From positions 3,968,001-4,032,000 of the forward strand of contig NZ_JAUSYB010000001.1 in the NCBI RefSeq assembly GCF_030816505.1: DNA of 64,000 bases, given 5' to 3'. The DNA is from Microbacterium sp. W4I20 (GTDB lineage: Bacteria; Actinomycetota; Actinomycetes; Actinomycetales; Microbacteriaceae). Every line of letters begins with the position of its first letter. The stretch's first letter is position 1. Positions 1 through 64,000 of the stretch are shown in pieces. Both the position numbers and the translations under genes were made by a program. Below the pieces are notes generated by a model, which saw only the letters and a list, made by a program, of their open reading frames with translations, had not been told where the DNA came from and did no database searches.

Positions 1-257
1 TCTTCACCGGCGTCTTCCTCGGCAACCCCGAGTACGCCGAGCTCAACACGGTGCTCGATCGGCTCGCGTCGTCCTATGGCGTCACCCCGATCGCGATCGC
101 GACGGCCTGGATCACCCGGCATCCGGCCCATATGCAGGTCGTCCTCGGCACGACGACACCGGAGCGCGTGCGGGACGCGGCGGCGGGAGCCGACATCGAG
201 CTGACGCGGGCGGAGTGGTACGAGCTGTTCCGCGCCGCCGGGCACCTGCTGCCGTAG
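1..257 (+). CDS. Aldo/keto reductase, C-terminal fragment (YdhF-like)
   Basis: The frame is open from base 3 and ends at TAG 255-257; the first readable residues are FTGVFLGNPEYAEL, so the start codon lies outside the window. The stretch on GVTPIAIATAWITRHPAHMQVVLGTT is the end of an aldo/keto reductase barrel, where the cofactor-binding segment follows the VVLGTT strand. It resembles the YdhF branch of NADPH-dependent reductases. The catalytic tetrad is not in the window, so the substrate cannot be inferred. Confidence 0.8.
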   Translation, partial: FTGVFLGNPEYAELNTVLDRLASSYGVTPIAIATAWITRHPAHMQVVLGTTTPERVRDAAAGADIELTRAEWYELFRAAGHLLP

Positions 258-283
258 GCTGTCCGTCCCCGCCCGGCGTCGTC

Positions 284-295
284 TACCCTGAAGTC
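284..295 (+). promoter_or_regulatory. Leaderless promoter, -10 TACCCT
   Basis: TACCCT (284-289) ends 6 nt before the ATG at 296. There is no purine-rich ribosome-binding site between the upstream stop codon and this ATG. Confidence 0.55.
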
Positions 296-673
296 ATGCC
301 GTTCCTCTCGTTCCTCGTCATCGCCCTGATGATCGGCGCGCTGATCGACCTGATCACCCGCGACCAGTCGCAGGTGAAGCACCTTCCGAAGATGGCGTGG
401 ATCGTGATCGTGATCCTGCTCCCGTTGATCGGCAGCATCCTGTGGTTCGCGATCGGACGCGAGTACGGCGAGGCGGGCATTCCCATGCCGCGGATGCGGC
501 GCGCGGAGCGCCCCGTCGGCATGGTCGACACGCGGCCGACTCCGCCGGCGGACGTGCGCACCACCGAGCAGCAGATCGCCGACCTCGACCGTGAGATCGA
601 GGAGTGGCGGCTCCGGGAGGAACTCGAGCGGCGACGCCGCGACGGAGAGTCTCCGGCGGGATCGACCGCCTAG
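296..673 (+). CDS. Small membrane protein with PLDc_N-type N-terminus
   Basis: 125 residues. Two hydrophobic helices (about 2-20 and 35-56) flank a short polar loop, and the second helix holds the IVIVILLPLIGSILWFAIGR pattern typical of the phospholipase D nuclease N-terminal (PLDc_N) family. No HKD catalytic motif follows, so it is not an enzyme by itself. The tail (about 70-125) is charged, with a predicted coiled coil around QQIADLDREIEEWRLREELE. The ATG at 296 was chosen over an earlier in-frame GTG at 215 because it opens the hydrophobic segment and has a -10 hexamer just upstream. The last 4 bp overlap the end of the convergent gene. Role unknown, probably envelope-associated. Confidence 0.75.
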   Translation: MPFLSFLVIALMIGALIDLITRDQSQVKHLPKMAWIVIVILLPLIGSILWFAIGREYGEAGIPMPRMRRAERPVGMVDTRPTPPADVRTTEQQIADLDREIEEWRLREELERRRRDGESPAGSTA

Positions 674-1653
674 CGCGAGAGAGGCCGGCCGTCGATCGGC
701 CCGGCGAACGATTCGCGGAGGGCGCCCTCCAAGGTCGGGTGGCGGAACTCGAATCCGGCGGCGGTGAGCTTCTCCGGCAGCACCCATCGGCTCTTCAGGA
801 TCAGCTCGGTCTCGGTGCGCATGCCGATGGCGCCGATCTCCAGCATCCACCGCGGCATCGGCGCGCCGATACGCACTCCCAGCACCCGGCGGACCGTCGC
901 CATGAACTCGACGTTGTCGACGGGGTTCGGTGCTGCGGCGTTGACCGGCCCGTCCAGCTCCGGCGTCTGTTCGAGGAAGTCGATGATGCGCGCGACGTCG
1001 TCGATGTGCACCCAGCTGAACCGCTGACGACCGTGACGAGCGCCGGGGAGATGCGCGGTTCCTGCGGCGCGGCGAGCCTTGCTGACCGGCCAGCGCCCGT
1101 CGTACTGCGGGCCGCCCAGCCCGAGGCGGGCGAGGCCGCGCACCGGTCCGAGCACGCCGCCGTCACCGAGGACGATGGCGCTGCGGAGGGCGACCCGGCG
1201 GGTGGCTGGGAGGTCGTCGGCGAACAGTGCGGCTTCCCACGCCCGGGCGACCTCGACCGAGAATCCGGTACCGATCTCTCCCGTGGACTCGGTCATCGGA
1301 CGATCCTCCGCGTGCCGGTAGATCGTGGCGGTCGACGAGTTCACCCACAGCGCGGGGGGAGCGGCAGCATTCGCGATGGCGGTGCTCAGTGACGCCGTGG
1401 TCTCGAGGCGCGAGCGGAAGATCTCCGCGCGGTTCTCCGGCGTGTAGCGGCAGTTCACGCTCTTTCCCGCCAGGCCGATCACGAGGGATGCGCCGTCGAC
1501 GGCGCCGTCGATCCCGGACTGATCTCCCCAGCGGAGGTCGGCGCCCGACCGGGAGATCGTGATCACCTTGCGCCCTGCCGTGCGCAGCCGCGACTGCAGG
1601 AACTGCCCCATGAATCCGGTGGAGCCTCCGATCACGACGCGCCCTGCACTCAT
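670..1653 (-). CDS. TIGR01777-family NAD(P)-binding epimerase-like protein
   Basis: 327 residues. The N-terminus VVIGGSTGFMG (6-16) is a Rossmann glycine motif of the extended SDR type, and the C-terminus from about PRWMLEIGAIGMRTETELI onward is the DUF1731 domain that defines the YfcH/TIGR01777 group. Family members are predicted nucleotide-sugar epimerase relatives of unproven substrate. The ATG at 1651-1653 overlaps the stop of the upstream DUF4166 gene (TCAT on the plus strand), so the two are translationally coupled. An in-frame extension upstream to 1908 lies inside that gene and was rejected. Confidence 0.85.
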   Translation of the reverse strand: MSAGRVVIGGSTGFMGQFLQSRLRTAGRKVITISRSGADLRWGDQSGIDGAVDGASLVIGLAGKSVNCRYTPENRAEIFRSRLETTASLSTAIANAAAPPALWVNSSTATIYRHAEDRPMTESTGEIGTGFSVEVARAWEAALFADDLPATRRVALRSAIVLGDGGVLGPVRGLARLGLGGPQYDGRWPVSKARRAAGTAHLPGARHGRQRFSWVHIDDVARIIDFLEQTPELDGPVNAAAPNPVDNVEFMATVRRVLGVRIGAPMPRWMLEIGAIGMRTETELILKSRWVLPEKLTAAGFEFRHPTLEGALRESFAGPIDGRPLSR

Positions 1654-2285
1654 CCGATGCTCTCCTTCTCGTCGAACGGCTCGATGCGGTAGCGGAAGTC
1701 GCCGCGATACTCGTACACGCGGCCGAGGATCGGAGCGTCGATGGTGAGCGCCACCTGCTGCCGATCCTGGGCGTCGTCGAATCGTTCGGTGAGGCGCACG
1801 ACCGGGCACAGCAGGCGGGGAAGACGCACGCGCAGGCGGCCGAGGCGGAACCCGACGGCCCGGCTGGTAAGTCGCACCGCTCCCTCGTCGACGTCGATGT
1901 CGAAGCACGCGGCGATGAGGCCCGGTTCGCCGAGCTCATCGACCAGCCGGCCGCGCCGGGTGAGGGTGACCGCGTCGTGCATCGTCCAGGGGCCACGGGG
2001 GAGATGGAACGTGCGCTCCCCGATCGCGCGGGACGCGATCGTGCGGTTCTCCACGCGGAACGGGACCTCCCGCTCCCAGCAGGCAGGGACCACTCCGCGC
2101 CGCTCCAGCACACGGAGGATCGGCCAGAGCCAGCGCCGCGGCGTTCCCACGCGATGGAAGACCCCGTCGCCGATGCCGACCGAGCCCTCGGGGATGGCGC
2201 GGAAATACGACTGCAGTCGTGGGTGCAGGTCGTGGATCCGCTCGCCGAGCGCCGCAGCGTAGGGGGATTGCGGCTCGGGCGTCAC
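1650..2285 (-). CDS. DUF4166 domain protein
   Basis: 211 residues, no signal peptide or membrane helix. The sequence has the layout of DUF4166 (a conserved YFRAIPEGSVGIGDGVF block near residue 27, then a basic middle and the ending YEYRGDFRYRIEPF). DUF4166 genes commonly sit next to, or are fused to, SDR proteins like the one downstream, and here the two overlap by 4 bp, which suggests they act on the same metabolite. It starts with GTG at 2283-2285, supported by a -10 hexamer 6 nt upstream. Biochemical function unknown. Confidence 0.8.
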   Translation of the reverse strand: MTPEPQSPYAAALGERIHDLHPRLQSYFRAIPEGSVGIGDGVFHRVGTPRRWLWPILRVLERRGVVPACWEREVPFRVENRTIASRAIGERTFHLPRGPWTMHDAVTLTRRGRLVDELGEPGLIAACFDIDVDEGAVRLTSRAVGFRLGRLRVRLPRLLCPVVRLTERFDDAQDRQQVALTIDAPILGRVYEYRGDFRYRIEPFDEKESIG

Positions 2286-2297
2286 CCTTCGAGCGTA
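2286..2297 (-). promoter_or_regulatory. Leaderless promoter, -10 TACGCT
   Basis: On the minus strand TACGCT (2297-2292) precedes the GTG of the DUF4166 gene by 6 nt. This settles the GTG as start; no ribosome-binding site is visible. Confidence 0.55.
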
Positions 2298-2321
2298 GTC
2301 CGCCGCACCGCGCTGGCCGTG

Positions 2322-2927
2322 TCAGCCGACGGGCCGGAGCAGTCGGTCGAGGAGCGCCAGGGCCTCGTGCTGCGGGGCGCTGTCGTCCAGCAGCCACTGG
2401 GTCTGGAGACCGTCGGATGCCGCAACGACGAGAGCCGCGACGGCGTCGGGGTCGACGTCGGTGCGGATGCGGCCGCTCGTCTGCTGCTGCCGCACGGCGT
2501 CGGCGATCCCGGCGCGGATCTCGGCGAACCGGACCGTGGCGAACTCGCGCGCCGCCGGGTGGCCGTCTTCCAGCGCCGAGGCGACGAGGGTCGAGTACAG
2601 CTGCACGAGACCGGGCACCGCCCGGTTGGTGCGGGCGGAGGCGATCATCCGCTCGACGGGCGTCGCGTCGTCGAGCTGGGACTCCGGTCGGTGCCGCGGG
2701 GCGTTGCTCTCTGCGTAGACGGCGATGAGCAGTTCCTCGAGCGAGCCGAAGTAGTGCGTGAGGGCGGCATGGGTGACCCCCACCTCGCGGGCGATCGCGC
2801 GGAGGCTGGTCCGGTCGGCGCCGCGCGCGGCGAAGACCTCGATGGCGCGGTCGAGGATCTCCTGGCGGCGCGCGATGCCCTTGGCGTACGCGCCGCGCTG
2901 ACGGGGCCGCTCTTCGTCTTCGGGCAT
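2322..2927 (-). CDS. TetR/AcrR family transcriptional regulator
   Basis: 201 residues. The N-terminal helix-turn-helix spans about 18-65 (RQEILDRAIEVFAARG, then SLRAIAREVGVTHAALTHYF), a classic TetR DNA-binding domain. The rest is a helical ligand-binding domain of the PF13977/BetI-like type. It is divergent from the isomerase/dehydrogenase pair at 3035-4971, with only 107 bp between starts, so that pair is its most likely target along with itself. No clear palindrome is visible in the gap, so the operator is not assigned. Effector unknown. Confidence 0.9.
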   Translation of the reverse strand: MPEDEERPRQRGAYAKGIARRQEILDRAIEVFAARGADRTSLRAIAREVGVTHAALTHYFGSLEELLIAVYAESNAPRHRPESQLDDATPVERMIASARTNRAVPGLVQLYSTLVASALEDGHPAAREFATVRFAEIRAGIADAVRQQQTSGRIRTDVDPDAVAALVVAASDGLQTQWLLDDSAPQHEALALLDRLLRPVG

Positions 2928-2939
2928 GTCCGGAGTCTA
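2928..2939 (-). promoter_or_regulatory. Leaderless promoter, -10 TAGACT
   Basis: TAGACT (minus strand, 2939-2934) lies 6 nt before the ATG of the TetR gene, leaving no room for a ribosome-binding site. Confidence 0.55.
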
Positions 2940-2974
2940 GCGAATGAAAACTTCCGCGTGGAGGTATTTGGTGA

Positions 2975-3026
2975 TAGCGTGCTGCCGTCGGGCGCTGCGC
3001 CCGCACGTCGCCGACGATTCAAGGAG
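2975..3026 (+). promoter_or_regulatory. Candidate -10 (TAGCGT) and ribosome-binding site of the isomerase gene
   Basis: TAGCGT at 2975-2980 is the best -10 in the divergent gap. AAGGAG at 3021-3026 is 8 nt before the ATG at 3035, a strong Shine-Dalgarno sequence that fixes this start. No convincing -35 was found. Confidence 0.4.
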
Positions 3027-3034
3027 CACGACCG

Positions 3035-3841
3035 ATGACGATTCAGACCTCCGTCCAGCTGTTCACGATCAAGGATGAGCTCGAGGCCGATCTCGAGGGC
3101 TCGCTCGCCGCGGTCGCCGCGCGGGGGTTCACCGCCGTCGAGCCCTACGACTTCGTGCGCCGGGCCGCGCCGCTCGCTGAGGCGCTCTCGGCCGTCGGGC
3201 TCACCGCGCCGTCGGGGCATGCCTTCCTCGCGTCCGAATCCTTCGTCAATCCCGACGGCAGCGGCACGACCCTGCCGGTCCCGTCCCCCGCAGAGGTGTT
3301 CGCCGCGGCGAAGGTGCTCGGCATGGGCACGGTCATCGATCCGTACACGGAGCCCGCACGCTGGGAGTCGGTCGCGCAGATCGAGGAGACCGCCCGGCTG
3401 CTCAACGAGGCCGCGGCGATCGGTGAGACCGTGGGCGTGCGCGTCGGCTATCACAACCATGCCCACGAGCTAGAGGCCGTGTTCGACGGCGTGACCGGTC
3501 TCGAGGTGCTCGCGGGTCTGCTCGACGAGCGCGTCGTGCTGGAAGTCGACCTGTACTGGGTCGCGCGCGGCGGGGTCGACCCGGTCGCCCTCCTCGAGCG
3601 TCTGGGGAGCCGTGTCATCGCCGTGCACGCCAAGGACGGCACCCTCGACCCCGCCCTCCTGAATGCCTACCCGCCGGCCGACCAGGTGCCGGCGGGCGAC
3701 GGCACGGTGCCCCTCGTCGAGGCGATCGCCGCGGCATCCGCTCTGGAGCTCGCCATCGTCGAGTTCGACCACTACGAGGGCGACTTGTTCGACGCGATCG
3801 AACGCAGCCGCATCTACCTCGACGAGAAGGTCGCCGGCTGA
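3035..3841 (+). CDS. Sugar phosphate isomerase/epimerase-like TIM-barrel protein
   Basis: 268 residues, the xylose-isomerase-like TIM barrel (AP endonuclease 2 superfamily). Motifs expected around the metal site are visible: YHNHAHELE near residue 140, LEVDLYWV near 170, AVHAKDGT near 192 and IVEFDHYEGD near 240. Such proteins use a divalent metal for isomerisation, epimerisation or elimination on free or keto sugars. The TGA overlaps the ATG of the Gfo/Idh/MocA gene by 1 nt, so the pair is coupled. A TIM-barrel plus Gfo pair is the core of oxidation/elimination pathways such as levoglucosan or 3-keto-glycoside breakdown; the substrate itself is not readable. Confidence 0.85.
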   Translation: MTIQTSVQLFTIKDELEADLEGSLAAVAARGFTAVEPYDFVRRAAPLAEALSAVGLTAPSGHAFLASESFVNPDGSGTTLPVPSPAEVFAAAKVLGMGTVIDPYTEPARWESVAQIEETARLLNEAAAIGETVGVRVGYHNHAHELEAVFDGVTGLEVLAGLLDERVVLEVDLYWVARGGVDPVALLERLGSRVIAVHAKDGTLDPALLNAYPPADQVPAGDGTVPLVEAIAAASALELAIVEFDHYEGDLFDAIERSRIYLDEKVAG

Positions 3842-4971
3842 TGGCGCTCGGCAACGGCCCCGTGGGCGTCGGCATCATCGGCGCGGGCAACATCAGCGAC
3901 CAGTACCTGTCGAACCTCACGACCTTCCCCGACGTTCGGGTCATCGCGGTGGCCGACATGCTCGAGGAGCGGGCGCAGGCGCAGGCCGCGAAGTACGGCG
4001 TGCCGCACGCCGGAGGCATCGACGTGGTGCTCGGCGATCCGGCCATCGACATCGTCGTCAACCTCACGATCCCGGCCGTGCACGTCGAGGTCTCCGAGGC
4101 GATCATCGCCTCGGGCAAGCACGTCTGGACCGAGAAGCCGATCGGTGTGAACCGAGAGGAATCGCGACGGCTGCTGGAGAAGGCGGATGCCGCCGGCCTG
4201 CGCGTCGGCGTCGCGCCGGACACCGTGCTCGGTCCGGGGGTGCAGACCGCGAAGCGGGCGATCGCACGCGGCGACATCGGCCGGCCGCTGTTCGCCCAGA
4301 CCACCTTCCAGTGGCAGGGACCCGAGGTCTTCCACCCCAACCCCGCGTTCCTGTACGCCAAGGGTGCCGGGCCGCTGCTGGACATGGGCCCGTACTACGT
4401 CTCCGCGCTCGTGCACGTGTTCGGGCCGGTCGCGGCGGTGGCGGCACTCGGCCTGCAGGGGACCCCGACGCGCCGGGTCCAGGTCGGGGAGCTGGCGGGG
4501 CAGGAGTTCCCCGTGGAGATCCCCTCGACGCTCAGCGTGCTGATGGACTTCGAGCAGGGCGGACAGGCGCAGAGCCTGTACAGCACCGACTCTCCGCTGC
4601 TGCGTCAGGGCATCGTGGAGATCACCGGCACCGAGGGCACGATCGTGATCCCCGATCCGAACTACTTCGGCGGCCCGATCACGATCACGCGTCCGCTGCA
4701 GGTCGGTCCTGAGCCGGCGGAGCAGGAGATCGTCGACGTCGCGCAGGAGGGCGTGCTCTCCGGACGCGGCGTGGGACTGCTCGACATGGCACGGTCGATC
4801 GCCACCCGGCGTCCGCACGTCGCGACGGGGGAGTTCGGGTATCACGTGCTCGACACCCTCCTGTCGATCGAGGAGGCCGCCGAATCGCGCGCCTTCGTGC
4901 CGGTGACGAGCAGCATCGAGCAGGTCGGTGCGATCGACGCGGACTTCGACCCCTTCGCCGCCACGCTCTGA
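3841..4971 (+). CDS. Gfo/Idh/MocA family dehydrogenase
   Basis: 376 residues. The NAD(P)-binding domain begins with GIIGAGNISDQYL (11-23), followed by the catalytic-lysine motif WTEKP with K99. In the C-terminal domain the usual D-x-G-x-H is written DMGPYY: D181 is kept but Y185 stands where the catalytic histidine normally is. The protein therefore belongs to the LLDMGPYY subgroup, in which the reaction may be reduction or a non-canonical oxidation. It is translated together with the TIM-barrel protein upstream. A likely role is redox chemistry at a sugar C3 or C2 position, but this is inference. Confidence 0.85.
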   Translation: MALGNGPVGVGIIGAGNISDQYLSNLTTFPDVRVIAVADMLEERAQAQAAKYGVPHAGGIDVVLGDPAIDIVVNLTIPAVHVEVSEAIIASGKHVWTEKPIGVNREESRRLLEKADAAGLRVGVAPDTVLGPGVQTAKRAIARGDIGRPLFAQTTFQWQGPEVFHPNPAFLYAKGAGPLLDMGPYYVSALVHVFGPVAAVAALGLQGTPTRRVQVGELAGQEFPVEIPSTLSVLMDFEQGGQAQSLYSTDSPLLRQGIVEITGTEGTIVIPDPNYFGGPITITRPLQVGPEPAEQEIVDVAQEGVLSGRGVGLLDMARSIATRRPHVATGEFGYHVLDTLLSIEEAAESRAFVPVTSSIEQVGAIDADFDPFAATL

Positions 4972-4999
4972 GCGTCACACCGCGTGGCGGGGAGGTGCG

Positions 5000-6196
5000 T
5001 CAGCGCGCCTTCGCCGCCACGTAGGCGTCGACGTTCCCCGGTGACAGCACTTCGCGAGCGACCATGATCGCCGCACCCAGCACCGCCGCACGGTCGCCGG
5101 CCTGGGACTGCACGATCGCAAGATGCTGCGTGGCGAGCGGGATGGAGCGCCGATAGACGACCTCCCGCACGCCGGCGAGGAGGTGCTCGCCGGCGCGAGC
5201 GATGCTTCCGCCGAGCACGATGATCGAGGGATTCAGCAGGTTGACGACGGTGGCGAGCACCTCGCCGACGTCGCGGCCCGCCTGTCGAGTCGCCTCGATG
5301 GCGGCGGCATTCCCGGCTCGCACGAGGTCGACCACGTCGGAGGCGCTGTGCACGTCATGTCCCGCCTCGCGCAAGGCGATCGCGAGTGCGGAACCGCTGG
5401 CAAGGGCTTCGAGATCGCGGTCGTCTCCCGGCTCGCGCGATGATCCGGCGCCGGTCGGCACCTGGACATGGCCCATGTCGCCCGCCGAGCCCTGGGCACC
5501 GCGCTGCAGCTGCCCACCGGCGATGATGCCCGACCCGATGCCGGTCGACACCTTGACGAAGATCAGGTCGTCGACCTGCGGCCAGCTCGTCGCCTGCTCG
5601 CCGAGGGCGAGGATGTTGACGTCGTTGTCGACGAGCACCGGTACGTCGAAGGTCCGCTGCACGTATCCGGGCACGTCGAAGCGGTCCCACCCGGGCATGA
5701 TCGGCGGATTGGTCGGGCGACCCGTGGAATGCTCGACCGGACCGGGAACACCGATGCCCACGCCGAGCAGGGGCAGACCCTCGGCCGAGGAGGTGGCGAG
5801 CAGCTCGGTGCCGTCGCCGAGGATCGTGTCGAGCAGGCTCTCGGGTCCGTCGCCGATGTCCACGGTGCGTGTGCGCGCGTCGAGGATGACGCCGGCGAGG
5901 TCGGCCACCGCGACCGTCGCATGGGTCGCGCCGAGATCCACGGCCAGCACGATTCCCGCGCGGGCGTTGAACGCCACCCGAGCGGGAGGGCGACCGCCGG
6001 TCGAGGCCGCTTCGCCCGCGGGGCGCAGGAGGTCGGAGGCGAGGAGGGCATCGACGCGCAGAGCCACGGTGGAGCGCGCGAGGCCCGTCAGCTCGGCCAG
6101 TTCTGCTTTGGTGCGGGCATGCCCGTCGCGGAGGATCTGAAAGATCTCACCGGTGCCCGGAATCGACGGCGAGACCGGGCGCAGAACGTCAACCAT
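5000..6196 (-). CDS. ROK family transcriptional regulator (cysteine-free)
   Basis: 398 residues. A winged helix-turn-helix (about 14-62, with TKAELAELTGLARSTVALRV) is followed by the GGRPPARVAFN linker and a ROK fold with VDLGATHATVAV and VDNDVN. In most ROK proteins a CxCGxxGCxE zinc site follows the GH pair. Here the segment after GDMGHVQ reads GAGSSREPGDDRDLEA, and the whole protein has no cysteine. It is thus probably a pure sugar sensor rather than a kinase. It sits between two sugar-oxidation gene sets and is divergent from the ABC operon, its probable target. The ATG at 6194-6196 starts the DNA-binding domain; an upstream in-frame extension reads into the control region and was rejected. 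Confidence 0.85.
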   Translation of the reverse strand: MVDVLRPVSPSIPGTGEIFQILRDGHARTKAELAELTGLARSTVALRVDALLASDLLRPAGEAASTGGRPPARVAFNARAGIVLAVDLGATHATVAVADLAGVILDARTRTVDIGDGPESLLDTILGDGTELLATSSAEGLPLLGVGIGVPGPVEHSTGRPTNPPIMPGWDRFDVPGYVQRTFDVPVLVDNDVNILALGEQATSWPQVDDLIFVKVSTGIGSGIIAGGQLQRGAQGSAGDMGHVQVPTGAGSSREPGDDRDLEALASGSALAIALREAGHDVHSASDVVDLVRAGNAAAIEATRQAGRDVGEVLATVVNLLNPSIIVLGGSIARAGEHLLAGVREVVYRRSIPLATQHLAIVQSQAGDRAAVLGAAIMVAREVLSPGNVDAYVAAKAR

Positions 6197-6206
6197 TGCG
6201 ACAGTA

Positions 6207-6251
6207 AAGCACAGGCTTTGTGCTTCGTGACGCACAACTTCGAATTTCGAA
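6207..6251. promoter_or_regulatory. Two palindromes in the ROK/ABC divergent control region
   Basis: AAGCACA (6207-6213) and TGTGCTT (6219-6225) form a perfect 7-bp dyad with a 5-nt spacer, just upstream of the ROK gene beside TACTGT, its likely -10 on the minus strand. A second near-perfect palindrome, TTCGAATTTCGAA, lies at 6239-6251. Both are AT-rich islands in GC-rich DNA and are the natural operator candidates for the ROK protein. Confidence 0.5.
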
Positions 6252-6310
6252 CGGATAACTTTTGACGGCAGGCTAGCAAAAGGGGCAGCAGCTGTGTCAG
6301 ACTCCCCGAC

Positions 6311-7453
6311 ATGACAACGGATGTCACTGACACCGGTCTCGGGACGATCCGAGCCGGCATCCTCGGCGGGGGATTCATGGCGCGCGTGCACGGCACGGCA
6401 TCACGAGACGCGGGCGGCGAGCTTCGGGCCGTCGCCACCAGCTCCGCCAGTGGCGGACGCACTGCTGCGCAGGCGCTCGGCGCCGAACGCGCCGAAGCCG
6501 ACGCCGACGCCCTGCTCGACGCCGCCGACATCGACGTCGTCCACATCTGCACCCCGAACGCCACGCACGCCGCCCTCGCGCTCCGTGCCCTCGCCGCCGG
6601 CAAGCACGTCGTCTGCGAGAAGCCACTCGCCACGAACGTCGCCGACGCGCAGCAGCTCGCCGATGCGGCCGTCGAGCAGGGACTCATCGGCGCCGTCCCG
6701 TTCGTCTACCGCTACCACCCGATGGTCCGCGAGGCCCGGGCGCGCATGCGCCGCGGGGACGTGGGCGAGCTCCTCACTCTGGACTGCTCGTATCTGCAGG
6801 ATTGGATGCTGCTGCCGGACGACGACGACTGGCGGGTGCAGTCCGCCTCCGGCGGTGCGTCGAGGGCGTTCGCCGACATCGGCTCGCACCTCTGCGACCT
6901 GATCGAGTTCATCACCGGCGACCGGATCCACGCATTGAGCGCCCGTACCCGCCGTGTGTTCGCGGAGCGCGGGGGCCGTGCGGTGGACACCGAGGACATC
7001 GTCGCGGTGCTCGTCGAGACGGAGTCCGGGGCCCTCGGCACACTGCTCATCTCGCAGATGGCTCCCGGACGCAAGAACGCTCTCACGCTCGAACTGCACG
7101 GCTCGCGACAGACCGTCCGCTTCGAGCAGGAGCGCCCCGAGGAGTTGTGGATCGGCGCGCGCACCGGGTCCCGCCTGCTGCTGCGCGATCCTGCGACCGC
7201 CGACCCGGACTCCGCGCGACTGCAGCGCGTGCCCGCGGGTCACGCGATGGGGTACCAGGACGCATTCAACGGGTTCATGGCCGACGTCTATGCGGCGATC
7301 GGCGGGGCCGAACCGGAGGGGCTCCCGACCTTCGCCGACGGATACCGCTCGGCCGTGCTGACCGAAGCCGTGCTCGAATCCGCCGCTCACGACGGCCGCT
7401 GGGTGCAGACGGCCGCGGGGGACCGCTCAGACCGCCTGGAGGTAGAGGCATGA
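6311..7453 (+). CDS. Gfo/Idh/MocA family dehydrogenase
   Basis: 380 residues. Rossmann motif AGILGGGFMARVHG (15-28), catalytic motif CEKP with K104, and the canonical DIGSHLCD with D189 and H193, so a full Lys-Asp-His active site for NAD(P)-dependent oxidation of a sugar hydroxyl. It is the first gene of the CUT2 transporter operon; its TGA overlaps the ATPase ATG by 4 nt, so the transported sugar is probably its substrate. The ATG at 6311 gives the normal distance to the Rossmann motif. With the tyrosine-bearing paralogue at 3841 it could form an oxidise-then-reduce pair. Confidence 0.87.
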   Translation: MTTDVTDTGLGTIRAGILGGGFMARVHGTASRDAGGELRAVATSSASGGRTAAQALGAERAEADADALLDAADIDVVHICTPNATHAALALRALAAGKHVVCEKPLATNVADAQQLADAAVEQGLIGAVPFVYRYHPMVREARARMRRGDVGELLTLDCSYLQDWMLLPDDDDWRVQSASGGASRAFADIGSHLCDLIEFITGDRIHALSARTRRVFAERGGRAVDTEDIVAVLVETESGALGTLLISQMAPGRKNALTLELHGSRQTVRFEQERPEELWIGARTGSRLLLRDPATADPDSARLQRVPAGHAMGYQDAFNGFMADVYAAIGGAEPEGLPTFADGYRSAVLTEAVLESAAHDGRWVQTAAGDRSDRLEVEA

Positions 7454-8973
7454 CCACGACGATCACGGAGCCCGTCCTCGCCGTCGCGAACATCCGCAAG
7501 GCGTTCTTCGGCGTCGAGGTGCTCAAGGGGATCGACTTCGACGTCCGCCCCGGCGAGGTGCACGGCCTCGTCGGCGAGAACGGCGCCGGCAAGTCGACGC
7601 TGATGAAGATCATCGCCGGTGTCCAGCCGGCGGACGAAGGCTCGGTCACCTATCTCGGCGAGGAAGTGCACCACATGCACCCGCGTCAGGCGATGGATGC
7701 CGGCATCGTCACGGTGTTCCAGGAGTTCACGCTGCTGCCCGAGCGCACCGTCGCGCAGAACGTGTATCTCGGACGCGAGCCGCGGCGGGCCGGGATCGTC
7801 GACAGCCGGGCGATGAGCACCAGGACCGCGGAGCTCCTGGCCGACCTCGGCGTCTCGTTCATCGATCCGCAGGCACGCGTCGGATCGCTCACCGTCGCCG
7901 AGCAGCAGATCGTCGAGATCGTGAAGGCGCTGTCCTTCGACGCGAAGATCATCTCGATGGACGAGCCGACGGCCGCGCTGAGCGACCACGAGGTCGAACT
8001 CCTGTACGCGATCATTCGCCGCCTCACCTCGCGCGGCGTCGCGGTCATCTACGTCTCGCACCGGCTGAAGGAGATCTTCGACCTGTGCGACCGCATCACG
8101 ATCCTCAAGGACGGCGCGCTCGTCTCGACCGATGAGATCGCCGCGCTCACAACCGACGAGCTCGTACGCCGCATGGTCGGCCGGTCGATCCAGTCGTACT
8201 TCCCCGACGCCGTCGAGGGCACCGTCGTGGGGGAGCCGCGACTCGAGCTCGACGGCTGCGGCAACGCCTTCGTCGACGCCGTGTCGCTGACACTCCGCGC
8301 CGGCGAGATCGTCGGCATCGCGGGGCTGCAGGGATCCGGCCGCACCGAGCTCGTCGAGGGCGTGTTCGGCATCCAGGGCTTCACCCGGGGAACGATGCGC
8401 ATCGACGGCACGCCGGCGCGCATCACGAGCGCCCGCGCGGCCGTCCGCGCCGGACTCGCGCTCGTGTCGGAGGACCGCAAGGCGCAGGGCCTCGCGCTCG
8501 GCCAGTCGGTCATGGACAACGCGCTCCTCGTCGTGCGGAGCGTCTTCGCCGGGCGCACGTCGACGTCGCGCCGCGAGGTGCCGGGCATCCTCGGCTCGCT
8601 GGAGATCAGCACGCGGGGACTCGACCAGGAGGCCCGCTTCCTCTCCGGCGGTAACCAGCAAAAGGTCGTGCTGGCGAAGTGGCTGCTCACGCAGCCGCAG
8701 ATCGTGCTCTTCGACGAGCCGACCCGCGGTATCGACGTCGGCGCCAAGTACGCGGTCTATCAGCTCATGCGCGAACTCGCGGCGCAGGGCAAGGCGGTGC
8801 TCATGGTCTCCAGCGAACTGCCGGAGGTGATCGGGATGAGCGACCGGATCCTCGTCATGCACGACGGCGAACTCGTCGCCGAGCTTCCGGCCGGTTCGGC
8901 GGAGCACGAGATTCTGACCGCGGCGACAGGATCGCCCCATCCCGGCATTCCGACGGACGGAGAACTCCGATGA
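7450..8973 (+). CDS. CUT2 sugar ABC transporter, double ATPase subunit
   Basis: 507 residues, the normal RbsA/XylG length. The first nucleotide-binding domain has Walker [10 protein letters not shown] (near 38), signature VAEQQIVEI and Walker B SMDEPTAAL. The second has the degenerate Walker A GLQGSGRTEL, signature [14 protein letters not shown] and Walker [14 protein letters not shown] normal first site and degenerate second P-loop are characteristic of CUT2 importers for monosaccharides. It energises the two permeases that follow and overlaps both neighbours by 4 nt. Confidence 0.93.
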   Translation: MTTTITEPVLAVANIRKAFFGVEVLKGIDFDVRPGEVHGLVGENGAGKSTLMKIIAGVQPADEGSVTYLGEEVHHMHPRQAMDAGIVTVFQEFTLLPERTVAQNVYLGREPRRAGIVDSRAMSTRTAELLADLGVSFIDPQARVGSLTVAEQQIVEIVKALSFDAKIISMDEPTAALSDHEVELLYAIIRRLTSRGVAVIYVSHRLKEIFDLCDRITILKDGALVSTDEIAALTTDELVRRMVGRSIQSYFPDAVEGTVVGEPRLELDGCGNAFVDAVSLTLRAGEIVGIAGLQGSGRTELVEGVFGIQGFTRGTMRIDGTPARITSARAAVRAGLALVSEDRKAQGLALGQSVMDNALLVVRSVFAGRTSTSRREVPGILGSLEISTRGLDQEARFLSGGNQQKVVLAKWLLTQPQIVLFDEPTRGIDVGAKYAVYQLMRELAAQGKAVLMVSSELPEVIGMSDRILVMHDGELVAELPAGSAEHEILTAATGSPHPGIPTDGELR

Positions 8974-10067
8974 AGCGGTTCCGCGTCGACTCCACGATCA
9001 TCGTGCTCGGCATCCTCATCCTCTCCCTGGTCGTGGGCGCGATCCTCGTGGGCACCGTCGGGCGCAACTTCCTGAGTCCCGGCAACATCCGCGACATCCT
9101 CACCGGCATGAGCGTGCTGGGCCTCGTCGCGATCGGGCAGACGCTGGTCGTGCTGGGCGCCTCCCTCGACCTGTCCGTCACGTACGTGATCAGCTTGTCC
9201 AGCCTCCTGGCGGCGACGATCATGAACGGCAATCCGGGGAACATCCCCGCGGCCGTGGTGATCACGCTGCTGGTCTGCGCCGGCGTCGGGCTGATCAACG
9301 GCCTCATCGTCACGGTGCTCAAGGTGAACGGCTTCATCGCGACCCTCGGCGTCGGTCTCATTCTGCAGGGGATCCTCAACACCAACTTCGAGGGCTCGTC
9401 CGGCAAGGTGCCGTGGGAGTTCCAGCTCATCGGCGCGACCGGCGTCGGGCCGGTGCCGGTCTCGACCATCATCATGATCGCGATGGCCGTGCTCGTCTGG
9501 TTCCTGCTCAACCGCACACGCACCGGCGCGCACCTCTTCGCGGTCGGCGGCGACCCCGAGATCGCGCGTCTGTCGGGAGTCCGCACGCGTCCGCCGCTCA
9601 TCGCCGCCCACGTCGTGTGCTCGATCTTCGCCGGCCTCGCCGGTCTCCTGCTCGCCAGCCGGCTCGGCGTCGGCAGCCCGACCGTCGGACAGCAGGGCGG
9701 GTACGCGCTGCTCTCGATCGCAGCCGTCGTGCTCGGCGGCACGCTGCTCCTCGGCGGACGCGGATCCGTCTGGGGCACGCTCGGCGGGGTGGCCATCCTC
9801 GCCGTCGTCGACAACGTCATGAGCGTCATGCAGGTCAACCCGTTCCTCAAGGACGTCGTCCGTGGCGTCGTGATCGTCGCGGCCGTCGCGGTATACAGCC
9901 GCCGCTCCATCGTGCGTCGCCGTCCGCGGTTCGGCGCCGGCGGAACGCGCACCGGAGGAGACGACGCGGCGAAGGCCGCCGAACCCGAGATGGCGGCCGC
10001 GGCGTTGCAGCTCGACACCACGCAGCTCGCCGATACAAGCCCCACTCCGGAAGGAGGGCGCGCATGA
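8970..10067 (+). CDS. CUT2 sugar ABC transporter permease
   Basis: 365 residues with about 8-10 hydrophobic helices and the BPD_transp_2 pattern (LVAIGQTLVVLGASLDLSV near 50-70, typical of RbsC). The C-terminal 50 residues are hydrophilic and low in complexity (TGGDDAAKAAEPEMAAAA), longer than in RbsC and probably a disordered cytoplasmic tail. The ATG at 8970 overlaps the ATPase stop. It pairs with the next, non-identical permease to form a heterodimeric channel. Confidence 0.92.
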   Translation: MKRFRVDSTIIVLGILILSLVVGAILVGTVGRNFLSPGNIRDILTGMSVLGLVAIGQTLVVLGASLDLSVTYVISLSSLLAATIMNGNPGNIPAAVVITLLVCAGVGLINGLIVTVLKVNGFIATLGVGLILQGILNTNFEGSSGKVPWEFQLIGATGVGPVPVSTIIMIAMAVLVWFLLNRTRTGAHLFAVGGDPEIARLSGVRTRPPLIAAHVVCSIFAGLAGLLLASRLGVGSPTVGQQGGYALLSIAAVVLGGTLLLGGRGSVWGTLGGVAILAVVDNVMSVMQVNPFLKDVVRGVVIVAAVAVYSRRSIVRRRPRFGAGGTRTGGDDAAKAAEPEMAAAALQLDTTQLADTSPTPEGGRA

Positions 10068-11122
10068 ACGCCCTGCGTGCACTCGTGAGCCCCCGCGGGG
10101 CGGTGTTCCTCCTGCTCGTGCTGCTGCTCGTCGCCGTGATGATCCTCAACCCGAGCTTCGCCGAGCCCGGACAGTTCATGCGCTTCGTCCAGCGGGTCGC
10201 CCCGATCGCCATCGTCGCCATCGGACAGTACTTCGTGATCATCGCCGGCGAGTTCGACCTGTCGCAGGGCTCGCTCATCACCGCGCAGGTGATCATCGCC
10301 GGCAACCTGGTCGGGCAGGACGACTCCCGCACCGTGCCGGTGCTGCTGCTCATGATCGTGTTCGGCGCGTTCATCGGTCTCCTGAACGGCATCATCACGA
10401 CGCTGCTCAAGGTGCCCTCCTTCATCGTCACTCTCGGCATGATGCTCGCCCTCCTCGGTGCGGTCATGTGGTGGACCGGGGGAGCGGCGACCGGGAACCC
10501 GGCCGACAGCTTCCGCGAGATCGGTCGCGGCGGCATCCGCGACGTCCCGTTCCTCGAGTTCATCCCGTGGGCAGTGTTCCTCGTGATCGGATGGCTCGCT
10601 CTCGGCATCTGGATCACCAAGCGTCCGCTGGGCAAGCTGCTGATCGCGGTCGGCGACAACGCCAGAGCGGTCGACTATGCCGGAGCCCGCAGCGCGTGGG
10701 TGACCACTCGCGCCTTCATGATCTCGTCGCTCTCGGCCACGCTCTCGGCCGTGCTCCTCGTCGGATACGCCGGCGTGCACCCTTCGGTCGGTCGCGGTTA
10801 CGAGTTCGTGGCCATCACGGCCGTCGTCCTCGGCGGTGTGGTGCTCGGCGGCGGTCGGGGCTGGATCGTCGCCGCTGCCGCCGGCGCCTTCGCGCTCGAG
10901 GCGCTCTTCATGCTGCTCAACATCGCCGGCGTCCCCTCGACGCTGCGCGACGCCGTCCAGGGCATCATCATCATCGCCGCCGTCGCGTACTCCGCCGTCG
11001 CGTTCCGCGCCCGGCGAAAGCGCGGCCCTCGGCCCTCAGAACTCATCACCGCAGGAACCACAACCACGAATACCCGCACGACCACCAGCACCATCCACAC
11101 AGAAACCAGAGGAGATCAATAA
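10064..11122 (+). CDS. CUT2 sugar ABC transporter permease (second)
   Basis: 352 residues, RbsC-like, with FVIIAGEFDLSQGSLITA near residue 60 matching the conserved permease segment and about 8-10 helices. The hydrophilic tail is rich in threonine (TTTTNTRTTTS), unlike its partner. The start overlaps the preceding stop by 4 nt, and its TAA shares an A with the next ATG (TAATG). AAGGAGG lies about 7 nt upstream of the ATG at 10064. Confidence 0.92.
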   Translation: MNALRALVSPRGAVFLLLVLLLVAVMILNPSFAEPGQFMRFVQRVAPIAIVAIGQYFVIIAGEFDLSQGSLITAQVIIAGNLVGQDDSRTVPVLLLMIVFGAFIGLLNGIITTLLKVPSFIVTLGMMLALLGAVMWWTGGAATGNPADSFREIGRGGIRDVPFLEFIPWAVFLVIGWLALGIWITKRPLGKLLIAVGDNARAVDYAGARSAWVTTRAFMISSLSATLSAVLLVGYAGVHPSVGRGYEFVAITAVVLGGVVLGGGRGWIVAAAAGAFALEALFMLLNIAGVPSTLRDAVQGIIIIAAVAYSAVAFRARRKRGPRPSELITAGTTTTNTRTTTSTIHTETRGDQ

Positions 11123-12333
11123 TGCGACGATCAATGAAGATCGCCACCGCGGGGGTGGCTCTGTTCGGCCTCATCGCGCTCGCCGGGTGCACCACGGACC
11201 CGTCCGTGGCGCCGCCGGAGTCGGAGAATCCCGAGGAGACGACGACCGAGACGACCGAATGGTTCGATCAGGAGCTGTTCGACAAGCAGAACGAGGAGCG
11301 GGGTGTCGAACCGGAGGGCCCGGCGGACGAGCCGTACCTCCAGCACATCAACGCCGAGATGGTCGACACGTCGGAGTTCGCCAGCGAGGGGGCCAAGAAG
11401 GCCTGCTTCGCGAACGCGTCGATCTCCAACCCGTGGCGCCAGACCGGCTGGATCACGATGAACGAGCAGCTGAAGGCGCTGCAGGCCGACGGCGCGATCA
11501 GCGAGATGGAGACGCGCGACGCGCAGGACTCCGATGACACGCAGATCGCGGACATCGACTACTTCATCTCGGAGGGGAACTGCGACGTCTTCCTCATCTC
11601 GCCGAACAGCACGGCCGCGATGACCCCGGCGGTCGAGCGGGCCTGTGAGACGGGCAAGCCGGTCATCGTCTTCGACCGCGGTGTCGACACCGACTGCTAC
11701 GTCTCGTTCATCCACCCCATCGGCGGCTTCGCCTGGGGCATCGACACGGCCGAGTTCCTCATCGACAACCTCGAAGAGGGCGACAAGGTCGTGGCGCTCC
11801 GCATCCTCCCGGGTGTGGACGTGCTCGAGCACCGCTGGGCGGGCGCCGAGAAGCTCTTCGATGAGGCCGGCATCGAGGCCGTGGACTACTTCACGGGCGC
11901 CGACCCCGCTGAGATCAAGAGCATCATCGCCGACGAGCTCGCCAAGGGCGACGTGCACGGCATCTGGATGGATGCCGGTGACGGCGCCGTCGCCGCCATC
12001 GAGGCGTTCGAGGATGCCGGAGCGGACTACCCGGTCATGACCGGTGAGGACGAGATGAGCTTCCTCCGCAAGTGGAAGGACACGGGGCTCACGGGTCTCG
12101 CGCCGGTGTACTCCAACTTCCAGTGGCGCACGCCGCTCCTCGCCGCCCAGATGATCTTCGCGGGTACCGAGGTGCCGAAGGAGTGGGTGCTCCCGCAGAA
12201 GCCGATCACCGAGGGCGAGCTCGACGAGTACCTCGAGGCGAACGACGGAATGCCCGACGGGCACTACGCCAAGTTCGGCGGGGAGAACCTTCCGGGGTAC
12301 CCCACCGTCTGGCAGGACCGACAGATCCCGTAA
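11122..12333 (+). CDS. CUT2 sugar ABC transporter, substrate-binding lipoprotein
   Basis: 403 residues. The signal peptide ends in lipobox ALAGC with C23 as lipidation site, followed by an acidic Thr/Glu/Pro-rich tether (about 24-60) and a Peripla_BP_4-type domain (ISPNSTAAMTPAVERACETGKPVIVFDRG). AGAGGAG lies upstream of the ATG. Last gene of the overlapping run 6311-12333; a very stable hairpin follows directly. The ligand is expected to be a monosaccharide or small anhydro/keto sugar but cannot be read from sequence. Confidence 0.92.
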   Translation: MRRSMKIATAGVALFGLIALAGCTTDPSVAPPESENPEETTTETTEWFDQELFDKQNEERGVEPEGPADEPYLQHINAEMVDTSEFASEGAKKACFANASISNPWRQTGWITMNEQLKALQADGAISEMETRDAQDSDDTQIADIDYFISEGNCDVFLISPNSTAAMTPAVERACETGKPVIVFDRGVDTDCYVSFIHPIGGFAWGIDTAEFLIDNLEEGDKVVALRILPGVDVLEHRWAGAEKLFDEAGIEAVDYFTGADPAEIKSIIADELAKGDVHGIWMDAGDGAVAAIEAFEDAGADYPVMTGEDEMSFLRKWKDTGLTGLAPVYSNFQWRTPLLAAQMIFAGTEVPKEWVLPQKPITEGELDEYLEANDGMPDGHYAKFGGENLPGYPTVWQDRQIP

Positions 12334-12340
12334 GTCGCGT

Positions 12341-12384
12341 GCGGGCGTTCCGTCTCGTTCTTCGGAACGAGACGGAACGCCCGC
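12341..12384 (+). terminator. Perfect 20-bp stem with UUCG tetraloop
   Basis: Bases 12341-12360 pair without mismatch with 12365-12384, closed by TTCG (12361-12364) inside C(UUCG)G, an exceptionally stable tetraloop. No T-run follows, so it may be a non-canonical terminator or an mRNA-stabilising stem that favours the transporter genes over the downstream epimerase gene. Confidence 0.75.
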
Positions 12385-12407
12385 CCCATGCAGGACAGAG
12401 GAGCAGG

Positions 12408-13262
12408 ATGCCGCGCACGATCGCCGTCAACACCTGGGTGTGGACCTCGCCGCTCACGGATGCGACGCTCGAGCCGCTCGCCCGGAAGGCAGCGGCGCTC
12501 GGCTACGACGCACTGGAACTACCGCTCGAGAACGTCGGCGACTGGGACCCGGCGGCCGCGCGTGACACCCTCGACCGCCTCGGACTGGGGGCGATCGTGA
12601 TCGGCGCGATGGGGCCGGGCCGTTCGCTGATCGCCCGAGCCGGTGACGTCGCTGCGACGCAACAGTATCTTCGCGCCTGTCTTTCGGCCGCGAGAGTTCT
12701 CGGGTCGGCAGTCGTCGCCGGACCCTTCTACGCGCCGACGGGCGTCACCTGGCGGATGGATGCCGACGAGCGCGCGGCCGTCGTGGCGGAGCTGCGCGAC
12801 AACCTCGCGCCCCTCGCCGCCGAAGCGGCGGATGCCGGGATCACGCTGGCGATCGAGCCGCTCAACCGCTACGAGACGAGCATCCTCAACACGGTCGAGC
12901 AGAGCCTCGATGCCGTCGAGCCGCTTCTCGGCGCCGGCGTGGGCCTCGCTCTCGACACGTACCACCTCAACATCGAGGAGAAGAAGCCCGCCGACGCGAT
13001 CCGTGCGGCGGGATCAGCTATCGCGCATGTGCAGGTGTGCGGCAGCGATCGCGGTGCCGTCGGCGATGACCACACCGACTGGCCCGAGATCCTGCGGGCG
13101 CTGGACGATGCCGGGTACCGGGGCCCGCTGGGCCTCGAGAGCTTCACCGGCGAGAACGCCACGATCGCGGTCGCCGCGTCGGTGTGGCGTCCGCTCGCGC
13201 CGAGTCAGGACGAACTGGCCGTCCGCAGCATCGCCGCCCTCCGCGCGCTGGAGCGCGCCTGA
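12408..13262 (+). CDS. Ketose 3-epimerase-like TIM-barrel protein with altered metal site
   Basis: 284 residues. The IEPLNRYETSILNT block (149-162) is a hallmark of the D-tagatose/D-psicose 3-epimerase family. Family metal ligands align by eye as E150, D183 and E244, but the metal-binding histidine falls on Q209 in HVQVCGSDR. Three of four ligands are kept, so the fold is clear but classical epimerase activity is doubtful; an elimination or hydration role on a keto sugar fits the neighbouring dehydrogenases better. GAGGAGCAG precedes the ATG by a few nt. It follows the transporter operon after a strong hairpin. Confidence 0.85.
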   Translation: MPRTIAVNTWVWTSPLTDATLEPLARKAAALGYDALELPLENVGDWDPAAARDTLDRLGLGAIVIGAMGPGRSLIARAGDVAATQQYLRACLSAARVLGSAVVAGPFYAPTGVTWRMDADERAAVVAELRDNLAPLAAEAADAGITLAIEPLNRYETSILNTVEQSLDAVEPLLGAGVGLALDTYHLNIEEKKPADAIRAAGSAIAHVQVCGSDRGAVGDDHTDWPEILRALDDAGYRGPLGLESFTGENATIAVAASVWRPLAPSQDELAVRSIAALRALERA

Positions 13263-13301
13263 GCATCCGTCCTCCCCCCGATCTCACTGACAGGAACCCT
13301 C

Positions 13302-13595
13302 ATGCCCATCCAGCACACCGTCGTCTTCCGGCTCATCCATCCGGAGGGGGCCGCCGAGGAACGCGAGTTCCTGGCGACCGGGCACGCCGTGCTCACGTCG
13401 ATCCCCGGCGTCGCGGATTTCACCATCCGCCGCCAGGTGAGCGCCAAGAGCGACCTCACGCATCAGTTCTCGATGGTCTTCGCCGATCAGGACGCGTACG
13501 ACGCGTACGACGCCCACCCGGCTCATCGGGCGTTCGTGGCGGAGCGCTGGATGCCGGAGGTCGCGGCCTTCCAGGAGTACGACTTCGTGGGCTGA
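13302..13595 (+). CDS. Dabb (stress-responsive A/B barrel) family protein
   Basis: 97 residues, one dimeric alpha+beta barrel domain: HTVVFRLIHPEG at the start, then SIPGVADFTIRRQ and a HPAHRAFVAERWMP motif, all typical of Dabb. Members range from plant stress proteins to bacterial lyases and cyclases acting on small carbon compounds, often in sugar-catabolic operons. Forty bases after the epimerase-like gene, probably co-transcribed. GACAGGAACC is a weak ribosome-binding site. Specific reaction unknown. Confidence 0.85.
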   Translation: MPIQHTVVFRLIHPEGAAEEREFLATGHAVLTSIPGVADFTIRRQVSAKSDLTHQFSMVFADQDAYDAYDAHPAHRAFVAERWMPEVAAFQEYDFVG

Positions 13596-13611
13596 GCCCC
13601 GATCAGGGCTC
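13594..13611. terminator. Short bidirectional hairpin between convergent genes
   Basis: GAGCCC (13594-13599) pairs with GGGCTC (13606-13611) around CGATCA. The hairpin covers both stop codons of the convergent Dabb and NYN genes. No T-run on either side. Confidence 0.4.
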
Positions 13612-14547
13612 GCGCAGCTTCACGAGCCGCTCGTGCCCGGTCTCCTCGAGCTCGGCGATCTCGTCGCGCGACTTCAGGAAGTCCGAGAACGACCGGTACC
13701 CGAGCGCCTTCTCGCTGAAGGAGGGGTCCATGCGGCGCATGTGGGTCTTCACCGCAGAGCTGTGCAGCCACTCGTCGGCGTCGGCCTTGTCGTGACCGAG
13801 GCGCAGGGCGCGCTCGAGCAGTCGGGTGGCCTCGCTCTGGTCATCGACCTTCGCGGCCGGCGCGGCCTTCGACTTCGCGCGCCGGGGCGCCTTGGTCTTG
13901 GCGGCATCGGGGACCGCTTCCGCCGCGGGGGCCGCGGTCTCGGTGACCGTCACGGCGGGAGCTGCCACAGGCTTGGTCGGACGCACCACGCCCGGCAGCG
14001 AGTCGTAGGCTTCGAACTCGTCGCAGGCGGCGGCCAGCGACTTGGCGGTCGAGCCGGCGACGCCGACGCCGATCACGTAGCGTCCGAGACGCTTGCAGCG
14101 CTGGGCCAGTGGCACATAGTCGCTGTCGCCGGCCACGATCACCACGTGGGTGAGGTCGGGCAGGCGGAACATGTCCTCGACGGCGTCGACGGCGAGACGG
14201 ATGTCGGCGCCGTTCTTGGCGTACGCCGCCGCGGGGAACAGCTGCACGAGGTCGACCGCGCGGGCGACGAGCTGGGAGCGGTACTCGGCGTTGACGGGGG
14301 AGGACCAATCGGCGTAGGCGCGTGTCAGCACCAGGGTGCCGAACGATGCGGCGTAGTCGATGATGGCACCGACCTCGATCATCGCCCGGCCGAGCCGTTC
14401 GGTGACGTCGGGGTCGTTCGGGTTCTCGGTGATGCGCTGACGGTCCTTGCCGTAGGCGTTGCGCCCGTGCACCCGGTCGTACCAGGAGATCACGATGTTG
14501 TCGAAGTCGAGGTAGACGGCGACGCGGGCGTTCGTCGGCTCAGCCAC
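13603..14547 (-). CDS. NYN (PIN-like) domain protein with C-terminal OST-HTH/LOTUS domain
   Basis: 314 residues. The N-terminal NYN nuclease fold shows VYLDFDNIV with D14 and D16 and VVIVAGDSDYVPLA near 136-149, the acidic residues of a PIN-like metal site. A low-complexity Ala/Lys/Pro linker (about 200-240) follows, then a C-terminal block (about 245-314, including HMRRMDPSFSEKALGYRSF) that fits the OST-HTH/LOTUS fold. NYN plus LOTUS (LabA/DUF88 type) proteins are thought to cleave or bind RNA. The GTG start at 14545-14547 overlaps the upstream dehydrogenase by 8 nt. Confidence 0.88.
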   Translation of the reverse strand: MAEPTNARVAVYLDFDNIVISWYDRVHGRNAYGKDRQRITENPNDPDVTERLGRAMIEVGAIIDYAASFGTLVLTRAYADWSSPVNAEYRSQLVARAVDLVQLFPAAAYAKNGADIRLAVDAVEDMFRLPDLTHVVIVAGDSDYVPLAQRCKRLGRYVIGVGVAGSTAKSLAAACDEFEAYDSLPGVVRPTKPVAAPAVTVTETAAPAAEAVPDAAKTKAPRRAKSKAAPAAKVDDQSEATRLLERALRLGHDKADADEWLHSSAVKTHMRRMDPSFSEKALGYRSFSDFLKSRDEIAELEETGHERLVKLREP

Positions 14548-15535
14548 GGTCGGCCTCCTCGCCGGGGTAGCTGACGCCGATCTGTCGGCGGATCTCGTCG
14601 AGGAGGCCCATGATGGCGACGCTCTCGGCGATGGGGAGGAGGTCGCCCTCGAGGGTGCCCTCGGCCACCAGCCGTTCGGCGGCCAGCGCCTCGTACTGCA
14701 TGCCCCGGCCCTCGACCTTCGAGACGTACTCTTCGAGGACGGTGCCGTCGGGCTGCACGACGCGGAAGGTGGTCGGGACGTACCAGGTGCGGTCGATGTC
14801 GATGCGTGCCTCGGTCCCGATGATGGTCGCGGTGTTCGGCCCCGCGGCGCGTGACGAGGACAGCGTCGTGGAGAGCGCCCCGCCCTCGTGGGTCATGATC
14901 GTGGCGACCTCGGCATCCGCGCCGGTCTCGATCAGGCGCCCGACCGCGTGGACGCTGGTCGGCGCACCGAGGATGTCGTGGACGAACGAGATCGGGTAGA
15001 TGCCGAGATCGAGCAGCGCTCCGCCGCCGAGCTCGAGCGCATTGAGCCGGTGGGTCGGATCGGAGGGCAGCAACTGGGTGTGCTCGGCGCTCACGGCGCG
15101 GATCTCGCCGAGCGTGCCTTCCGCGATGATCTCGCGGATGCGGATCATGTGCGGCAGATACCGCGTCCACATCGCCTCGGTCACGAGGAGGTTCTTCTCG
15201 GCGGCGAGCCGCTGCAGGTCCTCGGCCTCGGCGCGGTTCAGGGTGAAGGCCTTCTCGGCGATCACGTGCTTGCCGTGCTCGAGAGCGAGGCGGGCGTTCT
15301 CGTGGTGCATCGGGTGCGGCGTGGAGACGTAGATGATATCGATGTCGGGATCGGCGACCAGCGCCTCGTAGGAGGGATGGGCGTGCGGGATGTCGAAGCG
15401 GGCGGCGAACGCGTCGGCCGACTCCTGCGAACGTGATCCCACGGCCACCAGATCGAGTCCTGCGGTGCGCAGATCGGATGCGAAGGCGGCGGCGATGCCG
15501 CCGGTTGCGAGGATTCCCCAACGAAGACCAGTCAT
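14540..15535 (-). CDS. Gfo/Idh/MocA family dehydrogenase (dihydrodiol/xylose dehydrogenase-like)
   Basis: 331 residues. Rossmann start WGILATGGIAAAFASDL, catalytic motif AEKAFTLN (lysine in EKA rather than EKP) and ALLDLGIYPISF in place of D-x-G-x-H. EKAFTLN and DLGIYP are typical of the dimeric dihydrodiol dehydrogenase/NADP-xylose dehydrogenase branch, so this is a distant paralogue of the other two Gfo proteins. The second of two tandem ATGs is used as start; the first (15538) adds one Met. A huge open frame extends upstream to 17137 but lies antisense to the monooxygenase gene. Confidence 0.83.
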   Translation of the reverse strand: MTGLRWGILATGGIAAAFASDLRTAGLDLVAVGSRSQESADAFAARFDIPHAHPSYEALVADPDIDIIYVSTPHPMHHENARLALEHGKHVIAEKAFTLNRAEAEDLQRLAAEKNLLVTEAMWTRYLPHMIRIREIIAEGTLGEIRAVSAEHTQLLPSDPTHRLNALELGGGALLDLGIYPISFVHDILGAPTSVHAVGRLIETGADAEVATIMTHEGGALSTTLSSSRAAGPNTATIIGTEARIDIDRTWYVPTTFRVVQPDGTVLEEYVSKVEGRGMQYEALAAERLVAEGTLEGDLLPIAESVAIMGLLDEIRRQIGVSYPGEEADRG

Positions 15536-15627
15536 CATCTCAGCGTAGAGGGTGCCACCCGTGTGACGGTCTGTGACACCGGATGACCTCGGGCTTCGGT
15601 GCGCTGGCCGCAGGGCGGAGTCGCTTC

Positions 15628-15640
15628 TACGGTGACGGAC
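15628..15640 (+). promoter_or_regulatory. Leaderless promoter, -10 TACGGT
   Basis: TACGGT (15628-15633) is 7 nt before the ATG at 15641. It supports this ATG over an in-frame upstream codon at 15599. Confidence 0.5.
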
Positions 15641-17023
15641 ATGACCGATCCCCTGATCATCGGCGCCATGGTGCGCACTCTCGGCGCCTACCCGTCGGGA
15701 TGGCGGCAGCCGGGCGCGCACCGAGACCCGGCGAACGACGCCGACATCCTCCGCCACATCGCGAAGGAAGGGGAGGACGCCGGTCTGGACTACCTCTTCT
15801 TCGGCGACTGGCTCGCGACGGGACCCGATCTGGAGTTCCGCGATCCCTATCTGCTCGCGCGCATCGATCCGGTCAGCGCCGTGCTCTTCCTCGCCGGGGT
15901 CACCTCGCGCATCGGTCTGATCGCCACGGTGAACACGACCTACGCCGATCCGTACACGACGGCACGGTCGCTGGCCTCCCTCGACGTGCTCACGCGGGGC
16001 CGGGCAGGGATCAACCTCGTCACCGGAGCGGAGCCGCGCGCCGCGGGCAACCACGGCCGGGAGGTGCACGCCGCGAACGAGACGCGCTACGACCGGGCGG
16101 AGGAGTTCGTCACCGCGCTCCGCCGGCTCTGGGACTCGTGGAGCGAGGACGCCTGGATCGCGGATGCCGAGCGCGGCGTGCTCATCGACCCGGCGGGGCT
16201 GCGCCGCACCGACCTGCGCGGCGCGCAGGTGCAGGTCACCGGCCCGCTCAACGTCGCCCGTCCGCCGCAGGGGCAGATCCCGATCGTCCACGCGGGCACG
16301 TCGCCGCGGTCGCGCACGCTCGCCGCCACGGAGGCCGATCTCGCGCTCATCGCCGCACCGAACCTGGCGGATGCGATCGCGACCAGGGCGATCCTGCGGG
16401 ACATCGCCGCGGATGCCGGGCGGTCGCCGGACGCGCTGAAGGTGATCGCGCCCGTGCTGCCGGTCGTGGCAGACACCGACGACGATGCCCGGCGCATCGT
16501 GCAGCGTCTGCTCGCGCTGGTGCCTCTCGCCGAGGGGCACCAGTCGGCGCGCACGGCGTTCCCGACGAATCGGACCGTGGCGGCGCTCGCCGACGCGTTC
16601 GAGGTGGCCGCCGACGACGGGCTGCGCGCCGCCGCCTTCGACGAACCGGTCACGGCCGCCCGTGCCGCGCGGCTGGGCGGGGGCGGCGCGGCGCTCATCG
16701 AGCGGCTGTCGCGCATCGCCGGCGTGGGAGTCGGGAGCGGCGATCCGCTCACCTGGCGCCACCTCGTCGCCGCGCACGCGGTGCCCGCCGCCTTCGTGGT
16801 GGGTGATGCCGGCACGATCGCCGACCACTTCGAGACCTGGCGCGACGAAGGAGCGGCCGACGGCTTCAACGTGCTCTCCGCCTTCCAGCCGGCGCAGTTC
16901 GAGGCCTTCACGCGCATCGCCGCACCCGAGCTGCGCCGCCGCGGCCTGCTGCGGAGCGCGTCGGAGGATGCCGGGACGACGCTCCGCGACCGCCTGCGGG
17001 TTACCTCGTATGTCGACGCGTGA
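15641..17023 (+). CDS. LLM-class flavin monooxygenase (NtaA/SnaA/DszA type)
   Basis: 460 residues, the usual length for the bacterial luciferase-like NtaA/DszA family, which oxidises substrates with FMNH2 supplied by a separate reductase. Seen here: DYLFFGDWLATG near 50, the conserved GRAGINLVTGAEPRAAGNHG around 125-144, ANETRYDRAEEF after it and IVHAGTSPRSRTLAA near 222. It lies 134 bp upstream of the transporter/LLM operon on the same strand, and such enzymes typically release a small acid or sulfite from imported N- or S-organics, so a shared substrate is plausible. A weak 5-bp stem (17024-17040) follows the stop. Confidence 0.88.
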   Translation: MTDPLIIGAMVRTLGAYPSGWRQPGAHRDPANDADILRHIAKEGEDAGLDYLFFGDWLATGPDLEFRDPYLLARIDPVSAVLFLAGVTSRIGLIATVNTTYADPYTTARSLASLDVLTRGRAGINLVTGAEPRAAGNHGREVHAANETRYDRAEEFVTALRRLWDSWSEDAWIADAERGVLIDPAGLRRTDLRGAQVQVTGPLNVARPPQGQIPIVHAGTSPRSRTLAATEADLALIAAPNLADAIATRAILRDIAADAGRSPDALKVIAPVLPVVADTDDDARRIVQRLLALVPLAEGHQSARTAFPTNRTVAALADAFEVAADDGLRAAAFDEPVTAARAARLGGGGAALIERLSRIAGVGVGSGDPLTWRHLVAAHAVPAAFVVGDAGTIADHFETWRDEGAADGFNVLSAFQPAQFEAFTRIAAPELRRRGLLRSASEDAGTTLRDRLRVTSYVDA

Positions 17024-17085
17024 CGAGAGGTTTCGTCTCGCGACCCCGGGTGTCCGTCGCCGCGCGCCGCGGCATCCGCCTTCCC

Positions 17086-17091
17086 TAGCGT
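17086..17091 (+). promoter_or_regulatory. Candidate -10 (TAGCGT) for the 17158-24548 operon
   Basis: TAGCGT lies 66 nt before the ATG at 17158, which would give a leader of about 60 nt ending in CAGGAGG. The -35 is unclear. Confidence 0.35.
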
Positions 17092-17157
17092 GATCCCCAC
17101 CTCGCACTTCCGCACCATCCCTCAGCACAGAGAGCATTCGCAGCCCAGGAGGCCCCC

Positions 17158-18792
17158 ATGAATCGCCGTCACATCCGCGCCGCCGCCGCAGCGGTCCCGC
17201 TCATCCTGGCGACAAGCCTCGCCGCGTGCGCCTCCTCGCCCGCACCCGCGAACGCCCCGGCCGAGGGCGGCGACCCGGTCACCGGGGGCACGCTCACCTA
17301 CCTCGAGCACCAGACGTACACGAACCTGTACCCGCCGCAGGCCGGCTTCTACCCGAACGGCGGCGTCGTCAACAACATCGCCGCCCGCCTGACCTGGCAG
17401 AACCCCGAGACGCTCGAGATCGAGCCGTGGATCGCGGCCGACTGGACCGTGAACGACGACGCCACCGAGTACACGTTCGACCTCAAGCCCGATGTGACAT
17501 TCTCGGACGGCTCGCCCGTGGATGCCGAGGCGGTGGCGAAGAACTTCGACACCTACGGCCTGGGCGACGCCGACCGCGGGCTCACGATCTCCGAGGCCAT
17601 CAACAACTACGCCGGCAGCGACGTGGTCGACGAGGACACGGTCACGTTCCGCTTCACCGCCCCGTCACCCGGCTTCCTGCAGGCGACCTCCACCATCAAC
17701 TCCGGCCTGTTGTCGCCGGAGACGCTCGACGGGACCATCGAGGACTTCGGGGCAGGCAACGCCACCGAGATCATCGGCGCAGGACCCTTCACCGTCAGCG
17801 ACGAGAAGCTCGGCACCGAGTACACCCTCGCCGCCCGCGAGGACTACGCCTGGGCGCCGGAGAGCGCGGAGAACCAGGGTCGCCCCTACGTCGATGCGGT
17901 GCACGTGCTCGTCACACCGGAGGACTCGGTGCGCATCGGCTCGCTGCTCGCCGGCCAGGCCGACTATGTGCGCTACGTGCAGGCCTTCGACGAGGAGCGG
18001 GTCGAGGGGGCCGGCTTCACCCTGTACGCCCCGCAGACCCGGGGCGTGAACAACTCGATCGCGCTGCGGCCGGGAAACCCGCTCCTCGGCGACATCCGCG
18101 TGCGTCAGGCGATCATCGCCGCCGTCGACGCCCAGGAGGTCGTCGACACCCTGTTCACCGACAACTACCCGGTCGCGACCTCGGTGCTCTCCTCCGAGGC
18201 CCTCGGGTACAAGGACGAGTCGGAGCACTACGCGTACGACCCCGACAAGGCCGCCGATCTCCTCGACGAAGCGGGCTGGAAGCCCGGCTCCGACGGCATC
18301 CGCGAGAAGGACGGCGAGCGCCTGGCGATCACGGTCTACGAGGCGAAGCCGCAGCCGCAGTCCACGCAGACGCTCGAACTCGTCGCGCAGCAGCTGGCGA
18401 AGGTCGGCGTCGAGCTCACGGTCAAGCCCGGCGACGCCGGCAGCTACGCCGAGGACACGCGCGATGCCGAGGTGACCGGGTTCTACCACTCGATGGTCGG
18501 CCGTGCGGATCTCGACGTGATCAAGAGCCAGTACTACACGAAGAACCGCGACGTGCTGATCTCCGAGGACGCGGAGCTCGATGCGCTGCTGGATGCCGTG
18601 GCATCGGAGCCGGACGCCGACAAGCGGATCGCCGCCTCGCAGGCCGTGCAGGACTACATCGCCGAGCAGGCGTATGTGATCCCGCTGTTCGAGGAGCCGC
18701 AGGTGTACGGCGCGGCCACCTACGTGCAGGGCGTCGCCTTCGAGTCGGTGGGTCGTCCGACCTTCTCCGGCGTCTGGCTCGCCGACCACTGA
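17158..18792 (+). CDS. Dpp/Opp-type ABC transporter substrate-binding lipoprotein (KPN_01854-like)
   Basis: 544 residues, SBP family 5. Signal peptide with lipobox LAAC (C24), then GGTLTYLEHQTYTNLYPPQAGFY and DLKPDVTFSDGSPVDAEAVA, the canonical block of peptide/nickel/opine-binding proteins. CCAGGAGG precedes the ATG. Gene order (SBP, two permeases, fused ATPase, LLM monooxygenase, two CMD-fold proteins) matches the set NCBIfam names after KPN_01854-KPN_01858 and Avi_7169/7170; this would be the TIGR04028-type binding protein. The ligand is unknown, but adjacent oxygenases suggest a small organic nutrient rather than a peptide. Confidence 0.88.
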   Translation: MNRRHIRAAAAAVPLILATSLAACASSPAPANAPAEGGDPVTGGTLTYLEHQTYTNLYPPQAGFYPNGGVVNNIAARLTWQNPETLEIEPWIAADWTVNDDATEYTFDLKPDVTFSDGSPVDAEAVAKNFDTYGLGDADRGLTISEAINNYAGSDVVDEDTVTFRFTAPSPGFLQATSTINSGLLSPETLDGTIEDFGAGNATEIIGAGPFTVSDEKLGTEYTLAAREDYAWAPESAENQGRPYVDAVHVLVTPEDSVRIGSLLAGQADYVRYVQAFDEERVEGAGFTLYAPQTRGVNNSIALRPGNPLLGDIRVRQAIIAAVDAQEVVDTLFTDNYPVATSVLSSEALGYKDESEHYAYDPDKAADLLDEAGWKPGSDGIREKDGERLAITVYEAKPQPQSTQTLELVAQQLAKVGVELTVKPGDAGSYAEDTRDAEVTGFYHSMVGRADLDVIKSQYYTKNRDVLISEDAELDALLDAVASEPDADKRIAASQAVQDYIAEQAYVIPLFEEPQVYGAATYVQGVAFESVGRPTFSGVWLADH

Positions 18793-18811
18793 TGAGCAAC
18801 CGGGAGCACCG

Positions 18812-19780
18812 ATGACCTTCGTCCTCCGACGAGCCGGGCAGGCCGCGATCGTGCTGATCGCGGCCTTCACGGCCACCTTCTTCCTGCTGCAGCTGCTGCC
18901 CGGCGACGCGATCCTGATCAAGTTCTCCGACCCGAGCCTCGGACTCTCGCCCGAGCAGCTCGACAGCATCCGCGCCAGCTACGGCACGAACCTGCCGTGG
19001 TGGGAGCAGTACGTGCACGCCGCTCTGGGATTCGCCGCCGGCGACTTCGGCTACTCCACGCAGTTCGGCACCCCGGTGCTCACGATGCTCGGTGAGGCGC
19101 TCCCGTCGACGCTGCTGCTCGCGTCGCTCGGGCTGATCGTGGCGCTGCTGCTGGCCGTGCTGATCGCGGGACTCTCGTCGCTCGCCCCGTTCGCGTGGCT
19201 GCGCGACGGGCTGCGCCAGATCCCCGGGCTCTTCGTCGCGGTGCCGGTGTTCTGGCTCGGCATCCTGCTCATCCAGGTCTTCTCCTTCGGGCTCGGCTGG
19301 GTACCGATCGTGGGCGCCGATCCGGTGTCGGGACTCATCCTGCCCGTCCTCACGCTGGCCGTGCCGATCTCGGCCCCGCTCGCCCAGGTGCTCGTCCGCG
19401 CGGTCGACCAGGTGCAGGCGCAGCCGTTCATCACGGTCGTCCGCGCGAAGGGCGCGCCGCCGGTCTGGGTACTCACCCGCTCGGTCGCGAGGAATGCCGC
19501 GGTGCCGACGCTCACGATCGCCGGCGTGCTGTTCGGCGAGCTCGTCGGCGGTGCGGTGGTCACCGAGACCGTCTTCGGCCGCACGGGTGTCGGGCGACTG
19601 ACGGAGCAGGCGGTGGCGAACCAGGACATCCCGGTGCTGCAGGGCGTTGTGCTGCTGTCTGCCCTGGGCTTCGTGCTGGTCAGCTTCGCGGTCGACCTGG
19701 TCACCCCGCTCATCGATCCGCGTCAGCGGCGCGTCGCCAGGGCGACGACCCCGCGCACACTGCAGGAGGTGACGGCATGA
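18812..19780 (+). CDS. ABC transporter permease, DppB type
   Basis: 322 residues, six predicted helices. The N-terminus FVLRRAGQAAIVLIAAF is the DppB/OppB start, with the usual large periplasmic loop (YGTNLPWWEQYVHAALG) after helix 1. The EAA-type loop (VRAKGAPPVWVLTRSVARNA) near 210-229 contacts the ATPase, and AVVTETVFGRTGVGRL is the DppB signature. It follows the binding protein by 19 nt with CGGGAGCACCG as ribosome-binding region; its TGA overlaps the next ATG. Confidence 0.93.
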   Translation: MTFVLRRAGQAAIVLIAAFTATFFLLQLLPGDAILIKFSDPSLGLSPEQLDSIRASYGTNLPWWEQYVHAALGFAAGDFGYSTQFGTPVLTMLGEALPSTLLLASLGLIVALLLAVLIAGLSSLAPFAWLRDGLRQIPGLFVAVPVFWLGILLIQVFSFGLGWVPIVGADPVSGLILPVLTLAVPISAPLAQVLVRAVDQVQAQPFITVVRAKGAPPVWVLTRSVARNAAVPTLTIAGVLFGELVGGAVVTETVFGRTGVGRLTEQAVANQDIPVLQGVVLLSALGFVLVSFAVDLVTPLIDPRQRRVARATTPRTLQEVTA

Positions 19781-20670
19781 CCGTCCCCGTTCTCACCACG
19801 CTCCCCATCCCGGTGGACACAGAACCCGACGCGGATGCTGACGGTGGCGCATCCATCCGCCCACGCCGGCCGCGACGCACGCGCCCGTGGGGCCTGTACG
19901 CGGCGATCGCGGTCGTCGTTCTCGCCGTGCTCTGGGCCGTCATCCCCGGACTGTTCGCGCCGGGGAATCCGCTCACCGGCGCGCCGGCCGACAAGCTGCT
20001 GCCGCCGAGCGCGGCGCACTGGTTCGGCACCGATACCCTGGGCCGCGACCTGTTCGGGCGCGTGGTGCACGGCTCCGTGCACTCGCTGTCGGGCGCGCTC
20101 ATCGCGGTCACGGTCGGCCTCGCCCTCGGCACCCTGATCGGCGCGATCGCGGGAGCCATCGGCGGGATCGTCGACGACGTGCTGATGCGCATCGTCGACG
20201 TCCTGCTGGCGATCCCCGGCCTGTTGCTCTCGCTGTCGGTGATCATCCTGCTCGGGTTCGGCACCGTGAACGCCGCGCTCGCAGTGGGTCTCGGCAGCGT
20301 CGCCGCGTTCGCCCGGCTGATGCGCGCCGAGGTCGCCCGGGTGCGGCGCACCGAGTACGTCGAGGCCGCGTACGGCAGCGGAGCCACGTTCTTCGCCGTC
20401 CTCCGGCGTCACGTGCTGCCCAACTCGCTCACCCCGATCGTGGCGCTCGCCGCCCTGCAGTTCGGCACCGCGATCCTCGCGATCTCGACGCTCGGGTTCC
20501 TCGGCTACGGCGCCCCGCCGCCCACGCCGGAATGGGGGCTGCTGATCGCCGAAGGACGCAACTACATCGGGACCGCGTGGTGGCTCACCGCCCTCCCTGG
20601 CCTCGTCGTGGTGGCGGTCGTGCTCAGCGCCAACCGGATCAGCCACCGACTCGGAAGGAACATCCGATGA
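19777..20670 (+). CDS. ABC transporter permease, DppC type
   Basis: 297 residues. A hydrophilic acidic/basic N-terminal extension of about 45 residues precedes helix 1 (LYAAIAVVVLAVLWAV). WFGTDTLGRDLFGRVVHG is the DppC signature and YGSGATFFAVLRRHVLPNSL the EAA loop; the C-terminal FLGYGAPPPTPEWG is also typical. Overlaps both neighbours by 4 nt (ATGA), so the channel pair is made stoichiometrically. Confidence 0.93.
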   Translation: MTVPVLTTLPIPVDTEPDADADGGASIRPRRPRRTRPWGLYAAIAVVVLAVLWAVIPGLFAPGNPLTGAPADKLLPPSAAHWFGTDTLGRDLFGRVVHGSVHSLSGALIAVTVGLALGTLIGAIAGAIGGIVDDVLMRIVDVLLAIPGLLLSLSVIILLGFGTVNAALAVGLGSVAAFARLMRAEVARVRRTEYVEAAYGSGATFFAVLRRHVLPNSLTPIVALAALQFGTAILAISTLGFLGYGAPPPTPEWGLLIAEGRNYIGTAWWLTALPGLVVVAVVLSANRISHRLGRNIR

Positions 20671-22283
20671 GCGTTCTCACCGCGACCGACCTGCGCATCT
20701 CCTACGCCGGACGCGAGGTCGTGCACGGCGTCTCGTTCGAGATCGCGGAGGGCGAGACCCTGGCTCTGGTGGGGGAGTCAGGGTCGGGCAAGTCCACCAC
20801 CGCGCACGCCCTGCTCGGACTGCTTCCCGCGGGAGGGCGCGTCGACAGCGGCAGCGTGCGACTGGGCGACCTCGACATCTCGGGCTGGTCGGATCGCGCG
20901 CTCCGCGGCATCCGCGGCACGGCGATCGGGCTCGTTCCGCAGGATCCGACGACGTCGCTCGACCCGGTGCGGACCATCGGTGCTCAGGTCGAGGAGATGC
21001 TGCGGCTGCACGGCCACCGGGACCGGCGCTCGCGGCGAGCGCGCGTCATCGAGCTCCTCGACCGCGTCGGCATCGACGACCCCGACCTGCGGGCACGGCA
21101 GTACCCGCACGAGCTCTCCGGCGGCATGCGGCAGCGCGTGCTGATCGCGAGCGCGATCGCACTCGGCCCGCGGCTGCTCATCGCGGACGAGCCGACGAGC
21201 GCGTTGGACGCGACCGTGCAGCGCAAGGTGCTCGACCTGCTCGACGAGCTGCGTCGCGAGGAGGGCACCAGCATCCTCCTGGTGACCCACGACCTCGGGG
21301 TCGCGGCCGACCGCGCCGAGCGCCTGGTGGTGCTGAAGGACGGCCGGATCGTGGAGCAGGGTCCGAGCGAGACCGTGCTCGCGTCGCCGTCCGACGGCTA
21401 CACGAAGCAGCTGCTGGCGGATGCTCCGGCCTTCGCGACCGGCTTCCGTCGCCCCGACGCGCCCCCGTTCCTTCGCGATGCCGCGGCCGTCGCTGCGGAG
21501 AACCCGTACGCCATCGTGGCGGAGGGCCTGGTCAAGCAGTTCCGGGTGGCCGGGCGCGAGCCCTTCCGGGCGGTCGACGACGTCTCGTTCCGGGTGCGGC
21601 GCGGCACCACGCACGCGCTGGTGGGGGAGTCCGGCTCCGGGAAGACCACCACGGCCCGGCTCGTCACCCGCTTCCAGCAGCCGGATGCCGGCACGATCGA
21701 GGTCGCCGGTGCCGAGGTCACCCACGCGTCCCGCGAGCAGCTGCGCGCCCTTCGCCGGCGCATCCAGCTGGTCTACCAGAACCCGTTCGCCTCGCTCGAT
21801 CCGCGCCAGTCGATCGTCGACATCGTCGCGGAGCCGCTGACGAACTTCCGCGTCGGCTCCCGGGGTGAGCGCCGGGAGCGGGCGCTCGCGCTCATCGACC
21901 GGGTTTCGCTTCCCGCCGACGTCGCACGCCGCACCCCGCAGGAGCTGTCCGGCGGGCAGAGGCAGCGGGTGGCGATCGCGCGCGCCCTGGCAATCGATCC
22001 GGAGATCGTGGTGCTCGACGAGGCGGTCTCCGCGCTCGACGTGACGGTGCAGGCGCGCATCCTCGAGCTCCTCACCTCGCTCCAGGCCGAGCTCGGGCTC
22101 ACCTACCTGTTCATCTCGCACGACCTCGCGGTCGTCCGGCGCATCAGCCACACCGTCTCGGTGATGCGCCGCGGCCGGATCGTCGAGGAGGGCCTGACGG
22201 AGGAGCTGTTCCACGACCCGCAACACGACTACACCCGGGAGCTGCTCGCCGCGGTTCCCGGACGGACGGAGATTCCTGCATGA
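20667..22283 (+). CDS. ABC transporter ATPase, fused DppD-DppF type
   Basis: 538 residues with two complete nucleotide-binding domains. First: Walker A GESGSGKSTT, signature LSGGMRQRV, Walker B LIADEPTSALD. Second (from about 285): Walker A GESGSGKTTT, signature LSGGQRQRV, Walker B VLDEAVSALD. Fusion of the two ATPases into one chain is common in actinobacterial Dpp systems. Both sites look competent. It overlaps DppC and the LLM gene by 4 nt each, so transport and the monooxygenase are expressed as one unit. Confidence 0.93.
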   Translation: MSVLTATDLRISYAGREVVHGVSFEIAEGETLALVGESGSGKSTTAHALLGLLPAGGRVDSGSVRLGDLDISGWSDRALRGIRGTAIGLVPQDPTTSLDPVRTIGAQVEEMLRLHGHRDRRSRRARVIELLDRVGIDDPDLRARQYPHELSGGMRQRVLIASAIALGPRLLIADEPTSALDATVQRKVLDLLDELRREEGTSILLVTHDLGVAADRAERLVVLKDGRIVEQGPSETVLASPSDGYTKQLLADAPAFATGFRRPDAPPFLRDAAAVAAENPYAIVAEGLVKQFRVAGREPFRAVDDVSFRVRRGTTHALVGESGSGKTTTARLVTRFQQPDAGTIEVAGAEVTHASREQLRALRRRIQLVYQNPFASLDPRQSIVDIVAEPLTNFRVGSRGERRERALALIDRVSLPADVARRTPQELSGGQRQRVAIARALAIDPEIVVLDEAVSALDVTVQARILELLTSLQAELGLTYLFISHDLAVVRRISHTVSVMRRGRIVEEGLTEELFHDPQHDYTRELLAAVPGRTEIPA

Positions 22284-23323
22284 CCGCCCTCACCGTCGCC
22301 TTCTTCACCCGGCTGCTCGACGACGCCTCGCCCGCGGAGCGGTACGCACTCGCCACCGCCCAGATCCAGCAGGCGGAGCGCCACGGCATCGGCCGGGCCT
22401 GGGTCGCGCAGCACCACTTCCGGGCGGCCGAGGGCGGTCTGCCGTCTCCGCTGGTGTTCCTGGCGAGCGTCGCGGCCCGGACCACGAGCATCCGGCTCGG
22501 CACCGGTGTGATCACGCTTCCGCTGGAGGATCCGGTGCGCGTCGCCGAGGATGCGGTCGTGGCCGATCTGCTCGCCGACGGCCGCCTCGATCTCGGACTC
22601 GGCAGCGGCGGCACCCCGTCGTCGTTCGTGCCGTTCGGTGAGGACGTGCGCGACAAGGCGCCAACGTACGACCGCAAGCTCCGGCTGCTGCTCGATGCGC
22701 TCGCCGGCCGCGACGTCGGAGCCGAGAACACGCTCTATCCGGATGCCGGCACGCTCGCCGACCGCATCTGGCAGGCGACTTTCTCGGCGCCGGGCGGACA
22801 CCGGGCCGGCGTCCACGGTCACGGTCTGCTGCTCTCCCGCACGCAACCCCGGCGGGAGGACGCACTGCATGCACCGCTCTCGGCGCTGCAGGATCCGATC
22901 ATCGACGCCTACCTCGAGGCGCTTCCCGCCGGTGTCGCGCCGCGGATCACCGCCTCGCGCACGGTGTTCGTCGCCGATCACCGTGCCGAGGCGCTGCGCT
23001 TCGCCGAGGTCGGGTTGCGGCGGGCGGCCGAAGGCTTCCGGCGTCAGGGGCAGACGATCCCCGGTGACAGCATCGACGAGCTCATCGCGGCTCTCGACAC
23101 GCACCTGGGCACGCCGGAGGAAGTGGCCGAGTCGCTCGCTGCCGATGCCACCCTCGCCCGCGCGACGGAGGTCGCGTTCCAGGTGCACTCGGTCGATGCC
23201 CCGCACGAACACGTGCTGCGGTCGATCGAGCTCTTCGCCACCGAGGTCGCGCCGGCGCTCGGCTACGCACTCACGGACACCACCGACATCGACACCACCG
23301 ACACCATCAAGGAGAAGGCATGA
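22280..23323 (+). CDS. Putative FMN-dependent luciferase-like monooxygenase (KPN_01858-like)
   Basis: 347 residues, LLM fold: QQAERHGIGRAWVAQHHF near 30-47, SIRLGTGVITLPLEDPVRVAEDAVVADLLADGRLDLGLGSG typical of the flavin-binding barrel. The sequence agrees with the TIGR04027 group found only beside this transporter type. Such enzymes need FMNH2 from a reductase; the nearest in this window is at 31691. The C-terminal end carries a short Thr-Asp repeat (TDTTDIDTTDT). Overlaps genes on both sides by 4 nt. Predicted to oxidise the imported compound. Confidence 0.88.
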   Translation: MTALTVAFFTRLLDDASPAERYALATAQIQQAERHGIGRAWVAQHHFRAAEGGLPSPLVFLASVAARTTSIRLGTGVITLPLEDPVRVAEDAVVADLLADGRLDLGLGSGGTPSSFVPFGEDVRDKAPTYDRKLRLLLDALAGRDVGAENTLYPDAGTLADRIWQATFSAPGGHRAGVHGHGLLLSRTQPRREDALHAPLSALQDPIIDAYLEALPAGVAPRITASRTVFVADHRAEALRFAEVGLRRAAEGFRRQGQTIPGDSIDELIAALDTHLGTPEEVAESLAADATLARATEVAFQVHSVDAPHEHVLRSIELFATEVAPALGYALTDTTDIDTTDTIKEKA

Positions 23324-23946
23324 CCACCGACATCGTCGATCAGCTCGCGGGGGTGACGCCTGAGCTCGACGCGCTCCGGCGCCGCCGCCCGGTGACCAGG
23401 GATCAGCTGCAGGCGAGCTTCGACGCGCTGTTCCAGCCGGTCTCGGTCGAGCACGTGTCGCAGACGGAGCGCGAACTCATCGCCGCCTTCGCCACGCGGC
23501 TCGCTGGCAGTGCCGACCCGACCGGCACCTTCTACGCCGATCGGGCGCTCGCCGCCGATCCGTCTCGTGCCGCTGTCGTGCTGTCCGAGGCGTCGGATGC
23601 CGCGGTCGAGGGCCCGTTCGGCTCCTACACCGAGCTCGGCCTGCAGGACGAGAGCACCGCGGGCGAGCGCTACGTGCCGTCGGATGCCGCGATCGAGGCA
23701 CTGGGCGCTCGGCTCGCCGCCGCGCTCGCGCACACCCACCTCCTGGTGTTCCGTCCGCGTGAGGCGTCGGCCGCCGACATCACCGCGCTGCTCGACGCCG
23801 GATGGTCGGCGGACGGCATCATCACGCTGTCGCAGCTGGTCTCCTTCCTGGCGTTCCAGCAGCGGGTCATCACCGGGCTGCGGACGCTCGCCGCCGCCGG
23901 GTTCGTGCCGGCGACTCAGACCGATTCCGAGGAGGAAGCCGCATGA
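23320..23946 (+). CDS. CMD domain protein, Avi_7170-like, without cysteines
   Basis: 208 residues. The C-terminal half (SAADITALLDAGWSADGI then ITLSQLVSFLAFQQRVITGL) has the helical pattern of carboxymuconolactone decarboxylase/AhpD folds, but the protein contains no cysteine and so cannot use the AhpD CxxC redox centre. It fits the TIGR04029 group. It is always, as far as I recall, partnered with the CxxC-bearing protein encoded next, which suggests a hetero-oligomer with one catalytic and one structural subunit. ATGA overlaps on both sides. Confidence 0.83.
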   Translation: MTTDIVDQLAGVTPELDALRRRRPVTRDQLQASFDALFQPVSVEHVSQTERELIAAFATRLAGSADPTGTFYADRALAADPSRAAVVLSEASDAAVEGPFGSYTELGLQDESTAGERYVPSDAAIEALGARLAAALAHTHLLVFRPREASAADITALLDAGWSADGIITLSQLVSFLAFQQRVITGLRTLAAAGFVPATQTDSEEEAA

Positions 23947-24548
23947 CCACCGATCAGACCGTGCTCAGGCACGATGCCCCGCACCCGCACGCCTTCACGC
24001 GCGGCGAGGTCGGCTGGCTGCCGCATCTCCCTCCGCTACCGGAGGACGAGCTCACGGAGCGCCATTACGACGGACTCGTCGATGCGGCCCGCGCGAAGAA
24101 CGACTACTTCCGGCTGCTGGCGCGCGACCCTGAGATCCTCAAGGCGCGCACTCTGGTCGACAAGGACATCTTCTACAACGTCGCCGAGGGGCTGCCGCGT
24201 GCCGAGCGCGAGCTCGCCGCGACGGCCGCCTCCCGCCGCAACGGGTGCGTGTTCTGCGCGTCGGTGCACTCGCGGTTCGCGGCGCATCACGGCAAGCGCG
24301 TCGACGACGTGGACCGGCTGCTCGACGAGGGGGTCGATGCCGACCTCGGTGAGCGCTGGAACGCGGTCGTCGCGGCATCCGTCGCTCTCACCGATACGCC
24401 CAGCGCCTTCGGCGAGGGCGAGATCGCGCGGCTGCGTGCGGCCGGCCTCGACGATCTGGAGATCGCCGATGTCATCCACGGTGCGGCGTTCTTCAACTGG
24501 GCGAACCGGCTCATGCTCTCGATCGGACGGCCAGTGGTGCCGGCCTGA
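23943..24548 (+). CDS. Alkylhydroperoxidase domain protein, Avi_7169-like
   Basis: 201 residues. The AhpD-type motif is complete: E90 in ERELAAT, then C102 and C105 in NGCVFCASVH with H109. The C-terminal DDLEIADVIHGAAFFNWANRLM is typical of this peroxidase-like family (TIGR04030). The predicted role is thiol-based reduction of a peroxide or of an oxidised intermediate from the LLM reaction. Last gene of the operon, 16 nt from the convergent quinone reductase, with no obvious terminator between. Confidence 0.87.
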   Translation: MTTDQTVLRHDAPHPHAFTRGEVGWLPHLPPLPEDELTERHYDGLVDAARAKNDYFRLLARDPEILKARTLVDKDIFYNVAEGLPRAERELAATAASRRNGCVFCASVHSRFAAHHGKRVDDVDRLLDEGVDADLGERWNAVVAASVALTDTPSAFGEGEIARLRAAGLDDLEIADVIHGAAFFNWANRLMLSIGRPVVPA

Positions 24549-24564
24549 TCGCTGGCGCGTCGCG

Positions 24565-25509
24565 TTACGGAACGAGGATGATCTTGCCCGAGGCGGCGCC
24601 GGACTCCACGAGCTCGTGCGCCTGCGCCGCTTCAGCAAGGGGGAGTTCGGGTCCGATCTCGATCGTGAAGTCGCCGGACGCGAGCAGCTCGATCGTCTTC
24701 GGGAGTGCTTCCGCGCGAAGCGCGAGTTCCTCCTTCGTCAGTGGCTTCGGCGATCCTCCGGAGAACGCGCGGATGCCGAACGACGCGGCATCCGGTCCGC
24801 GGACGATCGTCGCGATGCGGTCCCGGTCCTCGACCAGGGCGAGTGAGGTCTCGATCGCCTCGTCGGTGCCCGCGCAGTCGAGCACGACGGTGACGGGCGC
24901 GGGGGCCGCCTCTCGCACGCGCTCCAGGAGGCCCTCCTCGTAGGAGATCGGGATCGCGCCGAGCTCTCGCAGCTGCTCGTGGCGGGCCGGGCTCGCGGTG
25001 GCGATCACGGTCGCACCCCAGGCCACCGCGAACTGCACGGCCGCCTGGCCGACGGCTCCGGAACCGCCGTGCACGAGCAGCACATCGCCGGCGGTCACCC
25101 CGATCGACCGCAGCGCCTGGTACGCGGTGCCGGCGGGGATGCCGATCGCGGCGCCCTCGGCGGCGGTGACCGCGTCGGGGAGCGCGGCCAGCTTCTCGAC
25201 CGGAACGACGAGAGCGGAGGCGTACGTGCCGAGCGTGTCGCGGACGGCCACCCGATCGCCGACGGCGAACTCGTCGACGCCCTCGCCGAGCGTCTCCACC
25301 ACGCCCGCGCCGTCGAAGCCGACCGGTCGCGGCTCGGTGATGTCGGGGGACGGGCGCTTCCGGGAGCGCAGCTTCGCATCGATCGGATTCACGCCCGCCG
25401 CCTCGATGCGCACGACGACCTCGCCGCGCGCGGCGACGGGATCGGGAACCTCGATCTCGTGCAGGACTGCGGGGGAACCGAACTCGGTGTAGACGATCGC
25501 GCGTGCCAT
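24565..25509 (-). CDS. NADP-dependent quinone reductase-like (zinc-free MDR) protein
   Basis: 314 residues. N-terminal GroES-like domain (FGSPAVLHEIEVPDP, then GVNPIDAKLR) and a Rossmann domain with VHGGSGAVGQAAVQFA near 148-163. It lacks the structural zinc cysteines and the catalytic zinc ligands, so it belongs to the quinone oxidoreductase (QOR) side of the medium-chain superfamily, likely reducing quinones or enones with NADPH. Separated from hrpA by 20 bp but with its own -10 element, so probably a single-gene unit. Confidence 0.9.
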   Translation of the reverse strand: MARAIVYTEFGSPAVLHEIEVPDPVAARGEVVVRIEAAGVNPIDAKLRSRKRPSPDITEPRPVGFDGAGVVETLGEGVDEFAVGDRVAVRDTLGTYASALVVPVEKLAALPDAVTAAEGAAIGIPAGTAYQALRSIGVTAGDVLLVHGGSGAVGQAAVQFAVAWGATVIATASPARHEQLRELGAIPISYEEGLLERVREAAPAPVTVVLDCAGTDEAIETSLALVEDRDRIATIVRGPDAASFGIRAFSGGSPKPLTKEELALRAEALPKTIELLASGDFTIEIGPELPLAEAAQAHELVESGAASGKIILVP

Positions 25510-25522
25510 GCGATCCAGGCTA
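25510..25522 (-). promoter_or_regulatory. Leaderless promoter, -10 TAGCCT
   Basis: TAGCCT (minus strand, 25522-25517) precedes the ATG of the quinone reductase by 7 nt; it overlaps the short gap after the hrpA stop. Confidence 0.5.
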
Positions 25523-25529
25523 CCCGCGC

Positions 25530-28500
25530 TCAGCGCCCGGCGAGCGCCTTCGTGATCCGCTGCGGCGATACGGCCTGCGCGGTGCCCAGGCGCTGCGCGA
25601 ACACGCTGACCCGGTACTCCTCGAGCAGCCAGCGCACCTCGACCAGGGCCGGCGGCGCATCGGCGGCGAGCGGGATCGTGCCCCCGGCATCCTCGAAGGC
25701 CTGCGCCATCCGCTCGTACTCCGTCATGCGCGCCCGGTCCTTGCCCGGCTCGCTCGTCAGGGTCTTCAGGCGGTCGAGCATGCCCTCGAGGTAGCGGGGG
25801 AAGTGCGCGAGGCGCTCGACGCCCGCCGCCGAGACGAATCCCGGATGCAGCAGCCCCGACAGCTGCGTGCGGATGTCGTTCAGCGGGCCGAGGAGCGCGA
25901 GGGAGTTCTGAGACTTGATGCCGCGCTCGACCTCGCGCGACTTCGTCAGGATGCGTGCGACGAGCGAGACACAGGCGAACAGATCGTCGACGAGGGATGC
26001 CGAGACGGCATCGCGGACCCGCGCGAACTCCGCCTCGGTGCGCACGATGCCGGTGCCCCCGGTCGCCCCGTCGATCACGCGCCGCGCGACAGCGGCCCGA
26101 CCGTCTTCGATGAGAGCCGCGGCGGACTGGTACGGCGATGCGGCGAGCGCCAGCTTCTCCTGACTGGTCAGGTGCTCCTGCACGTACGACGAGGGGGAGG
26201 GCACGCCCAGCAGCACCAGTCGCAGCACGCCGTCGCGGGTCGCTGCGGCTGCAGCATCCGCCGTTGACTCGACCCGCACCGACACCGTCTTGCCCTGGTC
26301 GACGATCGCCGGATACCCGCGCACCACGCCACCCGCCACCCGGGTGTCGAGCACCTCCGGGAGGTCCCCGAAGCTCCACGACGTGAGGCCGGTCTTCTCG
26401 ATCGATCCCGCGCCTCCCGCGGCGGCCACGGTCGCCGTCGCATCCCTCGCGCCTCGCGGACCGCGCGGGGGCGCGGCGATCGACCGAGCCACACTGCTGC
26501 GGGCCCGGTCGGAGAGGCGGGTCTGCAGCTCGCGCAGATCCCGTCCGGCTCCGACGACCCTGCCGCGTTCATCGACGGCCCGGAAGTTCATGCGCAGGTG
26601 CGCCGGCACCCGGTCGTCCTCGAAGTCGGCGTCCGACACGAGCTGATTCGCGAGCGGCTGGATCAGGCGCGCGAGCGCCTCCTTCAGCGTGCGCGCCGGC
26701 AGGCCGTTGTGATTCTCGGGCCCCTGATCCGCGAGCTCGGCGCCGAACTTGTCGGCCCAGTCGGCTGCCGGGACGACGTGGCGGCGGATCGCCTTGGGCA
26801 GGGCGCGCAGCAGGCCGGTGACGAGTTCCGCGCGCAGACCCGGCACCTGCCAGTCGAAGCCGCGATCCTCGATCTGCGCGAGCAGTGGCAGCGGCACGAC
26901 CACGCTGACTCCGTCGTCGGCCGCTCCCGGCTCGAACCGGTACGCGAGACCGAGCACCTGATCGCCCTGGTTCCATCGCGTCGGGAACTCGGCCTGAGCG
27001 GCGCGGCTCTCGTCGTCGAGCAGGTCGCCCTCGCGCATCACCAGCAGCTTCGGGGTCTGCTGCAGCGCCTCGCGCCACCACGCCTCGAACGACCGCACGT
27101 CGAACACCTCGGCCGGGATTCGCTCGTCGTAGAAGCGGAAGACCGCCTCGTCGCCGGCGAGGATGTCGCGGCGGCGCTCACGTTCCTCGAGCTTCTCGAG
27201 GCGCTTGCGGAGCTCGGCGTTGCTGCGCCAGAACGCGCTGACGCGCTTGTCGATGCGCGTGGGATCCCATTCGCCCTCGACGAGCGCGTGTCGCACGAAG
27301 AACTCGCGGGACGCCGCACGGTCGATGCGCGCGAACTGCACGCGCCGACGGGGGATGATCTCGAGGCCGAAGAGGGTGACCTTCTCGAACGCGACCGCGG
27401 CGCCGGCATCCTTCGACCAGTGCGGCTCGGTGACCTGGCGCTTGGCGAGGTCTCCGGCGAGCGGCTCGGCCCAGGCAGGATCGATCGCGGCGACGGTGCG
27501 CGCGAACGTGCGGGAGGTCTCGACGATCTCGGCCGACATCACCGCCTGCGGGCTCTTCTTGCGCAGGCCCGAGCCGGGGAAGATCGAGAAGCGGATGCCG
27601 CGGGCGCCTCGGTACTCGGCGATGCGGCGGCCCTTCTGCTCCTTGGCGGGGGAGTGGGACTTGCCGGCCGGTGCGGTGCGCTCGTCGAGGATGCCGATCT
27701 GCGACAGCAGGCCCGACAGGATGGCGCGATGGACCGCGTCGGGATCGGCCGTCGTGGTCCCTGAGCCCGACGAAGGTCCGTTCGTCTTCACCAGGGTGCT
27801 CAGCTGACGATGCACGTCGAACCATTCGCGCACACGCACGTAGTTCAGGTGCTCGGAGCGGCACAGGCGGCGGAAGGCGCTGGAGCCGAGCTCGCGCTGC
27901 TGTTCGCGCAGATGGTTCCAGAGATTCAGCAGGGCGAGGAAGTCGCTCGTCGGGTCGGCGAACCGCGCGTGCAGGCGGTCGGCCTCCTCGCGGCGCTCCT
28001 CCGGTCGCTCCCGGACGTCCTGGATCGTCATGCCCGCCACGATGGGCAGCACGGCGTCCAGGACCTGGGTCCCTGAGCCGGTCGAAGGGCGCCCGGCTTC
28101 GATCAGCATGCGGGCGAACCGCGGGTCGACCGGCATCCGCGAGATGTCGCGACCGATGCGTGTGAGGCGCGGGGCGTCGTCGCGGCGCGACGGTGAGACC
28201 GCACCGAGCTCTGTCAGCAGGTCGAAGGCCGCCTTCACGCCGCGGGAGTCCGGCGGCGTGAGGAACGGGAAGGCAGTGATGTCGCCGAACCCCAGCGACA
28301 GCATCTGCAGGATGACCGAGGCCAGGGACGTGCGCAGGATCTCGGGTTCGGTGAACTCCGGACGTTTGTCGAAGTCCTCCTCCGAGTACAGCCGGATGGC
28401 GATGCCGTCGCTCGTGCGACCGGCGCGACCGGCGCGCTGGTTCGCCGACGCCTGCGAGATCGCCTCGATCGGGAGCTGCTGCACCTTCGACCGATTGCTG

Positions 28501-29498
28501 TAGCGCGAGATGCGGGCGGTGCCCGTGTCGATCACGTACCGAATGCCGGGGACCGTCAGGCTCGTCTCCGCGACGTTCGTGGCGAGGATGATCCGGCGGC
28601 GCACGCCCGCGACTTTGGACCGCTCGAACACCCGGTGCTGCTCGGCCGCAGAAAGTCGGCCGTACAGTGGGAGCACCTCGGTGGGGGAACGGTCCTTCGC
28701 ATAGGCGCCGCGCACGGCGTCCGCGGCGTCCCTGATCTCGGCTTCGCCCGGCAGGAAGACGAGCACGTCGCCCGGCTCCTCGCGGTCGAGCTCGCGCAGC
28801 GCGGCGACGATCGCGGAGACCTCGTCCTCGTCCGCTGTCTCCTCGGTCTGTTCGCGGTAACGGATCTCCACGGGGTAGGTGCGCCCGGACACCTCGATGA
28901 TCGGAGCAGGCCTTGATTCGGTCCCTGAGCCTGACGACCCTTCGTCTCGCTGCGCTCGCTCAGGACCCGGGGCGAAGTGCTTCGCGAAGCTCTCGGGGTC
29001 GATCGTCGCCGAGGTGATGATCACCTTGAGGTCGGGCCGCTCCGGCAGGATTCGGACGAGGTAGCCGAGCAGGAAGTCGACGTTGAGCGAGCGCTCGTGC
29101 GCCTCGTCGATGATGATCGTGTCGTAGCGGGTGAGCAGCCGGTCGCGGTGGATCTCGTTGAGCAGGATGCCGTCGGTCATCAGGGCGACGCGGGTCTCGT
29201 CCGAGACCTTGTCGGTGAAGCGCACCTTGTAGCCGACGAGTGTGCCGAGCTCGACCTGCAGCTCTTCGGCCACGCGTTCCGCGATGGTCCGGGCGGCCAG
29301 GCGTCGCGGCTGCGTGTGCGCGATGCGCGTGCGACCGAGCTCGAGCGCGATCTTCGGCAGCTGCGTCGTCTTGCCCGACCCGGTCGCGCCGGCGACGATC
29401 ACGACCTGATGGTCGCGGATGGCGTCGGCGATCTCGCCCCGGGCCGCACTGACGGGGAGTTCCGGGGGGTAGTGGATCACGGGGAGGGACGCAGACAT
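25530..29498 (-). CDS. hrpA: ATP-dependent RNA helicase HrpA
   Basis: 1322 residues. DEAH-box core: Walker A GATGSGKTTQ (37-46), DEAHERS, SAT, and QRAGRAGR in the second RecA domain, followed by the HA2/OB region and the long C-terminal DUF3418 part typical of full-length HrpA. It unwinds RNA and in E. coli helps release stalled ribosomes. Three palindromic repeats sit inside the gene, all in frame, adding linkers such as GPSSGSGT (near 574), RPSTGSGT (near 470) and a longer insert ending GSSGSGTE (near 178-193). The ATG at 29496-29498 starts just before the first helicase motif and lies 8 nt after TACGAT. Confidence 0.95.
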   Translation of the reverse strand: MSASLPVIHYPPELPVSAARGEIADAIRDHQVVIVAGATGSGKTTQLPKIALELGRTRIAHTQPRRLAARTIAERVAEELQVELGTLVGYKVRFTDKVSDETRVALMTDGILLNEIHRDRLLTRYDTIIIDEAHERSLNVDFLLGYLVRILPERPDLKVIITSATIDPESFAKHFAPGPERAQRDEGSSGSGTESRPAPIIEVSGRTYPVEIRYREQTEETADEDEVSAIVAALRELDREEPGDVLVFLPGEAEIRDAADAVRGAYAKDRSPTEVLPLYGRLSAAEQHRVFERSKVAGVRRRIILATNVAETSLTVPGIRYVIDTGTARISRYSNRSKVQQLPIEAISQASANQRAGRAGRTSDGIAIRLYSEEDFDKRPEFTEPEILRTSLASVILQMLSLGFGDITAFPFLTPPDSRGVKAAFDLLTELGAVSPSRRDDAPRLTRIGRDISRMPVDPRFARMLIEAGRPSTGSGTQVLDAVLPIVAGMTIQDVRERPEERREEADRLHARFADPTSDFLALLNLWNHLREQQRELGSSAFRRLCRSEHLNYVRVREWFDVHRQLSTLVKTNGPSSGSGTTTADPDAVHRAILSGLLSQIGILDERTAPAGKSHSPAKEQKGRRIAEYRGARGIRFSIFPGSGLRKKSPQAVMSAEIVETSRTFARTVAAIDPAWAEPLAGDLAKRQVTEPHWSKDAGAAVAFEKVTLFGLEIIPRRRVQFARIDRAASREFFVRHALVEGEWDPTRIDKRVSAFWRSNAELRKRLEKLEERERRRDILAGDEAVFRFYDERIPAEVFDVRSFEAWWREALQQTPKLLVMREGDLLDDESRAAQAEFPTRWNQGDQVLGLAYRFEPGAADDGVSVVVPLPLLAQIEDRGFDWQVPGLRAELVTGLLRALPKAIRRHVVPAADWADKFGAELADQGPENHNGLPARTLKEALARLIQPLANQLVSDADFEDDRVPAHLRMNFRAVDERGRVVGAGRDLRELQTRLSDRARSSVARSIAAPPRGPRGARDATATVAAAGGAGSIEKTGLTSWSFGDLPEVLDTRVAGGVVRGYPAIVDQGKTVSVRVESTADAAAAATRDGVLRLVLLGVPSPSSYVQEHLTSQEKLALAASPYQSAAALIEDGRAAVARRVIDGATGGTGIVRTEAEFARVRDAVSASLVDDLFACVSLVARILTKSREVERGIKSQNSLALLGPLNDIRTQLSGLLHPGFVSAAGVERLAHFPRYLEGMLDRLKTLTSEPGKDRARMTEYERMAQAFEDAGGTIPLAADAPPALVEVRWLLEEYRVSVFAQRLGTAQAVSPQRITKALAGR
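27756..27779. repeat. Palindromic REP-like element inside hrpA, copy 1
   Basis: The plus strand reads GGTCCCTGAGCCCGACGA then AGGTCC. Translated on the minus strand it gives GPSSGSGT near residue 574. It shares the core GGTCCCTGAGC with the copies at 28068 and 28920. Confidence 0.75.
28068..28090. repeat. Palindromic REP-like element inside hrpA, copy 2
   Basis: GGTCCCTGAGCCGGTCGA then AGGGC; translated on the minus strand as RPSTGSGT near residue 470. It differs from copy 1 at a few positions between the core and the AAGG end. Confidence 0.75.
28920..28967. repeat. Composite inverted REP-like element inside hrpA, copy 3
   Basis: Begins GGTCCCTGAGCCTGACGA and continues into CTTCGTCTCGCTGCGCTC and GCTCAGGACC, so the ends are inverted copies of the core. 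In the protein it adds about 16 residues, including PERAQRDEGSSGSGTE, between the SAT motif and the APIIEVSGRTYPV block. Confidence 0.75.
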
Positions 29499-29512
29499 AG
29501 CCCTCTATCGTA
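29499..29512 (-). promoter_or_regulatory. Leaderless promoter of hrpA, -10 TACGAT
   Basis: TACGAT (minus strand, 29512-29507) ends 8 nt before the hrpA ATG. It faces the promoter of the divergent gene 21 bp away. Confidence 0.5.
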
Positions 29513-29533
29513 AGCCGCACAGCGTCGTGCCCC

Positions 29534-29545
29534 TACGATCATCGA
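29534..29545 (+). promoter_or_regulatory. Leaderless promoter, -10 TACGAT
   Basis: TACGAT (29534-29539) is 6 nt before the GTG at 29546, which explains why this GTG is used without a ribosome-binding site. Confidence 0.55.
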
Positions 29546-31614
<2,069 letters not shown>

Positions 31615-31634
31615 GCCTCTCCGTTCCCGCACAT

Positions 31635-31669
31635 GACGCCCCGTGTCGCCGACCGCGACACGGGGCGTC
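31635..31669 (+). terminator. Perfect 15-bp hairpin after the aldo/keto reductase
   Basis: 31635-31649 (GACGCCCCGTGTCGC) pairs without mismatch with 31655-31669 around the loop CGACC. No clear T-run follows; the next -10 starts 8 nt beyond. Confidence 0.7.
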
Positions 31670-31677
31670 GTCGTGGG

Positions 31678-31690
31678 TACCGTCGAGGTC
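31678..31690 (+). promoter_or_regulatory. Leaderless promoter, -10 TACCGT
   Basis: TACCGT (31678-31683) is 7 nt before the ATG at 31691. Confidence 0.5.
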
Positions 31691-32260
31691 ATGACAGCTC
31701 CGTTCCGCGTCGTCGCCGTGTCGGGTTCCCTGCACGAGCCGAGCAAGACGACCGCCCTCGTCCGCGCGATCACGGCCGCCATCGGAGAGCGGGCGCCGAT
31801 CGAGGCGCAGCTCATCGAGCTCACGCAGATCGGTCCCGGCCTCGCCGGAGCGCTGCGCCGCGACCAGCTGCCGCCCGAGGTGGAGGAGCAGCTCCGCGCG
31901 ATCGAGACCGCCGACCTCCTCATCGTCGGCAGCCCCGTCTACCGCGCCTCGTTCACGGGTCTGTTCAAGCACCTCTTCGACTTCGTCGGCCAGTACGACC
32001 TCGTCGGAAAGCCCGTGCTGCTGGCGGCCACCGGCGGGGGCGAGCGTCATGCGCTGATCATCGAGCACCAGCTGCGTCCGCTGTTCGGCTTCTTCCAGGC
32101 GCTGACGCTCCCGCTCGGCGTCTACGCGAGCGACACCGACTTCGACAAGTACGAGATCACGTCCGAGATCCTGCAGTCGCGCATCGCGCTCGCCGCAGAG
32201 CGTGCTCTTCCGCTCGTCGGCTACGCGGCCTCACGACCGGTCGAGCTGCTCGTCGGCTGA
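31691..32260 (+). CDS. NAD(P)H-dependent FMN reductase (MsuE/SsuE family)
   Basis: 189 residues, flavodoxin-like fold. SGSLHEPSKTTALV near 10-23 binds the FMN phosphate, and GSPVYRASFTGLFKHLFD near 79-96 is the signature of the SsuE/MsuE reductases. The product, FMNH2, is the cofactor of LLM monooxygenases such as those at 15641 and 22280, so it may serve them in trans although it is 7 kb away and separately transcribed. Single-gene unit between a hairpin and the next leaderless promoter. Confidence 0.88.
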   Translation: MTAPFRVVAVSGSLHEPSKTTALVRAITAAIGERAPIEAQLIELTQIGPGLAGALRRDQLPPEVEEQLRAIETADLLIVGSPVYRASFTGLFKHLFDFVGQYDLVGKPVLLAATGGGERHALIIEHQLRPLFGFFQALTLPLGVYASDTDFDKYEITSEILQSRIALAAERALPLVGYAASRPVELLVG

Positions 32261-32281
32261 GCCCTTCCGCCCTGTGCGGCG

Positions 32282-32293
32282 TAGCGTGAGAGC
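32282..32293 (+). promoter_or_regulatory. Leaderless promoter, -10 TAGCGT
   Basis: TAGCGT (32282-32287) lies 6 nt before the ATG at 32294 in the 33-bp gap between genes. Confidence 0.55.
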
Positions 32294-34093
32294 ATGACCA
32301 ACCGGCTCGCCGACACCCTCAGCCCGTACCTGCGAGCGCACGCCGACAACCCCGTGGACTGGTTCCCGTGGGGTGAAGACGCCTTCGAGGAGGCGCGTCG
32401 GCGCGACGTGCCGCTGCTGATCTCGATCGGCTACTCGACCTGTCACTGGTGTCACGTGATGGCCCGGGAATCGTTCGCCGACCCGGCGATCGCGGCGCTC
32501 ATGAACGAGGGCTTCGTGTCGGTGAAGGTCGACCGCGAGGAGCATCCCGACGTCGACGGTGCGTATATGGCCGCGGCGTCCGCGTTCACCCAGAACCTGG
32601 GCTGGCCCCTGACGGTGTTCGCGACGCCCCGTGGTCGCACCTTCTACGCCGGCACCTACTGGCCGCCGGACGCCCGGCCGCCCATGCCCGCGTTCCGCGA
32701 CGTGCTCGCCGCCGTCCGAGAGGCGTGGATCGAGCGCCGAGCGCAGGCGGAGGAATCGGCGGATGCCGTCCGCGACGCGCTCGCCCGCGCCGCCGTATCC
32801 GCTCCCTCCGAGCTTCCTTCCGCGGGGCCGATCGCCGAGGCCGCGGAGGCCATCTCCGCACGGGAGGACCGGCACTTCGGCGGTTTCGGGGGCGCCCCGA
32901 AGTTCCCGGTCGCCACGACGCTGCGGTTCCTGCAGAACCCGCTCGTGCGGCGCGAGGCGCCGGAGGCGGCGGCATCCGCTCGACGTGCGCTCGCCGCGAT
33001 GACGGAATCGGCGCTGCACGACGAGGACGGCGGGTTCTTCCGCTACGCCACGCAGCGCGACTGGACGGTGCCGCACTATGAGCGGATGCTGACCGACAAT
33101 GCGCAGCTGCTCGAGGTCGCCGTCGACGAGGGCGACGCGCAGACCGCACGCGGGATCGCCGGCTTCCTGCTGGCGACTCTGCAACGCTCGGAGGGCGGGT
33201 TCGGTGCGGCGCAGGACTCGGAGTCCTGGATCGATGGTGTGCGCAACGAGGGCGGGTACTACCTGCGACCGGTTGCCGAGCGGGCTGAGCTCGAGCCGCC
33301 CGCCGTCGACGGCAAGGTCATCACGGGCTGGAACGGCATGGCCATCGGGGCGCTCGCGCGCGCCGGGGCGTGGGCGGGCGAGGGCTCCTGGATCGATGCT
33401 GCGGCAGCTGCCGCCGAGGCCGTGCTGCGCGTGAACCGCGACGGGTCAGGACAACTGGTCCGGGCATCGCTCGACGGGGTCGCGTCGAAAGCCGTGGCGA
33501 CGGTCGCCGACCTCGCCCTGCTCGCGGACGGCCTGTTCGCGCTCGCGGTAGCGACCGGCGAGGTGCGCTGGGCATCCTCCGCCCGCGACGTGCTCGACCA
33601 GGCGCTGGCGGGCCCACGGCTCGACCCGCAGCTGGCGGAGAACGGCATCGTCGCGTCACCCGACCAGACCGACGGCGACCTGCCGTCGGGAGTCGCGGCC
33701 GTTGCTGCGGCAGCTCTCACCGCTTGGCGACTCGGTGCGGGGGAGCAGTACCGCGAGGCTGCGGCGGCGGTGGTCCGCGAGCACGGCGGACGCGGCCTGG
33801 AACAGCCGTTCGCGCACGGCAGCCTGCTGCGCGCGGCGGCCGGGTTGATCGACCCACCGCGGCAGATCGTCGTCGTCACCGATGATCCGAGTGGGGGCCT
33901 CGCCTCCGCCGCCCGACGGGCCGATGCCGACGTCGCAGCCGTGGTCACTCCGACACAGGCCCAGGCCTTCGCGGATGCCGGGTTCGAGCTGTTCGAGAGC
34001 AAGGCTGAAGTGGCCGAGCGCGCGTACGACTGCCGCGCGTTCGTGTGCCGGCTGCCGGTGAGCGACCCGGCCGGTATCCCGCTCGCGCGCTGA
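32294..34093 (+). CDS. Thioredoxin-domain protein YyaL (DUF255, SPATA20 homologue)
   Basis: 599 residues. The N-terminal DUF255 thioredoxin-like domain has [16 protein letters not shown], the redox motif C50-HW-C53 in STCHWCHVM and the [12 protein letters not shown] segment. The remainder is an alpha/alpha toroid like N-acylglucosamine 2-epimerase ([28 protein letters not shown]). Total length is somewhat below the 650-700 usual for the family. Widely conserved; molecular role not established. Confidence 0.9.
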
Positions 34094-34114
34094 CACCGCG
34101 CGGGCTCGTCAGCG
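34088..34114. terminator. Inverted repeat covering both stop codons of a convergent pair
   Basis: CGCTGAC (34088-34094) and GTCAGCG (34108-34114) are perfect inverted copies; each arm contains the stop codon of one of the two convergent genes. Loop of 13 nt, GC-rich. Confidence 0.45.
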
Positions 34115-34327
34115 GGCATTCCGCGGATGCTGACGAGCGACTCGCTCGTTCCCGCGGCGGTAGTTCCCCGTCACGCGTGCCATCAGCTGCTGTGGGTCGC
34201 CTTGCTCGGCCTGTGCGAGGAACTCGGCTGCCCGCGCGCCGCGCAGCACGGTCGCTGTCCGACCCTGGTGTCGGATGACGATCTCGTCGCCGCGAACGAG
34301 GAACTCGAAATCCGACGGGGTGCCCAT
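34109..34327 (-). CDS. Small conserved hypothetical protein
   Basis: 72 residues: MGTPSDFEFLVRGDEIVIRH, then a basic C-terminus. No helix-turn-helix, signal or membrane segment. The front half looks like a small beta-rich fold and the tail (TGNYRRGNERVARQHPRNAR) is strongly basic, so nucleic-acid contact is possible but unproven. The ATG at 34325-34327 was chosen over a longer in-frame start at 34375 because a -10 hexamer lies 6 nt upstream of it and the longer form runs into the next gene's promoter. Confidence 0.65.
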   Translation of the reverse strand: MGTPSDFEFLVRGDEIVIRHQGRTATVLRGARAAEFLAQAEQGDPQQLMARVTGNYRRGNERVARQHPRNAR

Positions 34328-34339
34328 GGAGCGAGCGTA
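34328..34339 (-). promoter_or_regulatory. Leaderless promoter, -10 TACGCT
   Basis: TACGCT (minus strand, 34339-34334) is 6 nt before the ATG of the 72-residue protein gene. Confidence 0.5.
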
Positions 34340-34368
34340 GCGTTCATCCGCTTTCGTGTGCCAACGGA

Positions 34369-34410
34369 TTGACACACATCAGTGGTCAGTGTACCGTTCG
34401 AGTGATACAC
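34369..34410 (+). promoter_or_regulatory. Sigma-A promoter with GTGTA/TACAC dyad
   Basis: TTGACA (34369-34374), 17-nt spacer, TACCGT (34392-34397): the best -35/-10 pair in the window. GTGTA (34389-34393) and TACAC (34406-34410) form a dyad across the -10, consistent with autoregulation by the GntR-type protein of the same operon. Confidence 0.65.
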
Positions 34411-34425
34411 GGAATGAGGGTGATC

Positions 34426-35352
34426 ATGGACGGGATCATGGTGGGGGTCTACTCCCTGAGCGTCGTCGCGGCAGCGGCTGTCGTCTGGCTCGTGGTGAAT
34501 CGGCGCCGAGGAAGTGTGCCTTCGGGCCGGCTCGCCCCGATCGTCGGCGCCGCGCGGCGTCGGGCGCTGATCGCGGTGCTCTTCGCGGCCACGGTGTTCC
34601 TCGTGGGCATGCTCGCCGGGGTCGCCCTGCCGGAGCTGCTCGGGCAGCCCTTCGCGCTCACGCCGCTCGTCGCCGGGGCGGCCGGCCTGGCTCTGTACGG
34701 AGCGACGCCGCCGCGCGCGGTCTCCGTGCGCGACGACGAGCCGCGTGATGCCGTCCTGGTGCCGCGCTCCGCTCTCTCCGCGGTGCCGGCGCGCTGGGCG
34801 GCAGTGCTGCTCGTGGTGAGTGCGCTCTTCGTCCTGCTCGTCGTGTTCTGCGGGATGACGGCGGGAGTCGACGAGGCCGGGCGTGCGCGGACGATCCGCT
34901 TCGAGGCGCCCGACATGGCTTCGTGGTCGAGTCCCTACCCCGGGTGGTTCTACGGCGTCCCCGCGCTGCTCGGACTGCTGTGTCTGTCGGTGTGCATGGT
35001 CATCGCGCTGCGACGCATCAGCTCTACCGCGGCATTCCCGCGTGCCGCCGACGCCGAGCTCGATCGGCACTGGCGTCGACGCTCGGTCGAGGTGGTGCTC
35101 AAGCTCGCCATCGGCGCCGTGCTCTTCTCGTTCGGCGGGATCTCGGTGATCGCGGGTCTCACGATGGGCAACGCGGTCATCGACGGCAGCACGCTGGTCG
35201 TGTGGTGGGTGATCGCGGTGTCGCTGAGGATCATCGGCCTGGTGGCGCTGGTGCTGAGCGTCGGAAGTGTGACACTGGCCGGTCTGACCGCCGCGACGAT
35301 CGGCAAAGCCGCTGCCTCCGAGGCGATGCCCTCCGAGGTCGCCGTCCGATGA
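34426..35352 (+). CDS. Predicted integral membrane protein of a GntR/YtrA-type operon
   Basis: 308 residues, seven or so hydrophobic segments with short basic loops (VVNRRRG; RRRALIAVLFAATVFLVGML). No transporter, kinase or enzyme motif was recognised. It overlaps the GntR gene by 4 nt, and YtrA-type regulators usually control membrane proteins or ABC transporters linked to cell-envelope stress, so an envelope role is likely. The ATG at 34426 has GAGGGTGATC before it; an alternative ATG at 34414 adds four residues. Confidence 0.7.
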   Translation: MDGIMVGVYSLSVVAAAAVVWLVVNRRRGSVPSGRLAPIVGAARRRALIAVLFAATVFLVGMLAGVALPELLGQPFALTPLVAGAAGLALYGATPPRAVSVRDDEPRDAVLVPRSALSAVPARWAAVLLVVSALFVLLVVFCGMTAGVDEAGRARTIRFEAPDMASWSSPYPGWFYGVPALLGLLCLSVCMVIALRRISSTAAFPRAADAELDRHWRRRSVEVVLKLAIGAVLFSFGGISVIAGLTMGNAVIDGSTLVVWWVIAVSLRIIGLVALVLSVGSVTLAGLTAATIGKAAASEAMPSEVAVR

Positions 35353-35705
35353 TCACCGTCGATCCCGCCAGTGCTGTCGCGCCGTTCGAGCAGGTGCGGT
35401 CTCAGATCGCCGACGACATCCGCTCCGGTCGGCTCGCGGCGGGGAGCCGCCTGCCCTCCATACGGCAGCTCGCCGCCGACCTCCGTGTCGCGGCCGGGAC
35501 GGTCGCGAAGGCCTACGCGGCGCTGGAGGGGGAAGGGTTGATCGAGAGCAGCAGAGCACGCGGCACCCGGGTGCGCGCGGGCAATACGCACACGACCGTT
35601 GTCCGGGATGCGGCGCGGACCTTCGTCGCTGCGGCAGAGGGCATCTCGCTCGACGAGGCGCTCGGCGCCGTGCGCGCGGCCTGGACGAATCGCCCTTCGA
35701 CCTGA
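35349..35705 (+). CDS. GntR family regulator, YtrA type
   Basis: 118 residues, the short length typical of YtrA-subfamily GntR proteins. The winged helix is clear: FEQVRSQIADDIRSGRLAAG (13-32), then LPSIRQLAADLRVAAGTVAKAYAALEGEGLIESSRARGTRV. There is only a small helical C-terminus for dimerisation, and no large effector domain. It probably represses the promoter at 34369 through the GTGTA/TACAC dyad. Start overlaps the membrane-protein gene. Confidence 0.9.
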   Translation: MITVDPASAVAPFEQVRSQIADDIRSGRLAAGSRLPSIRQLAADLRVAAGTVAKAYAALEGEGLIESSRARGTRVRAGNTHTTVVRDAARTFVAAAEGISLDEALGAVRAAWTNRPST

Positions 35706-35706
35706 C

Positions 35707-35786
35707 TGAGCAATCTGCACAGTGGATGCGGCAGTCCTGCCCTCGCGCTGCGCGCGTTGTCCAGCATCCGGTGCACCGATTGCTCA
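35707..35786. promoter_or_regulatory. Long inverted repeat upstream of the aminotransferase
   Basis: The left arm 35707-35729 and right arm 35764-35786 (23 nt each) are inverted copies apart from a 2-nt bulge and a short mismatch; both contain TGAGCAATC, TGCAC and GGATGC in the same order. The right arm overlaps the presumed -35, so it may be an operator for the Lrp-type regulator at 38343. It could also end the GntR operon. Confidence 0.5.
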
Positions 35787-35809
35787 CCCCTCGGCATCCG
35801 GTCTACTGT
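35780..35809 (+). promoter_or_regulatory. Candidate promoter TTGCTC-N18-TACTGT
   Basis: TTGCTC (35780-35785) and TACTGT (35804-35809) precede the aminotransferase ATG by about 62 nt; AAGGA lies 13 nt before the ATG. Confidence 0.4.
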
Positions 35810-35871
35810 TGCGCGACGGCAGGCAGCACCGCCAGGGCTGCCGCCCGATCACAGCAAGGACGCTTTGACAC

Positions 35872-36939
35872 ATGCCACTTCCCACCCGTGCCGCTCTGGA
35901 TGCCGTTCCCGCGTACCGCCAGGGCCGCTCCGCCCCGGCTGGCGCATCGAAGCTCTCCTCGAACGAGTCGCCGCACCCGCCGCTCCCGTCCGTGGTGCGC
36001 GCGGTCAGCGAGCGCCTGACGAGCATCAACCGGTATCCCGACATGAGCGCCGCCGCACTCCGCGACGACCTGGCCGCGCGCTATCGCGTCGATCCCGCCC
36101 TGGTCACGGTCGGTGCCGGGTCGGTCGAGATCGCCTCGCAGCTCATCCACGCGGTCGCGGGTGAGGGCGACGAGGTCATGTTCGCGTGGCGGTCGTTTGA
36201 GGCGTACCCCTCGCTGGTGCGCATCGCCGGCGCGACTCCGGTGGCCGTGCCGCTGAACGCCGACCATGCGCACGACCTCGATGCGATGCTCGCCGCGATC
36301 ACCCCGCGCACCCGCCTCATCTTCGTGTGCAACCCGAACAACCCGACCGGCACGGTCGTCAGCGCCGATGAGCTCGAGGCCTTCGTGGCCGCCGTGCCGC
36401 ACGACGTGCTCGTGGTCATCGACGAGGCCTACGTGCACTTCGACCGGACCGACAGCTTCGGCGCCGGTATCGAGCTGTTCCGCCGCCACCCGCACGTCGC
36501 GGTGCTGCACACGTTCTCCAAGGCGTACGGCCTGGCAGGGCTCCGCATCGGGTATGCGATCGCGCCCGCCGAGATCGCCGAGAGCCAGCGCAAGGTCGCG
36601 GTGCCGTTCGGCATCACCGACCTCGCCCAGGCGGCCGCCAGGGCATCGCTGGCTGCGGAGGACGAGCTCTCGGTCCGCATCGACGAGGTCGTCGCCGAGC
36701 GGGAGCGGATGCTGACCCTCCTGCGCGACGCCGGATGGCCGGCCGTCCCCTCCCAGGCCAACTTCGTCTGGGTGCCCGCCGGGGAGCGGACCGCAGAGCT
36801 CGAGATGCTGCTGCGCGAAGGTGGCGTGATCACGCGCGCCTTCCCCGGCGAGGGCGTGCGCATCTCGTCGGGCAGCACCGTCGACATCGACCGCGTGACG
36901 GCGGCCCTTCTCACCGATCGCAAGGAGGCGACCGTATGA
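35872..36939 (+). CDS. Histidinol-phosphate/aromatic aminotransferase-like (PLP fold type I)
   Basis: 355 residues. SNESPHPPLPSV near 30, GAGSVEIASQLIHA near 81, CNPNNPTG near 153, IDEAYVHF near 183 and the PLP lysine K217 in HTFSKAYGLAGLRIGY make it a HisC-type enzyme. In actinobacteria this branch (Pat) often acts as an aromatic amino acid aminotransferase. Its operon partners are an amino-acid permease and an Lrp-like regulator rather than his genes, which supports amino-acid catabolism over histidine synthesis. Overlaps the permease by 4 nt. Confidence 0.87.
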   Translation: MPLPTRAALDAVPAYRQGRSAPAGASKLSSNESPHPPLPSVVRAVSERLTSINRYPDMSAAALRDDLAARYRVDPALVTVGAGSVEIASQLIHAVAGEGDEVMFAWRSFEAYPSLVRIAGATPVAVPLNADHAHDLDAMLAAITPRTRLIFVCNPNNPTGTVVSADELEAFVAAVPHDVLVVIDEAYVHFDRTDSFGAGIELFRRHPHVAVLHTFSKAYGLAGLRIGYAIAPAEIAESQRKVAVPFGITDLAQAAARASLAAEDELSVRIDEVVAERERMLTLLRDAGWPAVPSQANFVWVPAGERTAELEMLLREGGVITRAFPGEGVRISSGSTVDIDRVTAALLTDRKEATV

Positions 36940-38339
36940 CCACCGACCGCGACACCCAGGTGCCCGCCACCACCACGACCACCAAGGGGCTGCACCCGGG
37001 CCTCACCCGTCGCCAGATCTCGATGATGGGGCTCGGCGGCGCGATCGGCGCGGGACTCTTCGTCGGATCCGGTCAGGCGATCGGCCTGGCCGGCCCTGCC
37101 GTGCTGATCTCGTACCTCGTCGCGGGCGGCATCGTCGTGCTGGTGATGGCGATGCTGGCCGAGATGGTCGCGGCGCGGCCCAGCTCCGGCGCATTCAGCT
37201 CCTATGCTCAGCGGGCGATGGGGCGGAGTGCCGGCAGCGCGGTCGGCTGGCTCTACTGGATCCAGCTGGTCGTCGTGATCGCCGCCGAGGCTACGGGGGC
37301 GGCGGGCATCGTCGCGAACTGGATCCCGGGGATCCCCGCCTGGGTGTGGGTGCTCGTGTTCGTCGTGGCGCTCACAGCGGTCAACCTGTTCGGGGTGCGC
37401 AACTACGGCCGCTTCGAGTTCTGGTTCGCCGCGATCAAGGTCGCCGCGATCATCGCGTTCCTCGTCGTCGGCGTGTGCGCCATCGTCGGCCTCATCCCGG
37501 GCGTCTCGGGCACGGGCGTCGCGAACCTGGTCGACAACGGCGGCTTCGCCCCGAACGGCATGACCGGCATCGCGGCCGCCCTCCTCATCGTGGTGTTCGC
37601 CTTCGGCGGCACCGAGGTCGTCGCGATCGCGGCGGCCGAATCCGACGACCCGTCGCGCAACATCCGCCGCATCGTCCGCGAGGTGCTGGTCCGCATCCTG
37701 ATCTTCTACGTCGGCTCGATCTTCGTCATCGTCACCGTTCTCCCGTGGGACGACGCCGCCGTGAAGGACGGGCCGTTCTCGGCGGTGCTCGCCACCCTGA
37801 ACGTGCCGGGGGTCGGGCTCGTCATGGACCTCATCGTGGTGATCGCCCTGCTCTCCGCCATGAACGCCAACATCTATGGCGCATCCCGCATGGCGTACTC
37901 GCTGGGGGAGCGTGGGCTCGCGCCGCTGGTTGCCACGCGGACGAGCCTGAAGGGCGTCCCGTATGTGGCCGTGCTGGCATCCGTCGCCTTCGGGTTCGTG
38001 ACCGTGGGGCTGAACTGGGCGTTCCCCGACGTCGTGCTCCCGGCGCTGCTGAACGTCGTCGGCTCGACGCTGCTGGTCATCTGGACGGCCACGGCGGTCG
38101 CGCAGATCATCCTCCGTCGCCGCGCCGACCAGGCGGGCGAGGCCATGCCGATGCGCATGTGGGGCTTCCCGTGGCTCTCCTGGCTGTGCCTGGTGCTGCT
38201 CGCGGGCGTGATCGCGCTGGCGATGATCGACCCGGCCGCGCGCATTCAGCTCCTGCTCACCCTCGGGCTGACCGCGGTGCTGCTGATCGTCGCGCGGGCG
38301 ACGCGGAGCTTCGCGCGGCCCGGAGTGGTGCGGGACTGA
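36936..38339 (+). CDS. APC-family amino acid permease
   Basis: 467 residues, twelve predicted helices. LTRRQISMMGLGGAIGAGLF near 25-44 is the signature of the AAT/GabP branch of the APC superfamily, with GTEVVAIAAAESDDPSRNI in the middle. It imports an amino acid or GABA by proton symport. It is co-translated with the aminotransferase (ATGA) and 3 nt from the Lrp regulator, so the imported amino acid is probably transaminated. CAAGGAGGCG is a strong ribosome-binding site. Confidence 0.92.
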   Translation: MTTDRDTQVPATTTTTKGLHPGLTRRQISMMGLGGAIGAGLFVGSGQAIGLAGPAVLISYLVAGGIVVLVMAMLAEMVAARPSSGAFSSYAQRAMGRSAGSAVGWLYWIQLVVVIAAEATGAAGIVANWIPGIPAWVWVLVFVVALTAVNLFGVRNYGRFEFWFAAIKVAAIIAFLVVGVCAIVGLIPGVSGTGVANLVDNGGFAPNGMTGIAAALLIVVFAFGGTEVVAIAAAESDDPSRNIRRIVREVLVRILIFYVGSIFVIVTVLPWDDAAVKDGPFSAVLATLNVPGVGLVMDLIVVIALLSAMNANIYGASRMAYSLGERGLAPLVATRTSLKGVPYVAVLASVAFGFVTVGLNWAFPDVVLPALLNVVGSTLLVIWTATAVAQIILRRRADQAGEAMPMRMWGFPWLSWLCLVLLAGVIALAMIDPAARIQLLLTLGLTAVLLIVARATRSFARPGVVRD

Positions 38340-38342
38340 CCG

Positions 38343-38822
38343 ATGCGCATCGACCATCTCGACGCCGAGCTCATCCGCATGCTGACGGAGTCGCCGCAGC
38401 TGCCGATCCTGGAGTGCGCCCGACGACTGGGAATCGCTCGAGGCACGGCGACGAGTCGGCTCGCGCGACTGCACGAGGGCGGGGTGATCGAGGCGATCGT
38501 GCCGCGCATCGATCCGAGCGGCTTCGGGTACTCCGTCGTGGCCTTCTGCCTGGTGGAGATCGACCAGAAGGTGGGCCACGACGACGTCGCGCGAGCACTG
38601 GCGGATGCTGTGCCTGAGATCGTCGACATGCACACGGTGACCGGGGCGAGCGACATGCAACTGCGTCTGGTCGCGCGAGACGCCACCCAGCTGCAGGAGG
38701 TGCTCGACCGCGTCGCGCTGGTGCCGGGTGTCGCCCGCACGGCGTCGTCGATCGCGATGCGCACGCACCTGTCCGGGCGGGTCCTTCCGCTGGTGGAGCA
38801 CGTCGCGGCGGACGTGTCGTAA
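38343..38822 (+). CDS. Lrp/AsnC family transcriptional regulator
   Basis: 159 residues. The AsnC-type helix-turn-helix is at about 6-55 (LDAELIRMLTESPQLPILEC, then RGTATSRLARLHEGGVIEAI), followed by the RAM ligand-sensing domain (PEIVDMHTVTGASDMQLRLVA). It starts 3 nt after the permease stop and is likely the local sensor of the imported amino acid. The inverted repeat at 35707-35786 is its best candidate site. Confidence 0.92.
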   Translation: MRIDHLDAELIRMLTESPQLPILECARRLGIARGTATSRLARLHEGGVIEAIVPRIDPSGFGYSVVAFCLVEIDQKVGHDDVARALADAVPEIVDMHTVTGASDMQLRLVARDATQLQEVLDRVALVPGVARTASSIAMRTHLSGRVLPLVEHVAADVS

Positions 38823-38844
38823 GGGCGTCCCTCGAGGCGGGAGG

Positions 38845-40398
38845 TCAGACCCAGCCGGGCATCCAGTTGTGGAGCAGCCAGAACTGGTACGGCACGCTCA
38901 TCCCCGTCCAGAGCGGATAGAAGAACGCCGAGAGCAGCACGACGAACCCGAGGAAGATGAAGACGGTGCGCTCGCCGGACTGCCGCCGGTACAGCGACTC
39001 GTCGCGCCGACCGGCGATGATCCGCAGCGTCAGGGCCAGCGCGATCACCAGGAACGGCACCATCACCACGGTGTAGAACTGGAAGATCGTGCGCTCGGGG
39101 AACATCAGCCAGGGCAGGTAGGTCGCGGCCAGCCCGACCAGGGGGATGCCGACCTCCGCACCGACCGGCTGCCGACGGATCCAGCCGCGCACCAGCAGGA
39201 AGAGTAGGTAGATCGAGGCCGCCACTCCGCCGAACCAGATGAGCGGGTTCGGCACCGAGGAGATCACGGCGATGCAGTGGTCGACACCGCACGGCGCGGG
39301 GTCGGTGCCGACCCACACCGCGGTGGGCCGGAGCAGGAACGGCCACTCCCAGGCCGGACTCGCATACGGGTGGCCCTTCGTGAGCCCGACGTGGAACCCG
39401 AGCATCGACTGGTGGTACTTCCACAGCGCGACCAGCGGGTTCGCGTCACTCTGCCGGTCGTATCCGCCGGCGGTGACGAGCCAGCCGGTCCAGCTGACGA
39501 GGTACACCGCGAACGCCGGGAAGACCATCAGGACGAAGGAGACCGGGCCCTGGCGGAAAGCGGCATCCGTCGGCCAGAGGACCACGCCGGCCCGGCGACG
39601 TGCCAGCGCATCCGTCACGACGACGTAGAGCCCGAACGCGGCGAGCGCGTAGAGGCCCGACCACTTGACGGCGGATGCTGCGCCCAGCGCGGCACCGGCG
39701 GCGATGAGCCAGGGGCGGCGCCACAGGATCGGCCCCCAGAACGGGTCGGGCGCTTCGGGGTTCCGTCGCTCCAACCGCGGGATCGTCCGCTGCCGATCGA
39801 GGAGCACGAACAGCACGCCCAGCAGGATGAAGAACGTCAGGATGCCGTCGAGCAGCGCGATGCGGCTGAGCACGATGCTGAGGCCGTCGATCGCGAGCAG
39901 CGTCGACGCGACGGTCGCGACGACGACGGAGCCGGTGAGCCGCCGTGCGACGAGGTAGACGAGCAGCACGGATCCCGCGCCGAGGAGGGCGGTGGCCAGG
40001 CGCCAGCCCGCGCTGTTGTCCGGGCCGCCGAGCGCCATCCCCAGCGCGATGAGCCACTTGCCGAGCGGCGGGTGCACGATGAACGCGCCCCGATCGGAGA
40101 GTGGCAGCTCCTGGAGCGTGATGAACGCCTCGTTGGCGTTCTCGCCCCAGACACCCTCGTAACCCAGGGTCCACAGCGACCAGGCATCCTTGACGTAGTA
40201 GGTCTCGTCGAACGCCAGCTGATGCGGGTGGCCGAGGTTCACCAGACGCAGGACGGCGGCCAGCGCCGTGATGACCAGCGGCGCGAGCCAGCGGACGGGA
40301 CGGCCCCAGTCGGGACTCCGCAGCATCCGATCGCGGAACTGCCCGTAGCGCGTCAGCCGGTCCTCGGGGGCAGGCAGCAGAGGCACGGGCGCGGTCAC
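38845..40398 (-). CDS. pmt: Protein O-mannosyltransferase (PMT, GT39)
   Basis: 517 residues, around 10 membrane helices. LAFDETYYVKDAWSLW near 58-73 carries the conserved Asp-Glu of the first extracytoplasmic loop, and the C-terminal YQFWLLHNWMPGWV is typical of actinobacterial PMT. It transfers mannose from polyprenyl phosphate to secreted proteins at the membrane. The GTG start at 40396-40398 sits 6 nt after TAGGCT. Head-to-head placement with rsmI is a conserved actinobacterial arrangement (Rv1002c/Rv1003 in M. tuberculosis). Confidence 0.93.
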   Translation of the reverse strand: MTAPVPLLPAPEDRLTRYGQFRDRMLRSPDWGRPVRWLAPLVITALAAVLRLVNLGHPHQLAFDETYYVKDAWSLWTLGYEGVWGENANEAFITLQELPLSDRGAFIVHPPLGKWLIALGMALGGPDNSAGWRLATALLGAGSVLLVYLVARRLTGSVVVATVASTLLAIDGLSIVLSRIALLDGILTFFILLGVLFVLLDRQRTIPRLERRNPEAPDPFWGPILWRRPWLIAAGAALGAASAVKWSGLYALAAFGLYVVVTDALARRRAGVVLWPTDAAFRQGPVSFVLMVFPAFAVYLVSWTGWLVTAGGYDRQSDANPLVALWKYHQSMLGFHVGLTKGHPYASPAWEWPFLLRPTAVWVGTDPAPCGVDHCIAVISSVPNPLIWFGGVAASIYLLFLLVRGWIRRQPVGAEVGIPLVGLAATYLPWLMFPERTIFQFYTVVMVPFLVIALALTLRIIAGRRDESLYRRQSGERTVFIFLGFVVLLSAFFYPLWTGMSVPYQFWLLHNWMPGWV

Positions 40399-40410
40399 CG
40401 GTCCAGCCTA
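40399..40410 (-). promoter_or_regulatory. Leaderless promoter of pmt, -10 TAGGCT
   Basis: TAGGCT (minus strand, 40410-40405) is 6 nt before the GTG. Only 11 bp separate it from the rsmI -10. Confidence 0.6.
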
Positions 40411-40421
40411 GACAACGCGCC

Positions 40422-40433
40422 TATGCTGAGCGG
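40422..40433 (+). promoter_or_regulatory. Leaderless promoter of rsmI, -10 TATGCT
   Basis: TATGCT (40422-40427) precedes the GTG at 40434 by 6 nt; its -35 must overlap the start region of pmt. Confidence 0.6.
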
Positions 40434-41255
40434 GTGATCATCCTCGCTGCCACTCCGATCGGAAATCTCGGCGATGTGTCTCGCCGCCTGGTCGAGGTGC
40501 TCGAGAACGCCGAGACCATCGTCGCGGAAGACACCCGGACGACGCAGAAGCTCCTGAAGGCGCTGCAGATCGACAACCGGCCGCGGCTGATCGCCCTGCA
40601 CGACCACAACGAGAAGCAGAAGGCCGCCGAGATCGCAGCTCTCGCCGCCGAGTCCGACGTCGTCGTCATGAGCGACGCGGGGATGCCGACCGTCAGCGAC
40701 CCCGGCTACGGCCTGGTCGCCGAGGCCGTGGCGCAGGGGATCACGGTGACGGCGATCCCCGGTCCGAGTGCAGTGCTGATGGCGCTGGCGATCTCGGGTC
40801 TGCCCACCGACCGCTTCACCTTCGAGGGCTTCCTTCCACGCAAGCCGGGGGAGCGGCGATCCGTGCTCCGGGCGCTCGCGTCCGAACCGCGCACCATGGT
40901 GTTCTTCGAGTCGCCGGCCCGCCTCGCGAGCGCTCTCGCCGACATGGGCGGAGCGTTCGGTGACGTGCGGCGCATCGCGGTGTGCCGCGAGCTCACCAAG
41001 TTCTACGAGGAGGTGCGCCGGGGCACGGCATCCGAACTCGTCGCCTGGGCCGAGAACGGCGTGAAGGGCGAGATCGTCGTTGTCGTCGAGGGCGCGCAGC
41101 GCCGCGACGCCTCGCCCGAAGACGCGCTGGCACAGGTGCAGCAGCTGGTGGCCGACGGCATCCGCCTGAAGGATGCGGCCTCCGAGGTCGCCGCGCTGAC
41201 CGGACTGTCGTCGCGGGACCTCTACCAGGCCGCGCTGGCTGCCCGCACGCGATGA
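40434..41255 (+). CDS. rsmI: 16S rRNA (cytidine(1402)-2'-O)-methyltransferase RsmI
   Basis: 273 residues. The SAM-dependent tetrapyrrole-methylase fold begins LAATPIGNLGDVS (4-16), then VAEDTRTTQKLL and VSDPGYGLVAEA with TAIPGPSAVLMAL, all diagnostic of RsmI, which methylates C1402 in the ribosomal decoding centre. Normal length. GTG start supported by the -10 element 6 nt upstream. Divergent from pmt; the next gene downstream belongs to an inserted catabolic module. Confidence 0.95.
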   Translation: MIILAATPIGNLGDVSRRLVEVLENAETIVAEDTRTTQKLLKALQIDNRPRLIALHDHNEKQKAAEIAALAAESDVVVMSDAGMPTVSDPGYGLVAEAVAQGITVTAIPGPSAVLMALAISGLPTDRFTFEGFLPRKPGERRSVLRALASEPRTMVFFESPARLASALADMGGAFGDVRRIAVCRELTKFYEEVRRGTASELVAWAENGVKGEIVVVVEGAQRRDASPEDALAQVQQLVADGIRLKDAASEVAALTGLSSRDLYQAALAARTR

Positions 41256-41283
41256 CTCCGGCCGATTCTGCGGACGCTTCGGT

Positions 41284-41327
41284 AGGACGAACGCGCGTGA
41301 CAAGGATGGATGCGCCGAATTCGTCCT
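41284..41327 (+). repeat. 8-bp inverted repeat in the rsmI-lacI gap
   Basis: AGGACGAA (41284-41291) and TTCGTCCT (41320-41327) are separated by 28 nt. This is the only structure seen in the 172-bp gap; it may terminate rsmI transcription or bind a regulator. Confidence 0.3.
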
Positions 41328-41414
41328 TGGCAGGCGTACAAGGCCTTGCGAAGCGCACGGCTACGGATGCCGAGATCAGCGCACGCCCGCACGGGGCCCT
41401 CGTCGCCCGCCGGG

Positions 41415-41427
41415 TACCCTGGGCAGG
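41415..41427 (+). promoter_or_regulatory. -10 TACCCT upstream of the lacI-type gene
   Basis: TACCCT (41415-41420) ends 7 nt before an ATG at 41428 that opens an 8-codon frame. Transcription starting there would give the regulator gene a 23-nt leader containing GGAGAGAGGG. Confidence 0.5.
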
Positions 41428-41454
41428 ATGACCGGAGAGAGGGCGCGATCGTGA
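41428..41454 (+). CDS. Possible leaderless 8-codon leader peptide
   Basis: The frame reads MTGERARS and stops at TGA 41452-41454, which overlaps the GTG (41451-41453) of the regulator. The position relative to the -10 fits a leaderless start. The same bases also form the ribosome-binding site of the regulator, so translation of this peptide is only a possibility. Confidence 0.3.
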   Translation: MTGERARS

Positions 41455-42557
41455 GCAAGGCAGCGACGGTGTACGACGTCGCGGATCGCGCGGGCGTCTC
41501 GATCGCCACCGTCTCCCGCGTCCTGCGCTCGCCGGATGCCGTGCGCCCGGTCACGCGCGAGCGGGTGCTCGACGCGGTCTCCGCGCTCGGCTACGTGCCG
41601 AGCGGCAGCGCCCGCGGCTTGGCGGAGCGCCGAACCGGTGTGCTCGGTCTGTACTTCCCCGGCTTCGACGCGGCGGAGGATGCGCCCGCGCTCGACGTGC
41701 TCTCGCGCGGCGCGGATGCGGCGCCTCCGTTCACGGTCGTCCACGACGAGACGGATGCCGATGGCGAGCATCCGACGATGCTGTTCCTCGACGAGGTGCT
41801 CCGAGGCGCCGAGCTCGAGGCCTGGAAGCAGGGCTTCGTGCTCATGGTCGGTGTCGGACGTCATGACCCCGACCGCTCGACCGTGCGCGACATGGCCGGG
41901 CGGGTGGACGGTCTCGTCGTCCTGGCCCGCAGCGTTCCCGACGATGTGCTCGCCCGACTCGCCCGCAGGATTCCGGTTGTCGTGCTCTCGGGCCCGTCTC
42001 GAGGGGACCACTACGATCACGTGACCGTCGGCAACGCCGAGGCGATGGCCGAGCTGACGCGGCTCGTGCTGTCGGAGACCCGCGGCGCACCCCCGGCCTT
42101 CCTCGCCGGGCCCGACGACTCGCCGGACGGCGCCGAGCGCTGGGACGGATTCTCGCGCGCGATCTCCGATGCGGGAATCGCGGCCGATGATGTCGTGGTG
42201 CTCCGCGGAGACTTCACCCGTGCGTCCGGCCGCCGCGCCGCTGAGCAGCTCATCGGCCGAGGTCTTCCGGTGGCGCTGATGTCGGCCAACGACCAGATGG
42301 CGCTGGGCGCGCTCGACGCCTTCCGATCGGCCGGGGTGTCGGTGCCGGAAGACCTGATCGTGACCGGTTTCGACGGCATCGAAGCCGGGGCGCTCTCGAT
42401 CCCTCGTCTCACCACCGTGCGGCAGCCGATGATCGAGCTGGGGAGAGCCGCCGTGCAGGTGCTGGCCCGGCGGCTGGAGCGTCCAGGCACCGATCCGGTC
42501 GCCGTCCGGCTGCCCCTCGAGATCGTGGTCCGCGAGAGCTCTCGCCGTTCGGACTGA
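41451..42557 (+). CDS. LacI family regulator of the beta-glucoside operon
   Basis: 368 residues. The N-terminal helix-turn-helix TVYDVADRAGVSIATVSRVL (6-25) and hinge GYVPSGSARGLA are standard LacI; the rest is a Peripla_BP_3 sugar-sensing core (MSANDQMALGALDAFRSAGV; VTGFDGIEAG). It starts with GTG at 41451 behind GGAGAGAGGG. The gene precedes the Opp-type transporter/GH1 operon, whose promoter carries a LacI-type palindrome, so it most likely represses that operon until a beta-glucoside is present. Confidence 0.92.
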   Translation: MSKAATVYDVADRAGVSIATVSRVLRSPDAVRPVTRERVLDAVSALGYVPSGSARGLAERRTGVLGLYFPGFDAAEDAPALDVLSRGADAAPPFTVVHDETDADGEHPTMLFLDEVLRGAELEAWKQGFVLMVGVGRHDPDRSTVRDMAGRVDGLVVLARSVPDDVLARLARRIPVVVLSGPSRGDHYDHVTVGNAEAMAELTRLVLSETRGAPPAFLAGPDDSPDGAERWDGFSRAISDAGIAADDVVVLRGDFTRASGRRAAEQLIGRGLPVALMSANDQMALGALDAFRSAGVSVPEDLIVTGFDGIEAGALSIPRLTTVRQPMIELGRAAVQVLARRLERPGTDPVAVRLPLEIVVRESSRRSD

Positions 42558-42580
42558 CCCCCCGCGACACCGCGGTGCAC

Positions 42581-42596
42581 GACGGGCACACCCGTC
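42581..42596 (+). terminator. Small hairpin after the lacI-type gene
   Basis: GACGGG (42581-42586) pairs with CCCGTC (42591-42596) around CACA. No T-run; a weak terminator at best. Confidence 0.35.
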
Positions 42597-42602
42597 AAGG
42601 GG

Positions 42603-42632
42603 TTGCCGAGCACAAATGTATGCGCTTACAAT
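42603..42632 (+). promoter_or_regulatory. Promoter TTGCCG-N18-TACAAT with LacI-type operator
   Basis: TTGCCG (42603-42608) and TACAAT (42627-42632). The palindrome TGTATGCGCTTACA (42617-42630), one base from the ideal TGTAAGCGCTTACA with the central CG typical of LacI-family sites, overlaps the -10, so binding would block RNA polymerase. Confidence 0.75.
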
Positions 42633-42710
42633 CGCTGATACGGCGCAGGCCGTACAGGGCGATCTCATCGGGGAGCGTCCTTCATGACAGAGATGACATG
42701 AGGTAGCAGG

Positions 42711-44390
42711 GTGTCAGAGGGCAAAGTGTCGACGAAGCACACGTTCCGACGCTGGCGACGAGCCGCGATCGTGGGACTGGCGGCCGCAGCGGTCGCCCTG
42801 AGCGGATGCAGCATCCAGATCACATCCCAACCCGATCCTTCGATCGGCGAGGACACGATGCTGATCAACGCGGACAAGGGCAATCCGTTCTTCACGCAGA
42901 ACTTCAACCCGTATCTCACCAACACGCGTACCGCGTCGCGGTGGATCTACGAACCGCTGATCCTGATGAACAACCTCGACGGCTCGCTGAACCCCTGGCT
43001 GGCCACCGAGTGGGAGCAACCCGACGCCCGCACCATCGTGATGACCCTCCGGGACGACGTGACGTGGAGCGACGGCGAGGACTTCACCGCCGACGACGTG
43101 GCCTTCACGTTCCAGATGCTCAAGGACAACCCGCCGCTCGACATCAAGGGCGCCTGGCAGCACCTCGAGAGCGTCGAGACCGACGGCGACACCGTCATCC
43201 TGCATCTGCTCGGTGACGACGCGCCCGCGCTCACGATCCTCGGACAGACCATGATCGTGCCGGAGCACCTCTGGAAGGACGTGAAGGACCCCGGCACCTA
43301 TCGCAACGAGAACCCGGTCGGCACCGGCCCGTTCGTGCTCGGCAACTACAACGACCAGCAGTACTCGGTGGACAAGAACCCCGACTACTGGCAGGCCGAG
43401 AAGATCGAGATCGAACACATCATCCTGCCGTCGACCAACTCGCAGCTCGACACCGTCAGCCGCGGGTACGACTGGTCGTACTCCTTCATCTCCGACGTCG
43501 AGGGGACCTGGGGTGCGGCCAGCGAGCACAACCAGTGGTGGTTCCCGCCGGGCGGCGTGATCGCGCTGATGCCGAACCTCGAGGTCGCTCCGTTCGACGA
43601 CGTGAACGTGCGCCGCGGCATCGCGCTCGCGCTCGACCGTGAGGAGATCGCCGAGACCGCCTCCGAGGGCTACATGGAGCCCGCCGGCCAGACCGGCCTC
43701 ATCCTCCCCAACCAGGAGGAGTACCTCGACCCCGACATCCCCGACCAGGGCATGATCACGCAGGACAGGGATGCCGCCCTCGCGGCGTTCAGCGATGCGG
43801 GCTACGAACTCGACGGCGACCGGCTCGTCGGTGCCGACGGGAAGCAGCTCGAGTTCGCCCTCACCACCGCGAACGGATTCACCGACTGGACGCGTGCGGC
43901 GCAGACCGTGCAGAGCCAGCTCGCCGACGTCGGAGTGAAGGTCACCCTGCGGCTGCCGCAGCCCGCCGGGTATCAGAGCGCCATCAGCAACGGCGACTTC
44001 GAGATGGCGATCGGCGGCATGGGCGGCGGCGACGTCTACCAGGCCTACAACAACCTGCTGTCGAGCCAGTTCTACGTGCCGTCCGGCGAGGCGACCTCGA
44101 ACAACTTCCAGCGGTTCCAGTCCGAGGAGGCCGACGCCCTGCTGGCGGAGTACCGCGGCACCGTCGACCCCGCCCGGCAGACCGAGATCGTGCAGGAGCT
44201 GCAGGGCATCGTCTACGACCAGATGCCCGTGATCGGGCTGTACTACGGCGGCATCTGGGGCCTGTTCAGCGACGCCAAGTTCACCGGCTGGCCCTCGGCC
44301 GATGACCCGTACATGATCCCGCAGAACTACGACAATGCGCCGCTGATGATCTTCACGCGGCTCGAGCGAGTGAAGGGTGACGACCAGTGA
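42711..44390 (+). CDS. Opp-type ABC transporter substrate-binding lipoprotein (beta-glucoside)
   Basis: 559 residues, SBP family 5. Signal peptide with lipobox ALSGC (C33), then LRDDVTWSDGEDFTADDVAF, the family hallmark. First gene of an operon ending in a GH1 glucosidase under a LacI promoter, so the ligand is probably cellobiose or another beta-glucoside, as known for Opp-type sugar binders in Thermotoga. The GTG at 42711 is the longest start; a second GTG at 42726 has AGAGG 5 nt upstream and may be the true one. Confidence 0.88.
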   Translation: MSEGKVSTKHTFRRWRRAAIVGLAAAAVALSGCSIQITSQPDPSIGEDTMLINADKGNPFFTQNFNPYLTNTRTASRWIYEPLILMNNLDGSLNPWLATEWEQPDARTIVMTLRDDVTWSDGEDFTADDVAFTFQMLKDNPPLDIKGAWQHLESVETDGDTVILHLLGDDAPALTILGQTMIVPEHLWKDVKDPGTYRNENPVGTGPFVLGNYNDQQYSVDKNPDYWQAEKIEIEHIILPSTNSQLDTVSRGYDWSYSFISDVEGTWGAASEHNQWWFPPGGVIALMPNLEVAPFDDVNVRRGIALALDREEIAETASEGYMEPAGQTGLILPNQEEYLDPDIPDQGMITQDRDAALAAFSDAGYELDGDRLVGADGKQLEFALTTANGFTDWTRAAQTVQSQLADVGVKVTLRLPQPAGYQSAISNGDFEMAIGGMGGGDVYQAYNNLLSSQFYVPSGEATSNNFQRFQSEEADALLAEYRGTVDPARQTEIVQELQGIVYDQMPVIGLYYGGIWGLFSDAKFTGWPSADDPYMIPQNYDNAPLMIFTRLERVKGDDQ

Positions 44391-45367
44391 AGTACGTCCT
44401 CCAGAAGGTCGGGCTGTTCGTCCTCACGCTGTGGGCTGCGATCACGCTGAACTTCTTCCTCCCGCGGCTCATGCCCGGATCCCCGGCGGATGCGGCCATC
44501 GCCAAGCTCTCGCAGAACGGGCCGGTGTCCGATGCGACCCGCGCGGCCATCGAAGCCCAGCTCGGTGTTCCGACCGGATCGATGTGGGACCAGTACGTGT
44601 CCTACCTCGGCCAGGTCGCCCGGCTCGACTTCGGCGTCTCGTACACGTTCTACCCGCAATCGGTGTCGAGCATGGTCTCGACCGCGCTGCCGTACACGAT
44701 CGGACTGGTGGGCATCGTCACGATCCTCGCCTTCGTGATCGGCACCCTGATCGGCGTCGCCGCGGCCTGGCGCCGCGGCACGTGGCTCGACTCGCTGCCG
44801 ACGCTGACCGGATCGTTCCTCAGCACCTTCCCGTACTTCTGGACGGCGCTGCTGCTGCTGTTCTTCTTCGGCTACGTGCTGCACTGGTTCCCGACCACGG
44901 GCGCCTACGCCGCGACGACGACTCCCGGATTCACCGGGGACTTCCTCGCCGACCTCGCCCAGCACGCCGTGCTCCCGGCGTTGACGATCCTGCTCACCTC
45001 CCTCGGCGGCTGGATCATCGGCATGCGCAACGCGATGATCAACACCCTCGGCGAGGACTACATCACCTTCGCGGAGGCGAACGGCCTGCACGGCCGCACG
45101 ATCGCACTCCGCTACGCCGCGCGCAACGCGATCCTGCCCAACCTCACCGGCTTCGGGCTCACGCTCGGCGGCGTGGTCGGCGGATCGATCCTCGTGGAGC
45201 AGGTGTTCGGATACCCCGGCATCGGGTACCTGCTCTTCAACGCCGTGATCGGGCAGGACTACCCGCTCATGCAGGCGCTCTTCCTGATGATCACCGTGAG
45301 CGTGCTCATCGCCAACTTCCTCGTAGACATCCTCTACGGGGTACTCGACCCGAGGACCCGCCGATGA
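44387..45367 (+). CDS. ABC transporter permease, DppB/OppB type
   Basis: 326 residues, six helices. VLQKVGLFVLTLWAAITLNF opens the first helix; the periplasmic loop has LGVPTGSMWDQYVSYLGQVA; the EAA region lies near EANGLHGRTIALRYAARNA, and VGGSILVEQVFGYPGIGYLL is the family signature. GTG start overlaps the binding-protein stop (GTGA); ATGA overlap with the next permease. Confidence 0.92.
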   Translation: MKYVLQKVGLFVLTLWAAITLNFFLPRLMPGSPADAAIAKLSQNGPVSDATRAAIEAQLGVPTGSMWDQYVSYLGQVARLDFGVSYTFYPQSVSSMVSTALPYTIGLVGIVTILAFVIGTLIGVAAAWRRGTWLDSLPTLTGSFLSTFPYFWTALLLLFFFGYVLHWFPTTGAYAATTTPGFTGDFLADLAQHAVLPALTILLTSLGGWIIGMRNAMINTLGEDYITFAEANGLHGRTIALRYAARNAILPNLTGFGLTLGGVVGGSILVEQVFGYPGIGYLLFNAVIGQDYPLMQALFLMITVSVLIANFLVDILYGVLDPRTRR

Positions 45368-46278
45368 CCTCCACGATGAACGTCAAGATCCCGGCCGACC
45401 GCATCGCCGCGCCCAGCCCGTGGCGCGCCTTCGGGCGCATGGTCGGCACCCTCTGGTCCAACGGCAAGGCGCGGCTGGGCCTGTGCATCCTCGCCTTCTT
45501 CGTGCTGGTGGCGGTCTTCGCGCCGCTTCTCGCACCATATGGAGCGAAGGACAACGGCTTCGAGCGCAACCTCGACTCGTCCTGGGAGCACTGGCTCGGC
45601 ACCACCGCCGCCGGTGAGGACGTGCTCAGCCAGTTGATCTTCGGCGCCCAGGTCAGCCTGCTCGTCGGCTTCGCCGCCGGCATCCTGTCGACGATCGTCG
45701 CGATCCTGATCGGGTTGAGCTGGGGCTACATGCGCGGCTTCGGCGGCGAGGTCGTCGGGTTCATCGTCAACCTCTTCCTCGTCATCCCCGGCCTGCCGCT
45801 GATGATCGTGATCGCCGCGTACCTGCAGAACGGCGGCATCCTGATGATCATCGCCGTCATCGTGGTGACCGGATGGGCCTGGGGTGCGCGCGTGCTGCGC
45901 AGTCAGACGCAGTCCCTCCGCGGCAACGACTTCGTCACCTCGGCGCAGTTCTCCGGTGACAGCAGAGCGCGGATCATCTTCCGCGAGATCCTGCCGAACA
46001 TGACCTCGATCATCGCCGGCACGCTCTTCGGAGCGGCGACGGCCGCGATCCTCGCCGAGGCGGGGCTCGAGTTCCTCGGGCTCGGCGACTCCAGCATCGT
46101 CAGCTGGGGCACGATGCTCTACTGGGCGCAGAACTCCAACTCGCTGCTCACCGGGCAGTGGCTGCTGCTGTTCGCCCCCGGTCTCTGCATCGCGCTGCTC
46201 GCGCTGAGCCTCACACTCATCAACTTCGGCGTGGACGGCATATCCAACCCGCGCCTGCGAGAGGGGAAGGGACGATGA
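45364..46278 (+). CDS. ABC transporter permease, DppC/OppC type
   Basis: 304 residues. Helix 1 is LGLCILAFFVLVAVFAPLLA; HWLGTTAAGEDVLSQLIFG replaces the usual GTDxxGRD signature, and AQFSGDSRARIIFREILPNM is the EAA loop. This divergence from peptide-type OppC (T-T-A-A-G-E in place of T-D-x-x-G-R) is typical of Opp-family sugar transporters. Overlaps both neighbours. Confidence 0.91.
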   Translation: MTSTMNVKIPADRIAAPSPWRAFGRMVGTLWSNGKARLGLCILAFFVLVAVFAPLLAPYGAKDNGFERNLDSSWEHWLGTTAAGEDVLSQLIFGAQVSLLVGFAAGILSTIVAILIGLSWGYMRGFGGEVVGFIVNLFLVIPGLPLMIVIAAYLQNGGILMIIAVIVVTGWAWGARVLRSQTQSLRGNDFVTSAQFSGDSRARIIFREILPNMTSIIAGTLFGAATAAILAEAGLEFLGLGDSSIVSWGTMLYWAQNSNSLLTGQWLLLFAPGLCIALLALSLTLINFGVDGISNPRLREGKGR

Positions 46279-48002
46279 GCGTCTCCGAACAGACCACCGG
46301 CCCCGAAGGCGCCGAAGTCCTGCTCGACGTGCAGAACCTGTCGGTCGAGTACGCGTCGCCCGGCACGACGCCGGTCACCGCGGTGCACGACGTCTCGTTC
46401 TCTCTGAAGCGCGGCGAGTTCGTCGGACTGGTCGGCGAGTCGGGGTCAGGCAAGTCGACCCTCGGCTTCGCGCTGACCCGTCTGCAGAAGCCGCCGGCGC
46501 GGATCAGCGGCGGCCGCATCCTGTTCGGCGGCCGCGACATCCGCGAGCTGGATGCCGAGGAGCTGCGGCGCCAGCGTCAGGGCGGCTTCGCCATGGTGCT
46601 GCAGTCCGGCATGAACGCGCTCAACCCGGTCCGCACCGTCGGCCACCACTTCCGCGACATCTTCGCCGCACACGGCCATGTGCCGAAGGAGGCGCGAGAC
46701 GCGCGGGCTCGGGAGCTGGTCGGCAAGGTGGGTCTCGACGCCGAGGTGCTGGCCCGGTACCCGGGAGAGCTCTCCGGCGGGATGCGGCAGCGCGCCTCGA
46801 TCGCCCTGGCCCTCTCGCTCGAGCCGCAGCTGATGGTCTTCGACGAGCCGACGACCGCGCTCGACGTGCTCGTGCAGCACGCCGTGATGGACACCATCAA
46901 GGAGCTGCAGCACGCCGAGCGGTTCACCGCCATCCTGATCAGCCACGACCTCGGCATCGTGCTCGAGGCCACCGACCGCGTGATGGTCATGCACGAGGGA
47001 CGCATCGTCGAGGATGCGGCGAGCCGCACGATCCTCGAGAACCCCGGCGACGAATACACGCGGATGCTGTTGAGCCACTACGCCGACCCGCGTGCGAAGT
47101 CGATCTCCATCCCGGGGTTCCTCGACCTCGGCACCCGCGAGCGCGAGGGCCGCTCCCGCACCGACGTCACCGAGACGCTGCCGACCGTGTCGAAGCGCGA
47201 CACGCGCCGGGCGGATGCGGCCATCGTGGTCGAGGGCGTGTCCAAGCTCTATCCGGCCCCGCGGCGCGGACAGGACGCGGTCACCGCGGTCGACGACGTG
47301 TCGTTCCGGCTGGAGCCGGGCGAGTCGCTCGCGCTGGTCGGAGCATCCGGATCGGGCAAGTCCACGATCGCCAAGCTGATCACCGGCGTCGAGAAGCCGA
47401 GCTCCGGAACGGTGCGCTTCGGCGACACCGACGTCGCCTCGCTCAAGCGCCGCGGCCTGCGCGACCTCCGCAAGGACGTGCAGATGGTGTTCCAGGACCC
47501 GTACGCGGCGCTCAACCCGCTGCACACGGTCGAGTACGCGCTGACCCGACCGGTCATGAACTACACGAAGCTGCGCGGCCAGGAAGCCAGAGCGCGGGTG
47601 CTCGAGCTGCTCGAGACCGTGGGTCTCACGCCGGTCGAGCAGTTCGCGGCGAAGCTGCCGCATCAGCTGTCCGGTGGTCAGCGGCAGCGTGTCGTGATCG
47701 CGCGGGCGCTCGCGAGTGATCCGCAGGTGCTGATCGCCGACGAGCCCGTGTCGATGCTCGACGTCTCGCTGCGGGCCGGCGTGCTGGCGCTGCTGGAGGA
47801 CCTGCGTGAACGCTGGGGCATCAGCATGCTCTACATCACGCACGATCTGCTCAGCGCGCGGCTCGTGACCCAGAACATCCTGGTGCTCAACAGCGGGCGG
47901 GTCGTCGAACGTGGCGAGACCGCCGAGGTGCTGCAGCATCCGGAGGATCCGTACACGGTGCAGCTGCTGGATGCCGTGCCGAATCCGGCAAGAATTCGAT
48001 AG
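46275..48002 (+). CDS. ABC transporter ATPase, fused OppD-OppF type
   Basis: 575 residues with two nucleotide-binding domains. First: GESGSGKSTLG, LSGGMRQRAS, VFDEPTTALDV. Second (from about 315): GASGSGKSTIA, LSGGQRQRVV, IADEPVSMLDVS. A charged linker near 280-320 (GTREREGRSRTDVTETLPTV) joins them. The same fused design occurs in the 20667 gene, but the sequences are clearly different paralogues. Ends 12 nt before the glucosidase start. Confidence 0.93.
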   Translation: MSVSEQTTGPEGAEVLLDVQNLSVEYASPGTTPVTAVHDVSFSLKRGEFVGLVGESGSGKSTLGFALTRLQKPPARISGGRILFGGRDIRELDAEELRRQRQGGFAMVLQSGMNALNPVRTVGHHFRDIFAAHGHVPKEARDARARELVGKVGLDAEVLARYPGELSGGMRQRASIALALSLEPQLMVFDEPTTALDVLVQHAVMDTIKELQHAERFTAILISHDLGIVLEATDRVMVMHEGRIVEDAASRTILENPGDEYTRMLLSHYADPRAKSISIPGFLDLGTREREGRSRTDVTETLPTVSKRDTRRADAAIVVEGVSKLYPAPRRGQDAVTAVDDVSFRLEPGESLALVGASGSGKSTIAKLITGVEKPSSGTVRFGDTDVASLKRRGLRDLRKDVQMVFQDPYAALNPLHTVEYALTRPVMNYTKLRGQEARARVLELLETVGLTPVEQFAAKLPHQLSGGQRQRVVIARALASDPQVLIADEPVSMLDVSLRAGVLALLEDLRERWGISMLYITHDLLSARLVTQNILVLNSGRVVERGETAEVLQHPEDPYTVQLLDAVPNPARIR

Positions 48003-48014
48003 AGAGGAGCACTC

Positions 48015-49184
48015 GTGCTCAGATTCCCCGACGGCTTCCTGTGGGGCGCCGCGACCGCCGCGCACCAGGTGGAGGGCAACAACACCTCCAGCAACTGGTG
48101 GGCCATGGAGCATGCTCCCGGCTCGCCGATGGTCGAGCCTTCCGGAGACGCCGCCGATCATTTCCACCGCTACCCGGAGGACATGGGCCTGCTCGCTGCG
48201 GCCGGCCTGAACTCCTACCGGTTCTCGGTGGAGTGGGCGCGCATCGAGCCGGAGCGCGGCTTCGTGTCGCGCGCCATGCTCGACCACTACCGCCGCATGA
48301 TCGACACCGCCCGCGAGAACGGGCTCGATCCCACGGTCACCCTCATGCACTTCACGGTGCCGCAGTGGTTCCAGCAGGACGGCTTCTGGCGGGCGGATGA
48401 CGCGGTCGACCTGTTCTCGCGCTACGTCGAGACGGTGCTTCCGATCCTCGACGGCGTGAAATACGTCTGCACGATCAACGAGCCGAACATCGCCGCGATG
48501 CTCGCCGGGGGAGAGGATGCCGCGAACCTCGTGGCCTTCGGCCTCCCGAACCCCGATCTCGCGGTCGCCGACACGCTGCTCGAGGCGCACCACCGCGCAT
48601 CCGAGATCGTGCACTCGGTGTCGGGCGCACAGGCGGGCTGGACCATCGCGACGCAGGCATTCCACTCCACCGGCGAGCCGGGCGCGGACGAGATGGTCTC
48701 GACGTACGGCGACCCGCGTGACCACTGGTACCTCGACCAGTCCGCCGGCGACGACTTCGTCGGCGTGCAGGCGTACACCCGCACCTTCATCGGCCCCGAG
48801 GGGCCGCTGCCGGTCGCGGACGACGTGGAGACGACGCTCACCGGCTGGGAGTTCTTCCCCGAGGCGCTCGAGCTCGGCGTGCGCAGCGCCTGGGAGCGCA
48901 GCGGCGGCGTGCCGATCCTCGTGACCGAGAACGGCATCGCCACGGCCGACGACACCCGGCGCATCGCCTACACGCAGGGCGCGCTGGAAGGTCTGCATCG
49001 GGCGATCTCCGACGGGATCGACGTGCGGGCTTACCAGCACTGGAGTGCGCTGGACAACTACGAGTGGGCGAGCGGATTCGCCCCCACGTTCGGGCTGATC
49101 GGCTTCGACCGCGAGACGTTCGTGCGCTCACCGAAGCCCTCGCTCGCCTGGTTGGGTGAGGTCGCACGCCGGAACGGCCTCTGA
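48015..49184 (+). CDS. Glycoside hydrolase family 1 beta-glucosidase
   Basis: 389 residues, short for GH1 (usually 440-480). Start FPDGFLWGAATAAHQVEG; acid/base E156 in TINEPN; nucleophile E305 in VTENG; LDNYEW near 346-351 instead of the common LDNFEW. No signal peptide, so it hydrolyses imported beta-glucosides in the cytoplasm to glucose. GTG start with AGAGAGGAG 5 nt upstream. Missing length falls in loops between strands, which form the aglycone side, so substrate range may differ from typical cellobiases. Confidence 0.93.
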   Translation: MLRFPDGFLWGAATAAHQVEGNNTSSNWWAMEHAPGSPMVEPSGDAADHFHRYPEDMGLLAAAGLNSYRFSVEWARIEPERGFVSRAMLDHYRRMIDTARENGLDPTVTLMHFTVPQWFQQDGFWRADDAVDLFSRYVETVLPILDGVKYVCTINEPNIAAMLAGGEDAANLVAFGLPNPDLAVADTLLEAHHRASEIVHSVSGAQAGWTIATQAFHSTGEPGADEMVSTYGDPRDHWYLDQSAGDDFVGVQAYTRTFIGPEGPLPVADDVETTLTGWEFFPEALELGVRSAWERSGGVPILVTENGIATADDTRRIAYTQGALEGLHRAISDGIDVRAYQHWSALDNYEWASGFAPTFGLIGFDRETFVRSPKPSLAWLGEVARRNGL

Positions 49185-49200
49185 CACCCGCACCCGGGGT

Positions 49201-49212
49201 TACGCTCGGGTC
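49201..49212 (+). promoter_or_regulatory. Leaderless promoter, -10 TACGCT
   Basis: TACGCT (49201-49206) is 6 nt before the ATG at 49213, so the molybdoenzyme gene is transcribed apart from the glucosidase operon. Confidence 0.5.
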
Positions 49213-50764
49213 ATGACGATGACCTCGGACGCCCGCGTTCAACAGCGAGAACGGCTCAGGCCGGCGCTCGCCGGCCTGAGCGCGGCGTTCGCGGGCGTCG
49301 GCCTGGCCGAGCTCGTCGCCGCGGTGATCGAGCCGGCCGCGAGCCCGTTCGCCGTGATCGGGAGCGGGCTCATAGACCTGGCGCCGAGCTGGGCGAAGGA
49401 CACGGCGATCGCGCTGTTCGGCACCGGCGACAAGGTCGCCCTGCTGATCGGCATCGCGATCGTTCTCGTGATGGTGGCCGCGGTCGCCGGCATCCTCGAA
49501 TTGCTGCGCTCCGGCGTGGGCGCGGTGATCCTGGGCGCTCTCGGTGCCCTCGCCGTCGTCGCCGCGCTGATCCGGCCAGGAGCCGGGCCGTTCGCGTTCG
49601 TCCCCGGCATCGTGGCGGGGCTCGTCGCGATGATCGTGCTGCGCTTCCTGGTGCGCAAGCTCCGACCCGTCGCGGGGTTCCCGCCCGACGGCGACGATCG
49701 CCGCAGGTTCCTGCTGTGGACCGGGGGCGCCGCCGCCGGCGGAGTGATCACCCTGCTGATCGGGAGCGTCGCCCGCGGTGCCACGCAGTCGCTCGAGACC
49801 GTGCGCGAGGCGCTCAAGCTGCCATCGCCCGCCACCGAGGCGTCGCCTGTTCCGGCCGCTGCCGAGCTGGACATCCCCGGACTCGCCCCCGTCGTGACGC
49901 CGAACGCCGACTTCTATCGCATCGACACGGCGCTGGTCGTGCCGCGCATCGACCCCGCCGATTGGTCGTTGCGCATCCATGGGATGGTCGACCGTGAGGT
50001 CGTGATCACCTGGGACGAACTGCTCGCCCTGCCGATGACCGAGGCGGACGTCACCCTGGCCTGCGTCTCGAACGAGGTGGGCGGATCGCTGATCGGCAAC
50101 GCCCGCTGGCTCGGATATCCGCTCCGAGAGCTGCTGGCGCGCGCCGGGGTCAAGCCCGACGCCGACATGGTGCTGTCGACCTCGTCCGACGGCTTCACGG
50201 CATCCACCCCGATCGAGGCGCTCACCGACGATCGTGACGCGCTGCTCGCGATCGGCATGAACGGCGAGACGCTGCCGGTGGAGCACGGCTTCCCGGTGCG
50301 GATGGTCGTTCCGGGGCTCTACGGCTACGTGTCGGCGACGAAGTGGGTCACTCAGCTCGAGGTCACGCGCTTCGACCGCACGCTCGCGTACTGGACGACC
50401 CGAGGCTGGTCGGATCACGGACCCGTCAAGCTGCAGTCGCGGATCGATGTCCCCCGCGGTGGTCGCCAGCTCGCGGCCGGCGCGACGATGATCGGCGGGC
50501 ATGGCCTGGCAGCAGCACGTCGGCGTGGCCGCCGTCGAGGTGCGCGTCGACGGCGGAGCCTGGCAGCCCGCCGACCTGGCCGAGGCGATCTCGGACGACA
50601 CCTGGGTGCAGTGGAGCCTCCCGTGGGCGGCGATGAGCGGGCAGCACACGATCGAGTGCCGTGCGATCAGCGCGGACGGCGAGACGCAGACGCCTGACCA
50701 GGCCGCTCCGGCGCCCGACGGCGCGCAGGGCTGGCATCGGGTCGAGGTCTCTGTCGGCGCGTAA
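49213..50764 (+). pseudogene. Membrane-anchored molybdopterin oxidoreductase (sulfite oxidase-like), frameshifted
   Basis: About 516 residues if repaired. Four or five helices (about 20-180) precede an oxidoreductase molybdopterin domain with the Mo ligand C284 in TLACVSNEVGG and a long conserved core. Near residue 429 (GATMIGG) the frame breaks at GGCGGGC (50494-50500): one extra G shifts the C-terminal Mo-co_dimer-like domain, MAWQQHVGVAAVEVRVDGG, into the next frame, which stays open to TAA 50762-50764. Removing one base restores one continuous protein. Either a real recent mutation or a sequencing error in the G run; unrepaired, the first frame ends at 50697 after a nonsense tail. Confidence 0.8.
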
Positions 50765-50783
50765 CCACCGGCGCTGCGGCACC

Positions 50784-50796
50784 TAGAATTGACCCC
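50784..50796 (+). promoter_or_regulatory. Leaderless promoter of metG, -10 TAGAAT
   Basis: TAGAAT (50784-50789) lies 7 nt before the ATG at 50797. It is the closest of the set to consensus TATAAT. Confidence 0.6.
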
Positions 50797-52374
50797 ATGC
50801 CCGCAGGCGAATCGTTCTACATCACCACGCCCATCTATTACCCCTCCGACGTGCCGCACATCGGCCACGGGTACACGTCGGTGGCGGTCGACACCCTCGC
50901 ACGGTGGCACCGCCAGGCGGGCGACGACACCTGGATGCTGACCGGCACCGATGAGCACGGCCAGAAGATGCTGCGGGCCGCTGCGGCCAACAACGTCACG
51001 CCGCAGGAATGGGTCGACAAGCTGGTCAGCGAGGCGTGGTTCCCGCTGCTGGAGACGCTCGACGTCGCCAACGACGACTTCATCCGCACCACGCAGGAGC
51101 GCCACGAGACGAACGTGCAGACGTTCTTCCAGCGGCTCTACGACCGCGGCTACATCTATGCCGGTGAGTACGAGGCGCTCTACTGCGTGGGCTGTGAGGA
51201 GTTCAAGCCGGAGTCGGAGATCGTCGACGGCACCGGGCCGTTCGAGGGTCTGAAGGTGTGCGCGATCCACTCGAAGCCCCTCGAGTTGCTGCAGGAGAAG
51301 AACTACTTCTTCAAGCTGAGCGAGTTCCAGGACCGCCTGCTCGAGCTGTACCGGACGCAACCCGATTTCGTGCGCCCCGACTCGGCGCGCAACGAGGTCG
51401 TCTCATTCGTCTCGCAGGGTCTGAAGGATCTGTCGATCTCGCGCTCCACGTTCGACTGGGGCATCCCGCTGCCCTGGGACGAGTCGCACGTCATCTACGT
51501 GTGGGTCGACGCTCTGCTCAACTACGCCACGGCGGTCGGCTACGGCTCCGACGAGGAGAACTTCGCGCGCCGCTGGCCGGCGTATCACGTGGTCGGCAAG
51601 GACATCCTGCGGTTCCACGCCGTGATCTGGCCCGCCCTGCTGATGGCTGCCGGCCTCGAGGTGCCGAAGGGCGTCTTCGCGCACGGCTGGCTGCTCGTGG
51701 GCGGCGAGAAGATGTCGAAGTCGAAGCTCACCGGCATCGCGCCGACCGAGATCACCGACGTCTTCGGCTCCGACGCATACCGCTACTACTTCCTCTCGGC
51801 GATCGCCTTCGGCCAGGACGGCTCCTTCTCGTGGGAGGACCTGTCGGCCCGATACCAGTCCGAGCTCGCGAACGGCTTCGGAAACCTCGCCTCGCGCACG
51901 ATCGCGATGATCGAGAAGTACTTCGACGGAGTCGTGCCGTCGGCGGCCGAGTACACCGAGCAGGACCTCGGGATCCAGAAGATCGTCGCGGATGCGGCGT
52001 CGAAGGCGGATGCTGCGATCGCGCAGTTCCGCATCGACGAGGCCATCTCGGCGATCTGGACGATCGTCGACGCGCTCAACGGTTACATCACTGACAACGA
52101 GCCCTGGGCGCTTGCGCGTGACGAGGCTCAGCGCGCGCGCCTCGGCACCGTGCTCTACACCTGTGCCGAGGGACTGCGAGCGCTCGCCGTGCTGCTGTCT
52201 CCGGTCATGCCGCAGTCGACCGAGAAGCTGTGGACCGCGCTCGGCGCCGCCGAGACGCTCGGCGGTCTGCAGGACCAGCCGGTCCGCGAGGCCGGGAACT
52301 GGGGCGCGCTGCGCCCCGGAACGACCGTCGCCGCACTCGCTCCGCTGTTCCCGCGGGTGGAGTCGACGGCCTGA
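50797..52374 (+). CDS. metG: Methionyl-tRNA synthetase
   Basis: 525 residues, class I synthetase charging tRNA-Met. HIGH at 21-24, the WVDALLNY core, and KMSKS at 305-309. One zinc knuckle is visible (CVGCEEF near 128, then CAIH), the short form usual in actinobacteria. There is no C-terminal tRNA-binding (EMAP) domain; the anticodon domain ends the protein. Followed by tatD after 3 nt, the conserved actinobacterial order. Confidence 0.97.
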   Translation: MPAGESFYITTPIYYPSDVPHIGHGYTSVAVDTLARWHRQAGDDTWMLTGTDEHGQKMLRAAAANNVTPQEWVDKLVSEAWFPLLETLDVANDDFIRTTQERHETNVQTFFQRLYDRGYIYAGEYEALYCVGCEEFKPESEIVDGTGPFEGLKVCAIHSKPLELLQEKNYFFKLSEFQDRLLELYRTQPDFVRPDSARNEVVSFVSQGLKDLSISRSTFDWGIPLPWDESHVIYVWVDALLNYATAVGYGSDEENFARRWPAYHVVGKDILRFHAVIWPALLMAAGLEVPKGVFAHGWLLVGGEKMSKSKLTGIAPTEITDVFGSDAYRYYFLSAIAFGQDGSFSWEDLSARYQSELANGFGNLASRTIAMIEKYFDGVVPSAAEYTEQDLGIQKIVADAASKADAAIAQFRIDEAISAIWTIVDALNGYITDNEPWALARDEAQRARLGTVLYTCAEGLRALAVLLSPVMPQSTEKLWTALGAAETLGGLQDQPVREAGNWGALRPGTTVAALAPLFPRVESTA

Positions 52375-52377
52375 CGC

Positions 52378-53256
52378 ATGGCCGAGACGTATGTCCGTGA
52401 GCGCTCGGGTGACGGCCGCAAGGATCTGAAGTATCCGGCCGCACCCGAGCCGCTCGCCGTACCGGTGTACGACAACCACGCGCACCTCGAGATCCTCGAC
52501 GGCGATGAGCCGCTGTCGCTGACCGAGCAGCTCGACCGCGCGGCCGCGGTCGGCATCGCCGGGGTCATCCAGGCGTCCGGCGACGTCGAGTCGTCGCGGT
52601 GGGCGGTCGAGGCCGCGGCATCCGATCGTCGCGTCCTCGCGGCCGTCGCCATCCACCCGAACGATGCGCCGACCTATGCCGAGGAGGGCCGCCTCGACGA
52701 GGCGATCGCCGTGATCGACGAGCTCGCCGCGCACCCGCGCACTCGGGCGATCGGGGAGACGGGGCTCGACTTCTTCCGCACCGAGGCCGAGCGCCGGGGG
52801 CCGCAGCACGAATCCTTCGAGGCGCACATCGCGCTGGCGAAGAAGCACGGCATCGCGATGCAGATCCACGATCGTGATGCGCATGACGCGGTGCTGGAGA
52901 CGCTCGGCCGTGTCGGCGCCCCCGAGCGGACCGTCTTCCACTGCTTCTCCGGCGACGACGCGATGGCCAGGATCTGCGCGGATGCCGGCTACCACCTGTC
53001 CTTCGCCGGCAACGTCACGTTCAAGAACGCACAGAACCTCCGCGATGCCCTGAAGGTCACGCCGCTCGACCGCATCCTGGTCGAGACCGACGCGCCGTTC
53101 CTGACGCCGGTGCCGCTGCGCGGGAGGCCCAACGCCCCGTACCTGGTGCCGATCACGGTGCGCTTCATGGCCGCGGAACTCGGCCTCGACGTCGATGAGC
53201 TCTCGGCGCAGATCGCCGCCAATACGCTGCGCGTCTACGGCTCCTTCGACGACTGA
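52378..53256 (+). CDS. tatD: TatD family metal-dependent hydrolase/DNase
   Basis: 292 residues. A short N-terminal extension (about 30 residues) precedes DNHAHLEI with the HxH metal pair; AIGETGLDFFRTEAERRG, QIHDRDAHD, VFHCFSGD and LVETDAPFLTP complete the TatD metal site. Members are 3' to 5' exonucleases or deoxyribonucleases. The ATG is 3 nt after the metG stop, so it is in the metG operon. In many actinobacteria rpfB lies next; here a toxin-antitoxin pair does. Confidence 0.94.
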   Translation: MAETYVRERSGDGRKDLKYPAAPEPLAVPVYDNHAHLEILDGDEPLSLTEQLDRAAAVGIAGVIQASGDVESSRWAVEAAASDRRVLAAVAIHPNDAPTYAEEGRLDEAIAVIDELAAHPRTRAIGETGLDFFRTEAERRGPQHESFEAHIALAKKHGIAMQIHDRDAHDAVLETLGRVGAPERTVFHCFSGDDAMARICADAGYHLSFAGNVTFKNAQNLRDALKVTPLDRILVETDAPFLTPVPLRGRPNAPYLVPITVRFMAAELGLDVDELSAQIAANTLRVYGSFDD

Positions 53257-53266
53257 ACTGCTGCCA

Positions 53267-53298
53267 TGTAGTCACGCGCTGGTAAGCTTGTGACCACA
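53267..53298 (+). promoter_or_regulatory. Promoter and operator dyad of the toxin-antitoxin pair
   Basis: TGTAGTCAC (53267-53275) and GTGACCACA (53290-53298) match in 8 of 9 inverted positions around a 14-nt spacer that contains the -10 TAAGCT (53283-53288). The downstream AAAGGAGG is a perfect ribosome-binding site for the ATG at 53311. Confidence 0.65.
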
Positions 53299-53310
53299 AA
53301 GGAGGCAGCC

Positions 53311-53568
53311 ATGCAGCAGGTCGGAATCCGCGAGCTCAAGACGCATCTCAGCGCTTACGTGAGTGCGGCGCGCTCAGGGGAGAGCACCGTCATCACCGAC
53401 CGAGGGATCGCGGTCGCGAGACTGGTGCCGATCACGTCCGAAGACGCGCTGGAGAGGTTGATCGTCGAGGGGATCGCAACCAGACCGTCTGCTGCGCGTC
53501 GGCCCCGACCGGCACCGATCGACGCGGGGAGTGCTCTCAGCGATCTCGTCATCGAGCAGCGTGGATGA
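53311..53568 (+). CDS. Antitoxin, Phd/YefM (VapB-like) family
   Basis: 85 residues. MQQVGIRELKTHLSAYV and TVITDRGIAVARLVPI form the N-terminal DNA-binding fold of Phd/YefM antitoxins; the Arg/Pro-rich C-terminal part (ATRPSAARRPRPAP) is likely unstructured until bound to the toxin. It should neutralise the PIN toxin encoded next (ATGA overlap) and repress the pair through the dyad upstream. An in-frame codon at 53290 is too close to the -10 to be the start. Confidence 0.88.
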   Translation: MQQVGIRELKTHLSAYVSAARSGESTVITDRGIAVARLVPITSEDALERLIVEGIATRPSAARRPRPAPIDAGSALSDLVIEQRG

Positions 53569-54008
53569 TCGTCTACTTCGACACATCGGCGTTCGTGCCC
53601 CTGCTGCTGCAGGAGCCGGGAACCCCCGTCGCCTCCCGCCTCTGGGACGAGGGGCTCGCCGTGTTCAGCTCGCGCCTCATCATCGTGGAGACGGCCGCTG
53701 CCATAGCCATGAGCCGGCGGATGGGCCGAGTGTCTCCCGACCAGGCCGAGGAATTGGGAGCGGCGTGCGATGAGCTCGTCTCGCAACTGACGCTGGTGGA
53801 GGCCGCTCCGACGGTCGTCGAGACGGCGGCGGAGCTTGCCGGCAGACACGGCCTCCGCGGATACGATGCCATGCATCTCGCGTCGGTCTCGATGGTGCTC
53901 ACCACGGGCGTGCTGTTCGCCAGCGGAGACCAGCGTCTGCTCGCAGCCGCGCTCGCCGAGGGCTTCGAGACCGTCGACACGAGCGGCCGGTCTGCCTCGG
54001 CGTCGTAG
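53565..54008 (+). CDS. PIN-domain ribonuclease toxin (VapC family)
   Basis: 147 residues. PIN catalytic acids are all present: D6 in FDTSAF, E42 in VETAAA, D101 in GYDAMHLAS and D122 in ASGDQRLL. VapC toxins cut specific tRNA or rRNA loops when freed from antitoxin. Start overlaps the antitoxin by 4 nt; its end is 1 nt from the convergent MFS gene. It lies inside an otherwise conserved housekeeping block, so it was probably acquired. Confidence 0.92.
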   Translation: MIVYFDTSAFVPLLLQEPGTPVASRLWDEGLAVFSSRLIIVETAAAIAMSRRMGRVSPDQAEELGAACDELVSQLTLVEAAPTVVETAAELAGRHGLRGYDAMHLASVSMVLTTGVLFASGDQRLLAAALAEGFETVDTSGRSASAS

Positions 54009-54009
54009 G

Positions 54010-55260
54010 TCAGCCCTCGCCGGGCTCTTCCACTGATCTCGCACTGACGATCTGCGAGATCGGCTTCCACACGAAGACCAGCGTGAGGGCTGCACCCACG
54101 AAGGCGAACCACCACGGTGCCGTGAGACCCCAGATCTGCGCGATCACACCGCCGAGTGCCTGACCGATCACCATGCCGCCGAAGACGCCCACCATGTTCA
54201 CCGACGCGACCCGACCCTGCAGTTCAGCCGGTACGAGTCGCTGCCGGACGGTGGTCGAGATCGTTCCCCAGACGAACGCATACGCGCCGAAGAAGAACAT
54301 GATCACCAGCGCGACCCAACCCGTCGTGGTGAGCGCGAACGAGAGGTGCATGAGCACCTCGAGCGACAGCACGACGCGCATGAGCGTCGCGAACGACACG
54401 TGCCGCTCGAGCCAGCCGAAGCTCAGCGTCGCGAGGATACCGCCCGCGGCGGACGCGGTCGTGAGTGCGCCGTAACCGACGGCGCCCATCTGCAGGTGCT
54501 CGGTGGCGTACAGCACGAGCACGCCCCAGGGCGCGGCCCAGGTGACGTTGAACACCAGGATGATCAGCACGAGCATGCGCACCGGCGGGTTGCGCCACAG
54601 CCAGCGGAGCCCCTCGGCGATGTCGGTGTGCACCGGCGGATGCTCATCGGTATCGCGCGGCGGGACCGGCGTCTTCGCCATGCGGGAGATCAGCACGACC
54701 GCGAGCGACACGCAGACCACCTCGACGAGGAACGGCCACGCCGTTCCTGCCGCGAACAGGAACGCCCCGAGCGGAGGCCCGGCGAACTGGTTCGCGACGA
54801 GGTATCCGGCCTGCAGGCGTGCATTGCCGAGTCCCAGGTCGGCCGGCTTCACCAGCATCGGCAGCAGAGTGCTCCCGGCGGTGTCGACGAACACCTCGGC
54901 AGTGCCGTAGAGGAAGGCGACGGCGAGCACGATCCAGATGTTGGCGGATCCGGTGACGAGGAACACGCAGAGACCGGCGAGGACGACCGCCCTGGCGCCG
55001 TTGGCGAACATGACGAGGCGACGCCGGTCGAAGCGGTCGGCGATCGCCCCCGCGTGCAGGCCGAAGAGCAGCCAGGGCAGGAACTGCAGGATCGCGCCGG
55101 CCGCGACGAGGATCGGGGACGACGTCATCGACGCGATCAGGAGCGGAGCCGCCGCGAGGGCGACGCCGTCGCCGACGTTGCTGGTCCACGACGACGCGAG
55201 CAGCCATCGGAAGTCACGGCCCATGCGGCGGGGCGCGACGAGTTCACCGAGAGAGGGCAT
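54010..55260 (-). CDS. MFS transporter (MFS_3/EntS-like exporter)
   Basis: 416 residues, about twelve helices. FRWLLASSWTSNVGDGVALA opens helix 1, and AGAIADRFDRRRLVMFANG between helices 2 and 3 is the conserved MFS loop. The pattern fits the MFS_3 group that exports siderophores or macrolides; the actual substrate is unknown. Divergent from rsmA with 36 bp between start codons and its own -10. Confidence 0.9.
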   Translation of the reverse strand: MPSLGELVAPRRMGRDFRWLLASSWTSNVGDGVALAAAPLLIASMTSSPILVAAGAILQFLPWLLFGLHAGAIADRFDRRRLVMFANGARAVVLAGLCVFLVTGSANIWIVLAVAFLYGTAEVFVDTAGSTLLPMLVKPADLGLGNARLQAGYLVANQFAGPPLGAFLFAAGTAWPFLVEVVCVSLAVVLISRMAKTPVPPRDTDEHPPVHTDIAEGLRWLWRNPPVRMLVLIILVFNVTWAAPWGVLVLYATEHLQMGAVGYGALTTASAAGGILATLSFGWLERHVSFATLMRVVLSLEVLMHLSFALTTTGWVALVIMFFFGAYAFVWGTISTTVRQRLVPAELQGRVASVNMVGVFGGMVIGQALGGVIAQIWGLTAPWWFAFVGAALTLVFVWKPISQIVSARSVEEPGEG

Positions 55261-55272
55261 CTCGAAAGACTA
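55261..55272 (-). promoter_or_regulatory. Leaderless promoter of the MFS gene, -10 TAGTCT
   Basis: TAGTCT (minus strand, 55272-55267) is 6 nt before the ATG; only 12 bp separate it from the rsmA -10. Confidence 0.55.
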
Positions 55273-55284
55273 CTGAGGGTGAGG

Positions 55285-55296
55285 GACAATGGAGGG
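55285..55296 (+). promoter_or_regulatory. Leaderless promoter of rsmA, -10 GACAAT
   Basis: GACAAT (55285-55290) lies 6 nt before the ATG at 55297. GGAGGG fills the gap but is too close to the ATG for normal ribosome binding. Confidence 0.5.
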
Positions 55297-56166
55297 ATGA
55301 CCATCACGCTGCTCGGCGCCACCGAGATCCGCCGCCTCGCCGCCGAGCTCGACGTGACCCCGACGAAGAAGCTCGGACAGAACTTCGTCGTCGATGCGAA
55401 CACCGTGCGCAAGATCGTGCAGGCCGCTCGGGTGCAGCCGGGCGAGCGGGTCGTCGAGGTGGGCCCCGGCCTCGGCTCCCTCACTCTCGCGATCCTCGAG
55501 ACCGGTGCCGCCGTGACCGCAGTGGAGATCGACCACCGCCTGGCCGCCCGGCTCGCGCAGACCGCCGCGGAGCACGGCGTGGCACCCGACATGCTCACGG
55601 TCGTCGACGCCGATGCGCTCCGCATCACCGAGCTGCACGGCGAACCCACTGTGCTGGTCGCGAACCTGCCCTACAACGTCTCGGTCCCGGTGCTCCTGCA
55701 CTTCCTCGAGAGCTTCAGCTACCTCCAGCGCGGCGTGGTCATGGTGCAGTCCGAGGTCGCCGAGCGCCTGGCCGCCAAGCCGGGCTCCAAGATCTACGGC
55801 ACGCCGAGCGTCAAGGCCGCCTGGTACGGCGAGTGGAAGCTCTCCGGCACCGTGTCGCGTCAGGTGTTCTGGCCGGTGCCGAACGTCGACAGCCTGCTGG
55901 TCGGGTTCGACCGGTCGGAGGGCGAGCGCGGCAGCGAGGAGGAGCGTCGGCGCACCTTCCAGATCGTGGATGCCGCGTTCAACCAGCGGCGGAAGATGCT
56001 CCGGCAGGCGCTGTCCGGAATCTTCGGCAGTTCCGCCGCGGCATCCGAAGCCCTCATCGCCGCCGGTGTCGCACCGACCGCCCGCGGCGAAGACCTGACG
56101 GTGGAGGACTACCAGCGCATCGCGCAGCACGCGGGATCGATGAGCGGGGCGGGCATCAGGGACTAA
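55297..56166 (+). CDS. rsmA: 16S rRNA dimethyladenosine transferase RsmA (KsgA)
   Basis: 289 residues. KKLGQNFVVD near 24, SAM-binding VEVGPGLGSLTLAIL near 50-64, and the target-base motif NLPYNVS near 124 identify KsgA/RsmA, which dimethylates two adjacent adenines at the 3' end of 16S rRNA; loss gives kasugamycin resistance. Followed by an aldo/keto reductase and ispE; rsmA next to ispE is the usual actinobacterial order. Confidence 0.96.
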   Translation: MTITLLGATEIRRLAAELDVTPTKKLGQNFVVDANTVRKIVQAARVQPGERVVEVGPGLGSLTLAILETGAAVTAVEIDHRLAARLAQTAAEHGVAPDMLTVVDADALRITELHGEPTVLVANLPYNVSVPVLLHFLESFSYLQRGVVMVQSEVAERLAAKPGSKIYGTPSVKAAWYGEWKLSGTVSRQVFWPVPNVDSLLVGFDRSEGERGSEEERRRTFQIVDAAFNQRRKMLRQALSGIFGSSAAASEALIAAGVAPTARGEDLTVEDYQRIAQHAGSMSGAGIRD

Positions 56167-56175
56167 TCTGGCACG
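56164..56175 (+). promoter_or_regulatory. Leaderless promoter, -10 TAATCT
   Basis: TAATCT (56164-56169) overlaps the rsmA stop codon and is 6 nt before the GTG at 56176. Confidence 0.55.
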
Positions 56176-57243
56176 GTGACCGAGTCCCCGCGCTTCAGCC
56201 CCGACGTTCCCGAACTGCACCGTCCGTACACGGCCGACGAGAGCCGCTATCAGCGGTTCGCCTACCGCCAGGTCGGCTCCTCGGGCCTCTACCTGCCGCC
56301 GATCTCGCTCGGTCTGTGGTGGAACTTCGGCGACAACATCCCCCTCGACAACCAGCGCGCGCTGCTGCGCCACGCGTTCGACAACGGGATCACGCACTTC
56401 GACCTCGCCAACAACTACGGCCCGCCGTACGGGTCGGCCGAGAAGAACTTCGGCCGCATCTTCGCCGAGGACTTCCGCCCATACCGCGACGAGCTGATCA
56501 TCTCGTCGAAGGCCGGCTGGGACATGTGGCCGGGGCCGTACGGCGACTTCGCGAGCCGCAAATACATCCTCGCGAGCGCCGAGCAGTCGCTGACCCGCAT
56601 GGGCCTCGATCACGTCGACATCTTCTACTCGCACCGTGCCGACCCGGTGACACCGGTCGCCGAGACGGTCGCCGCGCTCGACACCCTGGTGCGCCAGGGG
56701 AAGGCGCTCTACGTCGGCATCTCGTCGTACAGTGCCGAGCGCACCGCCGAGGCCGTCGCGGTCGCGAAGGAGCTCGGTACGCCGCTGGTCATCCACCAGC
56801 CGGCCTACTCGATCCTCAACCGCTGGGTCGAGGACGGCCTGACCGAGACGCTGGAGCAGTCGGGGATGGGTGCCATCGCCTTCACGCCGCTCGCGCAGGG
56901 ACTGCTCACCGACAAGTACCTCGGTGACGGTACGGCCGAGCGCGCCCAGCAGCGCGGCTCGCTGCCGGAGGGCCGTCTGAGCGACGACGCCGTGCAGACC
57001 CTCCGTTCGCTGAACGACATCGCGCAGCAGCGGGGGCAGTCGCTCGCGCAGCTCGCGCTGCAGTGGGTGCTGCGCAACCCCGTCGTCGTCTCGGCTCTGA
57101 TCGGAGCATCCCGTCCTGAGCAGCTCGACGAGAACATCGCGGCCGTGAACGGTCCGGAGTTCACGGCCGACGAGCTCGCCCGCATCGATGAGCTCTCCGG
57201 TGCCATCGACGTGAACCTCTGGGCGACGTCGTCGGAACTGTGA
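56176..57243 (+). CDS. Aldo/keto reductase, YghZ/L-glyceraldehyde-3-phosphate reductase type
   Basis: 355 residues, AKR14-like. FDLANNYGPPYGSAEKNFGRIF near 75-96 holds the catalytic Asp and Tyr; SSKAGWDMWPGPYGDFASR and YSHRADP supply Lys and His. The closely related YghZ detoxifies methylglyoxal and reduces L-glyceraldehyde 3-phosphate. GTG start fixed by the -10 element. It is inserted between rsmA and ispE, which are adjacent in many relatives, and is 7 bp from ispE. Confidence 0.92.
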   Translation: MTESPRFSPDVPELHRPYTADESRYQRFAYRQVGSSGLYLPPISLGLWWNFGDNIPLDNQRALLRHAFDNGITHFDLANNYGPPYGSAEKNFGRIFAEDFRPYRDELIISSKAGWDMWPGPYGDFASRKYILASAEQSLTRMGLDHVDIFYSHRADPVTPVAETVAALDTLVRQGKALYVGISSYSAERTAEAVAVAKELGTPLVIHQPAYSILNRWVEDGLTETLEQSGMGAIAFTPLAQGLLTDKYLGDGTAERAQQRGSLPEGRLSDDAVQTLRSLNDIAQQRGQSLAQLALQWVLRNPVVVSALIGASRPEQLDENIAAVNGPEFTADELARIDELSGAIDVNLWATSSEL

Positions 57244-57250
57244 CCCGACC

Positions 57251-58183
57251 ATGAGCCTCGCCTCGTCGACCGGATCCGTGCATGTGCGCGCGCCGGGGAA
57301 GATCAACGTCTACCTCGGCGTCGGCGGGCGCGACGACGACGGCTATCACGCGCTGGCGACCGTGTTCCAGGCGGTCTCGCTGTACGAGGACGTCATCGCG
57401 CGGCACGACGACGGCTTCTCGCTCACGGTCTCCGGCGTCGAAGACGTCGCCTCCGTCCCGCTCGACGACCGAAATCTGGCGATGCGGGCGGCCAAGCTGC
57501 TGGCCGCCGCCACCGAGTATCCGGGCGGCGTGGCGCTCGAGATCCGTAAGAGCGTTCCCGTCGCCGGCGGCATGGGGGGCGGATCGGCGGATGCTGCTGC
57601 GGCACTGGTCGCGTGCGACGCGCTCTGGGGCACCGGGCTCTCACCGGCGCGGCTGCATGACCTCGCCGCGCGGCTCGGCGCCGACGTGCCGTTCGCGCTG
57701 CACGGCGGCACCGCGGTGGGCACCGGCCGCGGCGATCACCTGAACCCGGCGCTCGCGCGCGGACGCTTCGACTGGATCCTGGTGACCAGCGACCAGGGAC
57801 TGTCGACGCCGGTCGTGTACCAGCGGCTGGACCTCCTGCGCGAGGAGCACGGCGCCCTCGCCGACGATCCGCCGATGTCGCTCGACGTGCCGATCCCGGT
57901 GCTCCAGGCCCTGCGAGCGGGCGACCCCGTGCAGCTCGCCGAGGGTCTGGAGAACGACCTGCAGACGGCGGCCGTGTACGAGCGCCCCGATCTCGAGGAC
58001 GTGATCCGGCAGGGCGTCGCCGCCGGCGCTCTGCAGGGGATCGTGTCCGGTTCGGGCCCCACGGTCGCGCTGCTGTGCCCCGACCCGGAGACCGCGCAGG
58101 ACGTGCAGACGTCGCTGCGCGAGGCGGGCCTCGACCCGCTGCACGTGCACGGGCCGGTCGCCGGAGCGCGGATCCTCGCCTGA
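57251..58183 (+). CDS. ispE: 4-diphosphocytidyl-2-C-methyl-D-erythritol kinase
   Basis: 310 residues, GHMP kinase fold. VRAPGKINVYLGVGGRDDDG at the start, the ATP loop PVAGGMGGGSADAAAAL near 100, and GIVSGSGPTVALLC at the end are diagnostic. It phosphorylates CDP-ME in the non-mevalonate isoprenoid pathway, which supplies the polyprenyl phosphate used by the PMT encoded 17 kb upstream. Start is 7 nt after the reductase stop, so co-transcription is likely. Confidence 0.95.
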   Translation: MSLASSTGSVHVRAPGKINVYLGVGGRDDDGYHALATVFQAVSLYEDVIARHDDGFSLTVSGVEDVASVPLDDRNLAMRAAKLLAAATEYPGGVALEIRKSVPVAGGMGGGSADAAAALVACDALWGTGLSPARLHDLAARLGADVPFALHGGTAVGTGRGDHLNPALARGRFDWILVTSDQGLSTPVVYQRLDLLREEHGALADDPPMSLDVPIPVLQALRAGDPVQLAEGLENDLQTAAVYERPDLEDVIRQGVAAGALQGIVSGSGPTVALLCPDPETAQDVQTSLREAGLDPLHVHGPVAGARILA

Positions 58184-58247
58184 CCTGTGATCGGTAGTCG
58201 CGGCGCCTGAATAGCCTGACATCACGAACCTCGGAGAAGGAGTGATC

Positions 58248-58673
58248 ATGGGACTGTTCAGGGTGACCCGCAAGTCGCAGCAGGAACGCCAGGAGGAGGG
58301 GCTCCAGATGGCCGACGACATCGCCGCGGGTCGGGGGTTCCTCGGCAAGATGACGAAGGCGTTCATGGGGAGCGAGTTCACTGAGGCGATGCAGCAGGCG
58401 ACGTCGTCGATCCACCAGGCCGAGCACGTGGCGGCGCTGCGGGCGGCCGGGGTGCCGACTCAGCCGGCCACCGTGCTGGGGCTGCAGGACACCGGGCAGA
58501 CGATCAATGACAACCCGCGCGTCGTGCTGACGCTGCAGCTCGGCGCGCAGGCTGTCGCGATCCCGGCACTCGTGTCGCGTCTGGAGATCCCGCGGGTGGG
58601 GGAGCAGGTGCTCGTGGTGACCGATCCGCAGAGCGGCGAACTCCTGTACGCCGGGCTCGCTCCGCGGACCTGA
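58248..58673 (+). CDS. Conserved hypothetical actinobacterial protein
   Basis: 141 residues, soluble. The first half is helical with a KSQQERQEEGLQMADDIA stretch; the second half (TVLGLQDTGQTINDNPRVVL, then IPALVSRLEIPRVGEQVLV) looks like a small beta-barrel domain. The NDNPRVVLTL pattern recurs in uncharacterised actinobacterial proteins. AAGGAG 6 nt before the ATG at 58248 decides the start over a GTG two codons earlier. A true terminator covers its end. Function unknown. Confidence 0.75.
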   Translation: MGLFRVTRKSQQERQEEGLQMADDIAAGRGFLGKMTKAFMGSEFTEAMQQATSSIHQAEHVAALRAAGVPTQPATVLGLQDTGQTINDNPRVVLTLQLGAQAVAIPALVSRLEIPRVGEQVLVVTDPQSGELLYAGLAPRT

Positions 58674-58685
58674 GCGGAGCCTTTT
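58659..58685 (+). terminator. Intrinsic terminator with T-run
   Basis: GCTCCGC (58659-58665) pairs with GCGGAGC (58674-58680), followed at once by CTTTT; it spans the stop codon of the preceding gene. Confidence 0.75.
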
Positions 58686-58766
58686 CGACATCGCGGATGC
58701 ACGCACGGCCTTCGACAGCCATAATGAGAAGGACGATGTGACCGTGCACATGCGAGGAGGCCTGCT

Positions 58767-59780
58767 GTGTCCACCGCCTCCGAGCGTGCTCGGCTGCCGA
58801 GCATCCGCGATGTCGCACGGCTTGCCGGCGTCTCGCACCAGACCGTGTCGCGTGTTCTGAACGATCACCCCAGCATCCGTCCTGAGACGAAGGCCAAGGT
58901 GCTCGACGCGATCTCCGTGCTCGACTACCGGCCGAATCTCGCGGCCCGCGCCCTCGTGACCAGCAAGTCGAACATGCTGGGCGTGCTCTCGGCCACGATC
59001 GGGGAGTTCGGTCCGGCGTCATCCATCGCCAGCATCGAGGACGCCGCCCGCGAGGAGGGCTATTCGGTGTCGACGCTGAACCTCGCCGACACCACGCCCG
59101 AGGCGATCGGGACCGCCGTCCGTCAGCTCGCGCGCGAGCAGGTCGACGGCATCGTCGTGCTCGCCCCGCAGGTGCGGGTCTTCCACGTGCTGCGCGGGAT
59201 GTCGCTGGACATGCCCTTCGTCAATCTTCAGACGGCCTCGGGGTCCGACGGCGTCAGTCTGTCCGCCGACCAGGTCGCGGGTGCCAGGGCGGCGACCGAG
59301 CACCTCATCTCCCTCGGGCACGTCGACATCCTGCACCTGGCCGGCCCGCAGGACTGGATCGAGGCGGAGTCTCGGATGCGCGGATACCTCGACGGGCTCC
59401 GCGAAGCGGATCTGCCCACGTTCCCGCCGATCCGGGGGGACTGGACCGCCGACTTCGGCTACTTCGCCGGGCAGGAGCTGTCGCGTCGACGCGACTTCAC
59501 CGCCGTGTTCGCCGCGAACGATCTGATGGCGATCGGTCTCATGCACGGCTTCCGCGATGCCGGCATCCGCGTGCCGCACGACGTCAGCGTCATCGGCTTC
59601 GACGACATCCCGGTGGCGGCGCACGTGGCGCCCACGCTGAGCACGGTCCACCAGGACTTCCCCGAGCTGGGTCGCCGGGCGGTCCGCATTCTCCTCGCGC
59701 AGATCCGCGGCGAGGAGCTGCCGGAGTTCGGCCCGCTGAAGACGCTGCTGCGGGCGCGCGAGTCCGCTGCATCACGGTAG
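58767..59780 (+). CDS. LacI family regulator of the ChvE/GguAB-type transporter
   Basis: 337 residues. Helix-turn-helix SIRDVARLAGVSHQTVSRVL (12-31), hinge DYRPNLAARALVTSKSN, and a sugar-binding core with FAANDLMAIGLMHGFRDAGI and VIGFDDIPVAAHVAPTLSTV, all standard LacI. GTG start with GAGGAGG 7 nt upstream; CATAAT at 58720-58725 is a possible -10. It is 110 bp upstream of, and in the same direction as, a monosaccharide ABC operon whose leader has a LacI-type palindrome. Confidence 0.92.
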   Translation: MSTASERARLPSIRDVARLAGVSHQTVSRVLNDHPSIRPETKAKVLDAISVLDYRPNLAARALVTSKSNMLGVLSATIGEFGPASSIASIEDAAREEGYSVSTLNLADTTPEAIGTAVRQLAREQVDGIVVLAPQVRVFHVLRGMSLDMPFVNLQTASGSDGVSLSADQVAGARAATEHLISLGHVDILHLAGPQDWIEAESRMRGYLDGLREADLPTFPPIRGDWTADFGYFAGQELSRRRDFTAVFAANDLMAIGLMHGFRDAGIRVPHDVSVIGFDDIPVAAHVAPTLSTVHQDFPELGRRAVRILLAQIRGEELPEFGPLKTLLRARESAASR

Positions 59781-59803
59781 CGACACGAAATCCGCACCCG
59801 GAC

Positions 59804-59857
59804 TTGACAGATGTCCCGTCGTGCGAGGACGATGTAATCCAATGTGAACGGTCACAT
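59804..59857 (+). promoter_or_regulatory. TTGACA box and LacI-type operator before the GguA gene
   Basis: TTGACA (59804-59809) is a perfect -35, but the nearest AT-rich -10 candidate (TGTAAT, 59833-59838) is 23 nt away, longer than usual. ATGTGAACGGTCACAT (59842-59857) is a 6-bp-arm palindrome with the central CG typical of LacI sites; a further GTGACC half-site follows at 59863. Confidence 0.6.
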
Positions 59858-59890
59858 CGAAGGTGACCGCACGTCTGCAAGGAAAGATAC

Positions 59891-61459
59891 GTGAGCACCA
59901 CAGCAACGTTGCCGACAGTGTCAGGCCCCATCCTGGAGATGCGCAGCATCACCAAGGAGTTCCCGGGTGTCAAGGCTCTCGCCGACGTCTCCATCACCGT
60001 CCGCGCTGCCGAGATCCACGCGATCTGCGGTGAGAACGGGGCCGGGAAGTCCACCCTGATGAAGGTGCTCTCCGGGGTCTACCCGTACGGCACCTACGAC
60101 GGCGAGATCCTCCTCTATGGCGAGGTGCAGCGCTTCAAGGACATCGTCGCGAGCGAGCAGGCCGGCATCGCGATCATCCATCAGGAGCTCGCGCTGATCC
60201 CGGAGCTCTCGATCACCGAGAACATCTTCCTCGGCAACGAGATCAAGCACTTCGGTCGCATCGACTGGCAGGCGCAGAAGCAGCGGGCGACCGAGCTGCT
60301 CGCACGCGTCGGATTGCGCGAAGACCCCGACGTGCAGATCAAGACCCTCGGCGTCGGCAAGCAGCAGCTCATCGAGATCGCGAAGGCCCTCAACAAGGAC
60401 GTCAAGCTGCTCATCCTCGACGAGCCCACTGCGGCGCTCAACGAGTCCGACTCGCAGCACCTGCTCGACCTGATCCTCGGTCTCAAGGCCAAGGGCATTG
60501 CCTCGATCATGATCAGCCACAAGCTCAACGAGATCGAGCAGATCGCCGACGAGATCACGATCATCCGCGACGGCCGCACGGTCGAGACCCTCGACATCTC
60601 CCGCGGTGAGATCAACGAGGACCGCATCATCCGCGGCATGGTCGGCCGGTCGCTCGAGAGCCGCTACCCGGATCGCACGCCCGACATCGGAGAGGTGTTC
60701 TTCGAGGTGAAGGACTGGTGGGTGCAGCATCCCACCGTCTCCGAGCGCATGGTCGTCAAGGGGTCCAATCTCAACGTCCGCCGCGGCGAGGTCGTCGGCA
60801 TCGCGGGGCTCATGGGCGCAGGGCGCACCGAGTTCGCGATGAGCATCTTCGGCCGCTCCTACGGCACGTTCCTCTCCGGAACGATGATCAAGGACGGCCA
60901 GGAGATCGCGCTTCCCGACGTTGCCTCCGCGATCAAGCACGGTCTCGCATACGTTTCCGAGGACCGCAAGGTGCTGGGACTCAACCTCCTCGACACCATC
61001 AAGCGCTCGGTCGTCGCCGCGAAACTGTCGAAGATCTCCCGCCGGGGCGTGGTGAACGCCCGTGAGGAGTTCTCGATCGCCGACAAGTACCGCAAGTCGC
61101 TGCGGATCAAGACCCCCTCTGTCGAAGAGGGCGTCGGAAAGCTCTCCGGCGGCAATCAGCAGAAGGTCGTCCTCGCGAAGTGGATGTTCACCGACCCGGA
61201 TCTGCTGATCCTGGATGAGCCCACTCGCGGCATCGATGTCGGTGCGAAGTACGAGATCTACGCGATCATCAACGAGCTCGCCGCCCAGGGCAAGGGTGTC
61301 ATCGTCATCTCCAGCGAGCTGCCAGAACTCCTCGGCATCACCGACCGCATCTACACCGTCTTCGAAGGTCGGGTCACCGACTGCATCCCGTCCGACCAGG
61401 CGACACCCGAGGCCCTCATGCGCAGCATGACCTCCGCGACCCAGAAAGCATCCGCATGA
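59891..61459 (+). CDS. Multiple-monosaccharide ABC transporter ATPase (GguA/MmsA-like)
   Basis: 522 residues. First domain: Walker [10 protein letters not shown], Walker [14 protein letters not shown]; second domain: degenerate P-loop [10 protein letters not shown], signature [14 protein letters not shown], Walker [22 protein letters not shown] and a long insertion near 260-275 match the GguA/XylG side rather than RbsA. AAGGAAAG lies before the GTG at 59891. First gene of an operon with permease and ChvE-like protein. Confidence 0.93.
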
Positions 61460-62808
61460 CCACCGAATCCACCCCCGCCAAGAGCGGATTCCACTTCAAG
61501 GACATCACGAAGATGTTCGGAGGCGGGCAGTCGACGCTGCGCCAGTTCGGCATCCTCGGAAGCCTCGTCGTCATCCTGGTCGTCTTCCAGGTGCTGACCT
61601 GGGTCATCAAGGGACAGGGTCTGACGTTGTCGTCGGGCAACCTGATCAACGTCGTCAATCAGTATTCCTACATCCTGATCCTCGCGATCGGCATGGTGAT
61701 GGTCATCATCATGGGGCACATCGACCTGTCGGTCGGTTCGGTCGCAGCATTCACCGGCATCATCGTCGCGAAGGCGATGGCCGACTGGAACCTCCCTTGG
61801 CCGCTCGCGGTCCTGCTCGGCCTCGGCGTGGGAGTGCTGGTCGGGGCATGGCAGGGATTCTGGGTGGCGTACGTCGGGGTGCCGGCCTTCATCGTGACGC
61901 TGGCGGGAATGCTGTTGTTCCGGGGTGCCAATCAGTGGGTGGGCGACTCGCAGTCGATTCCCGTGCCCGACGGCTTCCGCGTGATCGGAGCCGGCTACCT
62001 GCCGGAACTGTCGTTCATCCCGGTGCCGTTCAACGTGCTCACGATGGTTCTCGCGCTGATCGGCGTCGCGGTCATCGTCATCTCCGAGATCCGTACCCGC
62101 CGCGCCCAGCGCAAGATGGGTTCGGACATGGCGCCCGCTTGGGTCAGCACCACGAAGGTGGTCCTGATCTCGGTCGTCATCCTCGTCGCCGGCTGGATGT
62201 TCGCCACCGGTCGTGAGGGCACCAGCTTCCCGATCTCCGGCGTGATCCTGCTGCTGTTGGTCATCCTCTACACGTTCATCACCACCAACACCGTGTTCGG
62301 CCGCCACATCTATGCGGTCGGCGGCAACCGCCAGGCAGCTCGTCTGTCGGGTGTGAAGGACCGCTGGGTCGACTTCTTCGTGATGATGAACATGTCTGTT
62401 CTCGCGTCACTCGCCGGCATGATCTACGTGGCCCGCGCGACGGCGTCCGGCCCGCAGGACGGCAACGGCTGGGAGCTCGACGCGATCGCCTCGGTCTTCA
62501 TCGGTGGCGCTGCCGTCTCCGGCGGTATCGGAACCGTGATCGGGTCGATCATCGGTGGCCTCGTGATGGCGTTCCTGAACAACGGACTCGCGCTGCTCGG
62601 CGCCGGCGCCGATGTCGTGTCGATGGTCAAGGGTCTTGTTCTCCTCGGTGCCGTCGGCGTCGACGTGTGGAACAAGCAGCAGGGCCGCCCGTCGATCATC
62701 GGGTTCATGACCCGTCGTTTCGGCCGGAAGGAAGACCCGGCCCTGCAGACCTTCGAACCCAACAAGACCTACCAAGCACCTCCCGTCGACAAGACGAGCG
62801 GACAGTAG
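61456..62808 (+). CDS. Multiple-monosaccharide ABC transporter permease (GguB/MmsB-like)
   Basis: 450 residues, longer than RbsC-type permeases; the additional cytoplasmic segment near 205-225 ([20 protein letters not shown]) and 12 or so helices are typical of GguB/Xyl[21 protein letters not shown] near 77-96 is the conserved CUT2 segment. ATGA overlap with the ATPase. A single permease here contrasts with the two-permease system at 8970. Confidence 0.93.
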
Positions 62809-62866
62809 GGGCCCCGTCGCGTTCGCACGCGTGACGAGACCTTCACACACCAGAGAAAGAGATCAC

Positions 62867-63985
62867 ATGAAGAAGATTCTTCTGTCGGCGACAGCGCTTG
62901 TCGTCGTGGGCGCATTCGCCCTCACCGGCTGCTCCTCGGAGCGCGGTGGAACCCCCGCAGGCGGCGACGGCGAAGAGACCGCGAAGGGCTTCGACGCCGG
63001 AGCCACGATCGGTGTCGCACTGCCCGACAAGACCTCGGAGAACTGGGTCCTCGCGGGCCAGCTGTTCACCGATGGTCTCGAGAAGGCCGGGTTCAAGGCC
63101 GACGTGCAGTACGCACCGGCTAGCAACACGGTCGCCGAGCAGCAGAACCAGATCCAGGCGATGGTCACCGGTGGCGCGAAGGTCATCATCATCGGCGCGA
63201 AGGACGGCAAGCAGCTCTCCACGCAGGTCGAGGCCGCTCGGGACGCCGGTGTGACGGTCATCGCCTACGACCGTCTGATCGAGAACACCGAGGCTGTCGA
63301 CTACTACGTCGCCTTCGACAACTTCCGGGTCGGCCAGCTGCAGGGCCAGGCTCTGCTCGACGGTCTCGCCGAGCGTGCGGGTCATGAGGCGCCGTACAAC
63401 GTCGAGCTGTTCTCGGGATCCCCGGATGACGCGAACGCACCCGTGTTCTTCGACGGTGCGATGGAGGTTCTCCAGCCGAAGATCGATGACGGCACGCTGA
63501 ACGTCGTCTCGGGCCAGACTGAGATCGCTCAGACGGCGACCGAGGGCTGGAAGCCGGAGAACGCCGCTCGTCGTATGGACGCGCTCATCACCTCGTCGTA
63601 CGGTTCCGAGACGCTTGACGGCGTCCTGTCCCCGAACGACACGCTCGCCCGCGCCATCATCACGCAGGTGCAGGATGCCGGCAAGCCGGTTCCGGTCGTC
63701 ACGGGTCAGGACTCCGAGGTGGAGTCGGTCAAGTCGATCATGGAGGGCATCCAGTACTCCACGATCAACAAGGACACCACTCTCCTGGTGGAGCAGTCCA
63801 TCAAGATGGTCGGCCAGCTCCAGAAGGGCGAGAAGGTCGACGTCAACGACACCGACCAGTACGACAACGGCAAGAAGGTCGTTCCGGCCTACCTGCTCGA
63901 CCCGATCATCGTCACGAAGGAGAACGCGGCCGAGGCATACGCCAACGTCCCGAGCCTCCTCGAGATCGTGAAGTCCTACGAGTAA
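62867..63985 (+). CDS. chvE: ChvE-type sugar-binding lipoprotein
   Basis: 372 residues. Signal peptide with lipobox ALTGC (C22). IGVALPDKTSENWVLAGQLF, VIAYDRLIENTEAVDYYVAF and NVELFSGSPDDANAPVFFDG match ChvE/GguC-linked proteins that bind xylose, arabinose, galactose or glucose. GAGAAAGAG precedes the ATG. It is 58 nt after the permease. TAA at 63983-63985 ends the gene; only 15 bases of the window follow. Confidence 0.93.
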   Translation: MKKILLSATALVVVGAFALTGCSSERGGTPAGGDGEETAKGFDAGATIGVALPDKTSENWVLAGQLFTDGLEKAGFKADVQYAPASNTVAEQQNQIQAMVTGGAKVIIIGAKDGKQLSTQVEAARDAGVTVIAYDRLIENTEAVDYYVAFDNFRVGQLQGQALLDGLAERAGHEAPYNVELFSGSPDDANAPVFFDGAMEVLQPKIDDGTLNVVSGQTEIAQTATEGWKPENAARRMDALITSSYGSETLDGVLSPNDTLARAIITQVQDAGKPVPVVTGQDSEVESVKSIMEGIQYSTINKDTTLLVEQSIKMVGQLQKGEKVDVNDTDQYDNGKKVVPAYLLDPIIVTKENAAEAYANVPSLLEIVKSYE

Positions 63986-64000
63986 GTAGCACTCCGCGAG

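Follow-up and report, generated by a model that had tools for sequence, protein, structure and literature searches.

A conserved seven-gene importer and monooxygenase operon of Microbacterium is probably a sulfur-starvation system

We found that a plus-strand operon of Microbacterium, at positions 17158-24548 of the window (the whole 64,000-nucleotide stretch of DNA analysed), very probably encodes a sulfur-starvation system, which would import an organosulfur compound and cleave its C-S bond after FMNH2-dependent oxygenation. We read it as serving sulfur acquisition because its proteins are depleted of cysteine and methionine, because a repeat upstream of it is common to sulfur genes and, in part, because of the sulfur genes that lie beside it in relatives. 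What the sequence itself supports is the identity of four protein families, a conserved operon, a depletion specific to Cys and Met, and the shared upstream repeat.

Results

The preliminary description had proposed a seven-gene operon, and it is real, with all seven open reading frames found as placed (Table 1). Adjacent genes overlap by 4 nt at five of the six junctions, and the lipoprotein and first permease genes are separated by a 19-nt gap. Assignment of the four diagnostic proteins to TIGR04027-TIGR04030, whose curated models carry locus-tag names, was borne out by a profile search in which membership was defined as a score over the curated cut-off. An NtaA/DszA-type monooxygenase just upstream on the same strand, a CMD protein without cysteine and a CxxC motif in the AhpD-like protein had also been correctly described. 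The transporter has the make-up of a Dpp/Nik-type ABC importer, namely SBP_bac_5, two BPD_transp_1-type permeases and ABC ATPases.

Table 1. Positions of the operon genes and of associated features in the window.
Feature	Position	Strand	Evidence
Three tandem 10-bp operator-like units (GTGAC/ATGAC per 10 bp), before NtaA-type gene	15563..15592	+	score 18.0, 0/2000 shuffles
NtaA/DmoA-family FMN monooxygenase	15632..17023 (start 15632 or 15599)	+	TIGR03860, 336.4 bits, cut-off 279.7
Tandem 10-bp operator-like array, before SBP gene	17000..17059	+	score 17.4, 0/2000 shuffles, other periods <=12.9
Conserved promoter-like box CCTAGCGTG (CCTANCGTG)	17084..17092	+	best word of open word scan
Substrate-binding lipoprotein (SBP, family 5), TIGR04028	17158..18792	+	787 bits, cut-off 468.5
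Dpp/Nik-type permease 1	18812..19780	+	profile search
Dpp/Nik-type permease 2	19777..20670	+	PF00528
Fused double ABC ATPase, two-domain	20667..22283	+	two ABC_tran stretches
Luciferase-like monooxygenase (LLM), TIGR04027	22280..23323	+	508.6 bits, cut-off 412.9
CMD-type protein, TIGR04029	23320..23946	+	160.1 bits, cut-off 100.75
AhpD-like CxxC protein, TIGR04030	23943..24548	+	269 bits, cut-off 233.15
MsuE-type FMN reductase	31643..32260	+	TIGR03566, 259 bits, cut-off 212.5

All seven genes occur together in 65 of 87 actinobacterial and proteobacterial loci (80 retained loci and 7 plasmid regions), which agrees with the co-occurrence claimed for the four families, and 64 of these have the same gene order, so the composition of the operon is not a product of chance. 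The families were found in Klebsiella, Pantoea, Erwinia, Rhizobium, Ensifer, Variovorax and Microbacterium (genus labels were entered by hand), and TIGR04027 exceeds its cut-off in 79 of 198 sampled Microbacterium genomes. Across the phylum, TIGR04028 matches appear in 260 of 296 genomes when sub-threshold ones are included, but only the present Microbacterium is above the cut-off; matches nearly all of which fall below it are useless for judging presence. Related operons are known from many soil and plant bacteria, and in Enterobacterales the CMD and AhpD-like parts form one fused protein.

Proteins poor in Cys and Met, as expected of sulfur-starvation acquisition systems, were found at all 65 loci that had five or more operon genes and no less than 1000 aa in the called flank (genes outside the operon came from a simple caller, which performed poorly on L253). 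Cys and Met were the sole strongly depleted residues, by 3.5- to 5-fold (median log2 -2.31 and -1.83, respectively, the next residue being Glu at -0.18), and the operon-to-flank ratio of Cys+Met was below 1 in 65/65 loci and below 0.5 in 59/65, with a median of 0.24. In the window the gene set contains 13 Cys+Met in 2931 aa (0.44%), as compared to 1.95% in a 400-kb sample; the lowest of 155 background runs was at 0.84%, and the ssu-like operon lies in that run. The LLM and the CMD protein have neither Cys nor any Met beyond the start, the lipoprotein has one Cys and one such Met, and the NtaA-type monooxygenase has no Cys and two. However, three other Dpp operons of the same genome contain about 0.8, 1.2 and 2.2%, so within Microbacterium alone the contrast is modest.

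One could envision that this poverty merely reflects genome composition, or the cost of high expression, since Microbacterium proteins are low in Cys+Met in general and certain unrelated genes reach 0%. Such an effect is largely contradicted by the specificity of the depletion, and we find it scarcely credible: Trp, Phe, Tyr and His are barely depleted (median log2 -0.17 to -0.01), ten Enterobacterales loci show the same depletion (ratio 0.13-0.46), and SBP_bac_5 paralogues from four genomes (the best 30 of 113 matches made into loci) range from 0.97 to 4.29% Cys+Met, versus 0.00-0.37% for the four operon SBPs. Depletion was weak (1.7-2.4%) in six trio-only loci (L086, L098, L111, L114, L128 and L130) and absent for a lone LLM in Agromyces (L070, ratio 1.15), suggesting that the trio may also serve elsewhere.

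Upstream of the operon and of the NtaA-type gene lie tandem repeats with a 10-bp period, which we propose to be putative operators. The array before the SBP gene is also seen in relatives; here its initial units fall on the 3' end of the NtaA-type gene. With a repeat unit picked by eye on the same 37 upstream regions, at least two units at exactly 10 bp were present in 25/37 (1/82 controls) and at least three in 15/37 (0/82 controls), with other periods giving 0-5/37; the CCTANCGTG box was present in 16/37 regions versus 0/82 background regions. The 82 controls were the regions upstream of flanking genes with >1.3% Cys+Met, the remaining flanking genes being excluded. A strict three-unit pattern, derived from this very gene set, matched the genome only at the site before the NtaA-type gene (reversed-pattern control, 0). 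Allowing one mismatch gave 50 matches as compared to 27 in the reversed control, so a scored, upstream-only scan was adopted instead. A pattern combining TGAC with CCTANCGTG was dropped (one genome site, ten reversed-pattern matches).

The repeat is common to other sulfur genes, namely the methionine importer metQNI of the same genome, the ssu-like operon and, more weakly, an SfnB-like/NtaA cluster. In an independent set of metQ loci from Microbacterium (the best 30 loci, from 30 genomes, of 45 matches in 43/59 genomes), 22/30 scored at least 15 at period 10 and 0/30 did so at periods 8, 9, 11 or 12; the array of this genome's own metQ region was equalled by 13/2000 shuffles. Only 2 of 206 sampled upstream regions scored at least 15, one of them belonging to the ssu-like (sulfonate-type importer) operon. 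Arrays also precede a second Dpp operon that is divergent from a second NtaA gene in the same genome (score 16.2) and the SfnB-like/NtaA cluster, which adjoins siroheme genes (15.7, with period 9 scoring level with period 10). In the random sample an array also precedes the gene of a DUF308 protein, which has no evident sulfur role. When 13 pattern-picked stretches and one beside the second Dpp operon were scanned, three arrays of at least 16.4 preceded genes (DUF308, GNAT-like and DUF1684) with no evident sulfur role; the DUF308 site was found in both the pattern-picked stretches and the random sample. The array is absent at three of the six NtaA-family loci of the genome.

The NtaA-type gene is not an accidental neighbor, because it shares with the operon both the upstream repeat and the poverty in Cys and Met. 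Its nearest solved structures are YtnJ/MoxC and DszA, and it falls below the SsuD/MsuD cut-off (TIGR03565, 46.4 vs. 518.2). Outside Microbacterium and its kin, most loci showed no relative of this gene in the vicinity of the operon. The MsuE-type FMN reductase, 7 kb downstream of the operon, is a candidate source of FMNH2; related reductase genes immediately follow the operon in L061, L063, L064 and L071. Upstream of the presumed reductase transcription unit the score was 12.2 (at 29573), which does not amount to an array.

Sulfur genes neighbor the operon in several Microbacterium loci and in 5 of 13 annotated plasmid regions (from 124 plasmid records), while the other 8/13 have no annotated sulfur neighbor. 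These neighbors encode MsuE-like, mercaptopyruvate-sulfurtransferase-like and SsuD-like proteins, a tauA-type importer, a yxe-like set, a methionine importer, a sulfurtransferase and a CysB-family regulator, the last adjoining a trio-only locus. The 948 flanking proteins formed 581 clusters, of which 10 representatives, picked for low Cys/Met, were identified; the clusters of widest occurrence (0 and 1) are not low (mean about 2.8%). One member of cluster 0 is an ABC ATPase, and one of cluster 4 is a permease. The neighbor maps cover the loci other than those of Ensifer. The PAPS-reductase family had no match in the present genome, and this Microbacterium appears to do without the usual sulfate reduction route.

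In the AhpD-like protein, which has relatives in the PDB, E90, C102, C105 and H109 are invariant in 28/28 aligned sequences. The CxxC, an upstream Glu and a downstream His all have roles in AhpD-type thiol redox proteins, and the operon protein carries this signature. The CMD protein had no Pfam match at E 0.001 and shows weak similarity to AhpD (E 1.7e-5 to 6k40).

Discussion

That TIGR04027 lacked a reported function, as initially stated, is out of date. The family profile has a match along its length (530 bits) in PDB 8K74, the crystal structure of PCX02514 from Klebsiella sp. PCX. A paper of 2024 described this protein as a monooxygenase of poly(acrylic acid), with NADPH-dependent chain shortening and mutant effects. 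The operon could by analogy serve the use of polymers or xenobiotics as carbon, all the more as the R10 and S186 positions are invariant (35/35) among family members, R187 is kept in 34/35 and the R125 position holds R or K throughout (35/35). We nevertheless think this very improbable. The kcat is only 0.00214 per s and, unlike other luciferase-fold monooxygenases, the enzyme was inactive with FMN and FMNH2; the gene had been chosen because luciferases act on long chains, and the His253 position holds His in only 6/35 members. A Dpp importer would be ill-suited to a long polymer, and neither the Cys/Met depletion nor the repeat shared with metQ would be explained. The enzyme was studied alone, the words "operon" and "sulfur" are absent from the text of that paper, and the activity accounts for neither the importer nor the regulation. 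As the only activity published for the family, and one seen without flavin, it does count against the sulfur reading.

Alternatively, the importer could serve metal, opine or peptide nutrition, in the manner of NikA, CntA or DppA, with the enzymes as redox accessories. The PDB relatives of the lipoprotein are NikA-type, nickel/metallophore-type and DppA proteins, and, in the part of the report accessible, KPN_01858 is up in iron-limited Klebsiella; however, the same part lists the taurine transporter component TauC as up in that experiment. Because the best 30 of the 113 SBP paralogues are not comparably depleted and the repeat is common to metQ and an ssu-like operon, we consider such a role improbable.

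Known sulfur systems resemble the operon in part. In the ssu/msu/sfn operons for sulfonates and sulfones, an FMNH2-dependent LLM and an MsuE-type reductase are likewise found with low Cys/Met in a sulfur-regulon setting; the importer class is different, though, and the TIGR04027 LLM matches neither SsuD nor SfnG at E<=0.001. The ytm/cmo and scm systems of B. subtilis have an amino-acid type importer, in contrast to the Dpp-type one here. YtnJ, which we take to be CmoJ, is with DszA the solved structure closest to the NtaA-type protein, whereas CmoO presumably belongs to the MsnO8 group (TIGR03558), for which the LLM is below the cut-off (76.9 vs. 166.95). As far as the accessible portions of PMC10863075 and PMC12757645 describe them, ytm/cmo (CmoO with CmoJ/YtnJ) salvages S-alkylcysteine and scm (yxe) salvages 2SC, in each case with flavin monooxygenases for the C-S bonds of cysteine derivatives, as proposed here. 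Where those systems have an N-acetyltransferase and deacetylase, the present operon has the CMD/AhpD-like pair. GsiABCD is a glutathione-type, peptide-type ABC importer, and to our knowledge neither it nor NWMN_0143-0146 of S. aureus has monooxygenase or CMD genes, unlike the present operon. According to the accessible part of PMC5480029, the S. aureus genes encode an importer of the same type in the sulfur (CymR) regulon.

The import-and-oxidize logic first suggested for the operon was right, and the substrate, given as an N-, S- or ether-containing compound, can be narrowed: depletion and shared repeat favor sulfur. In the sulfur-starvation system that we propose, a putative regulator at the tandem repeats would control the NtaA-type monooxygenase as one transcription unit and the seven-gene operon as another, probably inducing both under sulfur limitation. 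The lipoprotein and importer would bring in an organosulfur compound that is anionic and resembles a thioether or sulfoxide, possibly a cysteine or peptide in modified form; at least one of the two luciferase-fold monooxygenases, supplied by the MsuE-type reductase, would oxygenate it so that the C-S bond breaks, and the released sulfur would enter Cys and Met synthesis. The CMD/AhpD-like pair, for which detoxification was first suggested, may deal with a reactive product such as a peroxide, or it may, as an alternative to detoxification, reduce a sulfenic acid. A more specific and rather doubtful proposal is a new C-S cleavage route, in which the TIGR04027 enzyme, by itself or together with the NtaA-type one, would oxygenate an imported thioether or sulfoxide to yield a sulfenic acid, which the CMD/AhpD-like complex would then reduce to a thiol, within a sulfur regulon marked by the putative operator. 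If true, this would constitute a dedicated sulfenic-acid reductase on the AhpD fold. The operon goes unmentioned in the accessible text of the literature on luciferase-like monooxygenases with sulfur starvation or sulfur source.

Four families named after locus tags thus gain a testable role in growth on organic sulfur, and the substrate search narrows from N-, S- and ether compounds at large to a sulfur-source screen. The finding also raises the question of what the published poly(acrylic acid) activity means physiologically, and it suggests a sulfur-regulon operator for Microbacterium.

Results

The preliminary description had claimed a seven-gene operon with 4-nt overlaps, and this was borne out: the genes are in place, five of the six junctions overlap, and all four diagnostic proteins exceed their curated cut-offs (TIGR04027, luciferase-like monooxygenase, LLM; TIGR04028, binding protein, SBP; TIGR04029, CMD; TIGR04030, AhpD-like). 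The closest proteins to those of the window are ~90% identical and come from Microbacterium, and the NtaA-type gene just 5' of the operon exceeds the TIGR03860 cut-off (NtaA/DmoA family). TIGR04027 was above cut-off in 79 of 198 sampled Microbacterium genomes. A one-genome-per-species scan gave at least 292 confirmed relatives among 593 stretches, and 124 plasmid records carried relatives (mostly Pantoea, Rhizobium, Ensifer, Erwinia and Sinorhizobium); we examined 87 loci, namely the best 80 from the scan and seven plasmid regions. The complete set was found in 65 of the 87, in identical order in 64, while 10 loci had three operon genes, including LLM-CMD-AhpD trios in alphaproteobacteria and Variovorax. 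Eleven of the 65 seven-gene loci, every one from Enterobacterales, have the CMD and AhpD-like matches within a single open reading frame, which suggests that the two proteins act together.

Coordinates of the features discussed (window positions unless a locus is named)
Feature	Position	Remarks
Array before NtaA-type gene	15563-15592	
NtaA-type gene	15632-17023	
Array before SBP gene	17000-17059	
Seven-gene operon	17158-24548	+ strand
Quinone-reductase-like gene	24565-25509	convergent; 0.32% Cys+Met; adjoins operon also in L054-L058, L060, L062
MsuE-family reductase	31643-32260	above cut-off
Second Dpp-type importer/NtaA-family monooxygenase	L160 (G000:C1:1674000-1690000)	array between; four genes, ~0.8% Cys+Met
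CbiX, CobA (siroheme), divergent from ABC importer, SfnB-like oxidoreductase, NtaA-family monooxygenase	L254:2042-9218	array-like element 5'
DUF308 membrane-type protein gene	L141:16533-17060	strong array 5', at 16340; no Cys, no Met beyond start
O-acetylhomoserine sulfhydrylase-like gene overlapping NtaA-like monooxygenase gene	L255:5164-7769	both 0.46% Cys+Met; no clear array

The operon is poor in sulfur amino acids. The window LLM and CMD protein have no Cys and no Met beyond the start, and the eight proteins (operon plus NtaA-type) hold 13 Cys+Met in 2931 residues (0.44%), against an own-genome background of 1.95% (400-kb sample, 341 called genes); the lowest of 155 comparable background runs, at 0.84%, includes the genome's ssu-like operon. 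The comparison with flanking genes took in 65 loci, each having five or more operon genes and a called flank of 1000 residues or more; of the remainder, seven had short flanks and 15 too few operon genes. Operon Cys+Met was lower than that of the flank in all 65 and less than half in 59 (median ratio 0.24). When amino acids were analysed singly, depletion in 65/65 loci was seen for Cys (median log2 -2.31) and for Met (-1.83); Glu came next, depleted in 46 (-0.18). Operon SBPs contained 0.00-0.37% Cys+Met versus 0.97-4.29% in 30 SBP_bac_5 paralogues (the best 30 of 113 matches, top-scoring per genome, from the genomes of Rahnella, Sinorhizobium, Microvirga and Devosia). However, the contrast is smaller in Microbacterium, where three own-genome Dpp-type operons stand at about 0.8, 1.2 and 2.2%, the first also having the 10-bp repeat; six trio-only loci are at 1.7-2.4%, four Variovorax trios at 0.8-1.1%, and the lone LLM of Agromyces (L070) has an operon/flank ratio of 1.15. 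The six importer-less trios at 1.7-2.4% (L086, L098, L111, L114, L128 and L130), which are not strongly depleted, may have a different role.

Tandem RTKWC units at exact 10-bp spacing precede both the SBP gene and the NtaA-type gene, with a conserved CCTANCGTG box between the units and the SBP gene. In Microbacterium and its kin, at least two units were found in 25/37 upstream regions of the gene set versus 1/82 controls, at least three in 15/37 versus 0/82, and other periods (7 to 14) in only 0-5/37; these counts are descriptive rather than an independent test, since the unit was picked from these very 37 regions, which are also mutually related. In its strict three-unit form the pattern has a single occurrence in the genome, 5' of the NtaA-type gene. 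With a scored version of the pattern, 15 was reached in 2 of 206 random-sample upstream regions (those of the ssu-like operon and of a gene for a DUF308 protein), and metQNI, 9 kb outside the window, scored 15.2. In an independent test on metQ of other Microbacterium (matched in 43 of 59 genomes), the 30 loci that matched best came from 30 genomes; 22 of them reached 15 at period 10, and none of the 30 did so at periods 8, 9, 11 or 12. Of two loci inspected on account of their families, the one pairing a second Dpp operon with a divergent second NtaA gene scored 16.2, and the one with an ABC/SfnB-like/NtaA cluster divergent from siroheme genes 15.7; the latter case is weak because period 9 scores 15.9. 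Shuffles equalling or exceeding the real score, per 2000, numbered 0 for the SBP, NtaA-type, second Dpp, ssu-like and DUF308 regions, 6 for the SfnB-like cluster, 13 for metQ, and 1059 and 172 for two control regions. Arrays nevertheless also lie 5' of DUF308, GNAT-like and DUF1684 genes (the latter two sites pre-selected by pattern), and were absent at three of the six NtaA-family loci of the genome and before the presumed transcription unit of the window's MsuE-family reductase.

Recurrent Cys/Met-poor flanking clusters comprise NtaA/DmoA-type monooxygenases (17 proteins, 7 genera) as well as 3-mercaptopyruvate-sulfurtransferase-like, MsuE-like FMN reductase, SsuD-like monooxygenase, OsmC-like and glyoxalase-fold proteins, the sulfurtransferase, SsuD-like and MsuE-like representatives scoring under the cut-offs of those models. 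Three loci (L061, L063, L064) share the order sulfurtransferase, NtaA, seven genes, FMN reductase. Sulfur-linked neighbours occurred in five of 13 annotated plasmid regions and in none of the other eight: a tauA-type importer, a methionine importer, a CysB-family regulator with a sulfurtransferase (adjoining a trio-only locus), and a yxe-like acetyltransferase-LLM-amidohydrolase set.

Discussion

A different role has been published for one family member: PCX02514 of Klebsiella sp. PCX, the protein of structure 8K74, is presented as a poly(acrylic acid) monooxygenase (PMC11354265). Four of its five proposed residues are conserved or nearly so among 35 members, but the fifth, His253, is His in just six of them; that paper gives a turnover of 0.00214 per second, inactivity with FMN and FMNH2, and selection of the gene on the ground that luciferases use long chains. 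We take poly(acrylic acid) oxidation as a side activity. The rise of both KPN_01858 and TauC without iron, described in PMC7194016, is at least as compatible with a connection to sulfur as with one to metals.

The solved structures nearest to the NtaA-type protein are those of DszA and of YtnJ, which we take to be CmoJ. In PMC10863075, CmoO is a sulfoxidase and CmoJ a C-S monooxygenase, and the resulting sulfenic acid needs reduction. The AhpD-like protein has invariant Glu, CxxC and His in 28/28 aligned sequences, and we speculate that the CMD/AhpD-like pair would perform this reduction. In the LLM, Arg11, His45-His46, Ser186, Arg191, Arg222 and Arg227 are kept in 35/35 members, which, with the positively charged pocket described for 8K74 in PMC11354265, makes an anionic substrate likely.

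In the 4.31-Mb genome, the PAPS-reductase family had no match at E 1e-5 (control matched in 13 of 14 genomes), and the sole nitrite/sulfite reductase (NIR_SIR) match is an 859-aa protein with apparently NirB-like domains. The host possibly lacks sulfate reduction; were it unable to reduce sulfate or sulfite, a sulfite-releasing monooxygenase would be of little use, and from these two family searches we infer that thiol release would be preferred.

The preliminary description's general reading, an import-oxidise system for an N-, S- or ether-containing compound, stands, and composition, repeat and neighbours narrow it to sulfur. Judged from sequence, the operon very probably serves sulfur acquisition; confidence in any one particular substrate is far lower. 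Sulfur-starvation monooxygenase systems are already known, and we place the operon among them as a variant.
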